From the NCBI GenBank assembly GCA_029265615.1, contig JAJUIB010000007.1, positions 1 to 64,000 of the forward strand: DNA of 64,000 nt, given 5' to 3'. This stretch comes from Spirochaetota bacterium. GTDB lineage: Bacteria > Spirochaetota > Spirochaetia > Treponematales > Rectinemataceae. The position numbers and the translations under genes are program-made. Below, one piece after another: positions 1-64,000 of the stretch. Every line of letters starts with the position of its first letter. Within the stretch, counting starts at the first letter, position 1. The notes below the pieces were generated by a model. The model was not told the origin of the DNA. It was given only the letters and a program-made list of their open reading frames with translations, and ran no database searches.

Positions 1-1
1 C

Positions 2-418
2 ATCCTCGTCGTCCTCCTCATCGCGGCGGTAGGCATTGTCAACACCATCCTCATGAGCGTCTATGCGCGCATCCGCGAGATCGGCGTCCTCCGGGCCTAC
101 GGCATGCCCGCGAGGGACGTCGGCAGGCTCTTCACGATCGAGGGAATCATCATTGGCTTCTTCGGCTCGGTCGCGGGCGTTGCCCTCGGAGCACTCTTCG
201 TCTGGTATCTTTCGAGCGTGGGAATATCCCTCGAAGCCTTTGTTGGCAAAATGGGCATGGGAGGCATGCCGATCGCCGGAACCATGCGCGGCGAATGGAA
301 TTTCGCCACGATGGCAGGCGGTTTTCTCTTCGGGCTCATCGTAGCATTCGCCGCAGCCCGCATACCCGCGCGGCGCGCCGCAGGCCTCGAAGTGACCGAC
401 GCGCTCAGGTTCGTATAA
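2..418 (+). CDS. ABC transporter permease, FtsX/LolC-E type (C-terminal part)
   Basis: This is the last 139 codons of a membrane permease that begins before the window. It opens inside a transmembrane helix and runs into the cytoplasmic turn with the family's YARIREIGVLRAYGM signature, typical of the FtsX/MacB/LolC-E permease domain. Two further hydrophobic helices follow (roughly residues 40-65 and 95-118 of the visible part), ending in the usual A-rich tail. The family moves lipoproteins, lipids or peptides out of the inner membrane together with an ABC ATPase, which must lie upstream out of view. The next gene starts 12 bases later and is a second permease, so the pair probably forms a heterodimer. 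The substrate cannot be read from this sequence. Confidence 0.9.
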   Translation: MLVVLLIAAVGIVNTILMSVYARIREIGVLRAYGMPARDVGRLFTIEGIIIGFFGSVAGVALGALFVWYLSSVGISLEAFVGKMGMGGMPIAGTMRGEWNFATMAGGFLFGLIVAFAAARIPARRAAGLEVTDALRFV

Positions 419-429
419 GGAGGCCGCGG

Positions 430-1674
430 ATGCGCACATTCGGCATGGCACTACGCAACATCGGAAGAAACAAAAGGAGAACGGCGCTCGCGCTTACCTC
501 GGTCGCGATCTCCATTTTCCTCGTCATGGTTCTAGATGGGCTCATGAGCGGTTTTCTCGGCTCGCTTGTGCGGAACTACACAAAGAACGACACAGGCCAT
601 GTGAACATAACGACCTCTGGCTACCGCGCCCGCGAACGTTTTATGCCCGTGGATGAGCTCATCGAGGACTCCACAGCCGTCGCGCAAGCGATACGCTCGT
701 TGCCAGAACTGCAGGGTCGGATCAAGGCTGTCGCTGAGCGCGCGCGGTTTGGCGTCGTACTCTCGTCAGGAAGCCGATCCAAGGCCGCGCTCGGCGTCGC
801 AGGCGACCCTGAAACCGAGCGTTCGCTCCTCATGCTTGACCACAGCATACTCCCCGGCGGCCGCTATCTTGAAAGGCCGGGCGACGCGATCGTCGGCGAA
901 AAACTCGCGAAGGACCTGGGCCTCGGCGTCGGCAATCAGCTTAAGGTGGTGACCCAGCGTGCCGACTCGGGGCTTGGCTACAAGCGGTTTTACATACGGG
1001 GCATCTTCAAAACGGGGGTTAACGCGCTCGACGGCTCGCTCTTCCAGGTCGGCATCGACGATGCACGCGAGCTTCTCGGCCTCGGACAGGGCTGCCAGCA
1101 AATTCTCGTCTTCCTCAATGACTACCGCGACGCCGACCGAGCAGCCAAAGCGATCGCAGAATCCCTTGCCGCAAGCGGATCGACAAAGCTCTCCGCCGCC
1201 TCGTGGACGGAGCTTGGCGATTTCCCCCGTCTCATCAAGATGGCGAGCTCCGTCTATAACGCGATTTATGTGGTTGTCGCCTTTCTCGGAGCCTTTATCA
1301 TCGCAAATGTGATGATGATGGCCGTCCTCGAGCGCCGGAAGGAGATCGGTATCCTCAAATCGATGGGTATGTCCCGCTTGGGCGTGCTCTCGCTCTTTTT
1401 GGTCGAGGGTAGCGCGATCGGCGCCATCGGCTCGCTTCTCGGCTCGGGGCTCGGCCTGGCCTTCAACGCGGTTTTCGCCAAGGTGGGCTTCGATTTCAGC
1501 GCCGCGATGGCAGGCTTCGACTGGCCCATGGACAACGTCGTCTACACGAACGTCGACATCGTGTCGGCGATAGCCGCGGTGATCCTCGGCGCCGCGGTCG
1601 CCGCGGTCGTGTCGCTTGCCCCGGCACAGAACGCGGCGCGACTTCAGCCCATCGAAGCGATAAGGAGCGTATGA
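430..1674 (+). CDS. ABC transporter permease, FtsX/LolC-E type
   Basis: This complete 414-residue FtsX-type permease starts at the ATG at 430 behind AGGAGG; the open frame extends further upstream but lacks a better start. There is one N-terminal helix (about residues 20-40), a large extracytoplasmic domain (about 45-290), and three C-terminal helices. The first two of these flank the ERRKEIGILKSMGM motif characteristic of the family's coupling region. The order FtsX permease, FtsX permease, LolA-like protein, outer-membrane-like protein suggests a trans-envelope lipoprotein or lipid export route. It overlaps the next gene by 4 bases (ATGA), so the genes are translationally coupled. A MacB-like toxin or peptide exporter role cannot be excluded. 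Confidence 0.9.
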   Translation: MRTFGMALRNIGRNKRRTALALTSVAISIFLVMVLDGLMSGFLGSLVRNYTKNDTGHVNITTSGYRARERFMPVDELIEDSTAVAQAIRSLPELQGRIKAVAERARFGVVLSSGSRSKAALGVAGDPETERSLLMLDHSILPGGRYLERPGDAIVGEKLAKDLGLGVGNQLKVVTQRADSGLGYKRFYIRGIFKTGVNALDGSLFQVGIDDARELLGLGQGCQQILVFLNDYRDADRAAKAIAESLAASGSTKLSAASWTELGDFPRLIKMASSVYNAIYVVVAFLGAFIIANVMMMAVLERRKEIGILKSMGMSRLGVLSLFLVEGSAIGAIGSLLGSGLGLAFNAVFAKVGFDFSAAMAGFDWPMDNVVYTNVDIVSAIAAVILGAAVAAVVSLAPAQNAARLQPIEAIRSV

Positions 1675-2453
1675 ATATGAATCGGAAGGCGTTGAGACCT
1701 TTTTGTGCATTCAGGGCCGCCATGGTCCTCACCCTTTTGGCGATTTCCGCATTCGTGGCGCAGGCCCAGACCCCATGGCCGAGTGCGGAAGAAATTCTCC
1801 GCCGCGTCGACGAAAATCAGGCCTTTTCCTCGATCGAATACGAAGGGCGCATGGAAATACGGCTCGGGGGGAAGCTCCGCGTGAAGACGATGCGTGCTTC
1901 CGCGGTCGGGGACTCAAAGGCTTTTGTCGAATTCACGAATCCCGAGGATCGGGGCGTGCGAATGCTCAAGATCGGGAAGGAACTGTGGATGTACTTCCCC
2001 AAAGAGGGCGACACCGTGAAAATATCCGGCCACCTCCTCAAAGAGGGCATGATGGGCTCGGATTTCTCATACGAGGACGCGCTCGAAGCCGATGCGCTTC
2101 TCGAAAAATACTCCGCGACGGTGCTTCGCGAGGAAGAAGTGGAAAACCGCCCCGCCTGGGTCCTGGAACTTAAGGCGAAGACCCCCTCGGCGAACTATGA
2201 TCGGCGCCTTATCTGGATCGATAAAGAACGTTATGTGGCGCTACAGGGCGAGATGTACGCAAAAAGCGGCAAGCTTCTTAAAACTTCGCGGACGCTCGAT
2301 GTCGTCCGCCTGGGCGGCCGCTGGTTCCCCGCACGTTCGGAGGTCGTAAGCGCGCTCAGAAAGGATTCCCAGACCGTCATCTCGATGAGCGATGTGAAAC
2401 TCGATGCCGCGATCACCGCCTCGCGGTTCAGCCTAGCGGAGCTTGCAAAATGA
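1671..2453 (+). CDS. LolA-like outer-membrane lipoprotein-sorting protein
   Basis: This is a 260-residue exported protein with an N-terminal signal peptide (about residues 15-34, ending AFVAQA). The mature part fits the LolA_like/lipoprotein-sorting family: an AEEILRRVDEN start, then a beta-rich half-barrel containing the EFTNPEDRGVRMLKIG and LWMYFP segments typical of that family. LolA-fold proteins carry acylated cargo across the periplasm from an FtsX-type ABC complex to the outer membrane, and two such permeases sit directly upstream. The start codon overlaps the upstream stop and the stop overlaps the next start, so this is one operon. The cargo (lipoprotein or lipid) is inferred, not seen. 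Confidence 0.8.
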   Translation: MNMNRKALRPFCAFRAAMVLTLLAISAFVAQAQTPWPSAEEILRRVDENQAFSSIEYEGRMEIRLGGKLRVKTMRASAVGDSKAFVEFTNPEDRGVRMLKIGKELWMYFPKEGDTVKISGHLLKEGMMGSDFSYEDALEADALLEKYSATVLREEEVENRPAWVLELKAKTPSANYDRRLIWIDKERYVALQGEMYAKSGKLLKTSRTLDVVRLGGRWFPARSEVVSALRKDSQTVISMSDVKLDAAITASRFSLAELAK

Positions 2454-3628
2454 ACAAGGCTCGCGCGGCTCGCCCCTTTGCGCTCCTCTTCCTGGCCTTC
2501 GCCGCCGCTCAAAGGACGCCGCTTTCACGCCTCGCGGCAGAGGAAAGCGGCGAGCATGCAGGCACGCTCGCAATACTGAGCGGAAGCGTGTCGACGCTGG
2601 GCTTTGCGGCACTCGACACTACGAACGAAAGTCATGAATGGACCTCAGGCGGCAGGGGGACCTTGGAGGCGACGCTCCGCGCCGCCTCGGGAGTAGTCCG
2701 TGCCGAGGCCTCGTTCGAGCTCACCGCGCTCTCTGGTGCCGCCGCGCGTGATGCATGGAGCGCGCTTACGCTCGTAGCCCAGGCGGAGGCACCCGCCGAC
2801 GACATACTTTTCGGTCCCGTCTTCGATACAGAAAGCCCGCCACCGCCCCCGCTCGTCGCAGCGAGGCTTCGCACGCTTCATGCAAGCCTGCGTCTTGGTG
2901 CGTTCAAGGCGACGCTCGGCAGGCAGGTGCTCAACTTTGGCAAAGGAGCGCTCTATAGCCCGGTCGACCTCTTTTCCGCAGCGGAATACTCACCGTTCTC
3001 CATAATCCGGCGCGGCACCGATGCGCTCCGTCTAAGCGCGTCGCTCGGCCCCCTTGCACTCGCCGAAGCCGTCGCCGCGCCGGCGGCCGACCTTCGGGAT
3101 GGACGTTATGCGATTTGCATTTCAGGTTTCGCGCTCGGCGTCGACGGTTCACTCATCGGAGCATGGAAGGGAGATGCCCGAAATGGCGACTCACTTGTAG
3201 CAGGCGGCGACGCGAAGGTCGATCTTCCCTTCGCCGCCATCTACATCGACACAACCTACTCGATACCTTGCGCAGAGGGAGAGACATTCGACCTCGAAGC
3301 AGGCGACCTTTGCGCCACGATTGGGTTCGATGCATCACGGGGCGTTTTTGTGATGCAAGGCGAGTATTGCTACAACGCAGCGCCATCCCCCGGAACGCCG
3401 CGGCACGGCGTGTACGCAAAAATCGCCTACGGGCTTTCGCCCTACGCGACCATCGCGCTCTCAGCCGCCGGAGACGCCGAATTGTTCTCAGGCCGCGGTG
3501 GTCTTATAGCATCGTACGAAATAGAACAAGGAACCACCGTGACGGCGTCGCTCACCGCGGACCGCAAGACGGCTTTGGGCGAGGGCCTTGCGATTTCGCT
3601 GGGCATAGGCTGCACCGTGAATTTCTGA
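2450..3628 (+). CDS. Putative outer-membrane beta-barrel protein
   Basis: This 392-residue protein is not a family I can name. It has a probable signal peptide (about residues 8-29). The rest is a long series of alternating polar and hydrophobic strands with many Gly, Ala and Thr residues, as in outer-membrane barrels. Its last residue is phenylalanine (ending CTVNF), which is the classic C-terminal outer-membrane insertion signal. Residues 150-185 (LGRQVLNFGKGALY region) resemble porin-like proteins encoded beside LolA-like and permease genes. It is the last gene of the ABC permease operon, overlapping the LolA-like gene by 4 bases. It may be the acceptor or outer-membrane partner of that system, but this is context only. 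Confidence 0.6.
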   Translation: MNKARAARPFALLFLAFAAAQRTPLSRLAAEESGEHAGTLAILSGSVSTLGFAALDTTNESHEWTSGGRGTLEATLRAASGVVRAEASFELTALSGAAARDAWSALTLVAQAEAPADDILFGPVFDTESPPPPPLVAARLRTLHASLRLGAFKATLGRQVLNFGKGALYSPVDLFSAAEYSPFSIIRRGTDALRLSASLGPLALAEAVAAPAADLRDGRYAICISGFALGVDGSLIGAWKGDARNGDSLVAGGDAKVDLPFAAIYIDTTYSIPCAEGETFDLEAGDLCATIGFDASRGVFVMQGEYCYNAAPSPGTPRHGVYAKIAYGLSPYATIALSAAGDAELFSGRGGLIASYEIEQGTTVTASLTADRKTALGEGLAISLGIGCTVNF

Positions 3629-3712
3629 CAAGGCTCGTGACGAGCTGCCGCTACGTCGCGCCGGATGCGGGTAGCTCGAATGGACCTCTTCCGTCGATCG
3701 CGGCCTCTGCGC

Positions 3713-3718
3713 TACCAT
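3713..3718 (+). promoter_or_regulatory. Candidate -10 box close to the homoserine dehydrogenase start
   Basis: TACCAT lies 6 bases before the ATG at 3725, with only a poor -35 (TTCCGT, 18 bases upstream). If used, transcription would begin at or next to the start codon. The evidence is weak on its own and rests on the same layout recurring elsewhere in the window. Confidence 0.3.
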
Positions 3719-3724
3719 GGAGCA

Positions 3725-4798
3725 ATGACACGAGAAGCTGCTCAGGACGCTCCCTGCGTCGACCTTGCAATAGCCGGCATGGGCAACGTGGGCCGCGCGC
3801 TCGCTACGATCATCGCACACCAGGGCGCAAATCTGCGAGTCGTTCTCATCGGTGACTCATCGGGCTCGCTCGCCGATCCCAATGGCTTCTCACCCTTTTC
3901 GCTCGTCGACCTAGCAGCACAAAAGGGATCTGGCGCTCGGATCGCGGACCTTTCGGGAGCCGCTTCTGGCGCCGCATCCTATGAAGCCGCGTTATGCGAT
4001 GCGATTGAACGCGCGCGCGCCGGGAAAAGACGGTTTATTCACGTAGAACTCGGGCCGACCGAGCTATCTCATGGCGGCAGCGCGCGCTCACGTTGCGAGC
4101 GCGCCCTTAAGAAGGGCGCGCGTGTCGCCTGCGCCGCCAAGGGCCCTCTTGTCGCGGGCTGGGAAGCTCTTGTCGCAGCGGCGGGCGGCGAAACGGCGTT
4201 TTGGGAGAATGCCCGCTTTAGCGCATCGGTCGGCGCGGGGCTCCCCCTCATCGAGGTTGGGCGGCAGCTCGCTCTCGGTTCGCCCCTCAACGGCATCGTC
4301 GCAGCCCTCAACGGCACCTCGAACCTCGTCCTCGGCCTCATGGAAGAGGGCGCCACACTCGAGGAAGCCGTGCGGCTTGCCCAGAGCCTCGGCATGGCGG
4401 AGGCTGACCCCGCGAACGACCTTGACGGCTGGGACCAGGCGGCGAAGCTCGTCATACTCGCCCGCGCGGTCTTCGGCGTCGCGCTGCCCCTTGAAGCGGT
4501 TGAACGCGAAAGCGTGCGCAACGCGAGCGCTACGCGGCTCGCCGACGCGCACACCTCAGGCTGCCGTCTCAGAGCAATCGGCCGACTGCGACGTAGTGAC
4601 GATGGAAAGCTGGCGGCGTCGGTGCGCCTCGAAAAGGTGCCAATGCTGTCGCCGCTCGCCTCAGGCGGCGGCAATGCCGCCGCCCTTTTCGACACCGCCT
4701 GGGCGGGCGAGGTGCTGGTGTCGGGAAGAGGCGCGGGCCCCCGCGAAACGGCAAGCGCGGTCTACCGGGACATTCGCATCCTTGCAAGGGGCACGTAA
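3725..4798 (+). CDS. Homoserine dehydrogenase (short form, no ACT domain)
   Basis: This 357-residue NAD(P)-dependent homoserine dehydrogenase reduces aspartate semialdehyde to homoserine on the way to threonine and methionine. The N-terminal Rossmann motif GMGNVGRAL lies near residue 13. The family's catalytic signature follows at about residues 195-250: NGTSNLVLGLMEEG, then AEADPANDLDGWDQAAKL with its conserved Asp and Lys residues. The C-terminal ACT regulatory domain of longer homologues is absent. I chose the ATG at 3725 because it puts the Rossmann motif at the usual distance from the start. A longer reading from 3665 would add an unlikely arginine-rich leader. There is no properly spaced Shine-Dalgarno, so the gene may be leaderless. 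No other threonine genes are nearby. Confidence 0.87.
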   Translation: MTREAAQDAPCVDLAIAGMGNVGRALATIIAHQGANLRVVLIGDSSGSLADPNGFSPFSLVDLAAQKGSGARIADLSGAASGAASYEAALCDAIERARAGKRRFIHVELGPTELSHGGSARSRCERALKKGARVACAAKGPLVAGWEALVAAAGGETAFWENARFSASVGAGLPLIEVGRQLALGSPLNGIVAALNGTSNLVLGLMEEGATLEEAVRLAQSLGMAEADPANDLDGWDQAAKLVILARAVFGVALPLEAVERESVRNASATRLADAHTSGCRLRAIGRLRRSDDGKLAASVRLEKVPMLSPLASGGGNAAALFDTAWAGEVLVSGRGAGPRETASAVYRDIRILARGT

Positions 4799-4818
4799 AT
4801 AGATCGTAAGGCCTGGAG

Positions 4819-4842
4819 CTTAAGGCCCCGCTGGGCCTTAAG
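4819..4842. terminator. Hairpin between convergent genes
   Basis: A perfect 10-bp inverted repeat, CTTAAGGCCC with a CGCT loop, sits between the convergent homoserine dehydrogenase and cyclase genes. There is no T-run, so it is probably a bidirectional transcription stop or mRNA-end stabiliser rather than a textbook intrinsic terminator. Confidence 0.6.
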
Positions 4843-4861
4843 GCCCGGGCCGGAAAGCTCC

Positions 4862-6982
4862 TCACTTCACGCGCATCTCAAATACGCCGTCCCAGCCCTC
4901 TTCTGGGGGGCTTTCGCGAAACAGCTCTATGCGCCGCAAAAAGACCAAGCTCGGCTCGTCGCCGAGCTCCTTGGCAAGGGCCGAAAACGCCTTCTCTGCC
5001 TTGTCCCATGCGCGGGCGCGATAGGCGAAAAGCCCTTCCTCGAAATCGGCCTTGAGGCGCTCGAGCTTGGGGCTCGATGCCGATTTTTCCTGGAGAAGCT
5101 CGTAGATGCGCGCGGGCTTGGTCTTCCCTTTCACGGTGAGGAGGTCGATCTCCCGGCAAAGGAGCGTTTCCGCAACCTTTTCGGCCACCGATTCAGTGAC
5201 GAGGCTCTTCGTGCCATAGGTCTTGTTCGCGCCCTCGAGGCGGGCGGCGAGATTGACCGTATCCCCGATGCTCGTGAAATCCATGCGGTCCTTGGCGCCG
5301 ACCGAACCGAAGACAACGGGCCCTGCGTTAATGCCGATACCGACCGAAATCTCGGTCCGCGATTCGGCGCGCGAGCGCTCGCGTTCCTCGGCCATGGCGC
5401 GGCGAATCGCCAGACTCGCCCTGCATGCCTTGAGCTCCTTATCCGGCCCCTCGAACATCGCCATGACCTCGTCGCCGACGTACTTGTCGATGTCGCCGCC
5501 TGATGCGTGGATCGCATCAGCCTGGATCTGGAGGAAATGGTTAAGGAGCCGGACGACCTCCTCGGGGGACCTGCCCTCGCAGAGGGTCGTGAAGCCGCGG
5601 ATGTCCGTGAACAGAAAGGCGAGCTCGCGCCGTTCGGAAATAGAGGCGGCGGTGTCGGCATGCTTGAGTGTCGTCGCCGAGATGTAGGGGATAACACCGC
5701 GGATGACACCGGTCATGTCGCCGATCTCGAGCGAAAGCTCCTTGATCTCGTCCTCCGTCGTCACGCGATCCTCGTAGCGAAGAGCGTCAGCAGAAACGCG
5801 GACCTCGCCCTTCATCATGCGCGCCAGGCTCTGCGAAATGCCGTTGACGCTCATCCGCAGAAAGAGAATAGGAAAAACGATCGAACGCCCGATAAGGTAG
5901 GTGAGAAAAAACGCGATGTAGATAAACAGCGCGGCGATCGACCAGACCTTGACCTGGGTGCGGAAATAGGGCTCGAAAATGACGTCGCTTTCGTAGACAA
6001 CCGATACGTAACCGAGATAGACCTTCGAAAGATACACGGGAGCGCGGAATTCGATGGTTCCTGCGGCGCGGTCAACAAGGTGGTCCGTGCCTGAAAGCTC
6101 GGCCTTCCCGAGCGGCGACGGCCGCCCCACGCGCGCAGGGTCGGTGCTCTCGAGAGCGGAGAGGGAGCCGGTCTTGGGATCGCGGCGGTAGTAGGTGAGC
6201 ACAGTGAAGGGAAAGGCAACGCCCTCGTTTTTTTTCGCCTCGATCGTGAAATAATCCTCGACTGCGATCCGGTCGCCAACCGAGGATTTTACGACGCTTG
6301 CCGCGCGCTCGGCGAGTCCCTCGCCCTTGTCGATGACGGCGGCAAGGATCGTCTGGGAAAAGTCACGCAAAAGAACGGCCGCGAGGACGCCGATGGTCGC
6401 AAAGATAAAGACCGTGAAAACGAGCGTCATGCGCCGCTGAATGCCGTGCCTACCCTTAAGCGCGGCAAGCCCCCGCATCTCGCCTTTCCCGAGGGCGGCG
6501 CGAAACGCCTCGTACTCGCCATAGGCCGCGTTTCTTTGTCCGAGCAGGCGGATGAGCCCTGCAAGGCTGTATGCGTTGAAAGCAAGCGACAGGCCGAGCC
6601 ACATCCATGCGAGCGCCCCCTGAGCGGCGAAGTAGCTCGCCCTTCCCGCAAAGACAAAGGCATGGGCGAAGGCGGCGCCGATTGCGAGCGCCGACTGGAG
6701 CGTCGAAAGGAGAGCCGCGGCGAAGGTCTCGGCGCGGGCTACGTCGATCGAGGTGCGGAGAAACGGCGAAGCGAGCTTCCAGAGGGCGATGAGGCCGGGC
6801 AGCCAACCGCACAGGATTCCGACAAGGGACAGACGGCCGCGCGTGAGCACAAAGGGGAGCTGCGCGGGCGAAAACGCCCCGGAGCGGGGGAACACAAGCG
6901 CGATACCAAAGAGCGCAAGCAGGACACACGCGTAGGCGAGTTCAGGCGCGTGAGCGCGCATGGCGGTCTTGTCGAGCTTCAT
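4862..6982 (-). CDS. Membrane-bound class III adenylate/guanylate cyclase
   Basis: This 706-residue receptor cyclase makes cAMP or cGMP from nucleotide triphosphate at the inner membrane. Residues 13-205 hold about five helices. Residues 206-345 form an extracytoplasmic sensor-like region, followed by a helix (about 347-370) and a HAMP-like linker. The catalytic domain spans about 450-640. It has both metal-binding aspartates (FTDIRGF, D460; GDEVMAMF, D504), the lysine and aspartate pocket (AKDRMDFT) and the NLAARLEG arginine. All key residues are present, so it should be active. A helical tail (640-706) follows. The start at 6982 has a GGAGGG ribosome site; the open frame continues upstream without one. 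It sits 10 bases behind a repeat lipoprotein gene and is likely co-transcribed with it. Confidence 0.9.
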   Translation of the reverse strand: MKLDKTAMRAHAPELAYACVLLALFGIALVFPRSGAFSPAQLPFVLTRGRLSLVGILCGWLPGLIALWKLASPFLRTSIDVARAETFAAALLSTLQSALAIGAAFAHAFVFAGRASYFAAQGALAWMWLGLSLAFNAYSLAGLIRLLGQRNAAYGEYEAFRAALGKGEMRGLAALKGRHGIQRRMTLVFTVFIFATIGVLAAVLLRDFSQTILAAVIDKGEGLAERAASVVKSSVGDRIAVEDYFTIEAKKNEGVAFPFTVLTYYRRDPKTGSLSALESTDPARVGRPSPLGKAELSGTDHLVDRAAGTIEFRAPVYLSKVYLGYVSVVYESDVIFEPYFRTQVKVWSIAALFIYIAFFLTYLIGRSIVFPILFLRMSVNGISQSLARMMKGEVRVSADALRYEDRVTTEDEIKELSLEIGDMTGVIRGVIPYISATTLKHADTAASISERRELAFLFTDIRGFTTLCEGRSPEEVVRLLNHFLQIQADAIHASGGDIDKYVGDEVMAMFEGPDKELKACRASLAIRRAMAEERERSRAESRTEISVGIGINAGPVVFGSVGAKDRMDFTSIGDTVNLAARLEGANKTYGTKSLVTESVAEKVAETLLCREIDLLTVKGKTKPARIYELLQEKSASSPKLERLKADFEEGLFAYRARAWDKAEKAFSALAKELGDEPSLVFLRRIELFRESPPEEGWDGVFEMRVK

Positions 6983-6992
6983 TAGCCCTCCC

Positions 6993-8252
6993 TTAGAACT
7001 GCTCCAAGAGCTTCTGCTTGGCGCGGGCCTTTTCAAGATAGCTTGCGACCTCGAGGTAACTTTCGTCCACCGCAACGACCGCCTCGAAGGCGGCAATGGC
7101 CTCTTTGAAGCTCTCCGCCTTGTAGGCGCGAAGACCGCGCTCATAGACTTCGGCGACAGCGGCGCGGAGGGTCTCGCGCCGCTCATTGAGCTGGCGCTTT
7201 CGCTCCGCGTCGAGATCCTGCCGTGCGAGTCCCGAAAGAACGCGTTGCGCGCGGACAAGGTCGCGGGCGGCGATATACCGGTCAAGGTTGGCAATGCCCT
7301 GGTTGAACGTCGCGCCGAGTTCGAGTTCGGTGCGCTTTTGCTCGACCGCCTTTTGGAGCGCAAGCGCCTCGGGTCCCCGCTTGACGGCAAGGGCACTCTT
7401 GATCCTCGCATCCGCCCCTGCGTAGTCCTTGTCAGCGAAAAGGCGTTCGGCCCAGCGGCAGTAGAGCGCATATTCGGCTTTCGCGACCTCGTCGGCGAAG
7501 GCACCCGACAGCTTCGCGTCGAGCTCCTTTACGAAGCCAAGCTGAGCCTTAGCCTCGGCATAGGCGCCAGTCTGGACAAGCGGATCGATGCCCGCAAGGC
7601 GCGCCTTGACGATTTTGCCAACCTCTTTTCGGAGCGAGCCGTGGAGGCGTTGCGCCTTGGCGTGGCGCGGTTCGATCGCGACAACCTGAGCCGCATCGCG
7701 GAAGGCGTCAAGGTAGGCGCGCTCCTTCACGGCGCTTGAGGCCTCGTTTTTCGCCTTCGCCATCGAGGCCTCGACCCGGGCCAAAAAGGTGGCGGCGAGC
7801 TCGGCGCGCACCCCCTCGGTGGCGCGGTAGAGCGCCTTTGCTTCCTCGTCCGAGGCATCAAGATCGATGGCGCGCCGCGCCGCAAGGGCGAGGGCTAGAT
7901 TCTCCGCCTCGCTCCGCGACGGCTTTTTAAGAAGGCCGCCCCCCTCCTTGACGCTCGCCCTGAGCCGCACCGAACGGAATTCCGCGACAAGATTCGCATA
8001 GCGGGCGGCATCGCGGTTCTCGGGGTCGTAGCGGAGCGCGGTGTCGAAGTATTTCGCCACTTCGGGCAGGGCCGCAAGGTCGCCCTTCGCGACGAGACGT
8101 TCGCGATACGCGACCGCCCCCTCTTCGACGAGTGCCTCGGCCTTCGCACGGGCGCTCAGATTGTTCACGAGGAAAAGATCGTCGCCGAGGCTAGCGCAGC
8201 CGGCGAGGAAGGCGCACATCGCGGCGGTGGCGATGCGGTTCTTTGTACGCAT
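6993..8252 (-). CDS. Repeat-rich (TPR-like) lipoprotein
   Basis: This is a 419-residue lipoprotein of unknown function. The N-terminus is a lipoprotein signal peptide with a lipobox-like FLAGC at about residues 15-19. The body is almost entirely alpha-helical, with degenerate 30-40 residue repeats of the TPR type (for example AVAYRERLVAKGDLAALPEV, and FKEAIAAFEAVVAVDESYLE near the C-terminus). The start ATG at 8252 has GGAG upstream; a much longer open frame runs through but lacks support. The cyclase gene starts 10 bases after its stop, so it may tether or tune the cyclase's extracytoplasmic sensor. That link is inference from the operon only. Confidence 0.75.
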   Translation of the reverse strand: MRTKNRIATAAMCAFLAGCASLGDDLFLVNNLSARAKAEALVEEGAVAYRERLVAKGDLAALPEVAKYFDTALRYDPENRDAARYANLVAEFRSVRLRASVKEGGGLLKKPSRSEAENLALALAARRAIDLDASDEEAKALYRATEGVRAELAATFLARVEASMAKAKNEASSAVKERAYLDAFRDAAQVVAIEPRHAKAQRLHGSLRKEVGKIVKARLAGIDPLVQTGAYAEAKAQLGFVKELDAKLSGAFADEVAKAEYALYCRWAERLFADKDYAGADARIKSALAVKRGPEALALQKAVEQKRTELELGATFNQGIANLDRYIAARDLVRAQRVLSGLARQDLDAERKRQLNERRETLRAAVAEVYERGLRAYKAESFKEAIAAFEAVVAVDESYLEVASYLEKARAKQKLLEQF

Positions 8253-8333
8253 GGAGGCTCCGTTGAGACGCCGTGGCCGTAGACGGCACAGGGCGAAAAT
8301 GATCATAGACACCGGGCCGGCAGAAAGCCCTGC

Positions 8334-8345
8334 GTATACGTATAC
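8334..8345. promoter_or_regulatory. 12-bp palindrome (two GTATAC half-sites)
   Basis: GTATACGTATAC is a perfect palindrome between the divergent promoter areas. It could be an operator, but nothing identifies a regulator. Confidence 0.3.
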
Positions 8346-8477
8346 CGCGAACGATAGCGAAAGCCCGAAAAAAGCACAAGGAATCGATGACAAAAGTAAG
8401 CAGTCTTTCCTGTTCGCTCCGCGCGTGGGAACTCGCGGGGGCTCGCTCAGGCGGCGCATCGGGCCCACAGGTCGGCC

Positions 8478-8506
8478 TGGAAATAAAGTCATCTCTATGC
8501 CATACT
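8478..8506 (+). promoter_or_regulatory. Candidate ileS promoter
   Basis: TGGAAA, a 17-base spacer, and CATACT match 4 of 6 positions at both boxes. It would give a leader of about 95 bases containing one GC-rich hairpin (GGGCGGA-CGGC-TCCGCCC). Confidence 0.4.
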
Positions 8507-8607
8507 GCGGCGAATTCACGCTGGGCGGACGGCTCCGCCCTGAGGCCCGCGCGCCTCCTCCCCGGAGGGCACGCCCGCCTCGAGGAAAGCTCGCGAGGAG
8601 GAGCATC

Positions 8608-11600
8608 ATGTACAAGCCGGTAGACCCGAAGGTCAGCTTCCCGAAGATGGAGGAGGACATCGTCCGATTCTGGGAAGCGGGGAAGATCTTCGCGAAATCG
8701 GTCTCGAACCGCGAGGGCAGGGAGGATTTCGTCTTCTTCGACGGCCCCCCCTTCGCCACGGGACTCCCACACTTTGGCCACTTTGTTCCGGGGACCATTA
8801 AGGACATCATTCCGCGCTACAAAACCATGCGCGGTTACCGCGTCGAGCGCCGCTTCGGCTGGGACTGTCATGGACTTCCGGTGGAAAACCTCATCGAAAA
8901 GGAGCTCGGCCTCGATTCGAAAACGGACATCGAACGTTTCGGCGTCGCCGAGTTCAATGAGGCCTGCCGCGCCTCCGTACTCCGCTACGTGAAAGAATGG
9001 CGCCAGACGATGACCCGCGCGGGCCGCTGGGTCGATTTCGACCACGACTACAAGACGATGGAACCCGACTACATGGAGTCCATCTGGTGGGTTATGAAGA
9101 GCCTCTGGGACAAGGGCCTCGTCTATGAGGGGCACTACATTCTCCCCTATTGCCCCCGCTGTTCGACCGTCCTTTCGAACCACGAGCTCCAGCTTGGCGG
9201 CTACAAGGACGTCCACGACCCCGCCATCACAATCCGCTTCAAGGCCACGGCCGCGCCGGAAGCCTCGGGCGGCGCAGCCCTCGCCGATGGCCGCACCTAC
9301 CTCCTTGCCTGGACGACAACCCCCTGGACCCTTCCCTCGAACCTCGCGCTCTGCCTCGGCCCCGACATCGACTATGTCTGCGTCGTCGATGGGGAAGAGC
9401 GCTACATACTTGCCGAGTCCCGGCTGTCCGCCTACTACAAGGAGCCCGCCGCGCTCGCCATCGCCTGGAAGCGCAAGGGCGCCGAACTCGCTGGCATCGA
9501 GTACGAACCGCTCTTCCCTTACTTCGCCGCGACGCGGGAGGAAGGCGCGTTCCGCACGGTCCTCGGCGCACACGTCACCACCGAGGACGGCACGGGCATC
9601 GTCCATACAGCCCCCGGCTTTGGCGAGGATGACCACGAGGTGCTCAAAGGGACGGGGGTGCCAACAATCTGCCCGGTGGACGCCGAGTGCAAGTTCACCT
9701 CCGAGGTGCCCGACTACCAGGGCCGATTTGTCAAGGATTGCGACAAGGACATTATCGAGCGGCTTAAGGCCGAGGGCAAACTCGTGAAGCGCGAGCAGAT
9801 ACTCCATGCCTATCCGCACTGCTGGCGGTGTGAGCATCCCCTCATCTATCGCGCGGTGAGCTCCTGGTTTGTGCGGGTGCCCGAGGTCAAAAAGAAGATG
9901 CTCGAGGCGAATTCGAAGATCTACTGGGTGCCCGCGCACATCCAAAATGGCCGCTTTGGCAAATGGCTCGAAAACGCACGGGACTGGGCGATCAGCCGCA
10001 ACCGCTACTGGGGTAATCCGCTCCCCATCTGGAAGTGCGATGCCTGCGGGGAGGCGACCTGCGTCGGCAGTCGGGATGAGCTTGAGCGGCTTTCGGGCGA
10101 ACGTCCTACCGACCTCCACAAACACTTCGTAGACAAAATAACCTGGAAATGCGGCTGCGGCGGCACCATGCGGCGCATCCCCGAAGTCCTCGATTGCTGG
10201 TTCGAATCGGGCTCCATGCCCTACGCGCAGGGGCACTACCCCTTCGAGAACAAGGATAAGTTCGAGCGGCACTTCCCCGCCGACTTCATCGCCGAGGGGC
10301 TTGACCAGACCCGCGGCTGGTTCTACACCCTCACCGTACTCGCGGCGGCGCTCTTCGACCAGCCAGCCTTCAAAGCCTGCGTGGTGAACGGCCTCGTCCT
10401 CGCCGCCGACGGCAAGAAGATGTCAAAATCCCTGCGCAACTACACCGACCCCAACGAGGTGATGAACAAGTTCGGCGCCGATGCGCTCCGCATTTTCCTC
10501 ATGAACTCGGCCGTAACGCGCGCAGACGACCTCTGCTTCACCGACGAGGGCGTGCGCGAGGTACTCAAGGGCATCATCATCCCGCTCTGGAACGCCTACG
10601 GCTTCTTTGTCACCTATGCGAACATCGACGGATGGCCGGAGAAGTTCGCCGCGTGCTCAGGAGCTTCGGCCGCCGAGACCGCAGACGCCGATCGAAAGAT
10701 CGCCGAAGCCGGAGGCTTAGGCGCCGCCGGAACCGCCCCGGGCGGTTCCGGCGCCAACCAGCTCGACCGCTGGATCCTCTCCGTCTGCGAGGCGATGCTC
10801 GAAAAAGTCACCGCGGCGCTCGACGCCTATGACATGCAGGGCGCCATCACGCCCATCATCGACTTCATCGATCTTCTCAACAACTGGTATATCCGCCGAT
10901 CCCGGCGGCGCTTTTGGCGGAGCGAGGGGGATGCGGACAAGGCGGCGGCCTACGCGACGCTCTACCGCGTGCTCCGCCGCCTCGCCCTCGCGCTGGCACC
11001 CATCGCCCCCTTCATCACCGAGGAGATATGGCGTAACCTCCGCCGTGAAGGCGACCCCGAATCCGTGCATCTCGCCGACTGGCCCGTCGCGGAATCCGCG
11101 CTCCGCGATCCAGAGCTTGAGCGCAAGATGGCCTGGGCGCGCCGGGCGGTCTCCATGGGCCGCGCGCTCCGCGTCCAGCACGACGTCAAGATCCGTCAGC
11201 CCCTCAGGGCCGTCCACCTTGTCACAAAGGATCCCGCGGAGCGCGCCGTTCTCGGCGAGATGGTCGATCTCCTCCGCGAAGAGCTCAACGTCAAGGACGT
11301 GATTTTCCGCGAGGATGAGGAGGAGCTCGTCGAGTACGCCTGCAAGGCGAATTTCCGCGTCCTTGGCAAGGAACTCGGCAAGGACATGAAGGCCACCGCA
11401 GAAGCGATCGAGCGCCTTCCCGGGCGCGACATCGCACGCATTCTCGCAGGTGAACGAGTCGTCATCGCAGTCGCAGACCGCAAGGTCGAGCTCACTCCAG
11501 AGAAAGTCGAGGTGCGCCGGAGCGAAAAGGCGGGCCTCAAGGTCCAAAACGAAGGAAGCCTCACCGTCGCCCTCGACACCGCCATCGACCGCTCGCTCCT

Positions 11601-11871
11601 CGAAGAGGGCTGGATCCGCGACCTCGTGCGCGGCGTGCAGACGCTTCGCAAGGAATCGGGGCTCGAGGTAACCGACCGCATTCGCCTTGTCGTCGCGGGC
11701 GACGACGAGCTCAAGGCCGCCCTCGCCGCTCATCGCGATTTTGTCGCACGCGAGACCCTCGCGGCGGAGCTTTCATTCGCCGAAGGGCCGGCGGCGCCCG
11801 GCTCGGCCGGCGCCTTCACGGACATCGAAGCGGGCGACAAGACGTGGCGCGCCGCGGTCGCCAAGATATAG
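8608..11871 (+). CDS. ileS: Isoleucyl-tRNA synthetase, type 2 (eukaryote-like)
   Basis: This 1087-residue class I synthetase charges tRNA-Ile. The HIGH motif appears as HFGH (residues 55-58) within DGPPFATGLPHFGH, and KMSKS is at 604-608. The motif contexts (GLPHFGH, NGLVLAADGKKMSKS) and the RNRYWGNPLP segment belong to the eukaryote-like bacterial type, which is typically insensitive to mupirocin. Cysteine pairs around residues 475-520 fit an internal zinc region. The ATG at 8608 follows GAGGAGGAG; the frame is open far upstream but that part is unrelated. There is an odd insertion of roughly 35 Ala/Gly-rich residues (about 680-716) just before QLDRWIL, encoded by strongly palindromic DNA (10645-10755). 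Confidence 0.97.
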   Translation: MYKPVDPKVSFPKMEEDIVRFWEAGKIFAKSVSNREGREDFVFFDGPPFATGLPHFGHFVPGTIKDIIPRYKTMRGYRVERRFGWDCHGLPVENLIEKELGLDSKTDIERFGVAEFNEACRASVLRYVKEWRQTMTRAGRWVDFDHDYKTMEPDYMESIWWVMKSLWDKGLVYEGHYILPYCPRCSTVLSNHELQLGGYKDVHDPAITIRFKATAAPEASGGAALADGRTYLLAWTTTPWTLPSNLALCLGPDIDYVCVVDGEERYILAESRLSAYYKEPAALAIAWKRKGAELAGIEYEPLFPYFAATREEGAFRTVLGAHVTTEDGTGIVHTAPGFGEDDHEVLKGTGVPTICPVDAECKFTSEVPDYQGRFVKDCDKDIIERLKAEGKLVKREQILHAYPHCWRCEHPLIYRAVSSWFVRVPEVKKKMLEANSKIYWVPAHIQNGRFGKWLENARDWAISRNRYWGNPLPIWKCDACGEATCVGSRDELERLSGERPTDLHKHFVDKITWKCGCGGTMRRIPEVLDCWFESGSMPYAQGHYPFENKDKFERHFPADFIAEGLDQTRGWFYTLTVLAAALFDQPAFKACVVNGLVLAADGKKMSKSLRNYTDPNEVMNKFGADALRIFLMNSAVTRADDLCFTDEGVREVLKGIIIPLWNAYGFFVTYANIDGWPEKFAACSGASAAETADADRKIAEAGGLGAAGTAPGGSGANQLDRWILSVCEAMLEKVTAALDAYDMQGAITPIIDFIDLLNNWYIRRSRRRFWRSEGDADKAAAYATLYRVLRRLALALAPIAPFITEEIWRNLRREGDPESVHLADWPVAESALRDPELERKMAWARRAVSMGRALRVQHDVKIRQPLRAVHLVTKDPAERAVLGEMVDLLREELNVKDVIFREDEEELVEYACKANFRVLGKELGKDMKATAEAIERLPGRDIARILAGERVVIAVADRKVELTPEKVEVRRSEKAGLKVQNEGSLTVALDTAIDRSLLEEGWIRDLVRGVQTLRKESGLEVTDRIRLVVAGDDELKAALAAHRDFVARETLAAELSFAEGPAAPGSAGAFTDIEAGDKTWRAAVAKI
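10725..10753 (+). repeat. Perfect 14-bp inverted repeat inside ileS
   Basis: Arms of 14 bases (starting CGCCGGAACC) are separated by one base within a poorly conserved linker of ileS. A second small hairpin (AAGCC-GGA-GGCTT) lies just upstream. Together they look like a small palindromic insertion that kept the reading frame. Confidence 0.7.
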
Positions 11872-11890
11872 ATCTGGACACTCGCACCCT

Positions 11891-11921
11891 AAGGCCGCCT
11901 CGCAAGGGCGGCCTTCTTTTT
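11891..11921 (+). terminator. Intrinsic terminator of ileS
   Basis: A 9-bp stem AAGGCCGCC / GGCGGCCTT with a 7-base loop is followed by CTTTTT, 19 bases after the ileS stop codon. Confidence 0.85.
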
Positions 11922-11982
11922 GCCGTAAAAGCCTGCGCGCGCGTTCACGACGGCGCTACCGCCACCCCGAAGGCGGAAAGCC

Positions 11983-12366
11983 TTAGTCAGCGCGTGGCGG
12001 GCCTTTTTTGACTTCAAGCGCCTCCATGATGCGCGCCATGGTCTCGTCGGAAAGGATGTGCTCCATGCGGCAGGCGTCCTGCTCGGCGACCGCGGGCGAG
12101 ACGCCGAGCACCTCGCGGAGAAAGCCGGCAAGCGCGGTATGGCGCTCACGAATTGAGGCGCTCGCAGCCTTGCCGCTCGGCGTGAGAAAAACCTCGCCGT
12201 AGTGTTCATGCTCGATGAGCCCACGACGCTCAAGCTCATGGAGGGCGGTATGCACCGAAGGTTTTGAGACGCCGAGCTCCTTCGCGATATCAGTGACCCG
12301 TGCTATGCGGTTCCGATCGTGGAGGAGACTGATTGTCTCAAGGTACATTTCAAGGCTTTCGGTCAC
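11983..12366 (-). CDS. MntR/DtxR-family metal-dependent transcriptional regulator
   Basis: This 127-residue repressor-type protein has an N-terminal winged helix (about 1-65) with IARVTDIAKELGVSKPSVH as the helix-turn-helix and GLIEHEHYGEVFLTPSG as the wing. A short dimerisation helix region (about 70-127) carries ERHTALAGFLREVLGV, AEQDACRMEHILSDE. The His, Glu and Cys residues there match the metal-binding positions of MntR/DtxR proteins, which sense Mn(II) or Fe(II). The C-terminal SH3-like domain of DtxR is missing, so it is the short MntR type. The GTG start overlaps the stop of the upstream lipoprotein gene, placing it last in a three-gene operon. No metal transporter is adjacent. Confidence 0.85.
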   Translation of the reverse strand: MTESLEMYLETISLLHDRNRIARVTDIAKELGVSKPSVHTALHELERRGLIEHEHYGEVFLTPSGKAASASIRERHTALAGFLREVLGVSPAVAEQDACRMEHILSDETMARIMEALEVKKGPPRAD

Positions 12367-13163
12367 AGTTCCTCCTCGGGCCGAACGCGGGAAAGGCCAA
12401 AAAGCGTTCGCATGTCGGAGCGAAGGAGCGCATCGAGCTCCTCAAAGGAAAGGAGGAGTACGATCTCGCCCATGGCATAGGGCGCGATATCGTAGACATT
12501 GTAGTGGAACCCAAGGCCTTCCGCATGGACGAACAGGTTCGGGCTCGGCGGAACCGCGTCGACGAAGAACCCCGCCTCCTGAAGCGGGGTCCCTTCGGCG
12601 AGGCCCAAAACCTCCCGGGCCTTGCGGGTAAGAAGAGCGGAGAGCCGCGCATCCGAGCCGGGGATAAAGAGTTCAGCCAGGCCCAGCACCCGCCTCCCGC
12701 TAAGGTCGATGATCGCATATTCGGTACCGTACAGCCCATGCGCGCCGCCCCGGTATTCGGCACGCGAACAGCCCCGAACGAGGAGCCGCGCATCCGCGTA
12801 GGCTATGAACTCGCGCTCCTCGAAATACCAGGGATGCACCGCCTCGGGCCCGAACTCCTTATTTAGCCGTGCCGATTCCTCGCGGAATTTGCCAAAAAAC
12901 GCAGCCTCGAGAAGGGACAACGAGGATTCTGCCGAAGCTCCTCCGTGAAACACCGCGCGATACCAAGCCGCAAAGGCACGAGGCGAGCGCGGCTCGATGC
13001 GCATCGCGTCAAAGCGCGCGGGCTCTAGTCCGGCAGGTAACGAAGCACGTTCGTAGCCGCTACGGCGCACGAGGTCCAAAACGGGCGCCGACGCACAGGA
13101 GGCAAAGAGCGCACTGGCGCAAGCAGCAAACGCGCACCGAATAAGGGCGCGGCCCAAGGTCAT
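12363..13163 (-). CDS. DUF3298/RsiV-like lipoprotein
   Basis: This is a 266-residue exported lipoprotein with signal peptide and lipobox-like LFASC at about residues 19-23. The C-terminal half resembles the DUF3298 (RsiV/PdaC-associated) fold: a YRGGAHGL segment, then EGLGFHYNVYDIAPYAMG with the family's Tyr, Asn and Pro residues, and a helical end. In other bacteria this fold occurs in lysozyme-sensing anti-sigma factors and cell-wall deacetylases. No catalytic domain or sigma factor is present here, so the function is unknown. It is translationally coupled on both sides, to the TSCPD gene and to the MntR gene. ATG at 13163. Confidence 0.65.
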   Translation of the reverse strand: MTLGRALIRCAFAACASALFASCASAPVLDLVRRSGYERASLPAGLEPARFDAMRIEPRSPRAFAAWYRAVFHGGASAESSLSLLEAAFFGKFREESARLNKEFGPEAVHPWYFEEREFIAYADARLLVRGCSRAEYRGGAHGLYGTEYAIIDLSGRRVLGLAELFIPGSDARLSALLTRKAREVLGLAEGTPLQEAGFFVDAVPPSPNLFVHAEGLGFHYNVYDIAPYAMGEIVLLLSFEELDALLRSDMRTLFGLSRVRPEEEL

Positions 13164-13432
13164 GGACGGCCCGTCGCCTGTGCTTCGAGAGCACGGCGGA
13201 CTGCGCGGGCAAGCTGGTCGGGACAGGAGCTATCCTTGCCGCCGCAGCGGATGCCCTCGAGCCGCCGGATCACTTCCTCCGCCTCCATGCCTTCGACGAG
13301 GCGCGCAATCCCCGCAAGATTGCCCGGACAGCCGTTCTGGAACTCGACCGCGCGGACGCGGCCCTTTTCAAGCGAAAAGGAAACAGTGTCCGAACAGGTG
13401 CCTTCATTTATATGGCTAAACCGCTGATTCAT
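13160..13432 (-). CDS. TSCPD-domain protein (TIGR03905-like)
   Basis: This 90-residue protein contains the small TSCPD-type domain: GTCSDTVSFSLEKGRV, then FQNGCPGNLAGIARLVEGM and a GIRCGGKDSSCPDQLARAV end. The four cysteines are conserved in the family and suggest metal binding. The fold is also found at the end of class II ribonucleotide reductases, but stand-alone members have no proven function. It is first in the operon with the lipoprotein and MntR-type regulator. No Shine-Dalgarno precedes the ATG at 13432. A TTTACG/TACAGT promoter-like pair ends 9 bases before it. Confidence 0.75.
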   Translation of the reverse strand: MNQRFSHINEGTCSDTVSFSLEKGRVRAVEFQNGCPGNLAGIARLVEGMEAEEVIRRLEGIRCGGKDSSCPDQLARAVRRALEAQATGRP

Positions 13433-13441
13433 GATGGCTCA

Positions 13442-13471
13442 ACTGTACCAAAGGAGGGCGGGCTACGTAAA
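13442..13471 (-). promoter_or_regulatory. Candidate promoter of the TSCPD operon
   Basis: On the minus strand TTTACG, an 18-base spacer, then TACAGT; the -10 ends 9 bases before the ATG. This implies a very short or absent leader. Confidence 0.4.
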
Positions 13472-13538
13472 CCGGCCCGCGTCTTGAGACAAGCGCGACA
13501 CACGCGGCAGCGCACATGCAGTCCTTGTAGAGCGCATT

Positions 13539-13567
13539 TTGGCCGGGGAGCCGTTTCTGGATATATT
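13539..13567 (+). promoter_or_regulatory. Promoter of the solute-binding-protein gene
   Basis: TTGGCC, a 17-base spacer, then TATATT; the predicted start point is about 65 bases before the ATG at 13639. Confidence 0.55.
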
Positions 13568-13638
13568 AAGCTTGAAGCCGCTACTTTTCCGCTACGCCGG
13601 CCAAAGCCCGTGTGCGAAAATCGCGGCGGGAGGCGCAG

Positions 13639-14394
13639 ATGAAATGGCTTATGTGCACCGCCCTCTTCGCCCTTTCGTTGAACCTCGCCGCCGCCGAAGA
13701 GCGCCGTGTCGTCCTCACCACCCTCGAGTGGCCACCATATGTGGGAGCCGCCCTCCCCGCCCAGGGCGCCGTCGCGGCGGTGGCAAAAGCCGCCTTTGCG
13801 GCGATGGGATACCACCTCGAGATCGAGTTTTTCCCCTGGGCGCGGGCCGTGCAGATCGCGCGCAACAACCCCAAATACGCGGGGTATTTCCCCGAATACT
13901 ATGCGAAAGACAACGCCCGTGAATTTCTTTATTCTCCTCCGATCGGCACAAGCCTCCTCGGCTTTGTCGAGCGCCGGGACGCGCCGGTGCACTGGACAGA
14001 CCTGGACGATCTTAAGCACCTCGTGATTGGCACGGTGAAGGGCTACTTCAATACCGAAGCCTTCGATGCGCTGGCTGCGCGGGGCGAACTCAAGGTGGAG
14101 GAGGCGGTCGATGACCGGACTAACCTCATCAAGGTCGCTACGCGCCGCCTTCCCCTGGCGGTGATCGATCGTGAGGTAATGCGCTACCTCCTCGCAAGCT
14201 CGCCGAGCCTCACCGGCTTCGGCGAGCTCCTTGCGTTTAACGACAAGCCACTTGCGACCAACAAGCTCTATATATGCTTTAAGCGGGGGCCGGAAGGCGA
14301 AAGGCTTGCAAAAATCCTTGAGGCGGGACTTGCCAGAATCGATCCTGCCCGCGTGCTTGCGGACTACCTCGCCGAGCTTTTCGGCGATTTCTGA
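13639..14394 (+). CDS. Periplasmic solute-binding protein, family 3-like
   Basis: This 251-residue protein has a signal peptide (residues 1-17, ending LAAA). The mature part fits the amino-acid-type (family 3) binding fold: TLEWPPYVG near the start, LEIEFFPWARAVQIARNN as the usual first-lobe segment, GTVKGYFNTEAFDAL at the hinge, and NKLYICFKRG in the last third. No membrane or ATPase partner lies beside it, so it is either an orphan receptor or serves a remote ABC transporter. The start at 13639 has GGGAGG 5 bases upstream. Its stop lies 13 bases from the left copy of the 66-bp repeat, so before the TRAP insertion it probably faced etfA directly. Confidence 0.8.
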   Translation: MKWLMCTALFALSLNLAAAEERRVVLTTLEWPPYVGAALPAQGAVAAVAKAAFAAMGYHLEIEFFPWARAVQIARNNPKYAGYFPEYYAKDNAREFLYSPPIGTSLLGFVERRDAPVHWTDLDDLKHLVIGTVKGYFNTEAFDALAARGELKVEEAVDDRTNLIKVATRRLPLAVIDREVMRYLLASSPSLTGFGELLAFNDKPLATNKLYICFKRGPEGERLAKILEAGLARIDPARVLADYLAELFGDF

Positions 14395-14407
14395 GCACCG
14401 CCTCCCC

Positions 14408-14473
14408 GCCCGCCTGCCCCGAGATTCGTTCAGCGCGCCGCCTTCGCCGCCTTGAGCTCCTCGACAAGGGCGG
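14408..14473. repeat. Left copy of a 66-bp perfect direct repeat (etfA 3'-end remnant)
   Basis: This stretch is identical base for base to 17658-17723. Bases 14430-14473 duplicate the last 44 bases of etfA including its stop codon (minus strand), and 14408-14429 duplicate the 22 bases after it. Both flanks diverge abruptly. It marks the outer boundary of the TRAP island. Confidence 0.95.
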
Positions 14474-14524
14474 CTTAGCCCGATGCACGCAGCAACGCGC
14501 ACCAGGCTAAAACATGCACTCACC

Positions 14525-15832
14525 TCACTTAAGAAAGGCAAGGGATAGCCACGGAACGTAAGTAATGACCAAGAGAGCAGCCACTGCAACAGCGAGAAAT
14601 GGGAAAATGTATTTGAACATGCTCTCCATTTTGATTTTCGCAACCGCAGCCCCAACAAAGAGATTGCACCCATAGGGAGGGGTGCAGAGTCCGATTGCAA
14701 GGTTGACAGCCATGATCACGCCAAAGTGCGTCTGGTTTATATTGAGCGCCTTGACTGTAGGGAGAAGCATAGGCGCCATGACGATGACCGCCGGCACGGT
14801 GTCGAGGAAGCATCCGATAACGAGAAGAAATACATTGATGATGAGAAGAATGACGTACGGGCTTTTCGACACGGTCGTGAGAAAAGCTGTGATTGCCTGA
14901 GGCACCTTTTCGAAGGTCATAAACGTGGAGAAGACCGTTGAATAGCCGAGAAGGAAGGAGGTAATGCCGTTGAGAACAGCCGCCGAGAGCAGAGCGCCAT
15001 AGAGATCCTTGAGCGTCATGTCCTTATACACGAAAAGGCTAATGATGATCGAGTAGACGACGGAAATACAGGCGGCTTCTGTTGGCGTAAAGACACCGGA
15101 GTAAATGCCGCCAAGGATGATGACCGGCGACAGTAGCGCCCAAAAGCCTTCCTTTGCGGCACTACCGATGGCTTTTGCCCGGTTTTGCAAAAACACCTTG
15201 AGCGGCACCTTTTCTGCATAACTGTTATGCCGAAGATCGGTACCGCTTCTTTTACACATGTAGACGTTCATCGTGAGAAATACGAGCCCCAAAAAAATGC
15301 CGGGGAGTATGCCCGCGAGAAAGAGCTTTGGAACCGGTGTGCCCGTGGTTGCACCATAGAGCACGAAAGACAAACTTGGCGGAATGATGGGGCCGACAAT
15401 CCCGCCGAAGCAGACAAGAGTCGCCGCGTAGGCAGGTTCGTAACCGCGTTTCTTCATCTCGGGGATCATCATCCCGCCAATAGCCGATGTGGTTGCCATG
15501 CCTGAGCCGGATAACGCGCCGAAGAACATGCATGAAAGCGTGGTCACACAACCGAGGGCCCCCGTGACAAAATCGACAAGCGCAGACGCGAAGTTAACGA
15601 TGCGCCTCGCAATACCACCCGTCGACATAATAAGTCCGGCCAACATAAAGAAGGGTATAGCCATGACTGTGAAAGAGTTGATGCCCGAATAGCAGAACTG
15701 CGCGCTGACGACCATGTTGAGGTCAGAAAAGAAAAACATGGCTACCATCGTGGCACCGCCGATGGCGAAGCCGACGGGAACGCCGATCATGAGAAGTGCA
15801 AAAAGCACGATGAAGAGGATTGTCATCGCCAC
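14525..15832 (-). CDS. dctM: TRAP transporter large permease, DctM family
   Basis: This 435-residue inner-membrane protein has about a dozen hydrophobic helices, the expected size and profile of DctM, the cation-coupled channel of tripartite (TRAP) carboxylate transporters. Recognisable family segments include GVPVGFAIGG near the start, ALSGSGMATTSAIGGMMIPEM, and FGGIVGPIIPPSLSFVLYG in the first half, and MAVNLAIGLCTPPYGCNLF near the end. The start is GTG at 15832, 7 bases after GGAGG and abutting the dctQ stop; an in-frame ATG lies 6 bases further in. It belongs to the low-GC island and works with DctQ and DctP. The substrate, usually an organic acid, is not evident. Confidence 0.95.
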   Translation of the reverse strand: MAMTILFIVLFALLMIGVPVGFAIGGATMVAMFFFSDLNMVVSAQFCYSGINSFTVMAIPFFMLAGLIMSTGGIARRIVNFASALVDFVTGALGCVTTLSCMFFGALSGSGMATTSAIGGMMIPEMKKRGYEPAYAATLVCFGGIVGPIIPPSLSFVLYGATTGTPVPKLFLAGILPGIFLGLVFLTMNVYMCKRSGTDLRHNSYAEKVPLKVFLQNRAKAIGSAAKEGFWALLSPVIILGGIYSGVFTPTEAACISVVYSIIISLFVYKDMTLKDLYGALLSAAVLNGITSFLLGYSTVFSTFMTFEKVPQAITAFLTTVSKSPYVILLIINVFLLVIGCFLDTVPAVIVMAPMLLPTVKALNINQTHFGVIMAVNLAIGLCTPPYGCNLFVGAAVAKIKMESMFKYIFPFLAVAVAALLVITYVPWLSLAFLK

Positions 15833-16333
15833 TTAGCTACCTCCATTGGAAGCAAGAGGCTTCCCGATCTTAATCGCGCGAACATCCTCTATCATTGCTG
15901 CAAGCCCCCGGATTGTCATAAGAGCGCAACCCACGACCACCGACAGATAGCCCCAGGAAATGCTTATCCGAATGCCGGCGTAACGGATCGCTGACTGACT
16001 GCGCACGAGGGAGACTCCGTAGACAGCGGTCACAACGCAGATGGCGATAACCACCGCTTCTGCAACAAGATCGAGGACTCGCGCGACACGGTAGGGGAGC
16101 TTGTCCACAAGCATGGTGATTTTGATGTGTTCCTTGCGCCTGGCCCCAATGCTGATGCCAAACCAGGAGAGCCAAACGAAAAGAAATTTCCCAAGCTCCT
16201 CCGACCAGGAGAGGGAGTTATTGAAGACATAGCGCATGATGACCTGCATGAAGATCACCGCCACCATCGCTGCGAACATCGAAACCAGGATTATGTCCTC
16301 AAGGAGATCCAGGGCTTTCAAGAGCTTTCTCAT
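15833..16333 (-). CDS. dctQ: TRAP transporter small permease, DctQ family
   Basis: This 166-residue membrane protein has four helices (about 14-36, 46-66, 88-110, 128-148). The family signature VIMRYVFNNSLSWSEELGKF is at about residues 32-51, followed by FVWLSWFGISIGARRKEHI. DctQ is the small subunit that pairs with DctM. It lies between dctP and dctM in the usual order and directly abuts dctM. A strong hairpin precedes it on the transcript, which probably lowers its expression relative to dctP. Confidence 0.95.
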   Translation of the reverse strand: MRKLLKALDLLEDIILVSMFAAMVAVIFMQVIMRYVFNNSLSWSEELGKFLFVWLSWFGISIGARRKEHIKITMLVDKLPYRVARVLDLVAEAVVIAICVVTAVYGVSLVRSQSAIRYAGIRISISWGYLSVVVGCALMTIRGLAAMIEDVRAIKIGKPLASNGGS

Positions 16334-16436
16334 CGGGCAGTATCCACGCGGTATACCCCGGGGCTGACGGCGCTCACCGCATAGCGGCGCTCGCCGCGCG
16401 CCGGACGCGGGCTCCTTTCGACGTGTAGTACAGTAT

Positions 16437-16472
16437 GCGACGCGCCCGCGCGGCTAAATGCGGGCGCGTCGC
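16437..16472 (-). terminator. Intercistronic hairpin between dctP and dctQ
   Basis: A perfect 13-bp stem (GCGACGCGCCCGC with a 10-base loop) lies 16 bases after the dctP stop and has no T-run. Such hairpins commonly stabilise the binding-protein message and attenuate the permease genes. Confidence 0.7.
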
Positions 16473-16488
16473 CAGGATGCCTATGGTT

Positions 16489-17529
16489 TTATTTCTTCTT
16501 GGGAACCGTGGCGAGCCATGCGTTCATCACGTCGTCGCCAACAATCTTCCGTTGCGCATCATAGACCGGTTGCACGGCCTTGATGAATGCAGCAACTTCT
16601 GAAGGACTGAGCTCTTCGATCTTCGTACCAGCCTTGCGGAAGCGCTCAAGGTAGCCCATCTCGTTCGCCCGCTCAGCCTCACGCTGCTGCCTGGCCATTT
16701 CGTGAACGCCGGCGACAAAGACCGCGCGGAGATCGGCAGGAAGAGAGTCGAGCCATGCCTTAGAGGTAATAATGGGGAAGGGCGAGCTCGCATGATTGGT
16801 GAGCGTAAGGTATGGCGCTATCTCGTGGAGCGAGAAGTCGTTGAAGACCCCGAGCGAGTGATCGAGCGCATCGATCGTCTTCTGGGAAAGGGAGGTGATG
16901 ACCTCGCCCCAAGCCATCGGTGTCGGATTGGCACCCATCGCTTTCCAGAGTGCGATGTTGAGCTCGTTCTGCGCGACGCGAACCTTCTGCCCCCTTAAGT
17001 CATCAGCATTGTGATAATTCCTCTTCGTGGAGATTACCTGCCGCATTCCATTGTAGTACATATCCAGGCAGTAATAGCCGCTACCCTCGAGGGTCTTATT
17101 GAAGAGCTCAAGACCGCCGTTCTCGAAGGTGCCCTTAACCCAATCCTCGTAGGTCGGATAGAGGAAGGGGAGGTCGATGCACGCGGAAGCCGGGCCCGTC
17201 GCCGCGGTGATGGCCGCGGAGAGGTCAAATGTCATAGTGACTGTGCCGAGCTTGACACCGGCCACAAGATCGGGCGTGTCACCGAGCTGACCATCGGAGA
17301 AAACCTCGACCTTGAACTTGCCGGGAGCCTTTTCTTCAAGGTACTTGCCAAGCCACAGGGCCCAGGTATGGGTGGAACGCGAGGAAGAGTCGGTATGCCC
17401 TATCTTGACAACAATGGGCTCACCTGCGGATTTTGCTTCAGCTTTGGAGGCCGCAGGCTTGCATCCGGTCGTCGCGGCGAAAATCAGCGCTGTCACACAC
17501 GAAAGCGCCAAAATCGTCTTGCGTTTCAT
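16489..17529 (-). CDS. dctP: TRAP transporter solute-binding protein, DctP family (lipoprotein)
   Basis: This 346-residue substrate-binding subunit has a lipoprotein signal peptide with lipidation at the Cys in ATTGCKPA (about residue 23). It then has the DctP fold: VKIGHTDSSSRSTHTWALWLG at the start of the mature protein, the GGLELFNKTLEGSGYYCLDM middle segment and KVRVAQNELNIALWKAMGANPTPM, which carries the Arg that normally binds the ligand carboxylate. As a lipoprotein it would stay at the cytoplasmic membrane beside DctQM. ATG at 17529 has AGGAG 8 bases upstream. It is the first gene of the island operon. Confidence 0.95.
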   Translation of the reverse strand: MKRKTILALSCVTALIFAATTGCKPAASKAEAKSAGEPIVVKIGHTDSSSRSTHTWALWLGKYLEEKAPGKFKVEVFSDGQLGDTPDLVAGVKLGTVTMTFDLSAAITAATGPASACIDLPFLYPTYEDWVKGTFENGGLELFNKTLEGSGYYCLDMYYNGMRQVISTKRNYHNADDLRGQKVRVAQNELNIALWKAMGANPTPMAWGEVITSLSQKTIDALDHSLGVFNDFSLHEIAPYLTLTNHASSPFPIITSKAWLDSLPADLRAVFVAGVHEMARQQREAERANEMGYLERFRKAGTKIEELSPSEVAAFIKAVQPVYDAQRKIVGDDVMNAWLATVPKKK

Positions 17530-17657
17530 CGATGAATCTCCTAAGCGATATACTCTAAGCCGCGCTAGGCACGGCCATAACCCTTCGAATATCTACCCCG
17601 ATCAAGCGGTTAGTAGGTCAAGGCGAAATTTTAATGGCCTGTAGCACTGCTCGCAAG

Positions 17658-17723
17658 GCCCGCCTGCCCCGAGATTCGTTCAGCGCGCCGCCTTCGCCGC
17701 CTTGAGCTCCTCGACAAGGGCGG
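17658..17723. repeat. Right copy of the 66-bp direct repeat (native etfA 3' end)
   Basis: This copy is identical to 14408-14473. It comprises the last 44 bases of intact etfA plus 22 bases of downstream sequence, and forms the inner boundary of the TRAP island. Confidence 0.95.
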
Positions 17724-18693
17724 GGACAAGCTTGTTCACATCGGTGACGATGCCGAGGTCGGCATATTCGAAAATGGGCGCATCGGGATTCTTGTTGACC
17801 GCGACGATGAACTCCGAATCCTCCATACCCGCGATGTGCTGGATCATGCCCGAAATGCCGAGGGCAAGGTACAGATCGGGGCGGACGGTCTTACCCGTCT
17901 GGCCGACCTGCCGCTCGGGGCCGACCCAACCCGCGTCAACGACGGCACGCGAGGCGGACACAAGTCCGCCAAGCTCCTCGGCAAGACCCTCAAGCCGCCT
18001 GAAATTCTCCGGGCTTCCGAGCCCGCGGCCACCCGAAACGAGGACCGTCGCCTCTTCGATGTTTTTCTTCGCCGTCTTCTCCACCACCGTTTCGAGAATT
18101 TCGACGTCCCGCACATCGGGTTCTATCGCGAGCGCAAGCCGCGTGACTTCACCGCGGCGCGCGGGATCGCGTTCGAGTTTGCGCATAACCCCGGGGCGAA
18201 CCGTCGCCATCTGGGGACGGTGCTCGGGACAAACGATGGTCGCCATGATGTTGCCGCCGAAGGCGGGCCGCGTCATGAGGAGGTTTCTCGTGGCGTCTTC
18301 CACCGCGAGTCCCGTGCAGTCCGCCGTGAGCCCCGTCTTGACGCGCGCGGAAACGCGCGGCGCAAGATCGCGGCCTATAGTCGTCGCGCCGACAAGAACG
18401 ACGCCGGGCTTCCGCGCCTCGATGGCCGCGACAAGCGCCTTCGTAAAGGGCTCGGTCATATACACGCCGAGCGCCTCGTGTTCGATGAGGAGCACCTCGT
18501 CGGCGCCCTGCGCGATGAGTTCCACGGCCTCCTCCTCGCGGAGCTGCGCCCCCGCAAGGAGGGCGACAAGCGGCTCGTCGAGGCTGTCCGCAATTGCGCG
18601 GCCCGCACCAAGGAGTTCATAGGCTATTTTCTGCACCGCGCCGTTTCGCCGTTCGGCGAACACCATGACGCCCCTGTATCCCGATATGTCCAT
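17680..18693 (-). CDS. etfA: Electron transfer flavoprotein, alpha subunit
   Basis: This 337-residue FAD-binding subunit accepts electrons in the acyl-CoA dehydrogenase reaction or takes part in electron bifurcation with butyryl-CoA dehydrogenase. The N-terminal domain is followed by the C-terminal FAD domain (about 205-337) with VSGGRGLGSPENF, then ASRAVVDAGW, GQTGKTVRPDLYLALGISGMIQH and NKNPDAPIFEYADLGIVTD. All of these are canonical FAD and interface motifs. I prefer the ATG at 18693 (AGGGAG 8 bases upstream) over the GTG at 18702. It follows etfB by 24 bases. Its 3' end is the source of the 66-bp repeat. Confidence 0.96.
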   Translation of the reverse strand: MDISGYRGVMVFAERRNGAVQKIAYELLGAGRAIADSLDEPLVALLAGAQLREEEAVELIAQGADEVLLIEHEALGVYMTEPFTKALVAAIEARKPGVVLVGATTIGRDLAPRVSARVKTGLTADCTGLAVEDATRNLLMTRPAFGGNIMATIVCPEHRPQMATVRPGVMRKLERDPARRGEVTRLALAIEPDVRDVEILETVVEKTAKKNIEEATVLVSGGRGLGSPENFRRLEGLAEELGGLVSASRAVVDAGWVGPERQVGQTGKTVRPDLYLALGISGMIQHIAGMEDSEFIVAVNKNPDAPIFEYADLGIVTDVNKLVPALVEELKAAKAAR

Positions 18694-18717
18694 GATTTCC
18701 ACTCCCTGCCGTGCGGC

Positions 18718-19497
18718 CTAGATGATAAAGCGCTCCTTGAGGCGCTCCACGATGAGCTGTGCGCCCTCCCGGGGCTCCACCGTATACACCTTGCCGGCGG
18801 ATTTTGCGCCCTTCGAAAAGGACTGTTTTACGCGCGTCGGCGAACCCTTAAGACCAATACTCGCGGGCGCGAGCCCCAGGTCCCCCAGGCTCCACACCTT
18901 CACCTCGGCGCGGAACGCATCGAAGACCCCGCCGACCGACATGTAGCGCGGCTTGTTCATCTCCTTAAGACAGGTGAGAAGGCAGGGGAGCCTGAGCCGG
19001 ATCCGCTGGTAGCCGTCTTCAAACACGCGCTTCACCACCACGGCGCCCGGCTCGAGCGCAAGCTCGCTCACATAGCTTGCCTGGGGGAGGCCGAGGTGCT
19101 CGGCGATCTGGGGACCAACCTGGGCGGTGTCGCCGTCGATCGCCTGCCGGCCGCAGAGCACGAGGTCCCACTCGAGCTTGCGCAGGGCTGCCGCGATGGT
19201 GCTCGAGGTGGCCCAGGTGTCGGCTCCGCCAAAGGCGCGGTCGGAGACGAGGATCGCCTCATCGGCGCCCATGGCGAGCGCCTCGCGGAGCGCAAGCTCG
19301 GCCTGCGGCGGCCCCATCGAAAGAACGGTGACATGGGCGCCTGAGGAATCCTTGAGCGCGAGCGCCGCCTCAAGGCCGGCCTTGTCATCCGGATTGATGA
19401 TGCTCGGAATGCCCTCGCGGATGAGCGTCCCGGTGACCGGATCGATCCGGACCTCTGTCGTGTCCGGGACCTGCTTCATGCAGACTACGATATTCAT
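18718..19497 (-). CDS. etfB: Electron transfer flavoprotein, beta subunit
   Basis: This 259-residue EtfB partner of EtfA has the characteristic KQVPDTTEVRIDP segment at residues 8-20, NPDDKAGLEAALALKD, the AGP-binding loop region CGRQAIDGDTAQVGPQIAEHL, and the LPCLLTCLKEMNKPRYMS adenine-domain signature. In bifurcating Etf/Bcd complexes this subunit carries the bifurcating FAD. The sequence cannot tell whether this pair bifurcates, but the anaerobic butyryl-CoA context favours it. It starts 16 bases after the acyl-CoA dehydrogenase stop with AGGAAGG as ribosome site. Confidence 0.96.
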   Translation of the reverse strand: MNIVVCMKQVPDTTEVRIDPVTGTLIREGIPSIINPDDKAGLEAALALKDSSGAHVTVLSMGPPQAELALREALAMGADEAILVSDRAFGGADTWATSSTIAAALRKLEWDLVLCGRQAIDGDTAQVGPQIAEHLGLPQASYVSELALEPGAVVVKRVFEDGYQRIRLRLPCLLTCLKEMNKPRYMSVGGVFDAFRAEVKVWSLGDLGLAPASIGLKGSPTRVKQSFSKGAKSAGKVYTVEPREGAQLIVERLKERFII

Positions 19498-19513
19498 CGC
19501 TTCCTTCCTCGCC

Positions 19514-20653
19514 TTATTTCAGCATCGCCGCAGAGATCACCATGCGCTGGACCTCGGAGGTCCCCTCGTAGATTTCCGTGATCTTCGCGTCTCGCATCAT
19601 GCGCTCGACCGCATACTCGCGGGTGTAGCCGTAACCGCCGTGGAGCTGGACGGCCTTGGTCGTCACCTCCATCGCCGTTTCGCTCGCAAAGAGCTTCGCG
19701 GTCGCCGCCTCAACGGTATAGGGTAGCTTGCGGTCCTTGGACACCGCCGCGCGATAGACGAGGAGGCGGGCTGCATCGGTCTTCGCCTGCATGTCCGCAA
19801 GCTGGAACTGCGTGTTCTGGAACTGAGCGATTGTCTTACCGAACTGCTTGCGCTCCTTGACATAGGCGACTGTCGCGTCGATCGCCCCCTGCGCAAGGCC
19901 GAGCGCCTGCGCCGCGATGCCAATGCGGCCGCCGTCAAGGGTGCGCATCGCAAGCCCAAAACCGCCCCCCTCCTTGCCAAGGAGATTATCCTTCGGCACC
20001 CGCACATTCTCAAAGATGAGCTCGCAAGTGGAGGAGCCGCGGATGCCCATTTTTTCCTCTTTTTTGCCGATGGAGAAGCCGGGCATGCCTTTTTCGAGAA
20101 TGAATGCTGAGATGCCCTTTGTGCCCTTTGACTTGTCGGTCATCGCCATGACAATGTAGATATCCGCAGGGCCGGCATTTGTGATGAAAATCTTGGAGCC
20201 GTTGAGGATGTAGGCGTCACCGTCCAGAACCGCCGTGGTTTGCTGCCCTGCCGCATCGGTTCCTGCGTTCGGCTCCGTAAGACCGAAGGCACCAAGCTTC
20301 TCGCCACGAGCAAGAGGCACAAGGTACTTCCGCTTCTGCTCCTCGGTGCCGTTTTCATAAATGGGCGCGGCACAGAGCGAGGTATGGGCAGAGAGGACGA
20401 CGCCCGTCGTGCCGCAGGCCTTCGAAATCGCCTCGACGGCCATGATGTAGGCAAGATTGTCGCCCCCGGCTCCGCCATACTCCTTGGGGAAGGGGATGCC
20501 CATCATCCCATAGCGCGCCATGCTGCGCACGGTTTCCTCGGGGAAGCGCTCCGTCTCGTCTATTTCCTTGGCGCGCGGAGCGACCTCCGCTTCGGTGAAG
20601 TCGCGATAGAGCTGGGCAAGCAAGCGATGTTCTTGATTGAGCTGGAAATCCAT
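19514..20653 (-). CDS. bcd: Butyryl-CoA (short-chain acyl-CoA) dehydrogenase
   Basis: This 379-residue flavoprotein reduces crotonyl-CoA to butyryl-CoA. It shows the family pattern throughout: [29 protein letters not shown] with the FAD/substrate loop, [42 protein letters not shown], and [22 protein letters not shown]. The catalytic glutamate lies in the [12 protein letters not shown] end. The ATG at 20653 has GAGG upstream; an open 7-residue extension to 20674 has none. It lies upstream of etfB and etfA, its electron partners, and downstream of kal with a hairpin between. Confidence 0.95.
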
Positions 20654-20763
20654 TCTATACCTCGTGTCGTGCAATACTGATCGTGAGAGAAGATTCAGGC
20701 CTCACATAGGGCATGTTCACACAGCGGCGGAACAGCGAATCCCACCCCCTGTGCGAACGAAGG

Positions 20764-20794
20764 CCCTAGCCCTGCGCCATGCGCAGAGCTAGGG
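20764..20794 (-). terminator. Hairpin between kal and bcd
   Basis: CCCTAGC-C-CTGCGC paired with GCGCAG-A-GCTAGGG around a CAT loop sits just after the kal stop. There is no T-run, so partial termination or mRNA processing is likely. Confidence 0.6.
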
Positions 20795-20797
20795 AAC

Positions 20798-21184
20798 TTA
20801 GCTCTTCCGCTGCTTGGCTTTGGGCACGACGCAGGTGCCCACGGCGCGGCACACCACGACCGGCTCGTCAAGCACGTCCGCGGCCGAGTCGTTTATATCG
20901 GGCCGCGGGCGAATAACCTTGCGCGCCTCAAAGCTCATCTTGCGCGACGAGTTGCCGACGCTGATGATTTCGCCCGATGCCTCGATGTAATCGCCTGCAA
21001 AGACCGGCGCAAGGAACTCAACCTTTTCGTAGCCGGCAAACAGCCCCTCGTCACCGTCGTGCATGATGAGGAGCTCGGTGGCGACATCGCCAAAGAGCTG
21101 GAGCATTTTGGCGCCATCGACAAGGTTGCCACCGTAGTGGGCGTCGTGCGCGCCCATCCTGAGCCTGATAAGGGATTTCTCCAT
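20798..21184 (-). CDS. kal: 3-aminobutyryl-CoA ammonia-lyase (Kal), hotdog fold
   Basis: This 128-residue protein closely follows the hotdog-fold family of 3-aminobutyryl-CoA (Kal) and beta-alanyl-CoA (Acl) ammonia-lyases. It has the [20 protein letters not shown] segment, then [42 protein letters not shown] and a [11 protein letters not shown] end. I recognise these from Clostridium propionicum Acl. Kal removes ammonia from 3-aminobutyryl-CoA to give crotonyl-CoA, the last specific step of lysine fermentation. It sits between hbd and bcd, which process the same crotonyl-CoA. The other lysine-fermentation genes (kamA, kamDE, kdd, kce) are not in the window. Specificity for the beta-alanyl thioester cannot be excluded. 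Confidence 0.85.
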
Positions 21185-21245
21185 AACCTACCTTCTTGCG
21201 CTGGGCGAAGGGCCGTCCCCCAAGGGCGACCCGTGTAGCCTGCGT

Positions 21246-22091
21246 TTACTTGCTATAGTCGTAGAAGCCCTTGCCGGACTTCCGGCCAAGAAGGCCGCCA
21301 CGGACCATCTTCCTGAGGAGGGGGTGGGGGCGGTACTTCGGATCGCCAAATTCCTCGTAGAGAACCTCCATGATGGCGAGGTTCACGTCGTTACCGATGA
21401 GGTCGGCGAGCGCGAGGGGGCCGATGGGGTGGTTGGCGCCGAGCTTCATGGCCTCGTCGATGTCGCTCGCAGATGCGACACCATCGGCAAGGATTCCGAT
21501 CGCCTCGTTGATCATCGGAATGAGGATGCGGTTGACGACAAAGCCGGGGGCCTCGTTCACCTCCACGGCGGTCTTGCCGAGGCCGACGCAGGCCTCGAGC
21601 ACCGCCTTTTTCGTCTCCTCGCTGGTCGCGATGCCCTTGATGACCTCGACAAGCTTCATCACCGGCACCGGATTGAAGAAGTGCATGCCGATGACCTTGT
21701 TGGGACGCTTGGTCGCCGCGGCGATCGCCGTGATGGAGAGCGACGAAGTGTTCGTCGCAAGTATGGCCTCGGGCTTCATGATCGCATCGAGCTCGGCAAA
21801 AATCTTTTTCTTGATATCAAGGTTCTCAACAGCGGCCTCAATGACAAGATCGGCATCGCGGCCAGCCTCGAGCTCGGTCGTGGGCGTTATGCGCGCAAGC
21901 GTCTCCGCCTTGGCCGATTCGGCGAGGTTCCCCTTCGCGACAGCCTTTTCGAGGTTTTTCGCGATGGTCGCAAGCCCCTTATCGACATAAGCCCGGTCGA
22001 GATCGCGAAGAATCACGAGATGGCCCGCCTGGGCAGCCACCTGCGCGATGCCCGAACCCATCGTACCGGCGCCGAGTACCATGATCTTCAT
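21246..22091 (-). CDS. hbd: 3-hydroxybutyryl-CoA dehydrogenase
   Basis: This 281-residue NAD(P)-dependent enzyme interconverts acetoacetyl-CoA and 3-hydroxybutyryl-CoA. Rossmann motif [18 protein letters not shown] is at residues 7-24, followed by the catalytic region [17 protein letters not shown] and [17 protein letters not shown] with the active-site His and Asn-Pro. The [20 protein letters not shown] segment starts the C-terminal domain and [20 protein letters not shown] follows. Length and motifs match clostridial Hbd. It lies 47 bases downstream of crt in the butyryl-CoA cluster with AGGAG at the start. Confidence 0.97.
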
Positions 22092-22138
22092 GTCCTTGCT
22101 CCTTATTCTTCATTCCGTCCGCGCGGAGAGGCAAAGCC

Positions 22139-22918
22139 TCACTCGCCCTTGAAGACCGCAGGCCGCTTCTCAAGAAAGGCCGTCATGCCCTCCTTCTGAT
22201 CAGAGGTCGCAAAACACAGCCCGAAGAGATCCGCCTCGATCGCGATGCCCGTCTCAAGGTCGGTTTCATAGCCGCGATTGATGGCCGTCTTGGCATAGGC
22301 AACGGCGCGCCGGGCGTTTTTCGCGATTTTCCGCGCCAGCTCCAGCGCGGCGGGCAGGAGTTCCTCCGCGGGTAAAACGCGCGAAACAAGACCAATGGCG
22401 AGCGCATCCTCTGCCTTGATCATGTCACCCGTGAAAATGAGCTCTTTTGCCCGTGCGGGGCCGATAAGCCGCGAAAGACGCTGGGTGCCGGAAAAGCCGG
22501 GCGTGATACCGAGCGTCACCTCGGGTTGGCCGAACTTCGCCTTGTCGCTCGCAAGGCGAATATCGCAGGCAAGGGCGAGTTCGAGGCCGCCGCCCAGCGC
22601 AAAGCCGTTCACCGCGGCAATAACCGGCATGTCAAGAAGCTCGAGCTTGCGGAACACGCGGGCGCCGAGAAGCCCGAAGGACCGCCCCTCGGCCGCGGAA
22701 AGCCCGCGCATTTCGGCGATGTCGGCGCCCGCGACAAAGGCGCGCCCCTCGCCTGTCAGCACAAGAACATCGACCTCGCGCGAGGATGCAAGCCGATCGA
22801 TCAGCGATTCGAACTCGCACAGCACCTTCGACGAAAGCGCATTGAGCGCTTCGGGACGGTTGATCTTGACAAGCGCTATCCGATCCTGGATGTCGAGAAG
22901 GAAATACTCATACGTCAT
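22139..22918 (-). CDS. crt: 3-hydroxybutyryl-CoA dehydratase / enoyl-CoA hydratase
   Basis: This 259-residue crotonase-fold protein hydrates crotonyl-CoA or dehydrates 3-hydroxybutyryl-CoA. It has INRPEALNALS near the start, the oxyanion-hole region AFVAGADIAEM, and AAVNGFALGGGLELALACDIRLA. The catalytic glutamate region follows in FGQPEVTLGITPGFSGTQRL. I chose the ATG at 22918, which has GAGG 7 bases upstream and the expected family N-terminus; the open frame extends 24 codons further through the promoter. It is the first gene of crt-hbd-kal-bcd-etfB-etfA. No thiolase is visible. Confidence 0.95.
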   Translation of the reverse strand: MTYEYFLLDIQDRIALVKINRPEALNALSSKVLCEFESLIDRLASSREVDVLVLTGEGRAFVAGADIAEMRGLSAAEGRSFGLLGARVFRKLELLDMPVIAAVNGFALGGGLELALACDIRLASDKAKFGQPEVTLGITPGFSGTQRLSRLIGPARAKELIFTGDMIKAEDALAIGLVSRVLPAEELLPAALELARKIAKNARRAVAYAKTAINRGYETDLETGIAIEADLFGLCFATSDQKEGMTAFLEKRPAVFKGE

Positions 22919-22957
22919 GCCGACCTCGCTGTAGGGCGATCTCAAAGTCGTTAGCAT

Positions 22958-22986
22958 AGCATAGCTTTGCACCGCAGTGTTGTCAA
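22958..22986 (-). promoter_or_regulatory. Promoter of the crt-hbd-kal-bcd-etfBA cluster
   Basis: On the minus strand a perfect TTGACA (22986-22981), a 17-base spacer and TATGCT (22963-22958) precede crt. The predicted leader is about 33 bases and contains the GAGG ribosome site. Confidence 0.75.
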
Positions 22987-23126
22987 GCATTTTTTATCGA
23001 TTCGGAGTCCTTCGGCTCGCAAAACAAAATGCCGTTTTATATAACGACACAAATTGGCTGCGATCCAGCACGCAGACCCCCTTTTATGCACCTTTTTTGT
23101 AACAAAGGTATGTGCCATGCCTTTAA

Positions 23127-23132
23127 TATGAT
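23127..23132 (+). promoter_or_regulatory. Candidate -10 box for the lipoprotein/LysM pair
   Basis: TATGAT lies in an AT-rich stretch 35 bases before the ATG at 23168, without a good -35 at normal spacing. The rest of the 22987-23126 gap shows no gene. Confidence 0.3.
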
Positions 23133-23167
23133 ATGTTTGCCCTGTAGTTTACGGTGAGGAGGAGCCT

Positions 23168-24292
23168 ATGAACCGAAGTAAAAAAGCGCGCATCCTCGTC
23201 TTATGCGCCAGTTTAAGCGCGTTTACGATCCTTGCATCCTGCGCCTCGAAGCCGGCGGCCCCTGAACCTGCACCGATTGCGACGCCCGAGCCGGAGCCCG
23301 TCGTCGAGGCTCCCCGCCCCGCCCCGGCGGAACCCGCCGTGCCGCAAGAAGAGCTCGACCAGCTCCTTGCCGCAGCACAGGCTGCCAAACGGCGCGCCTT
23401 CGACTTCAAGATTTTCGAAGTGCTGCCCGAAGATTACAAGGCCGCCGACGCCGCCTTCGCCTCAGGCAAGACCGCCTACGACGCAAAGGATGGAAAAACC
23501 GCCAAGGAAGGGCTTAGCCGGGCCAAGGAGCTCTTCGACGCGCTCACCACACGGGGCCTTGCCCTCGTTGTGCAGGCGCGACGCGAAAGCGCCGATGCGA
23601 TGCGGAAGGCCGCCCTTGCCGAGGGCGCAGACATAAAAGAAGTCGAACGCTTTGGCGCGGCGGAGGCCGCCTACGCCGAAGCGGCCGCCCTCGAGAACGC
23701 CGATGCGATAGCCGTCTTCGAACGCGCGCGCGTCCTTTACGAGCTATCGTACAAGCGCACGCGTGCAGGAGCGCTCCGCGCACGCATCCTTGACGCAGGG
23801 TTCGCGGTCTGGGATTCAGGCAATTTCCGCCTTGCCGAAAACAAATACGCCGAGGAGGACTCCCTCTTCCACACAGGTGGCGATAGAAGCGCACGGGAGC
23901 TTGCCTTCACTCAGGGCGTGGACGCCCTCGACGAAGCGACACTCCGCTATAACCTGGTCATCCAAAAGGGACGTCAGGGGGTGGCGACGAGCAAAAAAGA
24001 GAACTCCGACGCGGCAAGGGCCCGTTCCGAGGCGATCAAGGCGAACGTTGCGGTGAAGGAGGGCTACGCGCAGGCGCTCGCCGCCTACGATGAAGGCGCT
24101 GCAAAATACGCTTCAGGCGACTACGAGGCCGCGTCCGCCGCCTTTGAGACCGCAGCTAGGCTTTTCGACGAAGCCTACGCGCTTGCCGCGGACAAGCGGC
24201 GCAAGGCGGAGGAGGCGATGCGCGCAGCCAAGGCCGCCGCCGAGGAAAGCCGCCGCAAGGCCGAAGCCGCCGACGCAGTAAGCGGCAACTAA
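23168..24292 (+). CDS. Helical repeat lipoprotein
   Basis: This 374-residue lipoprotein has no clear family name. The signal peptide ends in ILASC (about residue 26). A Pro/Glu/Ala-rich spacer (about 30-57) follows, as often seen between a lipid anchor and a periplasmic domain. The rest is Ala- and Glu-rich helix with repeated units such as AFASGKTAYDAKDGKTAKEG and YDEGAAKYASGDYEAASAAF, the xYxxGDYxxA pattern of TPR-like repeats. It ends in a charged coiled coil. It has GAGGAGG before the ATG and is followed 12 bases later by a LysM protein with similar repeats, so the two probably act together at the cell wall. Confidence 0.65.
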   Translation: MNRSKKARILVLCASLSAFTILASCASKPAAPEPAPIATPEPEPVVEAPRPAPAEPAVPQEELDQLLAAAQAAKRRAFDFKIFEVLPEDYKAADAAFASGKTAYDAKDGKTAKEGLSRAKELFDALTTRGLALVVQARRESADAMRKAALAEGADIKEVERFGAAEAAYAEAAALENADAIAVFERARVLYELSYKRTRAGALRARILDAGFAVWDSGNFRLAENKYAEEDSLFHTGGDRSARELAFTQGVDALDEATLRYNLVIQKGRQGVATSKKENSDAARARSEAIKANVAVKEGYAQALAAYDEGAAKYASGDYEAASAAFETAARLFDEAYALAADKRRKAEEAMRAAKAAAEESRRKAEAADAVSGN

Positions 24293-24304
24293 GGAGGCAC
24301 CGAG

Positions 24305-25000
24305 ATGAAGCGCAGCATCGCATTCTTCGCCCTCGCCGTCCTCATCGCCGCGGGCGCTTGGGCCCAGTCCTTTATCGACAATGAATTTTACCGAAAGAGC
24401 CTTGAGCTCAAGGCGAGCGCGGAAGCCGCCTTTGAAGAAGGGGATTACGACGCAGCCGCGGACTTAGCCGCCCAGGCGCAGGAGTATGCGTTCCGCTCCG
24501 ACCGCTACGTCGAGACCATGCTCGCCAAAGCGGCCGCAGATCGCTCCCTCGCCGCGGCTCGCGAACGCCTTGCCTGGGCCACATCGGTGAACGCCGCCAC
24601 CAACTGGCCTGCAGAATATGGCCGCGCGACGGGCGAGCTTGCCGCGGCGGACGCAGCCTATGCGGGCGAGGACTATGGCCTTGCGCGCCGCAAGGCCGAT
24701 GCGGCGCTCACAGCACTTGCGAACGTGAGCGAAGTACTCCCCTGGCCCGCCGTCTATGTGGTCAGGCTCATCCCCGAGCGACGGGATTGCCTCTGGCGGA
24801 TCGCGGAATACCCCTTCATCTACAATGATCCGAGCAAGTGGCCTGTCATCTACGAGGCGAACAAGAAAACCTTCCGCGATCCCGGAAACCCGAACCTCAT
24901 TTTTCCCGGTCAAAAGCTCGTGATTCCGAGCATCGCAGGCGAAGAACGGCGGGGAACCTTCGATCCGAAGCTCAGCTACGGCGTCTTCCCGAAGCAGTAG
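24305..25000 (+). CDS. Exported LysM-domain protein
   Basis: This 231-residue protein has a signal peptide (residues 1-20, AGAWA/Q). An alpha-helical repeat region (about 30-150) contains EEGDYDAAADLAAQAQEY and AGEDYGLARRKADAAL. A C-terminal LysM-type peptidoglycan-binding domain (about 160-215) reads RDCLWRIAEYPFIYNDPSKW and NLIFPGQKLVIP, the usual first and last strands of LysM. It is the second gene of the pair with the helical lipoprotein. A role in anchoring to or sensing the cell wall is inferred from LysM; no catalytic domain is present. Confidence 0.8.
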   Translation: MKRSIAFFALAVLIAAGAWAQSFIDNEFYRKSLELKASAEAAFEEGDYDAAADLAAQAQEYAFRSDRYVETMLAKAAADRSLAAARERLAWATSVNAATNWPAEYGRATGELAAADAAYAGEDYGLARRKADAALTALANVSEVLPWPAVYVVRLIPERRDCLWRIAEYPFIYNDPSKWPVIYEANKKTFRDPGNPNLIFPGQKLVIPSIAGEERRGTFDPKLSYGVFPKQ

Positions 25001-25021
25001 CCTCGCGCCCTGTGCGCTCAC

Positions 25022-25059
25022 CGACAGCCCGCCATCCCTTAGGCGGGCTGTCGTGTTTT
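25022..25059 (+). terminator. Intrinsic terminator of the LysM operon
   Basis: A 12-bp stem CGACAGCCCGCC / GGCGGGCTGTCG with an 8-base loop is followed by TGTTTT, 21 bases after the LysM stop. Confidence 0.85.
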
Positions 25060-25068
25060 CCTTCGCTA

Positions 25069-25103
25069 GGTGCTTAAGCACCCTTCGAAGGTGCTTAAGC
25101 GCC
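25069..25103. terminator. Palindromic hairpin at the convergent end of apeB-like gene
   Basis: GGTGCTTAAGCACC and GGTGCTTAAGCGCC flank CTTCGAA, so several alternative hairpins can form. The right unit contains the TAA stop of the aminopeptidase (minus strand). Confidence 0.55.
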
Positions 25104-26414
25104 TTCGAAAGGCGAGGCGCCAAAATGCCGCGCGAGAACTGCAGCCATGGCCTCGTGGTCACGGGCGCCGATCGTCTCGCGGATCGAGTGCATCGACAAA
25201 AGTGGCGCGCCGACATCGACGGTAGGAATGCCGGTCAGAGCCGAGGACACAGGCCCGATCGTGGAACCGGGCGCGATGTCGGCGCGGCTCATGAATTTCT
25301 GGCAGGGGACCCCCGCCTCGGCGCAGTACGTGCGGAAGCGCGCCTCCGCCCCCGCATCGGTCGCGTACCGCATGTTCGCGTTGACCTTGATCGCAGGCCC
25401 CCCGTTGAGAAGCGGCGCGAAGTATTCATCGAATTTTTCTGCATAGGAGGGGTGGTAGGCCTGAGCGACATCGACGCTCACCGCAAAAGAGCGCGCAAGC
25501 GCACGATAGAAGCCCTCGCTCGCAAGGCCGCCTCCTACCGCGATGCGCGCAAGAAGGTCGCGGATGAGCGAAGAGTCCGCACCAACGCGGCTTGTCGATC
25601 CCACTTCCTCATGGTCAAGAAAGCAGGCGATCTGGCCGTGCGGCGCCGGGCTTGAGCGAAGGAAGCCCTCGAGCACCGCATGGCAGCCCGAGAGGTCGTC
25701 GAGGCGGTAGCCGTTCACAAGTTCGCCATCGACGCCGAATAGCGTGCAACGCTGCGCATCGACAAAAAAGAGGTCGGCGCCGAGAACCGAATCAGGCTCG
25801 ACGCCCAGCTCCTTTGCGATAAGCCTAAGGAGTGCGGAGCCCGTCACGGTTTCAGCCTGTACCGCGGCGGGGTCGGCGCCCAGAAGCACGGGGAGCTGGG
25901 TCTGGGCATTGTACTCAAAACCCTTGTTGAGGTCGCGGTTGAGATGGATGGCGAGATTCGGCACGATGCCGACGGGCCGCGCAAAATTGACAAGGCGGGT
26001 TTCGAGCGCTCCCGCGGGGCCGCGGAGCGCGACGCGGCCGGCAAGCGAAAGCGGCCGGTCGAGCCAGGTGGCGAGAATGGGACCGCCGTACACCTCGATG
26101 GGCACGCGTTCGAACCCTCGCGCCGAAAGAGGCTTTTCAAGCCGCGCCTTGAGAGCGGGGCTGTCCGTATGCGCGCCGGCGAGCGCGAAGCCCTCCTCGG
26201 ACGCGGGTCTGAGGCCAGGACGAAAGGCCACGAGGGCCGAGCCACCCCGGATGACATAGTAGGTGGCGCCTGGTTCGAGCGCCCAGGCTTCGTGCTCACG
26301 CAGGCGGATCGCCCCCCGCGCCTCAAGGGCACAGGCTATGTTCTCAACCGCATGGTAGGCGGTGGGCGAAGCGTCGACAAAATCGCACAGGTGCTTGGCG
26401 AGGCTGTATGGCAT
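25095..26414 (-). CDS. M18-family aminopeptidase
   Basis: This 439-residue dinuclear-zinc aminopeptidase of the M18 (aspartyl aminopeptidase-like) family removes N-terminal, often acidic, residues from peptides in the cytoplasm. Motifs in order are GAHTDSPALKARL with the zinc His and Asp near residue 88, the FLDHEEVGSTSRVGADSSLI segment with the catalytic Glu pair, VDVAQAYHPSYAEKFDEYF, and the C-terminal ALTGIPTVDVGAPLLSMHS-type end with the last zinc His. All ligands are present. The ATG at 26414 has GGAGG upstream. The 14-bp repeat array lies between it and the upstream MerR gene. Confidence 0.93.
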   Translation of the reverse strand: MPYSLAKHLCDFVDASPTAYHAVENIACALEARGAIRLREHEAWALEPGATYYVIRGGSALVAFRPGLRPASEEGFALAGAHTDSPALKARLEKPLSARGFERVPIEVYGGPILATWLDRPLSLAGRVALRGPAGALETRLVNFARPVGIVPNLAIHLNRDLNKGFEYNAQTQLPVLLGADPAAVQAETVTGSALLRLIAKELGVEPDSVLGADLFFVDAQRCTLFGVDGELVNGYRLDDLSGCHAVLEGFLRSSPAPHGQIACFLDHEEVGSTSRVGADSSLIRDLLARIAVGGGLASEGFYRALARSFAVSVDVAQAYHPSYAEKFDEYFAPLLNGGPAIKVNANMRYATDAGAEARFRTYCAEAGVPCQKFMSRADIAPGSTIGPVSSALTGIPTVDVGAPLLSMHSIRETIGARDHEAMAAVLARHFGASPFEGA

Positions 26415-26483
26415 CTTTCTGCTTCCTCCGAAGGCGAAGTATACCGGCGGGGGAGAGGCGCGGGAAGCGGCGCGGCACCAACA

Positions 26484-26628
26484 TGGCGGCACCAGCATGG
26501 CGACGCCATGGGGCTACATCACTGGGACGTCAATATGGCAGCGCCAGCTTGGCAGCGCCAGCTTGGCGGCGCCAGCTTGGCAGCGCCAGCTTGGCAGCGC
26601 CAGCTTGGCGGCGCCAGCTTGGCGGCGC
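26484..26628. repeat. 14-bp tandem repeat array (about 6.6 regular copies)
   Basis: From 26536 to 26628 the unit TGGCRGCGCCAGCT repeats six times plus nine bases; R is A,A,G,A,A,G,G. Two degenerate units lie at 26484-26511, separated by 24 unrelated bases. Each unit is itself self-complementary (TGGC...GCCA, and AGCT). It sits in the gap between the MerR and aminopeptidase genes. Confidence 0.9.
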
Positions 26629-26634
26629 AGGATC

Positions 26635-26994
26635 TCAGTCTTGCGCGAGTTTGCGCGCCGCCTCGAGCCGCCGCGCAAGCTCGCGTCCGGATGTGCGGCA
26701 TTCAGCCCAAAGCCCGATAAGCTCGCCGCGGAGCTCGGCAAGACGTGCGCGGGCATCAGGATTGGCTTCGAGCTCGTCGAGGATAGCCTCGCACGCCGCT
26801 ACAAGACCGAGCCCGCGCTGCTTGGAAAGATGCTTGATCCTGAAGAATACGCGGAGATCGGCCTCGGAGTACACGCGGCGGCCGAATGCGTCCTTGCGCG
26901 GCTTAAAGGCGGGGATGGCTCGCTCCCAATGGCGGAGCGTCGAAGCGGGGAGGCGGAGGAGCTCCTCGGCCTCCCCGATGCCGAGCAGGGCCAC
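26635..26994 (-). CDS. MerR-family transcriptional regulator
   Basis: This is a 119-residue DNA-binding protein. Residues 1-70 form a MerR-type winged helix with LGIGEAEELLRLPASTLRHW as the helix-turn-helix and FGRRVYSEADLRVFFRIKHL as the wing and third helix. The remaining 50 residues are one long helix suited to dimerisation. There are no metal-binding cysteines at the C-terminal end, so it is not a metal sensor. GTG start at 26994 with GAGG upstream, 5 bases after the der stop, so it is co-transcribed with der. Its target is unknown; the adjoining 14-bp palindromic array is a possible but untested binding region. Confidence 0.85.
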   Translation of the reverse strand: MALLGIGEAEELLRLPASTLRHWERAIPAFKPRKDAFGRRVYSEADLRVFFRIKHLSKQRGLGLVAACEAILDELEANPDARARLAELRGELIGLWAECRTSGRELARRLEAARKLAQD

Positions 26995-26999
26995 CGCCC

Positions 27000-28595
27000 C
27001 TACCTCTTTGCGCGGCTCGTCCGAGAGGCCTTGAGCTCGAGCGCGATCGGGATCTTGTCCAAGTCGAGCTCCTCGCGAATTTTATTCTTGAGGAAGGAGA
27101 CATAGGCCTCCTTAACCGCCTCGGGGCGCGTGACAAAGAAGGCGAAGCGCTGCGGGTTGACGCTTGTCTGCACGGCGTAGCGGAGCTTCCAGCGCGTCCG
27201 CGGACCGACCGGCGGCGGCGTCGCCGCGATCCAGCTTTCGACAGCCTTGTTGAGGCGACTTGTCTCAATTTCCCGGCAGAGCTGGGCGTGCACCGTGACG
27301 ACGGTGTTGAGGAGCTTGTCGATACCCGTGCCCTCTTTCGCAGAAAGCGGCAAGACAGGCGCAAAGGCCATCTGCCCGAAAAAGTAGCGAAGCTTGTCGC
27401 GGGCCGCCTCGAAGCTGTTTTTGAGGTCCGGCATCTCGTCCCACTTGTTGAGGACGAAAATGACCCCCCGCCCCTTCTCAACCGCGAAAGCGGCGATTTT
27501 TTTGTCCTGCTCCGTGAGCCCCTCGCGCGCGTCGATCATGAGGATGACGACGTCGCACTCGTCGACCGTCCTGATCGCCCGGTTCACCGAGTAGTATTCG
27601 ACCGCCTCGGAGACTTTCTTTTTGCGGCGGATGCCCGCCGTATCGAGCACGACGAAATGCCGGCCGCGCCAGTCGAAGCGTCCCTCGACGACGTCGCGCG
27701 TCGTGCCTGCAACGTCACTCACGATGGACTTCTCCTCCCCGATGAGGCGGTTGAGGAGGGTCGACTTCCCCGTGTTGGGTTTACCCATAATCGCGACCCT
27801 GATCTCGTCGCGGGGGGCGACTACTTCGCGCACGGCGGAAAAATCAAGGCGTGAGGCGAGCGCCTCCTCAAGTTCGTCGATGTTGCGTCCGTGCTCCGCG
27901 GAGACAAAAAGCATGGACGAAAACCCCCATCGGGCATGCCCCCACACAAGCGCGTCGCGCTCGGGGCTGTCGGCTTTGTTGACGACAAGGAGCACCTTGG
28001 GTGTCCAGCGCCGCAGGAGGGCCGCAAACTCTTCGTCCTCGGGTGTGATCTCCTTCGCGTCGACAAGGAAGATGATGAGATCCGCAGCCTCGAGACTCGC
28101 AAGGCTTTTTGCGACGACGAGGTCGTCGAGGCCCTCGCGATCGAGCTTAAAGCCACCCGTATCGACGAGGCGGAGGCGCTTGCCATTCGTCGCAAGCTCG
28201 CACACCGCGTCCACAGGATCGCGAGTGACGCCGGGGGTCGGGTCGGTGATCGCGCGGCGCTTGTGAAGAAGGCGGTTGTAGAGGGTCGACTTCCCGACAT
28301 TCGGACGGCCTGCGATGACAACCGTCGGAAGCCCCTCGTAGCGGATTCGGCGCGATGCCGAGAGAACCGCAGGACCGGTTTCCGGCGCGGGGGCCGGCGT
28401 CTCCCCCGCAGCCAGAGGAAGCGACGCACGCGCAATAGCTGCGCGCGCGGCCGCGCTCCGCGGCGCGGCGGCGCGGCGGCCAGAGCGCGCGACGGAGGCA
28501 CGGGGAGGGGCGGGGGACGCAGAGTCGCGCGGAAGCGTAGGGCGGGACCGCGGCGGGTTTTTCTTTCCGGGCTCTTCGCCCTTCTTCACAGGCAT
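27000..28595 (-). CDS. der: Ribosome-assembly GTPase Der (EngA) with long N-terminal extension
   Basis: This 531-residue tandem GTPase is needed for 50S ribosome assembly. It has two G domains: first P-loop GRPNVGKSTLYNRLL at about residue 94 with DTGGFKLD and NKADSPE; second GKPNTGKSTLLNRLIG with DTAGIRRKKKV and NKWDEMP. A C-terminal KH-like domain ends the protein. The first ~85 residues are a Pro/Ala/Arg-rich low-complexity tail not typical of Der. No in-frame start lies between it and the first G domain, so the extension appears real. The gene lies 47 bases after ptsI and just before the MerR gene. Confidence 0.95.
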   Translation of the reverse strand: MPVKKGEEPGKKNPPRSRPTLPRDSASPAPPRASVARSGRRAAAPRSAAARAAIARASLPLAAGETPAPAPETGPAVLSASRRIRYEGLPTVVIAGRPNVGKSTLYNRLLHKRRAITDPTPGVTRDPVDAVCELATNGKRLRLVDTGGFKLDREGLDDLVVAKSLASLEAADLIIFLVDAKEITPEDEEFAALLRRWTPKVLLVVNKADSPERDALVWGHARWGFSSMLFVSAEHGRNIDELEEALASRLDFSAVREVVAPRDEIRVAIMGKPNTGKSTLLNRLIGEEKSIVSDVAGTTRDVVEGRFDWRGRHFVVLDTAGIRRKKKVSEAVEYYSVNRAIRTVDECDVVILMIDAREGLTEQDKKIAAFAVEKGRGVIFVLNKWDEMPDLKNSFEAARDKLRYFFGQMAFAPVLPLSAKEGTGIDKLLNTVVTVHAQLCREIETSRLNKAVESWIAATPPPVGPRTRWKLRYAVQTSVNPQRFAFFVTRPEAVKEAYVSFLKNKIREELDLDKIPIALELKASRTSRAKR

Positions 28596-28642
28596 GCTTT
28601 CATTTCTCCGTACAAGGGGCGCGCGGGGAAGGGCGCGCGCTT

Positions 28643-30385
28643 TTAGCGTTGACGCTCACCGATCGCGGCAAGGCGCGCGGCAAGGTAGGCGGAAACCTCC
28701 GCCGAGGAGGACATAGACATGACGGCAAGGGCGGCTTCTTCAGCCTCAACGGCGGAAACCGAACGGAGCAGCCGCTTCACCGCGGGGAGCGAGGCACTCG
28801 ACATCGAAAACTCCTCAAGGCCGAGCCCCAGGAGCAGAAAGGCGGCGGATGGATCCGAGGCCATTTCGCCACACATGCCGACAGGAATGCCCGCGGCCCG
28901 CCCGCTCTCGATTGTCTGCTTGACAAGGCGCAAGACCGAGGGCTGGTAGGGATCGTGTAGATAGGCAACCTTTTCGTTGCCACGATCGACCGCCATGGTG
29001 TACTGGATGAGATCATTTGTTCCGATCGAAAAAAAGTCGGCCCGCCGCGCGAGAATGTCGCTTGCGAGGGCGGCGGCGGGCACCTCGATCATAATGCCGA
29101 CTTTGATGTAGTCGGGCACCCTGTGGCCGCGGCGGCGGCACTCGGTCCGCGCCTCGACGACAAGCTCCCGCGCCCGCTCGAGTTCCTCGGGCGAAGAGAT
29201 CATGGGAAACATAATGCGCACATCGCCGTGGGCAGCCGCGCGAAGGATGGCGCGTAGCTGGGTGAGAAAGACCTCGCGGTTTGCGAGACAGAAGCGGATG
29301 GCGCGCCAGCCAAGGAGCGGGTTTTTCTCGTCGAGAGCGCCAAGTTCGGGAAGCACCTTGTCCCCGCCGATATCGAGCGTGCGGATGGTGACGGGGCGAC
29401 CGGCCATCGTCTCGACGACCCGGCGGTAGGCGCGATACTGCTCGTCTTCGCCGGGAACGTGTCCCGGCTGGAGGAAGAGGAACTCCGAGCGAAAGAGCCC
29501 AACCCCTTCGGCGCCATGCTCGACGGCGGCAAGGGCCTCCTCGGGCACCTCAATATTCGCCTTGAGGAGGAGCCGTCGGCCGTCAACCGTCGTAGCGGGA
29601 AGGTCGCGAAGTCCTGCAAGCTCACGTTCGAGGGCGGCGGCCGCAGCCTGTGCGGCCGCCGCGCGGGCGAGCGTTGCCGTATCAGGTTCGGCGACGACAA
29701 GGCCCCGGTCGCCATCGACGACGATGGTTTCGCCCGTGCGGATTTCCTCGACAAGCTCGCCGAGCCCGAGAACCGCAGGAATTTCGAAGGCGCGCGCGAG
29801 GATGGCGACATGACTCGTACGGCCGCCCGCCTCGGTTGCGATCGCCTTAACCCGCGCGCGGTTCAGAGAAATCATGTCCGAGGGAAGAAGGTCGCGGGCA
29901 ACAAGGATGATATCCGACTCGAGGTCGGCGAGGGTGAAGCGCTCCCGAAAAAGAAGGTGCGAGAGGATACGCCGCGTGACATCGTGGATATCGGCCGCAC
30001 GGGCCTGGAGATACGGATCCTCCGCGCCCGCGAGCTTTTCGACGAGCTCCCGCTCGAATTCGACGATAACCCGCTCGATGTTCCGATATGTGGCGTTAAG
30101 GTTCGCCTGAAGGCTTTCAAAAAGGTCGGGATCGGAGAGCATGAGGAGGTGGGCCTCGAAAATGGCGGCCTGCTCCTCGCCCGCGGTGGATCGCGCGCGA
30201 TCGCGCAACTCCTCGACCTCGGCCTTGGCCTTGTCGACCGCTCCGAGAAAGCGGTCCCACTCGCCCTCAATGGCGTCGGGTTCGAGGACGTAGCTCGGCA
30301 CCGAAAGCTCTTCTTCCTCGCGGAGGACGAAGGCGGGCGCCGCGACGACGCCCGGCGATGCCGGTATCCCTCGATATTCTCTCAT
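28643..30385 (-). CDS. ptsI: Phosphoenolpyruvate-protein phosphotransferase (PTS enzyme I)
   Basis: This 580-residue enzyme I passes phosphate from PEP to HPr. The phosphohistidine is His192 in GGRTSHVAIL. The PEP-binding barrel follows with GVGLFRSEFLFL, TIRTLDIGGDK, GWRAIRFCL, IMFPMISS and NDLIQYTMAVDR. The catalytic cysteine is in the GMCGEMASDP motif near the end. No HPr or sugar-specific EII gene is in view, so the enzyme may serve regulation as well as transport. A TTGACA/TAAAGT promoter ends only 8 bases before the ATG and there is no ribosome site, suggesting a leaderless message. Confidence 0.96.
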   Translation of the reverse strand: MREYRGIPASPGVVAAPAFVLREEEELSVPSYVLEPDAIEGEWDRFLGAVDKAKAEVEELRDRARSTAGEEQAAIFEAHLLMLSDPDLFESLQANLNATYRNIERVIVEFERELVEKLAGAEDPYLQARAADIHDVTRRILSHLLFRERFTLADLESDIILVARDLLPSDMISLNRARVKAIATEAGGRTSHVAILARAFEIPAVLGLGELVEEIRTGETIVVDGDRGLVVAEPDTATLARAAAAQAAAAALERELAGLRDLPATTVDGRRLLLKANIEVPEEALAAVEHGAEGVGLFRSEFLFLQPGHVPGEDEQYRAYRRVVETMAGRPVTIRTLDIGGDKVLPELGALDEKNPLLGWRAIRFCLANREVFLTQLRAILRAAAHGDVRIMFPMISSPEELERARELVVEARTECRRRGHRVPDYIKVGIMIEVPAAALASDILARRADFFSIGTNDLIQYTMAVDRGNEKVAYLHDPYQPSVLRLVKQTIESGRAAGIPVGMCGEMASDPSAAFLLLGLGLEEFSMSSASLPAVKRLLRSVSAVEAEEAALAVMSMSSSAEVSAYLAARLAAIGERQR

Positions 30386-30393
30386 GTGCTACG

Positions 30394-30422
30394 ACTTTAC
30401 CAGAATGGGGGATAGCTGTCAA
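30394..30422 (-). promoter_or_regulatory. ptsI promoter, predicted leaderless
   Basis: On the minus strand a perfect TTGACA (30422-30417), 17 bases, then TAAAGT (30399-30394). Only 8 bases separate the -10 from the ATG at 30385, so transcription would start about two bases before it. Confidence 0.6.
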
Positions 30423-30468
30423 AGCCCTAAAGCTTTGGCGGTAAAGGTCCGACGAGCCGCGCCTAAGC

Positions 30469-31338
30469 CTACCGGCGAACACCGAAGCGGTCGATGACGA
30501 TGTTCACCTCTTCGATGAGAATACCGGTGAAGCGTTCGATGTTCTCGATGATGTATTCCTGGAGGGCGCGGGCGTTCTGCGCGAGCTTGGTGCCATAGGG
30601 CACCTCGAGGACGAGGGTGAGGCGGTAGCCCTGCGTATCGGAGCGGATGGTGAGCTTGCGCACGCGGACCGAGTCGTCAAACTCGTCGACACAGTGGATG
30701 ACCATCTGGGAAAGGGCCGCCTCGGATATCGAAACACGGCCCCGCTTCGCATACTCAGGCCGGACCACGGATTTTTCGTAGAGGCGCGGCCGCGCCGGCG
30801 CCGCACCGAAACTCCGCTTGAGAAAAACGCGGATCGAATCGTAGAAAATCGAAGGGTAATTCCGCCTGATTTCGAGCGCGGGAACGGGGATGACGTGCTT
30901 CCCCTCGACTTTTCGCGAGCGAACCGCCTTCGCGATCTCCTCTTGGCTCGCGATGTCCTCGATCTTCACGACCTTGACCGGGTGGGGAATCTGCAGTCGG
31001 TCGCAGATCCGCGTCACCATGCGTTCGGAAGTGCCGATAACGAGGATTTTGCGGAATTTCTCGCGCTGAAGGGCGCGGGCGACCTCGTCGCGGTGCGCTT
31101 TATCGTGAAACAGCGCGGTCTTCACGGCGGCCATGTAGAGCTGCTCCTTTTTCGCGGATTTGCCTGCGACGATGGAGTCGCCCCGGATGAGAAGGCCATC
31201 GTCGATGATCATCTCGATCCCGTACTTCTGCGCAACGAGCTTGGCGCGGAAGCTCTTTCCCGTCCCGCTCTCGCCGACGAGTGCATACACACGGACGCCC
31301 CGCGCGAGCCAGAGAACCTCGCTGAAAAATCGCAACAT
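30469..31338 (-). CDS. P-loop NTPase fused to an Asp23/Gls24 domain
   Basis: This 289-residue protein has two parts. The N-terminal NTPase (about 1-190) has Walker A GESGTGKSFRAKL at residues 23-35 and a DDGLL acidic segment. The C-terminal part (about 205-289) matches the Asp23/Gls24 (alkaline-shock, DUF322) family: GRVSISEAALSQMVIHCVD, then LTLVLEVPYGTKL and AQNARALQEYIIENIERFTG with the VNIVID end. Asp23 domains act as small scaffolding or membrane-associated proteins in Firmicutes; fused to an NTPase the function is unknown. The promoter TTGCTT/TATAGT ends 8 bases before the ATG. The gene is divergent from flgN. Confidence 0.75.
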   Translation of the reverse strand: MLRFFSEVLWLARGVRVYALVGESGTGKSFRAKLVAQKYGIEMIIDDGLLIRGDSIVAGKSAKKEQLYMAAVKTALFHDKAHRDEVARALQREKFRKILVIGTSERMVTRICDRLQIPHPVKVVKIEDIASQEEIAKAVRSRKVEGKHVIPVPALEIRRNYPSIFYDSIRVFLKRSFGAAPARPRLYEKSVVRPEYAKRGRVSISEAALSQMVIHCVDEFDDSVRVRKLTIRSDTQGYRLTLVLEVPYGTKLAQNARALQEYIIENIERFTGILIEEVNIVIDRFGVRR

Positions 31339-31346
31339 GTGCTTTG

Positions 31347-31375
31347 ACTATACAGGCGACAAGGCGGGGAAGCAA
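31347..31375 (-). promoter_or_regulatory. Promoter of the NTPase-Asp23 gene, predicted leaderless
   Basis: TTGCTT (31375-31370), 17 bases, TATAGT (31352-31347), then 8 bases to the ATG. This is the same geometry as at ptsI. Confidence 0.6.
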
Positions 31376-31408
31376 TCGGGCGAGCCGCTTTAGGCGGGCC
31401 GTCTTAGA

Positions 31409-31429
31409 CTAATCGCCTTAGGCGATTAG
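31409..31429. promoter_or_regulatory. Perfect 9-bp inverted repeat between divergent genes
   Basis: CTAATCGCC-TTA-GGCGATTAG lies 51 bases before flgN and 71 before the NTPase-Asp23 start. It could be an operator or a hairpin in the flgN leader. Confidence 0.4.
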
Positions 31430-31479
31430 CCTAAACCGCAGACGCAGGATGCCGAAAATGAACCGAAGGAGTATCGGGC

Positions 31480-31995
31480 ATGAGCACGCTTGAAACCGCC
31501 GCATCCCTCGCCGCCGCCATTGAGGGCGAAATCGCCGGCTTCGACGCCTACGTCGAGGCGCAGAAGGCCTTTTCCGCCGCGCTCCGCGGTCGCGACTGGC
31601 CCGCCCTCCAGGAGACGACGAACCTCCTTGAAAGTCTGGCCGCACACCTTGGCGAGGTGGAAGCCGCGCGTGCCGAAGCCGAGGCGGCACTCCGCGCCGC
31701 GCTTGGCCTTCAGCCCCGATCCGAAGGCGAGATGGAGGGCTTTTACCGGCTTATCTCACTCCTGCCGGAGCCCGAACGCAGCGCCCTTGCCGATCTCTAC
31801 AGGCGGCTCAAGATCTGCGTAATGCGTGCAAAGTTCGAAAACCGCGCCGCGGGGGACTACGCCACGGCGCAGCGCGCGCTCCTCGGCTCGGTGCTCGAGG
31901 AGCTCTTCCCTGAAAAGAAGGGGCGCATCTACGGACGGGCGGGCAAAACCATCCAGGCCGGACACGACGCCATCCTCCTCGACGCAGCCCTCTAG
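31480..31995 (+). CDS. flgN: Flagellar export chaperone, FlgN-like
   Basis: This 171-residue, almost wholly helical protein has the size and coiled-coil profile of FlgN, the chaperone that keeps the hook-junction proteins FlgK and FlgL unfolded for export. The identification rests on position (17 bases before flgK, then flgL) and the helical pattern with LLESLAAHLGEVEAARAEAE. The sequence of this family is weakly conserved. The C-terminal segment (about 120-171) is Arg/Gly-rich and would carry the substrate-binding part. GGAG precedes the ATG by 8 bases. It is the first gene of the flagellar block. Confidence 0.7.
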   Translation: MSTLETAASLAAAIEGEIAGFDAYVEAQKAFSAALRGRDWPALQETTNLLESLAAHLGEVEAARAEAEAALRAALGLQPRSEGEMEGFYRLISLLPEPERSALADLYRRLKICVMRAKFENRAAGDYATAQRALLGSVLEELFPEKKGRIYGRAGKTIQAGHDAILLDAAL

Positions 31996-32011
31996 GGCGA
32001 GAGGAATAGCC

Positions 32012-33886
32012 ATGCAGTCGACGTTTCTGGGCATCGAGATAGGCAAACGCGGCCTCAACGCGCACAGCCAGGGGCTTACGACCATCGGCCACAACCTCAC
32101 AAACGCCTCCACCGAAGGCTACTCGCGACAGCGCGTGGAGCTTGGCACCACCTCGCCGCTCTACGCGCCCTCGCTAAGCCGCGAGGAGACGCCGGGGCAG
32201 ATCGGCCAAGGCGTCTCGATTTCGCGCATCGAGCGGATCCGCGACGAAATCCTCGACGGCAGAATCGTGGCGCAATCGGGCCTCGAAGGCTACTGGTCAA
32301 CACGGGACAAGTATGTCCTCCAGCTCGAGCAGATTCACAACGAGCCCTCGGACAGCTCGGTGCGGACGCTCATGGACAAGTTCTGGGACTCCTGGCAGGA
32401 ACTTTCGCTACGCCCTGCAGAAATTCCCGCCCGCGAAGCGGTCCTCTCGCGGGGCGAAGCCCTTGCCGAGAGCATTCGCGACCGCTGGCGCCGGCTGTCT
32501 GAGCTACGTGCGGTGCTCGACGGCGATGTCCGCGGACAGGTCGACCGCGTCAACGACCTCGCCCGCCGCATCGCCGAACTCAACAACGAGATCGTCCGCG
32601 TCAAGGCGATGGGCGACAATCCGAACGACCTCATGGACCGCCGCGATCTTCTTGTGGAGAAACTCGGCGGCCTTATCGGCGTCACCGTCGATCGCCGCGA
32701 TCCCGATGAGCTCATGATTCACGTGGACGGCCTCGTACTTGTGCAGGGTAAGGCGGCACGGCAACTTAAAATGGAAGGCGCCGACGAGGACGGCTACGCC
32801 CGCCCGGTATGGGCGGATACGGGACTCCCCTTCGCCCCTTCTGGCGGCGAGCTCGGCGCTCGTCTCGAACTCCGCGACGTCGACCTGCGCCGGGAAATCG
32901 CGACGCTCGACACCATGGCCCTGTCTTTTGCCGACCTCGTCAACGAGGCGCACCGTTCGGGCCAGGGGCTCAACGGCAAAACGGGGCTCGATTTTTTCAA
33001 GGAGTGGCCCTTTATAAACAACATCGCGGGCAACTATGATCGCAATGGCGACGGCGCTTACGACTCGAGCTACATCTACCGCATTACGGGTGGCAATGTC
33101 CTCAAGGCCCAGGAACAGGTTGGGCTTTCGGGGACCATTAGGCTCTCGCGCTCGGGCGGCGATGTCGAAATTCCCTACTACCCCACCGACACGGTGGCCG
33201 ACGTGGTGGCGCGCATCAACCACGCGGGGGCGGAGGTAACCGCACGCCTCACGGGCGAGGGCAAGCTACAGCTCCGCGCGACCACGGCAGCCTCGCGTGA
33301 GGATCCGAGCTTTGTCATCCGCCACGTCGAGGATTCGGGGCAGTTTCTCGCCGGATATGCGGGGATTCTTAGAGCCTCGGGCCCCGAAGGCGCCTATGAC
33401 TGGGGCACGCCCGACGCGGTGCTCTCGCTCCGCGGGGGCGGGCTCGATTTCGCGGTCGCACCCCTCGCCCACCCCGCAGGCTGGCTCGAGGTGGCGCAGG
33501 AAATCCGCTCCGACTTAGGATCCATCGCCGCGGGCAAAGGCGACAACGGCCGTCCCGCGGCCCCGGGCGATGGCCGGGTGGCGCTCGAAATCGCCTCGCT
33601 CCGCACCAAGCCCGTCATGGTAGGGAGTGAACGCACCTTCGACGACCACTTTGCCGAGGCGGTTGCGCGCATCGGACTCGCAGGCGAACGGGCCGAGCGG
33701 GCGAGCGAAGCGCACGCGCGGATCGGCAAAGAGTTACGCGATCTCAGACAGTCGGTCTCGGGCGTCAACCTGGACGAAGAACTCGCCAACATGATCAAGT
33801 TCCAGCACGGCTACGCCGCGGCGGCGAAATTCATCTCGCACGTGGATCAGATGCTCGACACGATCATCAACCGGATGGGGGTGTAA
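32012..33886 (+). CDS. flgK: Flagellar hook-associated protein 1 (FlgK)
   Basis: This 624-residue protein joins hook and filament. The N-terminal rod/hook signature is GIEIGKRGLNAHSQGLTTIG followed by HNLTNASTEGYSRQRVEL. The central part has the FlgK LEQIHNEPSDSSVRTLMDKF segment. The C-terminus ends with GVNLDEELANMIKFQHGYAA and AKFISHVDQMLDTIINRMGV, the heptad region that packs with the N-terminal helix. ATG at 32012 with GAGAGGAA upstream; an open frame extends back through flgN but is an artefact. In spirochaetes the filament is periplasmic. Confidence 0.96.
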   Translation: MQSTFLGIEIGKRGLNAHSQGLTTIGHNLTNASTEGYSRQRVELGTTSPLYAPSLSREETPGQIGQGVSISRIERIRDEILDGRIVAQSGLEGYWSTRDKYVLQLEQIHNEPSDSSVRTLMDKFWDSWQELSLRPAEIPAREAVLSRGEALAESIRDRWRRLSELRAVLDGDVRGQVDRVNDLARRIAELNNEIVRVKAMGDNPNDLMDRRDLLVEKLGGLIGVTVDRRDPDELMIHVDGLVLVQGKAARQLKMEGADEDGYARPVWADTGLPFAPSGGELGARLELRDVDLRREIATLDTMALSFADLVNEAHRSGQGLNGKTGLDFFKEWPFINNIAGNYDRNGDGAYDSSYIYRITGGNVLKAQEQVGLSGTIRLSRSGGDVEIPYYPTDTVADVVARINHAGAEVTARLTGEGKLQLRATTAASREDPSFVIRHVEDSGQFLAGYAGILRASGPEGAYDWGTPDAVLSLRGGGLDFAVAPLAHPAGWLEVAQEIRSDLGSIAAGKGDNGRPAAPGDGRVALEIASLRTKPVMVGSERTFDDHFAEAVARIGLAGERAERASEAHARIGKELRDLRQSVSGVNLDEELANMIKFQHGYAAAAKFISHVDQMLDTIINRMGV

Positions 33887-33890
33887 GTAG

Positions 33891-35144
33891 ATGCAGCGCG
33901 TCAGCACCGATACGATGAACGGCGACATGCAGTTCTGGATGCGCCGGATCGAACGCGAAATGGCCTCGGCGGAAAGCCGCATGGCCCGCCAGGAACGCAT
34001 CGAAAACCTCCGCGACGATCCCCTTGGGGCCGCGCGGGCGGTGCGCTACGAGTCGGTGGTCGCGCGCCTTGACCGCTACGAGAAAAACGCGGAGTCGGCA
34101 TCCGACCTGTACCGCGTGAGCGAAGGCTACACGCGACAGGCGACGGAGATCGCCCAACGCCTTCGCGAGATCGCGGTCCAGGGCGCAAACGGCGTCTACG
34201 CGAAAGAGGACCAGAAGTACATGGCCTCCGAGGTGGAAGCCCTCCTCTCCGAGCTTGTGGCCATCGGCAACGCGCGCGGCCCCGACGGCTCCTTTCTCTT
34301 TTCAGGAGAAAAGGTCCGCACCGAGCCCTTCCGCGTGGTGCGGGGCGCCTCGCCCCTTGCTGGCGGCGAGGTGATCAAGACGGTGCAGTATCTCGGCGGC
34401 GCAGGTGGCGCGGCGGCCGAGGTCACCGAAGGCTCCACCATCCCACTCGGCCAGCCGGGATCCGATGTCTTCTGGGCGGAACGGCAGCAAGCGTTCTCGG
34501 GCTACGATGCCCGCGACTGGCGCGCCCGCGAGGATGCCGCGATCATCGTCGACGGCAAGCGCATCGACATAAAGGCGGGGGACACGGTCCATGCGGTGGC
34601 CGTAAAAATCAACGACTCAGGCGCCCCCGTCAAGGCAACGATCGACCCGCGCCGCTTCTCCATCGTCCTCGAGGCTACCCTCCCCCACCAGATGCGGATC
34701 GAGGACGAACCGGGGCGCGGCAGCCGCGGCGTGCTCGCCGAGCTCGGCCTTCTCGCAGGCACAGGCGCGCCGCCTGACAACTGGGCGCCCTCGGCCCGCG
34801 TGACCGGCGGCTCACTTTTCGATGCGGCGATACGCCTCCGCGACTCCCTCCTCCGCGGCGATATCATCGAGACGGGAGGGGCCGCGCTTGCGGGGATCGA
34901 CGCGGGCCTCGACAATCTGAACCGTCGCGCCGCGGAGCTTGGTTCGCGCGTCGAGCGGCTCGACACGGTGCGCGGCCGCCTCAACCGAGAGATACCGGAC
35001 ACGACGCGGCTTCTCGCCGTGGAAAAGGATCTCGACGTCACGAAGGCGATCACCGACTTCAGGATGCTCGAATTCGCGCACAAGGCCTCGCTCGGCTTCG
35101 CCGGCAGGCTCTTCCCGCAGACGCTCCTTGACTTCCTCCGCTAG
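33891..35144 (+). CDS. flgL: Flagellar hook-associated protein 3 (FlgL)
   Basis: This 417-residue flagellin-like junction protein starts 4 bases after flgK. The N-terminal flagellin-type helix has IERENLRDDPLGAARAVRYE-type sequence (residues ~35-60), then RLREIAVQGANGVYAKEDQK and EVEALLSELVAIGNARGPDGSFLFSG in runs typical of FlgL. The C-terminal helix contains AVEKDLDVTKAITDFRMLEF. It connects FlgK to the filament. The central domain (about 150-320) is a variable insert. Confidence 0.93.
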   Translation: MQRVSTDTMNGDMQFWMRRIEREMASAESRMARQERIENLRDDPLGAARAVRYESVVARLDRYEKNAESASDLYRVSEGYTRQATEIAQRLREIAVQGANGVYAKEDQKYMASEVEALLSELVAIGNARGPDGSFLFSGEKVRTEPFRVVRGASPLAGGEVIKTVQYLGGAGGAAAEVTEGSTIPLGQPGSDVFWAERQQAFSGYDARDWRAREDAAIIVDGKRIDIKAGDTVHAVAVKINDSGAPVKATIDPRRFSIVLEATLPHQMRIEDEPGRGSRGVLAELGLLAGTGAPPDNWAPSARVTGGSLFDAAIRLRDSLLRGDIIETGGAALAGIDAGLDNLNRRAAELGSRVERLDTVRGRLNREIPDTTRLLAVEKDLDVTKAITDFRMLEFAHKASLGFAGRLFPQTLLDFLR

Positions 35145-35168
35145 AGCCCGGCATAGTGGTCGAACGTC

Positions 35169-35609
35169 ATGAAATTCAGCACCAAGGCCTACGGCGAGAT
35201 CGAGATCGACGAGCGACAGCGCGTGCGCTTCCCCTCGGGGCTTCTCGGCTTTGAAAAGTTCACCGACTATGCCCTCCTCGATGCGCGGCAGAAGCCCTTT
35301 TTCTACCTCCAGTCGCTTGAGGTCCCCGAGCTCGCCTTCATCCTCATCGATCCCTTCCTCTTTCGCCCTGACTATTCCATCGATGTCGGCGACGAGACGC
35401 TCGCCGATATCGGCCTTGCGGGCCCCGAGGACGCCCTGGTCTTCGCCATCGTCACCGCGCCGAGCGACGGCAGCCCCATCACGGCGAACCTCATGGGGCC
35501 GGTCATCATCTCGCGGACGACGCGGCTCGGCATGCAGGCGGTACTCGCCGATCCGCGCTGGCGCGTCAAGCACGATGTGATGGCCGAACTCGCCGCCTCG
35601 AGGAAGTGA
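35169..35609 (+). CDS. fliW: Flagellar assembly factor FliW
   Basis: This 146-residue FliW binds flagellin and, when free, binds and inhibits CsrA, so that flagellin translation matches export. Sequence matches are [19 protein letters not shown] at residues 11-29, then [20 protein letters not shown] and [20 protein letters not shown] near the end, all conserved FliW blocks. It lies 24 bases after flgL and 4 bases before csrA, its regulatory partner, which is the standard spirochaete and Firmicutes arrangement. Confidence 0.96.
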
Positions 35610-35613
35610 CGCG

Positions 35614-35844
35614 ATGCTCATCCTTTCGCGGCGCGTTAACGAAAAGATCGTCATCGGCGATGATATTGTCGTTTCGGTCATCGAGGTCCGCGGCGATCAG
35701 GTGAAGCTCGGCATCGAGGCCCCCCGGAGCGTGAAAGTCTTCCGCGAGGAGGTCTTCGAGGCAATCCAAGGGGAGAACCGCCGCGCCGCGGCGGCATCCG
35801 CGGCCGCCCTCCCGACCATCGAACTCCCCCCCGCCCAGGAGTAA
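35614..35844 (+). CDS. csrA: Translational regulator CsrA
   Basis: This 76-residue RNA-binding protein starts with the invariant [20 protein letters not shown], then [20 protein letters not shown] with the Val and Ile core and the conserved Arg near residue 44 that contacts GGA motifs. A 20-residue Ala/Pro tail extends beyond the core, which is common in spirochaetes. It starts 4 bases after fliW. CsrA represses flagellin translation and is antagonised by FliW. Confidence 0.97.
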
Positions 35845-35887
35845 GCCCCCCGAGCCGCGCAAAGTGGCCGCGCACCGCCTTCTATGC

Positions 35888-35938
35888 GCCTAGCACAGGG
35901 CTTTCGCCTTTTGCTTTTCTCAGCGCAAAACGCTAGGC
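35888..35938 (+). ncRNA. Structured leader or 3' element (three-way-junction-like)
   Basis: GCCTAGC (35888-35894) pairs with GCTAGGC (35932-35938). Inside are two small hairpins: GGC-TTTC-GCC (35899-35908) and TTTTGC/GCAAAA (35909-35914 with 35925-35930). It lies between csrA and the GGDEF/EAL gene. A riboswitch is possible but unproven; a terminator-like fold for csrA is the alternative. Confidence 0.4.
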
Positions 35939-36002
35939 TTAGAGACGGCATCATTGTTCTTCTTTCTCCATGTAAGAAACTGAAGCCCAAACGGGGGTCA
36001 TT

Positions 36003-38768
36003 ATGCGGCTCTCCCAAAGGATCGTCGGGCACGTGTTTCTTTTCGCCGTAGTGTATTGCATCCTACTTGCGTTTACGCTTTCCACGCTCGTGCGGCCGCG
36101 CTTCCGCGCGCTCGAGGAAGAGCGTGCGGCGGCGGACGTTGCGCGGGTGCGAGCTGTCATGGAGCACGAGCTTTCCGCGCTCGATGCAAGCCTCATGAAC
36201 AACGCCTATTGGGACGACACGGTCCGGTACGTGCTCGCACCCGATCCCACCTTCATCGAACTCAACCTTTCCCAGCCCTGGCTCGAAAGCCTCGCCGCAG
36301 ACCTCATCTGCATCGCCGACGCTTCGGGCCGCATACTCCATGAAGCCGCATTCGAGCCTGAGACCGGCACGGCAATGAATATCACCGGCCTCTTCGCGCC
36401 GGGGGGAGCGGGAGAGCGCCTCATCACGGCCGATGCAGCCGAAACGCGGGGCTTTGTCCGCCAGGGCGACGCGCTCATTGCGCTTGCATCGCGCGAGATC
36501 CGATCAAGCGACGGCGCAGGACCCGCGCGGGGCCGCATGGTGTTCGGCCACATATACGGAGCAAGCGACGCCCGGCGACTTTCCAAGCTCCTCGGCGTTC
36601 AGGCCGCGTTCACCCCTCCCGCCACCCCAGAGGCCGGCGAAACGCGGATCGAGGACCGGGGGAAGGAGCTCCTTGCAAGGATCTCGCTTTCCGGCCTCGA
36701 CGGCGCGGCTGCGGGGACAATCGAGCTCATCCACCGAAAAAACATCGTCCCGCAAGGCGAGCGGCTCATCCGCTACGTCATTCTTGCGACTGCCCTGCTT
36801 GGCGTTCTTCTCCTCGCGGCGATCTATGCGCTTGTAAATCGGAGCGTCATCCGCCCCCTCGAAGGCATGGCGGCACGCGCTGCGGAACTCGAACACAGCC
36901 GCGCCTTCGGCGAACGGCTCGAAGGCTGCTGTAGCGACGAGATCACTGCCCTCGCCGCGTCCTTTAACCGGCTCCTCGACGCCCTTGCGGGTGTAAACGA
37001 GGGGCTCGAAAGCGCCGTCGCCGCGCGGACGCGGGAGCTTAAGGCGGCCAACGAGAAGCTCGAGCTCATGGGCGAGGTCTTCGCGCACTCGCTCGAAGGC
37101 ATTATCGTCACGGATGCCGAGGCGCGCATCCTCGCAGTCAACCCCGCCTTTGAGCGCATCACCGGCTTGAACGCGGCTTCCTGCATCGGGCAAAACCCGC
37201 GCATCATGGGCTCGGGCCGCCACAGCCCCGAGTTCTTCGCCGCGATGTGGAAGGCGCTCACGACCGAGGGTTCGTGGGCGGGGGAGCTGTGGAACCGCCG
37301 CCCAGATGGCTCGCCCTACCCGATTTGGATATCGATAAGTAGCCTCCGCGACGGCCAGGGGCCGCGGCGCTACGTCGGCGTCTTCCGCGACGTGAGTGAC
37401 GCAAAGCGCCAGGAGGGCATCATCCGCTACCAGGCCTTTCACGACGCGCTCACGGGTTTGCCGAACCGCCTCCTTCTGTCCGACCGCATAGCGAGCGCGA
37501 TCGAACGGGCGCGGCGCCGGGGGAGCGCGGCGGCGCTCGTTTTCCTCGACCTCGACCGCTTTAAGATCATCAACGACAGCCTCGGCCACGCCGAGGGCGA
37601 TCGCCTACTCCAGGAGGTGGCGCGGCGGCTCAAAGCGGTGGCTCGGGGCGAGGATGTGGTAGCGCGTCTAGGCGGCGACGAATTCGTCATCCTCCTCGAA
37701 GACGTGAACGACAGCCGAGTCCCCGCCGATGTCGCACTCAGAATCATTAAAGCAATAGGACGGGCGTTCGAGCTCGGAGAAACAAGCGTCCGTATTGGTG
37801 CAAGCGTCGGTATTGCGCTGTTTCCGGGCGACGGCGACGATGCGGAAACCCTCCTCCGCAACGCGGACACGGCGATGTACCGCGCCAAGGAAGAGGGCCG
37901 CAACACCTTTAGGCTCTTCACCCCGGAGCTCAATGCAAAGGTGGCGCGGCGGCTTTCGCTCGAAAGCGAACTCAGGCATGACGTCGAAGCGCGCTCGCTC
38001 TCGGTGCGCTATCAGCCGCAGGTCTCGCTCGCGAGCGGACTCACGTACGGCTTCGAGGCGCTCGTGCGTTGGAAAAATCGCGCAGGCGCGATTATCTGCC
38101 CCGACGAATTCATACCCCTCGCGGAAGAAACGGGCATCGTCGTCGAAATCGATAGGACCGTCATGAACCTTGCGCTCGGCGAGACTGCGACGATCCTCAA
38201 TTCGAGCGCGACGCGGCTTGCCCTCAATTGCTCGGCGCGGGGCCTTCTCCACAAGGACCTCCCCGATTGTGTGCGCCGCTTCCTCGCGGATTCTGGGGTG
38301 GGACCTGAGCACCTCGAGATCGAAGTCACGGAATCCGCACTCATGCACGACGTCGAGGCGGGTGTCGCGGTGCTCGGCAAGCTCGCCGACATGGGCATCT
38401 CCATCGCGCTCGACGATTTCGGCACGGGCTATTCGTCCTTGAGCCAGCTCAAGCGCCTCCCCCTCGACACGATCAAAATCGATCGGAGCTTCATCACGCA
38501 CTTTCTTGAGGACGAACAGGATCGCGGCATCGTGGATACGATCCTTTCGATCGCGAAGCGCCTCGGCCTCGGCGTCATAGCCGAGGGTGTCGAAACAGAG
38601 GCCCAGGCGGCCTACCTCCGAGAAGCGGGTTGCGAAACCGCCCAAGGCTACCTCTATGCGCGCCCCCTCGAACGCTCCGAGCTCGAGGGCTTTCTCGCGC
38701 GGATACCGCCCGAGCCGCTGTGCGCCCTGTCGCAGAGTGTTTTCGCGCCCGGCACCGCTTCCGCCTAG
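36003..38768 (+). CDS. Membrane GGDEF/EAL cyclic-di-GMP signalling protein with PAS
   Basis: This 921-residue protein carries helices at about residues 9-29 and 262-284 with an extracytoplasmic CHASE4-like sensor between them (RVRAVMEHELSALDASLMNNAYWDDT). HAMP (about 285-340), PAS (about 352-475), GGDEF (about 485-645) and EAL (about 660-905) follow. GGDEF is intact (RLGGDEF, G557-F561) and so is EAL (FEALVRW, E685-L687), with the later DDFGTGYSSL and IKIDRSF metal and catalytic segments. Both activities are therefore possible: synthesis and breakdown of cyclic di-GMP. GGGGGTC precedes the ATG. A structured RNA element lies in the gap after csrA. Confidence 0.94.
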   Translation: MRLSQRIVGHVFLFAVVYCILLAFTLSTLVRPRFRALEEERAAADVARVRAVMEHELSALDASLMNNAYWDDTVRYVLAPDPTFIELNLSQPWLESLAADLICIADASGRILHEAAFEPETGTAMNITGLFAPGGAGERLITADAAETRGFVRQGDALIALASREIRSSDGAGPARGRMVFGHIYGASDARRLSKLLGVQAAFTPPATPEAGETRIEDRGKELLARISLSGLDGAAAGTIELIHRKNIVPQGERLIRYVILATALLGVLLLAAIYALVNRSVIRPLEGMAARAAELEHSRAFGERLEGCCSDEITALAASFNRLLDALAGVNEGLESAVAARTRELKAANEKLELMGEVFAHSLEGIIVTDAEARILAVNPAFERITGLNAASCIGQNPRIMGSGRHSPEFFAAMWKALTTEGSWAGELWNRRPDGSPYPIWISISSLRDGQGPRRYVGVFRDVSDAKRQEGIIRYQAFHDALTGLPNRLLLSDRIASAIERARRRGSAAALVFLDLDRFKIINDSLGHAEGDRLLQEVARRLKAVARGEDVVARLGGDEFVILLEDVNDSRVPADVALRIIKAIGRAFELGETSVRIGASVGIALFPGDGDDAETLLRNADTAMYRAKEEGRNTFRLFTPELNAKVARRLSLESELRHDVEARSLSVRYQPQVSLASGLTYGFEALVRWKNRAGAIICPDEFIPLAEETGIVVEIDRTVMNLALGETATILNSSATRLALNCSARGLLHKDLPDCVRRFLADSGVGPEHLEIEVTESALMHDVEAGVAVLGKLADMGISIALDDFGTGYSSLSQLKRLPLDTIKIDRSFITHFLEDEQDRGIVDTILSIAKRLGLGVIAEGVETEAQAAYLREAGCETAQGYLYARPLERSELEGFLARIPPEPLCALSQSVFAPGTASA

Positions 38769-38895
38769 CAATGCTATCATGCTAGACTAAAACCGTGCGT
38801 TGACACTGTCGCGCGAATCCTCGGCCGCCAGCCAAGCCCGAAGACAAGGCCGCCCTCCGCGCGAAGACCACAAAACAAAGTTCGGAAGGTACGCC

Positions 38896-40911
38896 ATGTC
38901 CCTCATAAGCCATCCCGCGACGGGGCTCTTCGTCGGCGATCCGGAGCAGCTCCCCTTCACCGCTGACGAGCTTCCCTCGATCGACGAAATACAGGCAGCC
39001 CTCAAGCCGCTCATCCTTTCCGCATCTGGCTGGCGGAAAGTCTTCGCGGCGCCTGAAGCCGACGCGCCGCGGGCTCCCTGGGCCGCCCCGGCGCGGCCGG
39101 ATACTGGCGACGAGGACTCGCTTTCGCCGCGCGTCGCGCCCGCAGATCTCGTGCTCGCAGGTGCCATGGCAAGGGCGTTTTACGCCTACATCGCCGAACG
39201 CACGAGGCGCCCCGATCCGGCCATTCTCGTCGGTATCGACGCCCGGCCAACCGGCCCGGCGATCGCCGATGCGATGCTCCGCGTTCTCCTCGCCTTAGGC
39301 GCACGGCCGCGCTATCTCTTCATCGTCGCCGCTCCCGAGATCATGGCCTACGCGCGGTCCGTCGCATGCCTCCCCGAAACCGCCGAGGAGCGGGCGGAGG
39401 GCTTCATCTACATTTCCGCAAGCCACAATCCGCCGGGGCACAACGGCGTCAAGTTCGGCGTGGGAGGCGGGGTGCTTCCCGGCTCCGAGGCGGCGAAGCT
39501 CATTGCCGCCTTCACGGCGATCGCGGCCGATCCCGCCGTGGCAAAAGACATCTTCTCGCTCTTCACGAAAGCCGATCCCCGAGCGCTCGCTACGGCTTAC
39601 TCCGCGGTCTCCGCGCACAAGCGCCGCGCGGTTTCCGCCTACACGCTTTTCGCCCGCGAGGTGGTGACGGGAAGTAGCGATGCCGAGCGCCAGGAGGAGC
39701 TCCTTGCGGAGATGGCGCGCGCCGCCCAGGTCAGCCCACGCGGTGTCGTCGCTGAACTCAACGGTTCGGCGCGCGCCCTTTCCATCGACGCAGACTTCCT
39801 CGAGGGTCTCGGACTTCTCGTGGAGTCGCACAACGCCGAGCCCCGGGCATTCGCCCACCGCATCGTCCCCGAAGGAGAGTCGCTTGCCCCCTGCGCGGCC
39901 ATCCTTGAGGCAGCGCACGCGCGAAACTCCGCGTTCATCGCCGGGTATGTGCCCGATTGCGACGGCGACCGCGGCAACCTGGTGTGGTTCGACAGAGAGG
40001 CGGGGCGCGCACGCGTGCTCGAGGCACAGGAGGTTTTCGCGCTCTGCGTGGTGGCGGAGCTCGCCTCGCTGGTCCGCGCGGGGACGCTCCGCCCAGGATC
40101 ACGCGATGGCGTCAAGGTGGCGGTCGCCGTCAACGACGGCACGAGCATGCGGATCGAGGCGATCGCCCGCGTCTTCGGCGCCGAGGTGTTCCGAGCCGAA
40201 ACCGGAGAAGCCAATGTCGTCGGCCTTGCCGCAGCGCTCCGCGAGCGCGGCTACGTCGTGCGCATCCTCGGCGAGGGGTCGAACGGCGGAAACATCACCG
40301 CGCCTTCGGAGGTGCGAGATCCGCTTGCGACACTCGGCGCCCTGCTCAAGCTCCTCCTTCTCCGCGATTCTGAACGCGGCGAAGGGCTCTTCCACACCTG
40401 GACGAGGCTTAGGGGCTGCCAGGCCACATACCGCCCGGACTTCGACCTCGGCACGGTGATCGCGTCCCTCCCCCGCTTTGCGACGACAAGCGCCTTCGAA
40501 GCCCGTGCAGCGCTACGGATAGCAAGCGCCGACCATGCCGCCCTCAAGGCGCGCTACCAGTCCATCTTCCTCCGCGAATGGGAGAACCGGAAAGCCGAAC
40601 TCGAGGAACGCTTCGGCATCACGGCCTTCCGAGCCTTTGCGACGAATGGTAGCGTCGAGCGCGAGATCGGTAGCGACTTCTCAGCTTCGGGACGGGGCGG
40701 CCTCCGCATCGTCCTTGTCGATCGTGCGGGTGAAAACCGGGCCTTCCTCTGGATGCGCGGTTCGGGTACGGAGCCGGTGTTCCGCGTCATGGCCGATGTC
40801 GCGGCGCAACCGGGACGCGACGTCCTCGAGGACGAACGCGCGCTGTTCGAATGGCATGTCGGGATGGTGCGCGAAGCGGATCGGCTTGCGGAAAACAGCG
40901 ATATACGCTAG
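38896..40911 (+). CDS. Phosphoglucomutase/phosphomannomutase-family enzyme
   Basis: This 671-residue alpha-D-phosphohexomutase is longer than the usual 450-580. The phosphoserine loop is SASHNPPGHNGVKFG (S176). The metal loop is PDCDGDRGN (D354, D356, D358, R359). The C-terminal phosphate-binding loop is RGSGTEPVFRV (S623). All three active-site elements are intact. The family interconverts sugar 1- and 6-phosphates for glycogen, cell-wall or glycolipid synthesis; which sugar cannot be told. The first ~95 residues are extra compared with short homologues. ATG at 38896 with GGAAGG upstream; a TTG 96 bases earlier is in frame but lacks a ribosome site. Confidence 0.9.
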   Translation: MSLISHPATGLFVGDPEQLPFTADELPSIDEIQAALKPLILSASGWRKVFAAPEADAPRAPWAAPARPDTGDEDSLSPRVAPADLVLAGAMARAFYAYIAERTRRPDPAILVGIDARPTGPAIADAMLRVLLALGARPRYLFIVAAPEIMAYARSVACLPETAEERAEGFIYISASHNPPGHNGVKFGVGGGVLPGSEAAKLIAAFTAIAADPAVAKDIFSLFTKADPRALATAYSAVSAHKRRAVSAYTLFAREVVTGSSDAERQEELLAEMARAAQVSPRGVVAELNGSARALSIDADFLEGLGLLVESHNAEPRAFAHRIVPEGESLAPCAAILEAAHARNSAFIAGYVPDCDGDRGNLVWFDREAGRARVLEAQEVFALCVVAELASLVRAGTLRPGSRDGVKVAVAVNDGTSMRIEAIARVFGAEVFRAETGEANVVGLAAALRERGYVVRILGEGSNGGNITAPSEVRDPLATLGALLKLLLLRDSERGEGLFHTWTRLRGCQATYRPDFDLGTVIASLPRFATTSAFEARAALRIASADHAALKARYQSIFLREWENRKAELEERFGITAFRAFATNGSVEREIGSDFSASGRGGLRIVLVDRAGENRAFLWMRGSGTEPVFRVMADVAAQPGRDVLEDERALFEWHVGMVREADRLAENSDIR

Positions 40912-40942
40912 GATTCGCGACGGGAAGGCACGAGGAGAGATT

Positions 40943-41332
40943 ATGGGCATACGCGGCGAGCTCTATTCGACACGGATCACCTGCGAAGGACGCACCTATT
41001 TCTTCAATGTGAAAGAGAACCGCATGGGGGACGTCTTTCTCACCGTGGTCGAATCGAAGCCCACCGAGGCGGAGAATTTCGACCGCCGCTCCATCGTCGT
41101 CTTCCGCGACGACATGAAGGACTTCCTCAAGGCCTTCCAGAACGCGCTCAAATTCATGGAAAAGGGCGATGCCGCCCTTACGCCGCCGACCTTCGAGCCT
41201 ACAGCCGGCTCTGCGGCTCGGAAGCGCCCTTCCAGGGCGACGGAATCGAGCGCCTCCACCGCGGCAGGCGGCACCGAAAAAAAACGCCGCGTCGTCGTGA
41301 AGCGCAAGCCATCGGGCGAAGAGCCCGCCTAA
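40943..41332 (+). CDS. PUR-alpha-like nucleic-acid-binding protein (DUF3276, BpuR-like)
   Basis: This 129-residue protein has one PUR domain (about 1-70): GELYSTRITCEGRTYFFNVKE, GDVFLTVVESKP, then RRSIVVFRDDMKDFLKAFQNAL. A basic Lys/Arg-rich tail ends in EKKRRVVVKRKP. The domain binds single-stranded DNA and RNA. The Borrelia homologue BpuR is a translational and transcriptional regulator, and similar proteins occur across spirochaetes and Bacteroidetes. The start follows GAGGAGAG. Its stop codon is embedded in a perfect palindromic hairpin. Confidence 0.88.
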   Translation: MGIRGELYSTRITCEGRTYFFNVKENRMGDVFLTVVESKPTEAENFDRRSIVVFRDDMKDFLKAFQNALKFMEKGDAALTPPTFEPTAGSAARKRPSRATESSASTAAGGTEKKRRVVVKRKPSGEEPA

Positions 41333-41350
41333 GGCGTTACGCCTTAGGCG
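41326..41350. terminator. Palindromic hairpin overlapping the PUR gene stop
   Basis: CGCCTAAGGCG-TTA-CGCCTTAGGCG; the left arm contains the TAA stop. It lies between convergent genes without a T-run. Confidence 0.6.
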
Positions 41351-41380
41351 CTGCGGTGTCGCCTTGCTCAAGCCGGGGTT

Positions 41381-42013
41381 CTAGCGCACAAGGCCAAAGA
41401 CAAAACAGCACAGGGCCGAAAGCCAGCCTGAAAGCGCGGCAAGGAGCGCAAGACGCTTCCCGCGCTCGGCCCGACTAATCCTCGCCTCCGCCGCGCGCCG
41501 AAATGCCTCGAACGAGTTCTCCAAGCTCGAAAGCGAGTCTTCCGCCTTCGTCAAGGCCGAGCGCAATACGGTCAAGTCCCTTGCCGAGCTCTCCGCACGC
41601 GCCGCGAGCTCGCTCGATGTCCTCCGAGAGGTTTCGAGCTCGCGCCTCAGCTCCTCGAGCTCGCACCTCGAGCTCTCGAGCAGCGCCGCCAATTCGCTCG
41701 AGCTCCGCCTCGAGGCTTCGAGCTCGATCCTGAGCCGCTCGTTGAGCGCGGAGAGCCTCGTCGATATCTCGACGAGCTTGTCGAGCTCGCTCGCCGAGAT
41801 CTCGCGCCGCGCGGGCTGAGGCACATCCTGCGCAGAGAGCGGCGACAAGGCCGCCAGCGACGAGCCCCAGCACAAGACCGCAGAGAAAAGCGCGCGTAGT
41901 GAGCGCCATCGGCGCATTGCGCGCCGCCGGCGTAGTGCGCGCCGCACCACCGGGCGCATCCGCACGCACCGGCCCTTCCCCGCCGGCGGAACCGAACAAA
42001 CGATTTCGCACAT
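41381..42013 (-). CDS. Coiled-coil membrane protein, unknown function
   Basis: This 210-residue protein has an Arg-rich N-terminus, then a signal or anchor helix (about 50-66, LFSAVLCWGSSLAALSPLSA), a long coiled coil (about 75-180, with ELDKLVEISTRLSALNERL and many Ser/Glu/Leu heptads) and a C-terminal membrane helix (about 188-208). A second reading frame also stays open here. I chose this frame because its third codon positions are overwhelmingly G or C while the other frame's are mixed, and because ATG 42013 follows a strong GGGGAGG. A start at 41959 or 41917 is also possible. The gene lies 115 bases downstream of rnhB. Confidence 0.55.
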   Translation of the reverse strand: MCEIVCSVPPAGKGRCVRMRPVVRRALRRRRAMRRWRSLRALFSAVLCWGSSLAALSPLSAQDVPQPARREISASELDKLVEISTRLSALNERLRIELEASRRSSSELAALLESSRCELEELRRELETSRRTSSELAARAESSARDLTVLRSALTKAEDSLSSLENSFEAFRRAAEARISRAERGKRLALLAALSGWLSALCCFVFGLVR

Positions 42014-42128
42014 CGAGCCTCCCCGACCGTCCCCGCTACGGGGACGCCCATCCGACAGTGTAAAACCGCGAGAGGCGTGGGTCAAAGGCGAGTCGACAGC
42101 CGCCTTAAAGAGCGCGCGAGGCGAAGGC

Positions 42129-42806
42129 TCAACCGCTACGCGCATAGCGGAAGGAGAGGCGTTGTGCGGGCGAGGGTCCCAGGCGTTCGCACAGAGCGCG
42201 GTGCTCCTGAGTCGGGTAGCCCTTGTGCCGGGCGTATCCATACTCGGGATAGAGCCAGTCGAGCCGCTCCATGGCGCGATCGCGCGCGACCTTGGCAAGG
42301 ATGGATGCGGCCATGATCGCAGGGACGACCGCATCCCCTCGCACCACCGCGGCGCAGGGCCGGGCGAGGGGTGGCAGGCGGTTCCCGTCCACGTAGAGCT
42401 CTGAAGGAGCAGCAAGGCCCCGGGCGGAAAGCGCCGCCTCGAGCGCCGCATAGGCCCGCCCCATCGCGAGAAAAGTCGCGCCGAGTATGTTGAGCGTGTC
42501 GATTTCCGCGGGGGAAGCCCAGTCGATAGCCCAGGCGAGGGCGCGCTCGACAATGAGCGCATAGGCCACCTCGCGCCGCGCCGCGGAGAGCGCCTTCGAG
42601 TCAGCAAGACAGGCAAGGGGGAAGTCCTCGGGAAGCACCACTGCCGCCGCGTAGACAGGGCCCGCAAGCGGACCGCGCCCCGCTTCGTCAATGCCGCAGA
42701 CCCGCGGCCCCTGGGGCACGCCGTCTGCAAAATCCCCGGCGCGAAGGGCTTCCCCCTTGCGCCGCGCACGCGGGCTCGATAGCCCGTCGAAAAGTTCATC
42801 CTGCAT
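42129..42806 (-). CDS. rnhB: Ribonuclease HII
   Basis: This 225-residue enzyme removes RNA from RNA-DNA hybrids and single ribonucleotides from DNA. The catalytic site starts at VCGIDEAGRGPLAGPV (D40, E41), followed by LADSKALS, the third Asp in ELYVDGNRLPP and the last acidic residue in SILAKVARDRAM. The HKGYPTQEH motif near the end is typical of type 2 RNases H. About 33 extra N-terminal residues precede the core. The start at 42806 has no clear ribosome site. It is divergent from the DapF-like gene. Confidence 0.95.
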   Translation of the reverse strand: MQDELFDGLSSPRARRKGEALRAGDFADGVPQGPRVCGIDEAGRGPLAGPVYAAAVVLPEDFPLACLADSKALSAARREVAYALIVERALAWAIDWASPAEIDTLNILGATFLAMGRAYAALEAALSARGLAAPSELYVDGNRLPPLARPCAAVVRGDAVVPAIMAASILAKVARDRAMERLDWLYPEYGYARHKGYPTQEHRALCERLGPSPAQRLSFRYARSG

Positions 42807-42883
42807 TAGGCTTTAAGGATAGCCCGAGGGAGGAATGAAAATCCATGAGCGCAGGACCGTTTCCGCGCACAGGACATCCGCGA

Positions 42884-42889
42884 TAGAAT
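42884..42889 (+). promoter_or_regulatory. -10 box abutting the DapF-like start
   Basis: TAGAAT lies 6 bases before the ATG at 42896; the -35 is poor (TTCCGC at 17 bases). No Shine-Dalgarno is present, so a leaderless start is plausible. Confidence 0.4.
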
Positions 42890-42895
42890 GAGCGC

Positions 42896-43768
42896 ATGGA
42901 TCTCCGCTTCTACAAGCTCCGCGTCTGTTCCACGGACATACTCCTCATCGACGACCTTGCGGGACAGGATCGCGATCGCGACTGGCCGGCCGCCGCGCAC
43001 GCCCTCCTTGACCGACGGCGGGGCGCCGGTGCGGAGCAGCTCGCCGTCCTCTCACAGGCGGAGTCGGCGCTCTGGCTCCGCGTCTTCGAGTCAGGCGGCG
43101 ATACGGCGGCATCCTTCCATGACGCGGCGCTCTGCGCAGCCCGCTACCTTCTCGACTCGGGGCGCGGGGGGCGGGACCGCGTAGAGCTCCGCGTGTCAGG
43201 CGGCCTCATGCAGGTGGACGTGCTCGATGCGGCGAGTCTCGGGCTGTCGCTCGGCCCCCCGCGCGGCATCCCCGGCGGCGAGACCCTGAATCTCGGAGAG
43301 CTCGCGTCCCGACGTTGCCTTGTCGAAAGCGGCACAGAACGCTACGAGGCACTCCCCCTCGCCCTCGGCTCAGGCGCCTGCGAACGTCCCGGGGTTTTTC
43401 CCCTCAGCGCCGATGCGGACAGGCGTACCGAGGCGGTCGCGGTTCTCTGCGAAGGAGGAACGCGCAAGATTCGGGTAAAGATAGGCGGCGCAACGCCGCG
43501 CTCGCGGCCGCGAGCGCTCCCCATCCGCCTCGTGGCCCGCGGCGAACTCTGGGCGCGGCCGCCGCGCGGCATCGGCGCCGCAACCGCAGCGGGCATCGCC
43601 CTTGCGGCTGCGGCCGCGGCGGGGCAGTCCGACCGCGAGGCACTAGTGCGGCTGCCCGGCGGTGCGTTGTGGGTCGAATGGACCGAGTCGGGATCGCTCT
43701 ACACGGGAGCGCGTCCCGATTACGTCTATCGCGGCGAATTCCACCTCGACGACTACAAGCTCGCCTAA
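42896..43768 (+). CDS. Diaminopimelate epimerase-like protein, catalytically degenerate
   Basis: This 290-residue protein has the overall plan of DapF: MDLRFYKLRVCSTDILLID as the first strand pair, LWLRVFESGGDTAASFHDAAL where DapF has its first catalytic loop, and PRGIGAATAAGIALAAAAAA where DapF has its second. The ending, LPGGALWVEWTESGSLYTGA followed by YVYRGEF, is very DapF-like. Neither catalytic cysteine motif (CGNG, ACGTGA) is conserved: residues 72-76 read ASFHD and the second loop has Ala in place of Cys. It is therefore probably not an epimerase. It could be a scaffold, a binding protein or a decaying paralogue; the frame is intact and GC-rich at third positions. Confidence 0.7.
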   Translation: MDLRFYKLRVCSTDILLIDDLAGQDRDRDWPAAAHALLDRRRGAGAEQLAVLSQAESALWLRVFESGGDTAASFHDAALCAARYLLDSGRGGRDRVELRVSGGLMQVDVLDAASLGLSLGPPRGIPGGETLNLGELASRRCLVESGTERYEALPLALGSGACERPGVFPLSADADRRTEAVAVLCEGGTRKIRVKIGGATPRSRPRALPIRLVARGELWARPPRGIGAATAAGIALAAAAAAGQSDREALVRLPGGALWVEWTESGSLYTGARPDYVYRGEFHLDDYKLA

Positions 43769-43792
43769 CGCTTTCGAAGGCCAGGCCTTACA

Positions 43793-43809
43793 TCGGCCGC
43801 GCCGGCCGA
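43793..43809. terminator. Short inverted repeat between convergent genes
   Basis: TCGGCC-GCGCC-GGCCGA lies between the DapF-like and GNAT gene ends, with no T-run; a weak candidate. Confidence 0.3.
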
Positions 43810-43844
43810 CCGCCATATGGTCGATTCTGAAAGAACATCAGGCC

Positions 43845-44798
43845 CTAGGCCGAGAAGTAATCGGCGCGGAAGTCAGCGAGCTCCTCGTAGCCGAGCCCCT
43901 CGTAGAGGGCACGGGCGGCCGCGTTGTGCGGCTTGACAAAGAGCGACGTCCCCCGCCCCTCCGCCGCGAGCATGTCGAGAAGGGCCTCCATAAGAGCGCG
44001 CGCGACGCCCTGGCGGCGGTAGGGGGGCGCGACGTAGACCCCGCCCACCTGATCGAGCGAGAAGGCGCGCGCATTGGTGCCCGCCTTGCCGATAAGCAGC
44101 CCTGAAAGCTCGGCGACGACGAGAACCTGGTCCTCAAGGTTTCGGGCGAGTGCCGCGCGCGAAGCGGCGGCGTTAAAGCGGTGGATCGCCGTGAGCACCT
44201 CCTCGTGCTCGTAGGCCTCCTGGAGCGGTAGAAGTGCATCGAGATCGGTCGCCGTCGCACGGCGGATCGAAAGCTGCGATGGATCGCCGCCTTTATCCGC
44301 GCCGCGCCGCGCGCGGCTACCCGTGCAGGGATGGGCGGGCCGCGACATGAGGCGGTAGCCGACCCGCACAAGCGGACGCAGGCCGAGTGCCGCCTCGCAG
44401 CGTTCAACATCGGACGCAAGGCCCACAAGGGAGGCAGGCGCATAACCGCGCGCGGCGACGAGTTCAGAAAGGCCTCGTTCGACCGCGGCTTCACAGGGGA
44501 ACACGGGGAACGCAACCCGCGTGGGGCTTGCGAAAAAGAGCCCTTCGAGCGCGGCATCTCGATTCCCGGCCCACAGATCGGCGTCGTCGCCTAAGCGGTG
44601 CCTCGATCCGCCCACGGCGTCGCGCATGTAGAGTCCGCCACGGAGCGGATTTGGTAGCTTAAGCCTTCCCCCGCGTAGCATCCGCCCCGTGAGCCCCGCG
44701 ACCGCCGCCTCGCGGGCCCGCAAAAACGCCTCGACGGCGCCAAGGTCCTCTCGGCGCGCAAGGCGCCAGGCGCCACACAGGCACTCGTCCCGGCTCAT
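43845..44798 (-). CDS. GNAT-family N-acetyltransferase
   Basis: This 317-residue protein has a C-terminal GNAT domain (about 175-317): a SIRRATATDLDALLPLQEAY start, acetyl-CoA loop YRRQGVARALMEALL with the R/Q-x-x-G-x-A pattern, and KPHNAAARALYEGLGYEEL. The N-terminal 170 residues resemble the GNAT-like DUF4081-type half found in two-domain acetyltransferases. The substrate is unknown. It overlaps the stop of the GH3 gene by 4 bases and is last in the trxB-GH3-GNAT operon. Confidence 0.85.
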   Translation of the reverse strand: MSRDECLCGAWRLARREDLGAVEAFLRAREAAVAGLTGRMLRGGRLKLPNPLRGGLYMRDAVGGSRHRLGDDADLWAGNRDAALEGLFFASPTRVAFPVFPCEAAVERGLSELVAARGYAPASLVGLASDVERCEAALGLRPLVRVGYRLMSRPAHPCTGSRARRGADKGGDPSQLSIRRATATDLDALLPLQEAYEHEEVLTAIHRFNAAASRAALARNLEDQVLVVAELSGLLIGKAGTNARAFSLDQVGGVYVAPPYRRQGVARALMEALLDMLAAEGRGTSLFVKPHNAAARALYEGLGYEELADFRADYFSA

Positions 44799-46483
44799 CG
44801 CGCAAGGGGGATTGTGAGCGGGAGGCGCCCCATCGCCGCCTCCTGGCCCGCGAGAGCCTCGAGCCCGGCGTCAAAGCAGGCACGGGAGCTTCCGTATACG
44901 GCCACCGCGGCGTCGCCCGCCTTGCAGCGCGCAAGCGGCGCAGGCGAAAAGACGGAGACGACCGCGACCTTTTTGCCGAGGCTGCGGGCTCGTTCATAGA
45001 AGTCCATCCCCGCCTCGCTCGCAACGCACACAAGAACCGCATCCGCGCGCATAAGCGCGCGCTCGAAGGCGGTAAGCTCCGCAGGAAGCGCCGCCAGTTC
45101 GGGACGGTAGGAAAACTTAAACGTGGAGGCGCCGGGGAACACAGCCTCGGCGGCGACGAAAAACTCGGTGAATGGTGCCGCGACAAGGAGCCTGCCGCGG
45201 GGCGTCCAGGGAAGGTCGCCCGCGTCGAGGGCCGAGACAGCACGATAGGCCTGCCCCCTAAAAAACGCCTCGCCTTCGGGATCGGGGAGGCGGGAGGGAA
45301 GCCGGGCGGCATCGGGCACGAGGCCCGCCTTTCCCTTGGGGCGGAGGTACTCGAGCTTAAGCGCGAGCACGCGGCACGCGGCCTCGCGGACCCGCGCACG
45401 GAAGGCGGGACGCGCGCGATAGGCCGCAAGGAGCTTGGTCCAGGCGGCATCGTCGAGGGCGAGGATGCGGCTCGCCTCGAGTAGATCATTACCCGCCTCC
45501 ACGGCGAGCAAAAAGGCGTCGGAGAGCGCAAGCCCCGGCCCTGTGGCGCCTGCCATCATGAGGTCGTCCGTGACGGCGACACCGCGGAAACCAAGACGCC
45601 CCCGCAGGTAGTCCGTCATGAAGCGTTTCGAGAGGGAGGCGGGAAGCTGGTCACCCGATATCCTCGGAAAGGCGATGTGGCCGCTCATCATGGCGGGCAC
45701 GCCCTCGGCGGCGAGCGCGCGGAAGGGCACAAGTTCGCGTGCCCAGAGGGTCGCCTCGTTCACCCCGATAAGCGGCAGGGTGCCGTGCGAATCGAGTTCG
45801 GTATCGCCGTGGCCCGGATAGTGTTTCGCCGTCGCAATCACGCCCGCGGCCCTGCTGCCACGGTAGTAGGCGATGCCGAGCGCCGCGCTCGACTCAGGAT
45901 CCGCGGAAAACGCGCGCGGCCCAATGATCGGGCTCTTCGGCCGCGTCGCAAGGTCGACCGTGGGCGCGAAGTTCATGTTGATGCCGAGGGCGTCAAGCTC
46001 GCGGCCTATGTAGTAGGCCGTCCAGTATGCGTCATAGGGACGCCCCGAAGCGCCGATCGCCATGTTGCCGGGAGTCTGGCTCGTCCGGCCCTTGACGTGG
46101 CGTATCCATCCGCCCTCCTGATCGGTCGCAATGAGGAGCGGGATGCCCCGTTTCGTCGCAAGGGCGGCCTTTTGGAGTGCGGCGACCGCCTCTGCCACCT
46201 TGGTCGTATCCTCGGCGTTCCAGCCGAATATTTTCACGCCGCCGAGTCCGCGTTGGCGTATCCACGCGTAGAGGAGCTCAGGCGGGCTGTCCCCCGGGTA
46301 GGCGAGCATGAAAAGCTGGCCCAAAATTTCCTCGTCGCTCATGTCGGCAAGGAGGGCCGCCGCCCGCTCCTCGGGATCCCCGGGCGCCCAAAACCCGCCT
46401 GAGACGGTCGCCGCCGAAGAGCTCAGTACTAAAGCGGCGAGGGCGATCGCAGGCAGGGAACGCGCACGACGCAGGCTCTTCAC
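44795..46483 (-). CDS. Exported glycoside hydrolase family 3 (beta-N-acetylhexosaminidase-like)
   Basis: This 562-residue protein has a signal peptide (about 1-29). The GH3 N-terminal domain spans about 40-360. The NagZ-type substrate and catalytic segments are LLIATDQEGGWIRHVKG, the KHYPGHGDTELDSH catalytic loop, and AVTDDLMMAGA with the nucleophile Asp. This type releases N-acetylglucosamine from peptidoglycan or chitin fragments. A GH3 C-terminal-like region (about 400-562) follows. GTG start at 46483, 8 bases after trxB; the ribosome site is weak. Secretion suggests cell-wall turnover or scavenging outside the cytoplasm. Confidence 0.9.
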   Translation of the reverse strand: MKSLRRARSLPAIALAALVLSSSAATVSGGFWAPGDPEERAAALLADMSDEEILGQLFMLAYPGDSPPELLYAWIRQRGLGGVKIFGWNAEDTTKVAEAVAALQKAALATKRGIPLLIATDQEGGWIRHVKGRTSQTPGNMAIGASGRPYDAYWTAYYIGRELDALGINMNFAPTVDLATRPKSPIIGPRAFSADPESSAALGIAYYRGSRAAGVIATAKHYPGHGDTELDSHGTLPLIGVNEATLWARELVPFRALAAEGVPAMMSGHIAFPRISGDQLPASLSKRFMTDYLRGRLGFRGVAVTDDLMMAGATGPGLALSDAFLLAVEAGNDLLEASRILALDDAAWTKLLAAYRARPAFRARVREAACRVLALKLEYLRPKGKAGLVPDAARLPSRLPDPEGEAFFRGQAYRAVSALDAGDLPWTPRGRLLVAAPFTEFFVAAEAVFPGASTFKFSYRPELAALPAELTAFERALMRADAVLVCVASEAGMDFYERARSLGKKVAVVSVFSPAPLARCKAGDAAVAVYGSSRACFDAGLEALAGQEAAMGRLPLTIPLAR

Positions 46484-46491
46484 GAAAGGGC

Positions 46492-47427
46492 TCAGACGTA
46501 GGCCTCGCCGCGGAGTTCGTCGATGTACTGGGCGGCTGCATGTGCGGCAACCGCGCCATCGGCGCAGGCGGTGACGACCTGCCTGAAGGGCGTCGCACGC
46601 ACATCGCCGGCCGCGAAAAGCCCCGGGACGCTCGTCGCCATGCGCTCGTCCGTTACGAGATACCCCGCCTCGTCCTTGGCCGCCTCGGGGACAAGGGCGG
46701 TTTGGGGGATGGAACCCACAAAAATGAACACAGCATCAAAGGCTTCCTCGACACGCTCGCCCGATCCGACCTTTTCGAGCACGACCGACTCGACCTTCGT
46801 TTCGCCTTTTATCTCCGCGACAACGGTCTCGAACCGCACCGTGATGTGCGGATTCGCAAGAACGCGGGCGGCAAGCGCGCGCTGAGCGCGGAAGCGGTCC
46901 TTGCGGTGGACCATCGTCACCTTGTCGGACAGCTTAGCAAGGAACATCGCTTCGTCGCAGGCGGCGTCGCCGCCTCCGACGACGAGAATGCGCTTCCCCT
47001 TGAAAAAGGGGCCGTCACAGGTCGCGCAGTACGACACCCCGCGACCACCCAAGCGTTCCTCGCCCGGAGCCCCGAGGTGGCGATGCTTCGCCCCCGTCGC
47101 AAGAATGACGGCCATGGCGCCGAAGTTCCCCTCGCTCGTTTCAATGAGAAACTTCTTCCCTTCTTTACGGATCGCGGTCACGGAGGCGCTAAGGAATTCC
47201 GCGCCAAAGCGTTCGGCCTGAGCTCGCATGTTTTCGGCGAATTCGTAGCCGGAAACCGGCGCAGGTAGCCCCGGGTAATTCTCAAGCCCCTCAATGAGGA
47301 GGGCCTGCCCTCCGGGAGCCATCTCTTCGATGAGGAGGGTCGAAAGATTGGCCCGGGCGCCGTATTGCGCTGCGGAAAGGCCGGCTGCGCCGCCTCCGAC
47401 GATGATGAGATCGCGATCGTGCTCCAT
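46492..47427 (-). CDS. trxB: Thioredoxin reductase
   Basis: This 311-residue flavoenzyme reduces thioredoxin with NADPH. It has the FAD motif GGGAAGLSAAQYGARANL near residue 11, the redox-active pair C134 and C137 in YCATCDGPFF, the NADPH motif VVGGGDAACDEAMFLAKL and a GLFAAGDVRATPFRQVVTA end. Residues match low-molecular-weight bacterial TrxB. GGAAGGAT precedes the ATG. It is first in the operon with the GH3 and GNAT genes and divergent from the transglutaminase-like gene. Confidence 0.96.
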   Translation of the reverse strand: MEHDRDLIIVGGGAAGLSAAQYGARANLSTLLIEEMAPGGQALLIEGLENYPGLPAPVSGYEFAENMRAQAERFGAEFLSASVTAIRKEGKKFLIETSEGNFGAMAVILATGAKHRHLGAPGEERLGGRGVSYCATCDGPFFKGKRILVVGGGDAACDEAMFLAKLSDKVTMVHRKDRFRAQRALAARVLANPHITVRFETVVAEIKGETKVESVVLEKVGSGERVEEAFDAVFIFVGSIPQTALVPEAAKDEAGYLVTDERMATSVPGLFAAGDVRATPFRQVVTACADGAVAAHAAAQYIDELRGEAYV

Positions 47428-47441
47428 TGTCCTATCCTTCC

Positions 47442-47471
47442 GTGACGAGTATAGCCGGATGGCGATATACT
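47442..47471 (+). promoter_or_regulatory. Candidate promoter of the transglutaminase-like gene
   Basis: GTGACG, 18 bases, TATACT; the -10 ends 13 bases before the ATG at 47485, giving a leader of about 7 bases or less. Confidence 0.4.
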
Positions 47472-47484
47472 TGAGAATACGAAA

Positions 47485-49230
47485 ATGAAGCCGCGATCGA
47501 CAAGACGAACAAAACTCAGTCCGCGTTTACGAGGGCGGTGTCCCTGTCCTGTGGCGGCGCTACTCGCCGCAAGTCTCCTCGCCCTCATCGCCCGCCCCGC
47601 CTTCGCCGAGGGCGCGGCGCCCCTGCGCCCCGGCAAGGTGGGCGCTCTGGGCTCGACACGAGACGGAGAAAAAGAGCTTGTATCCGCGTATCGCGCGCTC
47701 CTTAGCCCTAGAGCGGACATTGCCGCGATCGGCGCCCTCGGCGAACCCTTGACGCTCGATGAGGCGATCCGTGCCGGACTTCTTGCCTCGGGGATCGAGA
47801 CCGGGCGGCTTTCGGCCTATGAGGCGCGACTTTGCGCCTTCCTCGACGGCCTTGCCGAATCCGCCGAGATTGCCACTCCGGCGCTCGCCGACACGGCGCT
47901 CGCCGACACGGCGCTCGCCGACACGGCGCTCGCCGAAGCCACGCGCGCCGAAGCTGTGCTCGCCTATCTCCACGCACACATTTTGCGCCGCTATGAACTC
48001 AATGCGACGACGCTCGATCTCATCCTCGACGAGGGGCGCTTTAATTGCGTCTCGTCGGCATATCTGTATCTCCTTGCCTTAAAACGTATTGGTATCAAGG
48101 CCTATGGTGTGCGAACGGAGGATCACGCCTTCTGCCTTGTACGGGCAGGAGAACGCGACATAGATGTCGAAACGACGAGCGCCTATGGCTTCGACCCCGG
48201 CACCAAGAAAGAATTCGCTGACACCTTTGGAAGAACGACCGGATACAGCTATGTGCCGCCGGGTCACTATGCGCAGCGGCGAACGATTGGTGAAAAAGAA
48301 CTCGCTGCCCTCATCATCTCAAATCGTGCGGCCGATCTTGAGCGGCGCGGCGCCTATCGCGAGGCGCTTGCCCTCGGCTCAGCCTATGCGGCGCTCGCCC
48401 CCAGCGCCGAAGGCAAGGCCTTCCTCGTCAGCCGTATCGGCAATCTCCTGGCCGAGCAGCAAAGGCGCCGCGAGGCCCGCGATTCGGAGGCGCTCCTCGC
48501 CGCGGCCTTCGAGCAGATCGGCGACGAACCCCGCCTCCTCGAACTCCACGCGATGGTCGCCTACAACGCGGCAGTCGCCCTCGCCGAAGCAGGGCACTGG
48601 GAAGAGGTTCTTGCGCGGGCGCTCAAACTCCGCGGCGGACCGCTCGATGCGAAGGCCGCGGCCCTCGGCGATGCGGCGCTCCAGAACCTTGTGGGGTGGC
48701 GGATCGCAGCGGGCGACTACGCGGAGGCACGCGCCCTTGTGCAGCGTGGCGCGCCCGCGGGAAGCCCCGGGGCGATAGGGCGCCTCCGTGCGGAAATCAC
48801 CGAAGCAGAGCTTGACAACGCGGCGCGTAGGCTCCCCTTCCGCGAGGCGCTCGCACGTGCGGAGCGCCTTGCAGAAGAAGGCGAGCTCGAACGCCGCCGC
48901 CTTGATGAGTTCGTCATCTACCTCTATGGCTCCGAAGCTCAGAAAACAGCCCGCAGAGGCGACTGGCTCGGCGCCGCGGAACTCGCCGCGGAAGGTGCGG
49001 CGCGGCTTCCCTCCGCCGCGAGCCTTGCGCAGGCGGCCGGCGTCTATCGCCAGAATTTCGCCGCCGAAGCCCACAATCGTTTTGCGGCGCTCTACAACCG
49101 CGGAGACTACGCGGCAGCCCTTCGGGCCGCAAGTGATGCGGCCGCAACCCTCGCCGACCGCGCAGGCGGACTCCGCGACAAAACGCTCGAGGCGGACATA
49201 GCCCTCGCCCAAAAGGCGCTCGGACACTAA
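47485..49230 (+). CDS. Exported transglutaminase-like/TPR protein
   Basis: This 581-residue protein has a long basic N-terminus and signal helix (about 22-41, ending PAFA). Residues about 140-230 form a transglutaminase-like (SirB1-type) domain: LDEGRFNCVSSAYLYLLALK with the Cys, then GVRTEDHAFCLVRA with the His and a downstream Asp. All three positions of a Cys-His-Asp triad are therefore present. The last 300 residues are helical repeats (TPR-like). A 15-base repeat encodes ALADT three times at residues 133-147. The function may be peptidase-like or purely structural; the closest family is uncertain. Confidence 0.7.
   Translation: MKPRSTRRTKLSPRLRGRCPCPVAALLAASLLALIARPAFAEGAAPLRPGKVGALGSTRDGEKELVSAYRALLSPRADIAAIGALGEPLTLDEAIRAGLLASGIETGRLSAYEARLCAFLDGLAESAEIATPALADTALADTALADTALAEATRAEAVLAYLHAHILRRYELNATTLDLILDEGRFNCVSSAYLYLLALKRIGIKAYGVRTEDHAFCLVRAGERDIDVETTSAYGFDPGTKKEFADTFGRTTGYSYVPPGHYAQRRTIGEKELAALIISNRAADLERRGAYREALALGSAYAALAPSAEGKAFLVSRIGNLLAEQQRRREARDSEALLAAAFEQIGDEPRLLELHAMVAYNAAVALAEAGHWEEVLARALKLRGGPLDAKAAALGDAALQNLVGWRIAAGDYAEARALVQRGAPAGSPGAIGRLRAEITEAELDNAARRLPFREALARAERLAEEGELERRRLDEFVIYLYGSEAQKTARRGDWLGAAELAAEGAARLPSAASLAQAAGVYRQNFAAEAHNRFAALYNRGDYAAALRAASDAAATLADRAGGLRDKTLEADIALAQKALGH
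47881..47940 (+). repeat. 15-bp coding tandem repeat
   Basis: GCGCTCGCCGACACG occurs three times in a row (47881-47925) and a fourth, altered copy follows (GCGCTCGCCGAAGCC). It codes for ALADT repeats in the transglutaminase-like protein and may vary between strains. Confidence 0.9.
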
Positions 49231-49247
49231 AGACTTAAGCGCTCTGG

Positions 49248-50732
49248 CTAATCCGCCGGAAAGACAATGCGCGTCTCCGCTCCCGGATTGAGCGATCGCG
49301 TCTCGAGAAAGCCATGGAGCTGTGCGGTGAGCGCGTTGACGAGCTCCGTGCCGAGCCCGTGCTCGCGCGCGGGGTTCCGCGTCGCAGCGAAGCCGACCCC
49401 GTCATCCGAGACCACAAGCTCCCATCCGCGCTCGCGCGGCCGCATCGCTACACGGATACAGCCCTCGCGGCCGTCGGGGAATGCGTGCTTGAAGGAGTTC
49501 GAAACGAGTTCGTTGACGATGAGTGCCACCGGTATCGCCTCGTCGAGGTCGATGTTGGCCGCGGGCGCGTCGACCTCGTGACGCACGCCGCGATAGGCGC
49601 CCTCGTACACTCCCGAAAGGTAGTCGATGAGCCGCTCGAAGTATTTCTGCATCTCGACGCCCTCGAAATTCTCCGAGCGGTAGAGCACCTCGTGGACCAT
49701 CGCCATCGACTGGATTTGGGTCTGACACTCAAGGAAAACCTTGCGGGCCGACTCGTCCTCCACGACGTTCTCTTGGAGATTGAGTAGGCTCGAGACGACC
49801 TGGAGGTTATTCTTGACCCGGTGGTGGATCTCCTTGAGGAGTATCTCCTTCTGCGCGAGAGCGCGCTCAAGCTCCTTTTCGTGCTCCTTGCGCGCGGTGA
49901 TGTCGCGTATAATGCCCACTGTACCGAGGTCGAGGTTCTCGTATTCGGGAAGCTTCCAGCCGGTGCAACTCACCTCGCCATAAGAATTCACCGCGGCATA
50001 CAGATAGCCGTCTGCGTCGACATTCCGACGCAGGCGCACCTCGAGATTGCGCGTCATCCGCTGGCCCGCGCGACGCTCGTCGAAGAGCTTGGGCGCGTTG
50101 TCCGGTCCGGTCTGTATGCCCGAAAAAGAGCGGAGCACCTCGTGTCTACTCACCTTGGGCACGTCGGAGGGGTGGACGATCTCGCTAAAGTGCTTGCCGA
50201 TGAGCTTGGCGGGCTCGAAGCCAAGCTTCCGCACCGAATCATTGAGGTAGATAAACCGCCCCTCGCCGTCGAGGATGTACACGATGTCCGGCACTGCCTG
50301 GAGGAGATTCATGTACTGGTGCTCGGTCATCTTGAGGTGGGCGTTCTGCCGCGTGATGCTCTCGCGGATGTTGAGCACCTTGCGCACAAGCGCGGGGAGG
50401 CGCCGCAAATAGCGCCCTTCGGGATCCCGCTCGATGAACAGGCTCGCCTCGTCGCGTATCGTGTGTTCGATGCGCTCAAGCTCGTCGTCGGGATCGACGA
50501 GTAGCACCGCCGGGAGGGGCCAGAATGTGAGCCAATCCGCGAATGCGCCATTATGGAAGGAGAAATCCGTCACGATCGCGTCCGCGGCATCGGACGAAAA
50601 AAGACGCTCGACCTCCGCGATATCCTTCGGGAAGTGCACAACGCAACAGCCGTCCTCCCCCATGACAGAGGCGAAGGCCGCGCGCTCTCCCTCGCTTCCC
50701 ACGGCGAAGATGAGCCTGATCGGGGTGGTCAT
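49248..50732 (-). CDS. Sensor histidine kinase (HisKA_2 type) with degenerate receiver and PAS
   Basis: This 494-residue soluble kinase has a receiver-like domain at residues 1-120 in which the phosphoacceptor region reads AIVTDFSFH, so it may or may not be phosphorylated. A PAS domain (about 135-285) precedes the kinase core. The core is of the HisKA_2/HWE type with KEIHHRVKNNLQVVSSLLNL (His 303/304), and the ATPase lobe (about 395-490) has NELVSNSFKHAFP and SDDGVGFA. No membrane helix is present. Its response regulator is not obvious; the two-receiver protein 1.5 kb away is one candidate. ATG at 50732. Confidence 0.9.
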   Translation of the reverse strand: MTTPIRLIFAVGSEGERAAFASVMGEDGCCVVHFPKDIAEVERLFSSDAADAIVTDFSFHNGAFADWLTFWPLPAVLLVDPDDELERIEHTIRDEASLFIERDPEGRYLRRLPALVRKVLNIRESITRQNAHLKMTEHQYMNLLQAVPDIVYILDGEGRFIYLNDSVRKLGFEPAKLIGKHFSEIVHPSDVPKVSRHEVLRSFSGIQTGPDNAPKLFDERRAGQRMTRNLEVRLRRNVDADGYLYAAVNSYGEVSCTGWKLPEYENLDLGTVGIIRDITARKEHEKELERALAQKEILLKEIHHRVKNNLQVVSSLLNLQENVVEDESARKVFLECQTQIQSMAMVHEVLYRSENFEGVEMQKYFERLIDYLSGVYEGAYRGVRHEVDAPAANIDLDEAIPVALIVNELVSNSFKHAFPDGREGCIRVAMRPRERGWELVVSDDGVGFAATRNPAREHGLGTELVNALTAQLHGFLETRSLNPGAETRIVFPAD

Positions 50733-50843
50733 GAGAAAGCCGCTCCCCGGCTGGAATGCTCGTACGCGCTCGTGGCCTCGGGTCCCTTTCTCCCCCGCTC
50801 AATAATGGGTCAGCGCTTCAGGCATTGTCAAGGGAAGCTGCCA

Positions 50844-50872
50844 TTGCCTTCTGGCGGTGCGGCGCTTATACT
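50844..50872 (+). promoter_or_regulatory. Promoter of the phosphofructokinase operon
   Basis: TTGCCT, a 17-base spacer and TATACT; the predicted leader is about 57 bases with a GAGGAG ribosome site. Confidence 0.65.
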
Positions 50873-50935
50873 CAAACCCGATCGGGCGGGAGCGCGCTGC
50901 ACAGGCGGCCCCGCCCCGTTTTGAGGAGCGATTCC

Positions 50936-52261
50936 ATGCAGTCCGAGCTTGATTTCACCGTCCCCTCTCTCGGCGAACGCCGCATTCCCTCGCCCATCGC
51001 GCTCTCGACAACGCAGGGCGATCGCATCGCAAACTATGTCTCCGACATGGAATTCATCCGCTACGGCAACGAGGCCCGCGAGGGGCCGCAGAATCCGCTT
51101 GAGCGCCGGGACCTCCTCGAGAAGGCTGGCCCCCGCGAACGCATCTATTTCGGCCCGAGCCACGTCCATGCGGGCATCGTGACCTGCGGCGGCCTCTGTC
51201 CCGGACTCAACGACGTCATTCGCGCGATCACGCGTTGCCTCTGGCAGCGCTACGGTGTGAGGCGGATTACGGGCATCCGCTATGGGTACAAGGGATTTCT
51301 GCCCGAATATGACATACCGGTCCGCCCCCTCGATCCGGACCAAGTCGATGACATCCACAAGATGGGTGGCACGATGCTCGGTAGCTCGCGGGGCGGCGGC
51401 GAGCGCACTACCGACATTGTCGACGCCATCGAGCGCCTCAACATGAACATGCTGTTTACGATCGGGGGCGACGGTACACAAAAGGGGGCGCTCGCGATCG
51501 CGGAGGAGATCGAGCGCCGGAACCTCAAGGTCGCCGTGGTCGGCGTGCCAAAGACGATCGACAACGACCTGCTCTTTGTCGACCGATCGTTCGGCTTCGA
51601 AACGGCGGTCGCCCGCGCCGCCGAAGCGGTGACGGGCGCCCACGCCGAAGCCCATTCCTCGATGAACGGCATCGGCCTCGTAAAGCTTATGGGCCGCGAC
51701 TCGGGCTTCATCGCCGTGCATACCGTCCTCGCGGCGCACGAAGCGAATTTCGTGCTCATCCCCGAGGTGCCCTTCGATCTCGAGGGCCCCAAGGGGCTCC
51801 TCGCGCGGCTCGAAGAGCGGCTCGAACGGCGCAAGCACGCGGTGGTGGTGGTCGCCGAAGGGGCGGGGCAGGAGCACCTTGCGACCGTCGCCGGAACCGA
51901 CGCCTCGGGCAATCGCAAGCTCGGCGACATAGGCGTCTTCCTCAGGGATCGGATACAGGAGCACTTCGCCGCGCGCGGCAAGGAAATCAATCTCAAATAC
52001 ATCGATCCGAGCTACCTCATCCGGTCAGCGAGCGCAAGCCCGACGGACTCAGTGTACTGCGAACGGCTTGGCAACAACGCGGCGCATGCCGCCATGGCTG
52101 GCAAAACCAAGTGCCTTATTGGCATGGTGAACGGGGAGTTTGTCCACATCCCCATCGCGGTCGCGGTGCGCTCGCGGCGCCGTGTCGACCCCGAGGGCTC
52201 GCTGTGGCGGGACGCGGTCGACGCGACGCAACAGCCGCTTTCCATGCGGAACGAGGGCTAA
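50936..52261 (+). CDS. 6-phosphofructokinase (plant/trypanosome-like group)
   Basis: This 441-residue enzyme phosphorylates fructose 6-phosphate. It has [17 protein letters not shown] at the phosphate-donor site, the [11 protein letters not shown] segment, the [18 protein letters not shown] loop and PKTIDNDL with catalytic Asp residues. GGDGT has Gly where PPi-dependent enzymes have Asp, favouring ATP. PKTIDND has the Lys also found in PPi and plant/trypanosome ATP enzymes, so donor preference is not certain. About 90 N-terminal residues precede the core. ATG at 50936 with GAGGAG. It starts an operon with a response regulator 4 bases downstream. Confidence 0.9.
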
Positions 52262-52265
52262 GACC

Positions 52266-53543
52266 GTGGCGAAAAAAACCGTCCTCGTCATCGACGAATC
52301 CGACCTGTTCCGCGAGTACCTCCGCTCGCGCATCGCCGAGCACGGCATCGAGGTGGAGGCGGCGATCAACGGCCTCGACGGCGTCGTGAAGATGCGCACC
52401 GCGATGCCCGACCTCGTCATCATCGACTACCACCTCACGCGGAAGACCTGCAAGGAGGTACTCGAGGAGAAGAACCGCAACCCGAACACCGCGAATATTC
52501 CCGTCATCCTCACCGCACAGAAGATCGACAAGAATCGGCTCCTCGAGCTCGTCTCGTACAACATCAAGAAGGTCTTCATGAAGCCCATCAAGATGGACAG
52601 CCTGTACGCGACGCTTTCGGAGCTACTCGGGACGCGGTTCCGCATCGACGAGACGCCCTGCATCATCGAAGCCCACGTCAACGACAACATCGTGTTCATC
52701 GAGATCGCGAAAGGCTTGAACCGCGAAAAAATCGACCTATTGCGCTTCAAAATCGCAGAGCTCCTCGAGCTCTACTCGATACGCAACCCCCGTGTCCTCG
52801 TGATGATCACGGACATGGAGCTGTCCTTCGTCGACGGGCCGAACCTCGAACTGCTCCTTTCCACGGTGATGGAAAGCTCCCGGGCCCGGACACGCCACAT
52901 CAAGATCCTCACAAACGAAACCTTCGTCCGGGAATTCGTGGCAGGACGAGCGGAGTTCGCGGACATCGAGGTGCTTTCGAACCTCCAGTACGCGATCGAC
53001 GGCCTGGTCGCCGACTACGACCGGGAGGGCGACGCCCCCGAAAGCAAGGCGGAAATCATCTCGGAGCGCATCCTCGCCGCGCAGGGACAGGCATCAGGCG
53101 GCGAATCGATCGAGATGCGCTTCGACGCCGAGGGACGGAAGAAGTTCAGCCTCGAATCCATCCGCGAAGCGGGTAGGGGCTTGTCGATCGCCGTGGTCGA
53201 CGACGATTTCGTAATACAGGAACTCGTGAAGACGACGTTTGCTGCGATCAACGCGGAGGTGAGTCCCTATTCGAACGGGCGGGAGTTCATGATAGCGGCG
53301 CGTGCAAAGGCCTTCGACCTCGTCTTTCTCGACATCCTCATGCCCGAGATGGACGGCTTCCAGGTGATGCAGCGCCTCCATGCCGAGGATATCGACCTTC
53401 CCGTAATCATCCTCTCCGCCGTATCACAACGGGATGCGGTGGTGCGCGCGTTCCAGGCCGGCGTGAAGAGCTACCTCATAAAGCCGCTCAAACCGGATCA
53501 GATTCTCAAAAAAACCCTCGAAATCCTGAAAGCGAACTTCTAG
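52266..53543 (+). CDS. Response regulator with two receiver domains and a central STAS-like domain
   Basis: This 425-residue protein has REC1 (about 1-125; phosphoacceptor D54 in LVIIDYHL, conserved Thr and Lys in VILTAQK and VFMKPIK). A middle domain (about 135-265; HVNDNIVFIEIAKGLNREKI to SFVDGPNLELLL) has the strand-helix pattern of STAS anti-sigma-antagonist-like folds. REC2 (about 300-425) has D356 in LVFLDILMPEMDGF. There is no DNA-binding or enzyme output, so it is a relay or partner-switch component. GTG start with GAGGG upstream, 4 bases after phosphofructokinase. The next gene is an HPt-bearing hybrid kinase, an obvious partner. Confidence 0.85.
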   Translation: MAKKTVLVIDESDLFREYLRSRIAEHGIEVEAAINGLDGVVKMRTAMPDLVIIDYHLTRKTCKEVLEEKNRNPNTANIPVILTAQKIDKNRLLELVSYNIKKVFMKPIKMDSLYATLSELLGTRFRIDETPCIIEAHVNDNIVFIEIAKGLNREKIDLLRFKIAELLELYSIRNPRVLVMITDMELSFVDGPNLELLLSTVMESSRARTRHIKILTNETFVREFVAGRAEFADIEVLSNLQYAIDGLVADYDREGDAPESKAEIISERILAAQGQASGGESIEMRFDAEGRKKFSLESIREAGRGLSIAVVDDDFVIQELVKTTFAAINAEVSPYSNGREFMIAARAKAFDLVFLDILMPEMDGFQVMQRLHAEDIDLPVIILSAVSQRDAVVRAFQAGVKSYLIKPLKPDQILKKTLEILKANF

Positions 53544-53571
53544 CGGCGCCGAGGAGCGCAAGGAGACAAGC

Positions 53572-55986
53572 GTGGCCTACCCCGAGGCGATCTATCGTGC
53601 GTCTTTCGAACAGCCCGAATGTCCCCTCGCCGTGGTCGACGGCTCGGGCGCCCTTGCGCTCTGGAACGAGGCATTCGACACGCTTTTCCATGCCCTCGCA
53701 GGCGTCCGGCCGGAACGGCTACGCGGCTCGTTTTTCGAATTCATAACCGCGCGGGAGGGGCACAAGCTCGACTACTACGCGGCCGAACTCTTTCTCGGAG
53801 GGAGGAGCTCCGCCTCCGTCGAAACCGCGCTCCGCGCCGCAGACGGGACAAAACGCTGGGTCAAACTGCGCCTCTCCCTCCTTGAAACACCCTCGCGGCC
53901 CGAGGCCGAGGCGCCCCTCGAGCGACTCGTCCTCGTGTCGATGGAGGATGCGACCGAACGGATCTTGCGCGAAAGGCGGCTTACCGAGGCGAAAGAGGAA
54001 GCCGAAAAGGCGACGCACACCAAAAGCCAGTTCCTTGCGAACATGAGCCACGAAATCCGCACGCCCATCCAAACCATCCTCGGCGTCGTCGAGCTCCTCG
54101 AGGAAACCGAGCTCGACGGGGAACAGGCCGAGTACGTGTCACAGGTGCGTTTTTCGGCGGATGTGCTCCTCGGCCTCATCAACGACATCCTCGACTTCTC
54201 CAAAATCGAGGTGGGCAAACTCGACCTTGAAACGATCGACTTCGATCTGCGGGCCTGCGTCCACCAATCCGTGGACCTCCTCGTCATGGAGGCGCACAGA
54301 AAGGGGCTCGAGGTCATCGTCGACATCGACGACGAGCTTCCGGCACTTGTGCGCGGCGACCCTGCGCGCATCAGACAGATCATCGTCAACCTCTTCAAGA
54401 ACGCGATCAAGTTCACCCACGACGGCTCGATCTCGCTCCGGCTACGCCACAGGCAGGGGCCTAAAGGGGAAAGGATCCGCTACGAGATCGCTGATACGGG
54501 CATCGGCATGTCCGAGGAGGTGAGAACACGGCTTTTCACTCCCTTTTACCAAGCCGATTTCGCCGCCGCGCGCAAGGCGGGCGGCACAGGTCTCGGCCTC
54601 GCCATATCGCGCCACCTCGCCGAGCTCATGGGCGGTAGCATCGGGGTCCTCCCAAACGAGCCGCGCGGTTCCGTGTTTTGGTTTGAGACGCCCCTTTCGG
54701 CGCCAGACTTCTCCGCGCCGCCTGAGCGCGGCAGCGCAGGCTCGCCCGCACGCCTCCTTATCGTGGACGATCACGAGGGGGCGCGGGAATTCGCAAGGCG
54801 GATCGCGATCAGAGCCGGATACCGTGTTGCAGTCGCCGCTTCGGGCGAAGAGGCGCTCGCCGCGCTTCGCGCGGCATCCCGCTCGGGCGAGCCTTTCGAT
54901 CTCTGCCTTATCGACCAGAACATGCCGGTGATGGACGGCTGGCGCCTTGCGAGCGAAATCACCGGCGACACCGCCATCAATGAAACGCGCCTTGTGCTCA
55001 TGGTACCCGAGGGCATGATCAGCGGAGACGCGAAAATGAAGCTCCTGCGCTGGTTCAATGCCTACGTCGCAAAACCCCTGCGCCCGGAGCTCTTTTTCGA
55101 AACCCTTGAAAAGGCGCTCGCGGCTTCTGTGGATCTCGAGCCGGCCGAACAAAGCGGTGCCGAAGCGCGGCAGCCGCGCGATGGCACAGAGCAGGCCAGT
55201 ACGAGCCCCGAACGAACCTTCCCCGCCGACATCCTCATCGCCGAGGATCACGAGGTGAACCGCGAACTCTTTACGGTGATCCTCTCGCGACTCGGATGCC
55301 GCGTCACCACCGCCCGTGATGGCGCCGAAGCGCTAGAGCTTGCAAGCGCGGCGCACTTCGACCTCGTCCTCATGGATATATTCATGCCGCGGATGAACGG
55401 CTATGAGGCCGCCGAAGCTCTGCGGCGTCGCGGCTTCACAGCGCCGATCGTTGCGGTGACCGCAAGCGCGCTCAAAGGCGAACGAGAAAAATGCCTTGCG
55501 GCGGGGATGAACGATATCCTCGTGAAGCCCTTCAAAAAGCACGACCTCGCCGCGGTGCTCGAAGCATGGCTCCCGGAGGCACGCCACAACGCAGGCGCTA
55601 CAGACGGCAGGGGCGAGGAAGTGGAAACGCCTTCCTTTGAGGCAGGCGACCCTGGTATCTTCGACTGGGAGGGCGTCCTCGACACCTTTCTCGGCCAGCG
55701 CGACACCGTCGTCTCGCTCCTCAAAAAGTTCCGCGAATCGGCGTCGCGGCAGCTTGGCGAGCTTATAGAGGCCGAAGCCGCGAAAGACTACCCGCGCTTC
55801 AGGGAGATCGCTCATTCGCTCAAGGGCGCTTCCTGGAACCTCGCGGCCCGCAAGCTCGGCGACGCCGCGCTTGCGGCGGAAAACGCAGGAAGAGAGGCCG
55901 ATGCTCAGGCGGCCGCCGCCGCGCTCAGGCGGCTCAAGCCCGCATTCGCCGCCTTTCTCGCCGCGACCGAGGCCTACATCCGCTAG
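53572..55986 (+). CDS. Hybrid sensor histidine kinase (PAS-HisKA-HATPase-REC-REC-HPt)
   Basis: This 804-residue soluble kinase runs in order: PAS (about 1-135), dimerisation/phosphoacceptor domain with NMSHEIRTPIQTIL (H160), ATPase (about 265-385; NLFKNAIKFTH, GTGLGLAISRHL), REC1 (about 395-520; D448 in CLIDQNMP), REC2 (about 545-670; D602 in LMDIFMPRMNG), and a C-terminal HPt (about 705-800; H748 in IAHSLKGAS). All phosphotransfer residues are present, so a full internal phosphorelay is possible. GTG start with AAGGAG 6 bases upstream. It follows the two-receiver regulator by 28 bases. Confidence 0.94.
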   Translation: MAYPEAIYRASFEQPECPLAVVDGSGALALWNEAFDTLFHALAGVRPERLRGSFFEFITAREGHKLDYYAAELFLGGRSSASVETALRAADGTKRWVKLRLSLLETPSRPEAEAPLERLVLVSMEDATERILRERRLTEAKEEAEKATHTKSQFLANMSHEIRTPIQTILGVVELLEETELDGEQAEYVSQVRFSADVLLGLINDILDFSKIEVGKLDLETIDFDLRACVHQSVDLLVMEAHRKGLEVIVDIDDELPALVRGDPARIRQIIVNLFKNAIKFTHDGSISLRLRHRQGPKGERIRYEIADTGIGMSEEVRTRLFTPFYQADFAAARKAGGTGLGLAISRHLAELMGGSIGVLPNEPRGSVFWFETPLSAPDFSAPPERGSAGSPARLLIVDDHEGAREFARRIAIRAGYRVAVAASGEEALAALRAASRSGEPFDLCLIDQNMPVMDGWRLASEITGDTAINETRLVLMVPEGMISGDAKMKLLRWFNAYVAKPLRPELFFETLEKALAASVDLEPAEQSGAEARQPRDGTEQASTSPERTFPADILIAEDHEVNRELFTVILSRLGCRVTTARDGAEALELASAAHFDLVLMDIFMPRMNGYEAAEALRRRGFTAPIVAVTASALKGEREKCLAAGMNDILVKPFKKHDLAAVLEAWLPEARHNAGATDGRGEEVETPSFEAGDPGIFDWEGVLDTFLGQRDTVVSLLKKFRESASRQLGELIEAEAAKDYPRFREIAHSLKGASWNLAARKLGDAALAAENAGREADAQAAAAALRRLKPAFAAFLAATEAYIR

Positions 55987-56030
55987 AACGCGCGCAAAGA
56001 CGCGCCGCACAAAAGCTTCGCCGCGCGCTT

Positions 56031-56058
56031 TTCACGCAGGCCGTTTACTGGCTATAGT
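56031..56058 (+). promoter_or_regulatory. Promoter of the PHP-phosphatase gene, predicted leaderless
   Basis: TTCACG, a 16-base spacer and TATAGT, 7 bases before the GTG at 56066. No Shine-Dalgarno precedes the gene. Confidence 0.5.
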
Positions 56059-56065
56059 GCTTGAC

Positions 56066-56938
56066 GTGCGTGCGAACTACCATACCCACTGCGATTTTTG
56101 CGACGGGCGCGCCTCAGCGGCGGCGATGGCCCTTGCGGCGCGACGCGCGGGCTACGACGTGCTCGGCTTTTCCTCCCATGCGCCCCTCTCCTATCCCACA
56201 AGCTGGGCGCTACCCGTTGAACGCCTCGACGAATACGCCGCGGAGGTGCGCCGCCTCCGCGCCGCCTGGGCGCCCGGCGGTGAGGCAGCCCGCGACCACG
56301 GGCCCATGGAAGTACTCCTCGGTCTTGAGATCGACTGGTGGCCGGGGGAACGCACGCCCGGCGACGGCGCCTTCGACCGGCTCGGCCTCGACTTCGCGAT
56401 CGGCTCGGTCCACAGCGTCGAGATCGAGGGAACGGGGCCCTTCACCGTCGATGGATCACGAGCCGAATTCGAAGAGGCAATCCGGATGCGCTCGAGAGGT
56501 AACGCATCCCGGATATGGCAAGAGTACTATGCGCGCCTTGGCGCGCTCATCGATGCGGGCGGCTTCGACATCCTTGGACACTTCGACCTGGTCAAAAAGA
56601 ACAACGCCGATGGCGCCTTTTTTGACGAAGGCGGCACAGACTACCTCGATGCGGCCTTTGAAGCAGCGGGGCGGCTCAAAGGTCGCAGCATCGTCGTCGA
56701 GATAAACTTAGGCGGCATGGCGCGGGGAAAAACGCGCGAGCCCTACCCTTCCCTTCCCATCCTCCGGGAGCTCCGGAGGCTCGACGTGCCGATCACGTTC
56801 TGCGCGGACGCCCACGACGTTCCGCACCTCGGCGCACACCTTGATGCCGCGCGCGAACTAGCACGGCAAGCGGGATACCGTTCCGTCGCGGTGCTCTCAG
56901 GCGGTCGCTGGACCGAGGTCGGCATCGAGGCGACCTAG
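56066..56938 (+). CDS. PHP-family histidinol-phosphatase-like enzyme
   Basis: This 290-residue metal-dependent phosphatase of the PHP family resembles the HisK/HisJ histidinol-phosphatase type. Metal-binding motifs are NYHTHCDFCDG at the start, GFSSHAPLS, LGLEIDWWPG, IGSVHSVEI, DILGHFDLVKK and CADAHDVPHLG near the end. The normal complement of His, Asp and Glu residues is present. It likely hydrolyses histidinol phosphate in histidine synthesis, but no other his gene is near and PHP specificity is broad. Start is the GTG at 56066 or 56057; both lack a ribosome site and the former fits a leaderless transcript. Confidence 0.85.
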   Translation: MRANYHTHCDFCDGRASAAAMALAARRAGYDVLGFSSHAPLSYPTSWALPVERLDEYAAEVRRLRAAWAPGGEAARDHGPMEVLLGLEIDWWPGERTPGDGAFDRLGLDFAIGSVHSVEIEGTGPFTVDGSRAEFEEAIRMRSRGNASRIWQEYYARLGALIDAGGFDILGHFDLVKKNNADGAFFDEGGTDYLDAAFEAAGRLKGRSIVVEINLGGMARGKTREPYPSLPILRELRRLDVPITFCADAHDVPHLGAHLDAARELARQAGYRSVAVLSGGRWTEVGIEAT

Positions 56939-56984
56939 CGCGTCGCGGCCCACTGATCGCGCGCGGTCAATGATCGCGCGCAAT

Positions 56985-57341
56985 CTAACGATTGCGGCGC
57001 TCCTCGCCCTTCTGGCATTCGATGCAGAGCACCGCGTAGGGTATGGCAATAAGCCGGTCTTGCGGTATTTTCTTGCCGCACTTCATGCACAGGCCGTAGC
57101 GCCCCTGCTGTATGCGGGACAAGGCGGCGTCGATCGCCCGAACGCGCTTTATATCCTGGCTACCGAGAGCCTCGATCATCTTCCGGTCGATGTCGTCGCT
57201 CGCGACGTCCGCGAAATCCTTGGGGTCCATCTCCTCGACAATGGCCCTGAAATCGGCGTTCGTAGCGGCGAGCGTATCGAGGATTTCCTTCTTTTGCGCG
57301 ATGAGCGATTCGCGCATTTTTTCGACGAAGTCCTTGTCCAT
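56985..57341 (-). CDS. DksA/TraR-type zinc-finger protein
   Basis: This 118-residue protein starts with a coiled-coil helix (about 1-70; EKMRESLIAQKKEILDTL) and ends with a four-cysteine zinc finger CMKCGKKI...LCIEC (about 85-110). In the DksA family this type binds RNA polymerase near the secondary channel and tunes rRNA and stress promoters with ppGpp. The conserved acidic tip of DksA is replaced here by EEMDPKDFADVASDDID, so partial function is possible. GGAGG precedes the ATG. A divergent promoter region is shared with infA. Confidence 0.88.
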   Translation of the reverse strand: MDKDFVEKMRESLIAQKKEILDTLAATNADFRAIVEEMDPKDFADVASDDIDRKMIEALGSQDIKRVRAIDAALSRIQQGRYGLCMKCGKKIPQDRLIAIPYAVLCIECQKGEERRNR

Positions 57342-57409
57342 TCGCTACCTCCTCGGGGTCGATCGGCCTCAGCGCCTGCAGGCGCGGCGGTGGAGCCGCC
57401 GGGACGGGC

Positions 57410-57438
57410 ACCATGCACGAGATGGCCGAAAATGTCAA
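57410..57438 (-). promoter_or_regulatory. Candidate promoter of the DksA-like gene
   Basis: A perfect TTGACA (57438-57433), a 17-base spacer and a weak CATGGT -10 (57415-57410). The -35 is 6 bases from the infA -35, making a back-to-back pair TGTCAA-6-TTGACA. Confidence 0.45.
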
Positions 57439-57444
57439 GGCCGA

Positions 57445-57473
57445 TTGACATTCGAAGCCCCGACCCGTACTAT
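57445..57473 (+). promoter_or_regulatory. infA promoter
   Basis: A perfect TTGACA, a 17-base spacer, then TACTAT, in an AT-rich patch of otherwise GC-rich DNA. The predicted leader is about 90 bases. Confidence 0.7.
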
Positions 57474-57568
57474 TATATGCGCTTCCCCTCGCAAAGCAAA
57501 TTTCGGCGCGCGTTTTGCGCTCTGGCGCAGAAGCCGTCGCAAGGAAGCGAGTCCCCCAAGGAGAAACC

Positions 57569-57787
57569 GTGGCGAAAGAAGAAGCCATCGAAGTTGAGGG
57601 TGTCGTCAAAGAGTCCCTCCCGAACACGATGTTCCGCGTCGAAATTCCGAGCGGACACGTGATCCTCGCCCATCTTTCGGGCAAAATGAGAAAGCACTAT
57701 ATCCGCATCGTTCCGGGCGACAAGGTGAAGGTCGCCCTCTCCCCCTACGACCTCAACCGGGGCCGCATCATCTACCGCGAGAAATAA
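57569..57787 (+). CDS. infA: Translation initiation factor IF-1
   Basis: This 72-residue OB-fold factor binds the 30S A site with IF-2 and IF-3. Sequence includes [20 protein letters not shown] near the start, then [20 protein letters not shown] and [19 protein letters not shown], all near-invariant in IF-1. GTG start at 57569 with AAGGAG 5 bases upstream; this gives exactly the usual length. Its last 20 bases overlap the 3' end of the convergent Smr gene. Confidence 0.98.
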
Positions 57788-58337
57788 GCCTTTTTCGAAT
57801 CAGCACCCAGAGGGCGCCCGAACCGCCGTCTGCGGGGCCTGCCTCTCCGAAGCGGCCCGCAAGCGGGCTCCGTTCGAGAGCGCGGCGCACGGCCTTGCCC
57901 AGCACCGGCTCGCCCTTCGAATGGACGCCCTTTCCCGTCACGATGAGCACCTTTTCCCAGCCGTGCGCGGCTGCTTCCGCGAGGAAAGCCGCCACGGCGG
58001 CCTCCGCCTCGCCACCGGTCATGCCATGGAGATCGAGCCGGGCCTGGGGACGCAGGGCCCGAAGCCGGCGCGCCTCCGCCTCCCGCGCATTCCCCTCGGA
58101 CGCTGCATCCGCAAGACCGCGGTCCTTGTCCTCGACGCCGTGCTCGTCGAGCCAAGACTCAAGCGAATAGCGCGCCTTCGCGCGCTCGGCCGCGAGCCTC
58201 TGTTCCTCGGCACGTCGGACGCGCCCTGCGGCATCCTCCTCCGCGCGGAGGCGGCGCTCTCTGTCCTCCGCACCCTTAAGCCCGCCCGGCCTAGCGGAAA
58301 GCCGTTCCCACTCGTCGAGAATGTCCCCAAAGTCCAT
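57768..58337 (-). CDS. Smr-domain protein
   Basis: This 189-residue protein has a charged helical first half (about 1-95). A C-terminal Smr domain (about 95-185) has [19 protein letters not shown] with the LDLHG motif and [19 protein letters not shown] with the usual TGKG. Smr domains nick DNA or RNA, and in stand-alone form have been linked to rescue of collided ribosomes. It starts 17 bases after the BatD-like gene and is probably the last gene of that operon. It overlaps infA by 20 bases at its 3' end. Confidence 0.88.
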
Positions 58338-58354
58338 TCAGTCCCCGCGCTCCC

Positions 58355-60073
58355 CTAGTACAAGTATACTGTTTCTTCAGGCACCCAACCCAGCGTCCCG
58401 TCGGGAAACCTAAGCGCCACATAGCCCTCGCTGTGGCCGATGACGCGGCCCGTTTCGCCCCGGACAAGGGGCGTACCGCCCTCCGCCTTGGGCGAGGGTA
58501 TGGACAGCGCACGGTCCGTCCACACGACCGCATACGTGGCCTTGTGCTCGCGTGAGGCAAGGGCGGCGAGCGCAAGGAGCGCAAGCGCGGCGGCAAGGAG
58601 GAGGCCGCCCAGCGCCTCAAAGGCGGGTCGTCTGCCTTGCCGCTGGGCTTTTCCGCCGCGGAGCGGGAGGAAAGCCCGGCCTGCGACGATGAGCACAGCG
58701 GCGAGACTTGCGGCAGCTGCGGCCGCGCCGAGCGCAAGCACGGGCGGAGGATAGCGGTCGGCAAGCGGCGTAGGCGCGCCGATTTCCGCGGCGAGGGAGG
58801 ATGCGAGTGTCCGCAGCCGCGCATCGAAGGGCGAGGTTCGCGCCGCGGCGCAGACGAGTGCAAGGGCCTTGCCTCGCTCCCCACGCCGCCATGCGGCCTC
58901 TGCATCGCGGATGCCCGCCTCGGCCGGCGCGGCGCGGCGACTCGCAGTCGGCGCGGCGGCCGTCTCATGCCAGGCCGCGAAGGGATCGGCATCGCCCAAG
59001 CCCTCGTGAGCCAACACACGAACCTCGAAGGTAAGCGGAGGAGCGGAAAGCCACTCGATGCGACCCGCCGCGCCGAGCACGGGAAAGGGCGGCGCTTCTA
59101 CCCGGAGCGTGCCGGCACGGGGCGGCGAAACCTGCACTTCGAGCACGGTCTCCCCCTCATACCCTCCCGGGCCGGGAAGAACCGCGTCGATCCGCGAGCA
59201 TGCGAGCGCCTCGGATTCAAGCGGCCTATCGTCAAGCATATAACGCGGTGGCGGCAGAATGAGCGCGGGGTGATTCCCCCGACCCTTCAAGATTAGCCTG
59301 AACGAGGCGCGCTCGCCGACGCGCAACACGGCCGACCGTGGCCCCTCGAGCGAGAGCCGAAACTCTCCTATCGCGCGCGTCGTGGCGAGGGCGGCGGGAA
59401 GCGGCTTGACCGCGATGGAGTGCGGGAATGCGCGACCCGAGAAGGCGCCCGCCTCGACCTCGACCTCGGGGAGCGAAAACTCGCCATCGTCGAGCGCGGT
59501 GCAGACCCAGGCGAGGGCCGATCCTGCGCGCTCGAGCGCAAGCCCTGAAGGTGCAGGAAAGCCCACACGTGCGATAACGTTCGCCTCGGAGGGCCCTTCC
59601 AGGCGAACAGCGAAAGCCTCATACCGGTAGCACGAGGAAGGCGCCTCCCAGCGCCAGGCAGGCAGCGTCCCTGCGCCCTGCGCATCGAGCACCTCGATCG
59701 ATACGGGACCGAGCACCAGACGTCCTTCGGCGCCGCGCACCGCAATTGAAGCGATCGTCCGCGCTCCTGGCAGGGCGGCGACAAGCCGCAGACGTATCTC
59801 CACCCCCAGCCGTGCAGCCGCAAGCCCGACGCGCGGCCGCACGGAGCTTGCCTCGAGCGAAAGTCCTTCCCCGAGGCTGCACCCTTCAAGTTCCACATGC
59901 GAAAGCCCCTCGGCCTCAATGACGATCTCGAAGGCCTCTCCCTGGCGGGGATGCTCGGGTTCGACAGAAAGGCGATAGGCGATCTCGGCGGCCGGGGCAA
60001 AGACGGCGGCGAGAAACAGGGCGACAAGCGCCGTCCTACGGCGCGCGCCAAGGGCGTATATGCGCATCATCAT
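58355..60073 (-). CDS. BatD-like protein with C-terminal SH3-like segment
   Basis: This 572-residue membrane-anchored protein has a signal helix (about 10-30, ALVALFLAAVFA). The BatD-type first part is YRLSVEPEHPRQGEAFEIVIEA-like, followed by Ig-like strand-rich domains (about 30-380), a helical region, two membrane helices (about 440-460 and 480-500), and a short SH3-like end (GRVIGHSEGYVALRFPDGT, GWVPEETVYLY). It belongs to the Bat aerotolerance-type cluster. The start ATG at 60073 overlaps the stop of the TPR gene by one base; two more ATGs follow directly. An earlier open frame is not supported. Confidence 0.8.
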   Translation of the reverse strand: MMMRIYALGARRRTALVALFLAAVFAPAAEIAYRLSVEPEHPRQGEAFEIVIEAEGLSHVELEGCSLGEGLSLEASSVRPRVGLAAARLGVEIRLRLVAALPGARTIASIAVRGAEGRLVLGPVSIEVLDAQGAGTLPAWRWEAPSSCYRYEAFAVRLEGPSEANVIARVGFPAPSGLALERAGSALAWVCTALDDGEFSLPEVEVEAGAFSGRAFPHSIAVKPLPAALATTRAIGEFRLSLEGPRSAVLRVGERASFRLILKGRGNHPALILPPPRYMLDDRPLESEALACSRIDAVLPGPGGYEGETVLEVQVSPPRAGTLRVEAPPFPVLGAAGRIEWLSAPPLTFEVRVLAHEGLGDADPFAAWHETAAAPTASRRAAPAEAGIRDAEAAWRRGERGKALALVCAAARTSPFDARLRTLASSLAAEIGAPTPLADRYPPPVLALGAAAAAASLAAVLIVAGRAFLPLRGGKAQRQGRRPAFEALGGLLLAAALALLALAALASREHKATYAVVWTDRALSIPSPKAEGGTPLVRGETGRVIGHSEGYVALRFPDGTLGWVPEETVYLY

Positions 60074-60651
60074 CAGTAATCGTCGGGCCGCGGTGATGCG
60101 GAATCCGCGCCGCCCGGACGAAGTCGACCGGTCTCGAGACGGCGGAGGAGCCTGAGCTCCTCGTCGCCGCCTCCCTGGCTCCGCGCGGCGCCTGAGGCGC
60201 TTTCGGGCGGGGAGAGGGCACTTTTTTTCCAATCGCGGTAGGCGATCTCGAGGTTGCGCCGCGCCGCGGCGTCGCGGGGATCAAGCGCAAGGGCGGCGCG
60301 GAAGGCCCGGTAGGCCTCCTCGTAGCGCCCTTTCTCGTAAAGCGCAAGGCCCTCGTTGTAGAAGGCGTCGCGGCTCAAGATACGGTCGCCCGGCTTGCGG
60401 GCTTCGGCATAAAGTTCGGCGGCGGCGGCGAATTCTCCAAGACGCGCATAGACGTTCGCAAGGTCATAGACAAGAATGGAGCCAAAGGCGCCCTTCCGTG
60501 CGGCAAGATAGGCCGCCGCGGCCTCTTGATACCGCCCCCGGGCGTGGAGGCGGTTGCCACGGATGACGGTGGCATAGTCGCGAGCAAGACCGCAGGAGGA
60601 AAGGAGGGCGATCGCGGCCGCCTCGATCGACAGACGGAGCACGGCTCTCAT
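60073..60651 (-). CDS. BatC-like tetratricopeptide protein
   Basis: This 192-residue protein has a lipoprotein-like N-terminus (SSCGLARDY, about residues 17-26) and TPR repeats (about 30-140) such as LHARGRYQEAAAAYLAARKG, FAAAAELYAEARKPGDRILS and LYEKGRYEEAYRAFRAALAL with RDAAARRNLEIAYRDWKKS. In Bat operons a TPR protein couples the vWA proteins BatA/BatB to BatD. The start overlaps the BatB stop and its stop overlaps the BatD start, so the genes are translationally coupled. Confidence 0.85.
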   Translation of the reverse strand: MRAVLRLSIEAAAIALLSSCGLARDYATVIRGNRLHARGRYQEAAAAYLAARKGAFGSILVYDLANVYARLGEFAAAAELYAEARKPGDRILSRDAFYNEGLALYEKGRYEEAYRAFRAALALDPRDAAARRNLEIAYRDWKKSALSPPESASGAARSQGGGDEELRLLRRLETGRLRPGGADSASPRPDDY

Positions 60652-61679
60652 AGAGGCGCCCGCCGCACGCGGGGCCGCGCCGCCCCGGTCCGCCCGCCGC
60701 GCGCGCCAGCAAACGCCCGCCAGGCGGCAATAAGCCGGGCGGCGAGCAGAACGAGCGCAACGAGGGCGACCTCGCCTGTCCGATCCCGCGCCTCATACTC
60801 GATACGCTTTCCGTCCTTTGCAAGGGCCGCAAGTTCTGCGGCAAGGGCGGATTCGGCGCCGCCAGAGCCAGCCTCGAGATAGCGACCTCCTGCGGCACGG
60901 GCGAGCGCTCGAAGAAGCTCAGGCTCGAGGGCGCTGCGCACCGCCTCGCCCCGTGCATCGAGAAGGGGGGCGCCGTTTGGCCCCGGCACGAGGCGGGCTT
61001 CCGCAGTCCCGAAACCAACGGCGAAAAGGCGCGCGCCTTTCGCTTTCGCAGCGGCCGCAGCCTTAAGGGCGCCGCCGCCACGGTCGCCGCCATCGGAGAG
61101 AAGGACAAGGGCCCTTCCCCGGGCACTCGACGAGGGAAATGACTCGATTGCCGCCTCAAGACCCTTGCCGAGGTCGGTTCCCGGGGCGGTGGTCGCATCG
61201 GGGTTCGCATACGAAAGGGCAAGCTCGAGCGCCTCGGCGTCCTCGGTCATCGGCGCAAGAAGCACCGCCTCGCCCTTCGCGGCGACGAGAGAAAACGCCG
61301 CACCGGGATTCCCCCGTATGAGCGTGCGCGCGAAGGCGCGGGCCTCCTCGAGGCGGGAAAGGCTACCCTCATGTGCTTCCATGCTCCGCGAAACGTCGAG
61401 CACGATCGCGACCTCGAGCCCGGATCGTTCCACCGCACGCGCCAGATCTCCCCAGGAGGGCCCCGCCAGCGCGACGACAAGCGCACAGACACAAGCCGCC
61501 GAACAAAGAGTGCCGACAATCGATGCCCGCGCGTAGGCCTCGCCCGCCGTCTTCCTGCGCTCGGGTCCGACCAGCGCCTCAAACGTGACGCGTAAGCGTC
61601 GCGCACGACTGAGCGAGACGGCGAGATCGAGCGGCGCGAGAACAAGGAGCCACAAGACAATAGGCCGTGCGATTGTCAT
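60648..61679 (-). CDS. BatB-like von Willebrand factor A protein
   Basis: This 343-residue membrane protein has helices at about 5-22 and 60-78 and near the C-terminus (about 305-320), with a vWA domain between (about 85-280). The MIDAS metal site is complete: IVLDVSRSMEAHE (DxSxS), TAPGTDLGKGL (Thr) and LLSDGGDRGG (Asp). Bat vWA proteins act in stress tolerance with a MoxR ATPase, which must lie beyond the window. It overlaps BatA by 4 bases and BatC by 4 bases. Confidence 0.9.
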   Translation of the reverse strand: MTIARPIVLWLLVLAPLDLAVSLSRARRLRVTFEALVGPERRKTAGEAYARASIVGTLCSAACVCALVVALAGPSWGDLARAVERSGLEVAIVLDVSRSMEAHEGSLSRLEEARAFARTLIRGNPGAAFSLVAAKGEAVLLAPMTEDAEALELALSYANPDATTAPGTDLGKGLEAAIESFPSSSARGRALVLLSDGGDRGGGALKAAAAAKAKGARLFAVGFGTAEARLVPGPNGAPLLDARGEAVRSALEPELLRALARAAGGRYLEAGSGGAESALAAELAALAKDGKRIEYEARDRTGEVALVALVLLAARLIAAWRAFAGARGGRTGAARPRVRRAPL

Positions 61680-62674
61680 AGGAAGTCGCCTCCCGTCGCG
61701 AGCGCAAGAAGTCGCGCGAGGACAAGGACGGCGAGGGCGAATGCGAGCGCAGGCTGTGCAAGCGGGCGCTCGGTGGACACCGAGCGCGTCACCGCAAGGG
61801 AGAGGCTTTCCTCACCCAGCGCGGAAAAAGCTGCCGCGAGCGCCGCCGCATTCCCCGCGGCAAAATAGCGGCCGCCGCCCGATCGCGCGAGCGCCTCGAG
61901 CGCGGACTGGTCAAAGCCACTCCGATAGCTCCCCTCGCTCCGCTTGCCCGTTTCAGGGTCGACATAGTTGATCGGCACATCTCCCTCGCTCCCCACGCCG
62001 ACCACGAACACCGCGACGCCACGGCGCGCCGCGAGTTCCGCGGCGGTCCCCGGCGCGAGGGTGCCTGCGTTGCTCTCCCCGTCGGTGAGAAGCACCAAAA
62101 AACGCGAAGGCGCGCCCTTGGCGGAGGCATGCGCGAGGGCAAGGCCAATGCCGGAGCCGAGCGCCGTGCCATCGCCGAGCATGCCGGGCGCAAGATCGGC
62201 AAGGCGCTTTTTAAGCGCGGCATAATCGAGCGTCGGCGGACACACAAGCGCGGCCTCGCTCCCGAAGGCGACAAGACCGACGGTCTCGTTTCGCCGCGAA
62301 TTAAGAAATTCGCCGATGATCGCCTTTGCCGCGTCAAGCCGCGTGGGCGCGAAATCGCGGGCCGCCATGCTCGGCGAGACATCGACCGCGAAAAGAATCT
62401 CGTTTCCGCGTGTGAGATAGAGCATGCGATGCCCCACGAGGGTCGGTCCCGCCGCCGCAAGGGCGACAAGGGAGAGCCCCAGAGCGAAGAGGCATTGGCC
62501 GATGCGGCGCCCAGCGCGACGCACAAGGGGCGTCCCGGAAAAGGGCGCATGTCCCGCCGTGGCGATCGGAAAGCGCGGCCCGAAATGAAGCGCCCGCCAC
62601 CGCGGTCCGAGCAGGACACAGAGCGGCGCAAGCACCAGGAGGGGCAGGAGGAATGGCCGCTCAAACGTGAGCAC
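61676..62674 (-). CDS. BatA-like von Willebrand factor A protein
   Basis: This 332-residue protein has N-terminal helices (about 5-22 and 54-72), a vWA domain (about 85-275) and a last helix (about 305-322). The MIDAS residues are present: FAVDVSPSMAARD, TALGSGIGLALAH and LLTDGESN. I start it at the GTG at 62674 (GAGGAGG 6 bases upstream), which overlaps the previous gene by 14 bases. The longer open frame has no ribosome site and lies in another gene. Likely a paralogue and partner of BatB. Confidence 0.9.
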   Translation of the reverse strand: MLTFERPFLLPLLVLAPLCVLLGPRWRALHFGPRFPIATAGHAPFSGTPLVRRAGRRIGQCLFALGLSLVALAAAGPTLVGHRMLYLTRGNEILFAVDVSPSMAARDFAPTRLDAAKAIIGEFLNSRRNETVGLVAFGSEAALVCPPTLDYAALKKRLADLAPGMLGDGTALGSGIGLALAHASAKGAPSRFLVLLTDGESNAGTLAPGTAAELAARRGVAVFVVGVGSEGDVPINYVDPETGKRSEGSYRSGFDQSALEALARSGGGRYFAAGNAAALAAAFSALGEESLSLAVTRSVSTERPLAQPALAFALAVLVLARLLALATGGDFL

Positions 62675-63614
62675 CGGCGGCCTCCTCGAAGCGCTTTGCG
62701 AGCGCGCGGGCGCGGCGCACGGCGTCGCGTAGGGTGTCGGGCCCGGAAGCGAGCCCCCCGAAGCGCACGCCATCGGCTTCCGCGAAGAGGCGCGCGGCCT
62801 CGTCCCGGAGCCCCGGCGCGGGGAAGCGCGCCTCGGGAAGGCCCTGTAGCTCCGTCGGGGTGAGTGCCGGGGCTTCCGGCACTGAGCGGGCGGCAAGATA
62901 GAGCCTGAGCGCGCGGGAAAGCACCGCATAAAAATCGGTGGCCGTCGCGTTATCCGCACTACGCTCAAGATAGGCGAGGCTCCGCGACAAGGTGCGGAAC
63001 GCCTGGGCAGCAATGGCTTGCGCGATGAGGCTTCGGGCTCCGGGTAGCGCATATAACACGATCGCCGCGGCCATGGCCGCAAGGGCGAGGACAAGGCCGA
63101 CAAATCCGTAGAGGTAGAGCGCCGTTCCCGGAGGATCGCGCTGAGGTTTTGGGGGCGAAGGCTCGCGATCTCCCGGCTCGAGCACCGAGGCGACGGTATA
63201 GGGCAAGGCAGGCAGAGGCGCCCCGCCCTTCGCGACGAGCGGGGGTATCGCGGAGCGTCCCGGCGTCCAGGGGACGAATCGCACCCGGTACTCCCAGCCC
63301 TGCTCCGTCTTCACAAGCCGTGCCTCGTGGAGCTCAGGATCTGCGCCTTCGCCGATCTCGGGAAGTCCGTCGCCGGCCTTGAGCAAAAATGGCTCGCCGC
63401 GGCGCGTGTCAATGAGGGCAATAACCTCGACCTCCTCACCCACATGGAAGACCGTCGGCGTGAAGGCCAAGCGGCGCAGGCCCTCAGGAAGCGGCGCGGC
63501 CTGAGACGACGCGCCGGAAGCCGTCGCAAGGAGGACAAAACCAAAGGCCACAGCGCCGCGCCGCATGCGCGATAGGCACGCGGGCCACGGCCCCTGGCGC
63601 CATCTTGACCGCAT
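62661..63614 (-). CDS. BatD/DUF4381-like membrane protein of the Bat operon
   Basis: This 317-residue protein has a signal helix (about 20-38), a strand-rich extracytoplasmic part (about 45-165; FTPTVFHVGEEVEVIALIDT and RFVPWTPGRSAIPPL are like Bat/aerotolerance proteins), one central membrane helix (about 168-190) and a helical cytoplasmic tail. Context, not a strong motif, supports the assignment. ATG at 63614 overlaps the DUF58 stop; the ATG at 63566 is an alternative nearer the signal helix. Confidence 0.7.
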   Translation of the reverse strand: MRSRWRQGPWPACLSRMRRGAVAFGFVLLATASGASSQAAPLPEGLRRLAFTPTVFHVGEEVEVIALIDTRRGEPFLLKAGDGLPEIGEGADPELHEARLVKTEQGWEYRVRFVPWTPGRSAIPPLVAKGGAPLPALPYTVASVLEPGDREPSPPKPQRDPPGTALYLYGFVGLVLALAAMAAAIVLYALPGARSLIAQAIAAQAFRTLSRSLAYLERSADNATATDFYAVLSRALRLYLAARSVPEAPALTPTELQGLPEARFPAPGLRDEAARLFAEADGVRFGGLASGPDTLRDAVRRARALAKRFEEAAGAHV

Positions 63615-64000
63615 CAGAGCTTCCTCCGCGCGGTAAAGAAGGCAAGGAGTTTGCGCGCGGGATCGTCATGTGTGTCGATATCGAGGAGCGGAACCCCCGC
63701 TTGGACACAGGCAGTCCGGCATGCGGCCGCCTGTGCGCGGCCGCGTTCTTCCCAGCGGCACCTGAAACCGCGGCTTGAAAGCGCAAACCATGCACGCCCA
63801 CCTCCTTCCGCGTCGGCAAGCTCAAAGCCCCCGTTCGCGGGCAAGGCCAGATCCAGAGGATCGGTGATCCGTAGCGCCACCACATCGTGCTTTCGCGCAA
63901 GAAGCGAAAGTTCTGTCTCCCAGGCCGCAGCGTCGAAGTCGCTTACGAGCATGACGAGGCTCCGCCGCTTCAAGAGGCGCCGCGCCGTCGCCATCGCCCC
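63614..64000 (-). CDS. DUF58-family protein (C-terminal part)
   Basis: Partial: 128 codons and the stop are visible and the frame runs off the right edge. It has the family's late vWA-like end, SLVMLVSDFDAAAWETELSL and LARKHDVVALRITDPLDLAL. DUF58 proteins are encoded between the MoxR ATPase and the vWA genes in Bat-type clusters, so a moxR gene is expected just beyond the window. Confidence 0.85.
   Translation of the reverse strand, partial: GAMATARRLLKRRSLVMLVSDFDAAAWETELSLLARKHDVVALRITDPLDLALPANGGFELADAEGGGRAWFALSSRGFRCRWEERGRAQAAACRTACVQAGVPLLDIDTHDDPARKLLAFFTARRKL

Follow-up and report, generated by a model that had tools for sequence, protein, structure and literature searches.

Putative leaderless genes with promoters at the start codon, beside Shine-Dalgarno-led genes, in a Rectinemataceae spirochaete

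Promoter boxes at start codons in the window

We analysed a 64,000-nucleotide stretch, the window, of a Rectinemataceae metagenome-assembled genome (MAG). Two candidate leaderless genes lie there on the minus strand. The first (30469..31338, ATG at 31338) encodes a protein with an NTPase-Asp23 domain (Pfam Asp23, 29.3 bits against a cut-off of 28). It is followed after 83 bp, on the same strand, by ptsI (28643..30385, ATG at 30385), which encodes PTS enzyme I (TIGR01417, score 591.7 against a cut-off of 341.7). The original prediction gave both genes an identical geometry, and this is what we find. Upstream of ptsI the -35 box TTGACA (30417..30422) is spaced by 17 bp from the -10 box TAAAGT (30394..30399), with 8 nt to the ATG. 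A TG precedes the -10 box, which is thus of the extended type (TGGTAAAGT). For the NTPase-Asp23 gene the corresponding boxes are TTGCTT (31370..31375) and TATAGT (31347..31352), again with spacings of 17 bp and 8 nt. The sequence gcacATG, common to both starts, was considered as a signal and rejected; it is lost in relatives and hence was taken as coincidence.

The same layout was predicted at two further genes, and the sites are present. A PHP-domain (HisJ-like) phosphatase gene on the plus strand (56066..56938) starts with GTG at 56066. Its product matches Pfam PHP at 51.2 bits and the NCBIfam HisJ models slightly below their cut-offs. The -10 box TATAGT (56053..56058) lies 7 nt from the GTG, and a -35-like TTCACG (56031..56036) lies 16 bp further upstream. 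On the minus strand, the gene for a TSCPD-domain protein (13160..13432, ATG at 13432; TIGR03905, 100.8 bits against a cut-off of 67.7) has TACAGT (13442..13447) 9 nt from its start and TTTACG (13466..13471) at a spacing of 18 bp.

Two weaker cases had also been proposed, and both sites exist. The DapF-like gene, a leaderless candidate on the plus strand (42896..43768), matches Pfam DAP_epimerase (38.6 bits, cut-off 34.7) and falls under the cut-off of NCBIfam DapF. Its -10 box TAGAAT (42884..42889) is 6 nt from the ATG at 42896, with TTCCGC another 17 bp upstream. The homoserine dehydrogenase gene on the plus strand has a doubtful -10-like TACCAT (3713..3718), 6 nt from the ATG at 3725 and without a recognisable -35. 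No clear -35 is seen at the PHP, DapF-like and homoserine dehydrogenase genes, nor in relatives of the PHP gene inspected by eye. A further -10-like box, TATCCT (42816..42821, minus strand), lies 9 nt from the ATG at 42806 of the ribonuclease HII gene. This start is uncertain because the domain begins only at about residue 34-37. Shine-Dalgarno (SD) words of at least 4 bases are absent at the window sites, and an Rfam search of the window gave no match.

Genome-wide counts and two-box anatomy

Counts for the MAG were made on a 30% sample comprising 646 called genes, 344 of them first in their unit. A box was defined as TANNNT 5-10 nt before the start, and dinucleotide shuffles served as the null. 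The original prediction would fail were -10 matches no commoner than in shuffled sequence. Instead, 70 of the 646 genes had a box, against 24.8 ± 5.0 in shuffles (maximum over 60 shuffles, 35). Among first-in-unit genes lacking an SD word the box was found in 48 of 169, against 8.6 ± 2.7 (maximum over 200 shuffles, 15); about 9 of these 48 candidates are expected by chance. First-in-unit genes with an SD word of at least 5 bases had no box at all (0/112, with 5.2 expected). Presumed operon-internal genes showed no clear excess (10/261 versus 6.5). The most frequent gap was 6 nt, found in 17 no-SD first genes where 1.5 were expected. A -10 box occupies positions -12 to -7. Hence, a 6-nt gap would place +1 on the A of the ATG. 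Judged by the excess over shuffles, the putative leaderless class makes up about 7% of the genes as a whole; among first-in-unit genes its share is about 11%.

The 112 of 344 first-in-unit genes with SD words of at least 5 bases indicate a working SD system. The anti-SD tail CCTCC was intact in 9 of the 12 16S loci read, including those of two genomes of the same family, and the other three were partial matches. A search of the MAG itself for 16S gave no match. It had been stated that most other genes carry strong GGAGG sites. In a first sample of 320 genes, 118 did have an SD word of at least 5 bases; a further 66 had a 4-base word and 136 had none, so the statement is right only in part.

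Relatives gave similar counts. No-SD first genes had the box in 39 of 121 cases in the same family (9.3 expected) and in 18 of 50 in family f4 (1.9 expected); strong-SD genes had it in 0/75 and 0/42, respectively. In relatives of lower GC content, which are families f3 and f5 and, within the family of the MAG, G013 and G023, the count over all genes was not clearly above shuffles, and the no-SD and two-box tests alone exceeded them. The putative leaderless signal is thus also present in other families of the order. As a control, E. coli K-12 showed no excess in the same count (6/129 versus 11.3).

We then considered the -35 element. A TTG -35 was located 15-19 bp from the -10 box in 24 of the 48 candidates, compared with 3, 6 and 1 of 48 at shifted search positions. 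The corresponding figures were 13 of 18 versus 1, 0 and 0 in f4 and, more weakly, 10 of 39 versus 2, 2 and 5 in the same family. Of the 344 first-in-unit genes, 29 had a two-box promoter whose gap fell in the 5-10 nt bin, where shuffles gave 0.52. Among relatives such promoters preceded 15 of 237 genes in the same family (1.04 expected), 12 of 107 in f4 (0.04), 7 of 85 in f5 (0.94) and 6 of 65 in f3 (0.92). For the class as a whole, promoters with two boxes are thus shown next to start codons that lack an SD site.

Conservation in relatives

The layout is conserved in copies down to 40-48% identity. TANNNT occurs 5-10 nt before the ATG of ptsI in 21 of 22 usable relatives' copies. With the window's copy included, TTTGAC is kept by 19 of 23 copies and TGnTAnnnT by 16. 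For the NTPase-Asp23 gene the box is at 5-10 nt in 24 of 29 relatives' copies and at 6-12 nt in 28 of 29. In four copies the box lies solely at 11-12 nt, which implies a short leader of a few bases; one copy lacks it. Recurrence at the PHP and TSCPD genes was borne out in 17 of 19 and 2 of 3 relatives' copies, respectively. The two weaker cases part company here. The DapF-like gene keeps the layout in 9 of 9 usable relatives' copies, one of which also has an SD word. Conversely, SD-like sites take the place of the box in two homoserine dehydrogenase orthologues, from G001 and G004. Counting the window's own copies, the totals are 22/23 for ptsI, 25/30 for Asp23, 18/20 for PHP, 10/10 for DapF-like and 3/4 for TSCPD. 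SD words of at least 5 bases precede 2 of 30 Asp23, 1 of 23 ptsI and 1 of 10 DapF-like copies; several others have 4-base words.

All relatives' stretches came from contigs bearing the Asp23 gene. Copies were left out where identity was below 40%, where the alignment started after residue 12 or where fewer than 60 nt lay upstream, so that more distant copies fall outside these counts. The loci used were 30/30 for Asp23, 23/30 for ptsI, 4/4 for TSCPD, 20/30 for PHP and 10/17 for DapF-like (17 of 20 among the matches listed). For homoserine dehydrogenase 1 of 6 loci was used, this being the window's own copy (6 of 25 among the matches listed), and the two orthologues were read besides. A separate set of 35 loci, largely repeating the same genomes, was kept out of the main counts; there, the box was at 5-10 nt in 24 of 31.

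Initiation class was also compared between orthologues. Within the family, a leaderless-class gene was paired with a leaderless-class copy in 10 of 13 cases, a count that contains 6 Asp23 pairs and becomes 6 of 7 without that gene. An SD-led gene was paired with a leaderless-class copy in 0 of 23. In f4, 1 of 4 SD-led genes of the MAG was paired with a leaderless-class copy. It is conceivable, if rather doubtful, that selection keeps ptsI and the NTPase-Asp23, HisJ-like PHP phosphatase and DapF-like genes leaderless across Treponematales families, without drift between modes. If so, such a set would suggest shared translational control, for example by coordinating the output of these genes under stress or an initiation-factor balance favourable to leaderless mRNAs.

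Leaderless initiation and its alternatives

We put at about 90% the probability that sigma-70-type promoters at the start codon yield leaderless mRNAs beside SD-led genes in the same cell. A housekeeping-sigma promoter would be sited such that RNA polymerase begins the transcript at the start codon or at most about 4 nt upstream. A gap of 8 nt, as in ptsI and the Asp23 gene, points to a +1 either at the ATG or on the A that lies two bases 5' of it. The resulting mRNA would lack an SD site. Translation would then most likely follow the leaderless route, with the 5'-terminal AUG or GUG bound directly together with initiator tRNA. Box position, two-box anatomy, SD absence, exclusivity with respect to SD-led genes and conservation all support the predicted coexistence of two initiation modes, as far as sequence can tell.

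The promoters could be used while a leadered mRNA from a promoter farther upstream is the main translated form. Read-through into ptsI from the Asp23 gene is possible, and 15 of the 48 candidates lie behind a same-strand neighbour. However, the longer mRNA would equally lack an SD site, and 33 of the 48 have a divergent neighbour. We consider this improbable. A second reading is that the promoters are real and that the true starts lie downstream and are SD-led, leaving ordinary short leaders and misplaced starts. Single calls are indeed uncertain; the gene caller, which relies on coding score only, agreed with the annotated start in just 90 of 129 E. coli genes. However, an in-frame SD-led start within codons 2-41 was found in 1 of 48 leaderless-class genes of the MAG, compared with 10 of 112 SD genes, and in relatives in 5 of 57 compared with 12 of 117. 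Moreover, domain matches begin at residue 5-6 for ptsI and 3-5 for PHP, and relatives' copies start at the same codon. Misplaced starts are thus very unlikely as a general account.

Chance is less credible still. TANNNT is a loose motif, favourable cases may have been picked out at the outset, and shuffling alone gives 13.57 matches in the first 320 genes. The homoserine dehydrogenase site may be such a case. For the leaderless class as a whole, chance is refuted by the excess over shuffles in no-SD first genes (48 to 8.6) and two-box promoters (29 to 0.52) and by the conservation described above. Finally, AT-rich sequence at non-SD starts has also been discussed in terms of S1 binding (PMC5397173), yet a purely translational feature, such as an unstructured or S1-binding region, is barely tenable given the -35 at 15-19 bp in half of the candidates, the retained TTTGAC and TGnTA elements of ptsI, the lack of a clear excess in operon-internal genes and start-region folding that shows no difference from SD genes (fold 0-45: p = 0.84 in the MAG, 0.50 in the others).

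Leaderless-class genes thus did not show weaker 5' structure than SD genes, a point that counts against the leaderless reading. The sole low p value in the folding tests, 0.0063, came from the comparison of leaderless-class with 'other' genes of relatives (fold 0-30). Leaderless-class starts showed no clear co-occurrence in divergent pairs (4/77 versus 2.96 expected), and divergent gaps at these starts were not significantly shorter (median 152 versus 177, p = 0.052). A Pfam scan of 20 other candidates found no distinctive function class; enzymes, kinases, transport and regulatory proteins were mixed, and 3 of the 20 had no match at 1e-10.

Leaderless initiation is a known mode, indicated here across a little-studied spirochaete order. 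Earlier work had predicted leaderless genes in spirochaetes, and those of Leptospira have been mapped, so that what is added here is a further lineage. Leaderless starts are indicated as a steady feature of an order with many members known from metagenomes only, and so extend beyond Leptospira, which we take to lie outside the Treponematales. The conserved leaderless candidates offer specific test genes.

Zheng et al. 2011 (PMC3160421) read TANNNT sited some 12 bp upstream of the start as marking leaderless (TA-led) genes and reported these in 6 of 18 spirochaete genomes, at a mean of 3.9% of genes (range 1.8-6.9). The names Treponema, Spirochaeta and Leptospira do not appear in a term search of the main text of that paper. 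Our sites share the box and the leaderless reading. They differ in coming from a Rectinemataceae MAG, in an excess of about 7% obtained by a different method, and in the -35 boxes and conservation demonstrated here. In Leptospira interrogans, dRNA-seq identified about 440 mRNAs with a 5' UTR below 10 nt alongside leadered ones (PMC5243855). That organism belongs to the same phylum; there, starts were mapped experimentally in an AT-rich pathogen, whereas ours are predicted from sequence. Deinococcus and Mycobacterium are likewise described as having leaderless genes beside SD-led ones. In Deinococcus, whose genome is high in GC, a TAnnnT box lies immediately 5' of the start, as here. The average predicted for Deinococcus-Thermus is 39.4% leaderless, and the fraction here is far lower.

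For annotation, callers that ignore the promoter can misplace leaderless starts. The caller used in this analysis put the start of the PHP gene at 56057, while relatives' copies align at the GTG at 56066 and fix the start there.

Candidate promoters beside six start codons

The original prediction named six genes that lack a Shine-Dalgarno (SD) site and have a -10 box at a distance of 6-9 nt from the start codon; all six boxes are present. As proposed, ptsI (TTGACA-17-TAAAGT-8-ATG) and the NTPase-Asp23 gene (TTGCTT-17-TATAGT-8-ATG) have the same geometry (30385-31375). In the latter gene (30469-31338), whose immediate downstream neighbour here is ptsI, a P-loop NTPase-like part is followed by an Asp23 domain at the C-terminus. 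Similar layouts precede the TSCPD gene (13432-13471; TTTACG-18-TACAGT-9-ATG) and the PHP (HisJ-like) phosphatase gene (56031-56066; TTCACG-16-TATAGT-7-GTG). By coding score, the phosphatase would start at 56057, overlapping its own -10 box. The GTG at 56066 is supported because relatives' copies align to that codon. Boxes at the DapF-like gene (42884-42896; TAGAAT-6-ATG) and the homoserine dehydrogenase gene (3713-3725; TACCAT-6-ATG) have a weaker -35 element or none.

Frequency of the boxes in the source genome

Genes were called in 809.9 kb (30%) of the source MAG (2.70 Mb, 47 contigs), which belongs to the Rectinemataceae, order Treponematales. Briefly, a hexamer-based caller, blind to SD sites and promoters, was used and genes of at least 80 residues were counted (n=646). 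Genes were taken as first in unit (n=344) when separated by 30 nt or more from a divergent neighbour, or by 40 nt or more from a neighbour on the same strand. Null expectations were derived from dinucleotide shuffles. The -10 pattern, TANNNT, is found 5-10 nt before the start of 70 genes, compared with 24.8 ± 5.0 in shuffled sequence. Thus, the predicted enrichment was borne out, the excess amounting to ~7% of the whole gene set and ~11% of first-in-unit genes. Among first-in-unit genes without a 4-base SD word, 48 of 169 have the box (expected 8.6 ± 2.7, highest shuffle 15). Conversely, it is found in 0 of 112 with an SD word of at least 5 bases (expected 5.2) and 10 of 261 same-strand genes with gaps below 40 nt (expected 6.5). 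Therefore, the two modes are mutually exclusive, and the box occurs where promoters are needed.

In E. coli K-12, caller and annotated starts agree for 90 of 129 genes. Hence, counts for the MAG are likely blurred, not inflated. The same pipeline detected no excess of boxes in this control (150 kb; 6/129, 11.3 expected). As a point against, all-gene counts were not clearly above shuffles in lower-GC relatives from the same family (G013, 10/96 vs 7.3; G023, 13/116 vs 8.7) or from two other families of Treponematales, f3 (17/88 vs 17.6; 11/64 vs 12.4) and f5 (14/87 vs 15.8; 8/61 vs 8.2).

We then considered the -35 element, with candidates selected by the -10 box alone. The sequence TTG lies 15-19 bp upstream of the box in 24 of the 48 candidates; searches shifted by 10 or 20 bp identified 3, 6 and 1. 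In relatives from a further family, f4, the counts were 13/18 and, for shifted searches, 1, 0 and 0. The contrast was weaker in same-family relatives (10/39; shifted, 2, 2 and 5). Two-box promoters, defined as TTG or TTTAC, 16-18 bp spacing and TANNNT, occur 5-10 nt before 29 of the 344 first genes (0.52 in shuffles). This is the fullest of eight distance bins, and 6 nt is the most frequent gap between -10 box and start. Such promoters also occur in same-family genomes (15/237, expected 1.04), f4 (12/107, expected 0.04), f5 (7/85, expected 0.94) and f3 (6/65, expected 0.92). A hidden downstream SD-led start (codons 2-41) does not explain the candidates, being found in 1/48 of them and in 10/112 SD genes.

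Conservation in relatives

The layout is kept in relatives' copies of ptsI (21/22), the Asp23 gene (24/29; 28/29 at gaps of 6-12 nt), the phosphatase gene (17/19), the DapF-like gene (9/9) and the TSCPD gene (2/3). With our own copy included, shuffled means were 2.11 of 23, 2.63 of 30, 1.04 of 20, 0.36 of 10 and 0.47 of 4, respectively. Among the 23 ptsI copies, 19 have TTTGAC, 16 have TGnTAnnnT and 15 have both. Asp23 protein matches were found in 56 of the 58 genomes searched, ours included, and in named spirochaete records including Rectinema subterraneum. Counting against leaderless initiation, SD words of at least 5 bases precede 2/30 Asp23, 1/23 ptsI and 1/10 DapF-like copies.

In same-family orthologue pairs, leaderless candidates match leaderless candidates in 10/13 cases (6/7 without the over-sampled Asp23 gene), and SD-led genes do so in 0/23. 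For f4, the equivalent counts are 1/1 and 1/4. The anti-SD tail CCTCC is intact at 9 of 12 16S loci of relatives, including two same-family genomes; the other three are partial matches. We conclude from these sequence comparisons that sigma-70-type promoters adjoin start codons, SD sites are absent and the arrangement is conserved.

The homoserine dehydrogenase gene is a doubtful case, although its box is present. This is because the orthologue in same-genus genome G001 has GGAGG before its ATG and, 19 nt upstream, TACAAT; a second orthologue appears SD-led as well. Possibly, these two congeneric species differ by a switch in initiation mode; otherwise the box in our sequence may have arisen by chance.

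Proposed initiation at leaderless starts

Transcription would begin at the A of the ATG, or up to ~4 nt before. For a 6-nt gap, +1 would coincide with the start codon. At ptsI and the Asp23 gene, with 8-nt gaps, +1 may be an A two bases before the ATG, or the ATG. Ribosomes would then initiate on a bare 5' AUG or GUG. IF2 and initiator-tRNA-loaded subunits are described as central to leaderless initiation (PMC10783764). Weighing against this reading, weaker start-region structure in leaderless candidates, relative to SD genes, was not found.

Leaderless starts are already known as a kind. Zheng et al. (2011) predicted them in 6/18 spirochaete genomes, at 1.8-6.9% (PMC3160421), and about 440 mapped Leptospira mRNAs are reported with a short leader or none (PMC5243855). 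Among the literature matches listed for spirochaetes, Treponema, Borrelia, Rectinema and Asp23, no title or abstract opening mentions leaderless genes in this group. What is new here is the lineage, with an interesting conserved gene set.

The DapF-like gene is separated by 89 bp from a divergent ribonuclease HII gene (42806-42896), with a -10-like box beside each start; the ribonuclease start is uncertain because the domain begins only at about residue 34-37. Upstream of fliW (35152-35169), CATAGT lies 11 nt before an ATG without an SD word, and is possibly a short-leader promoter.
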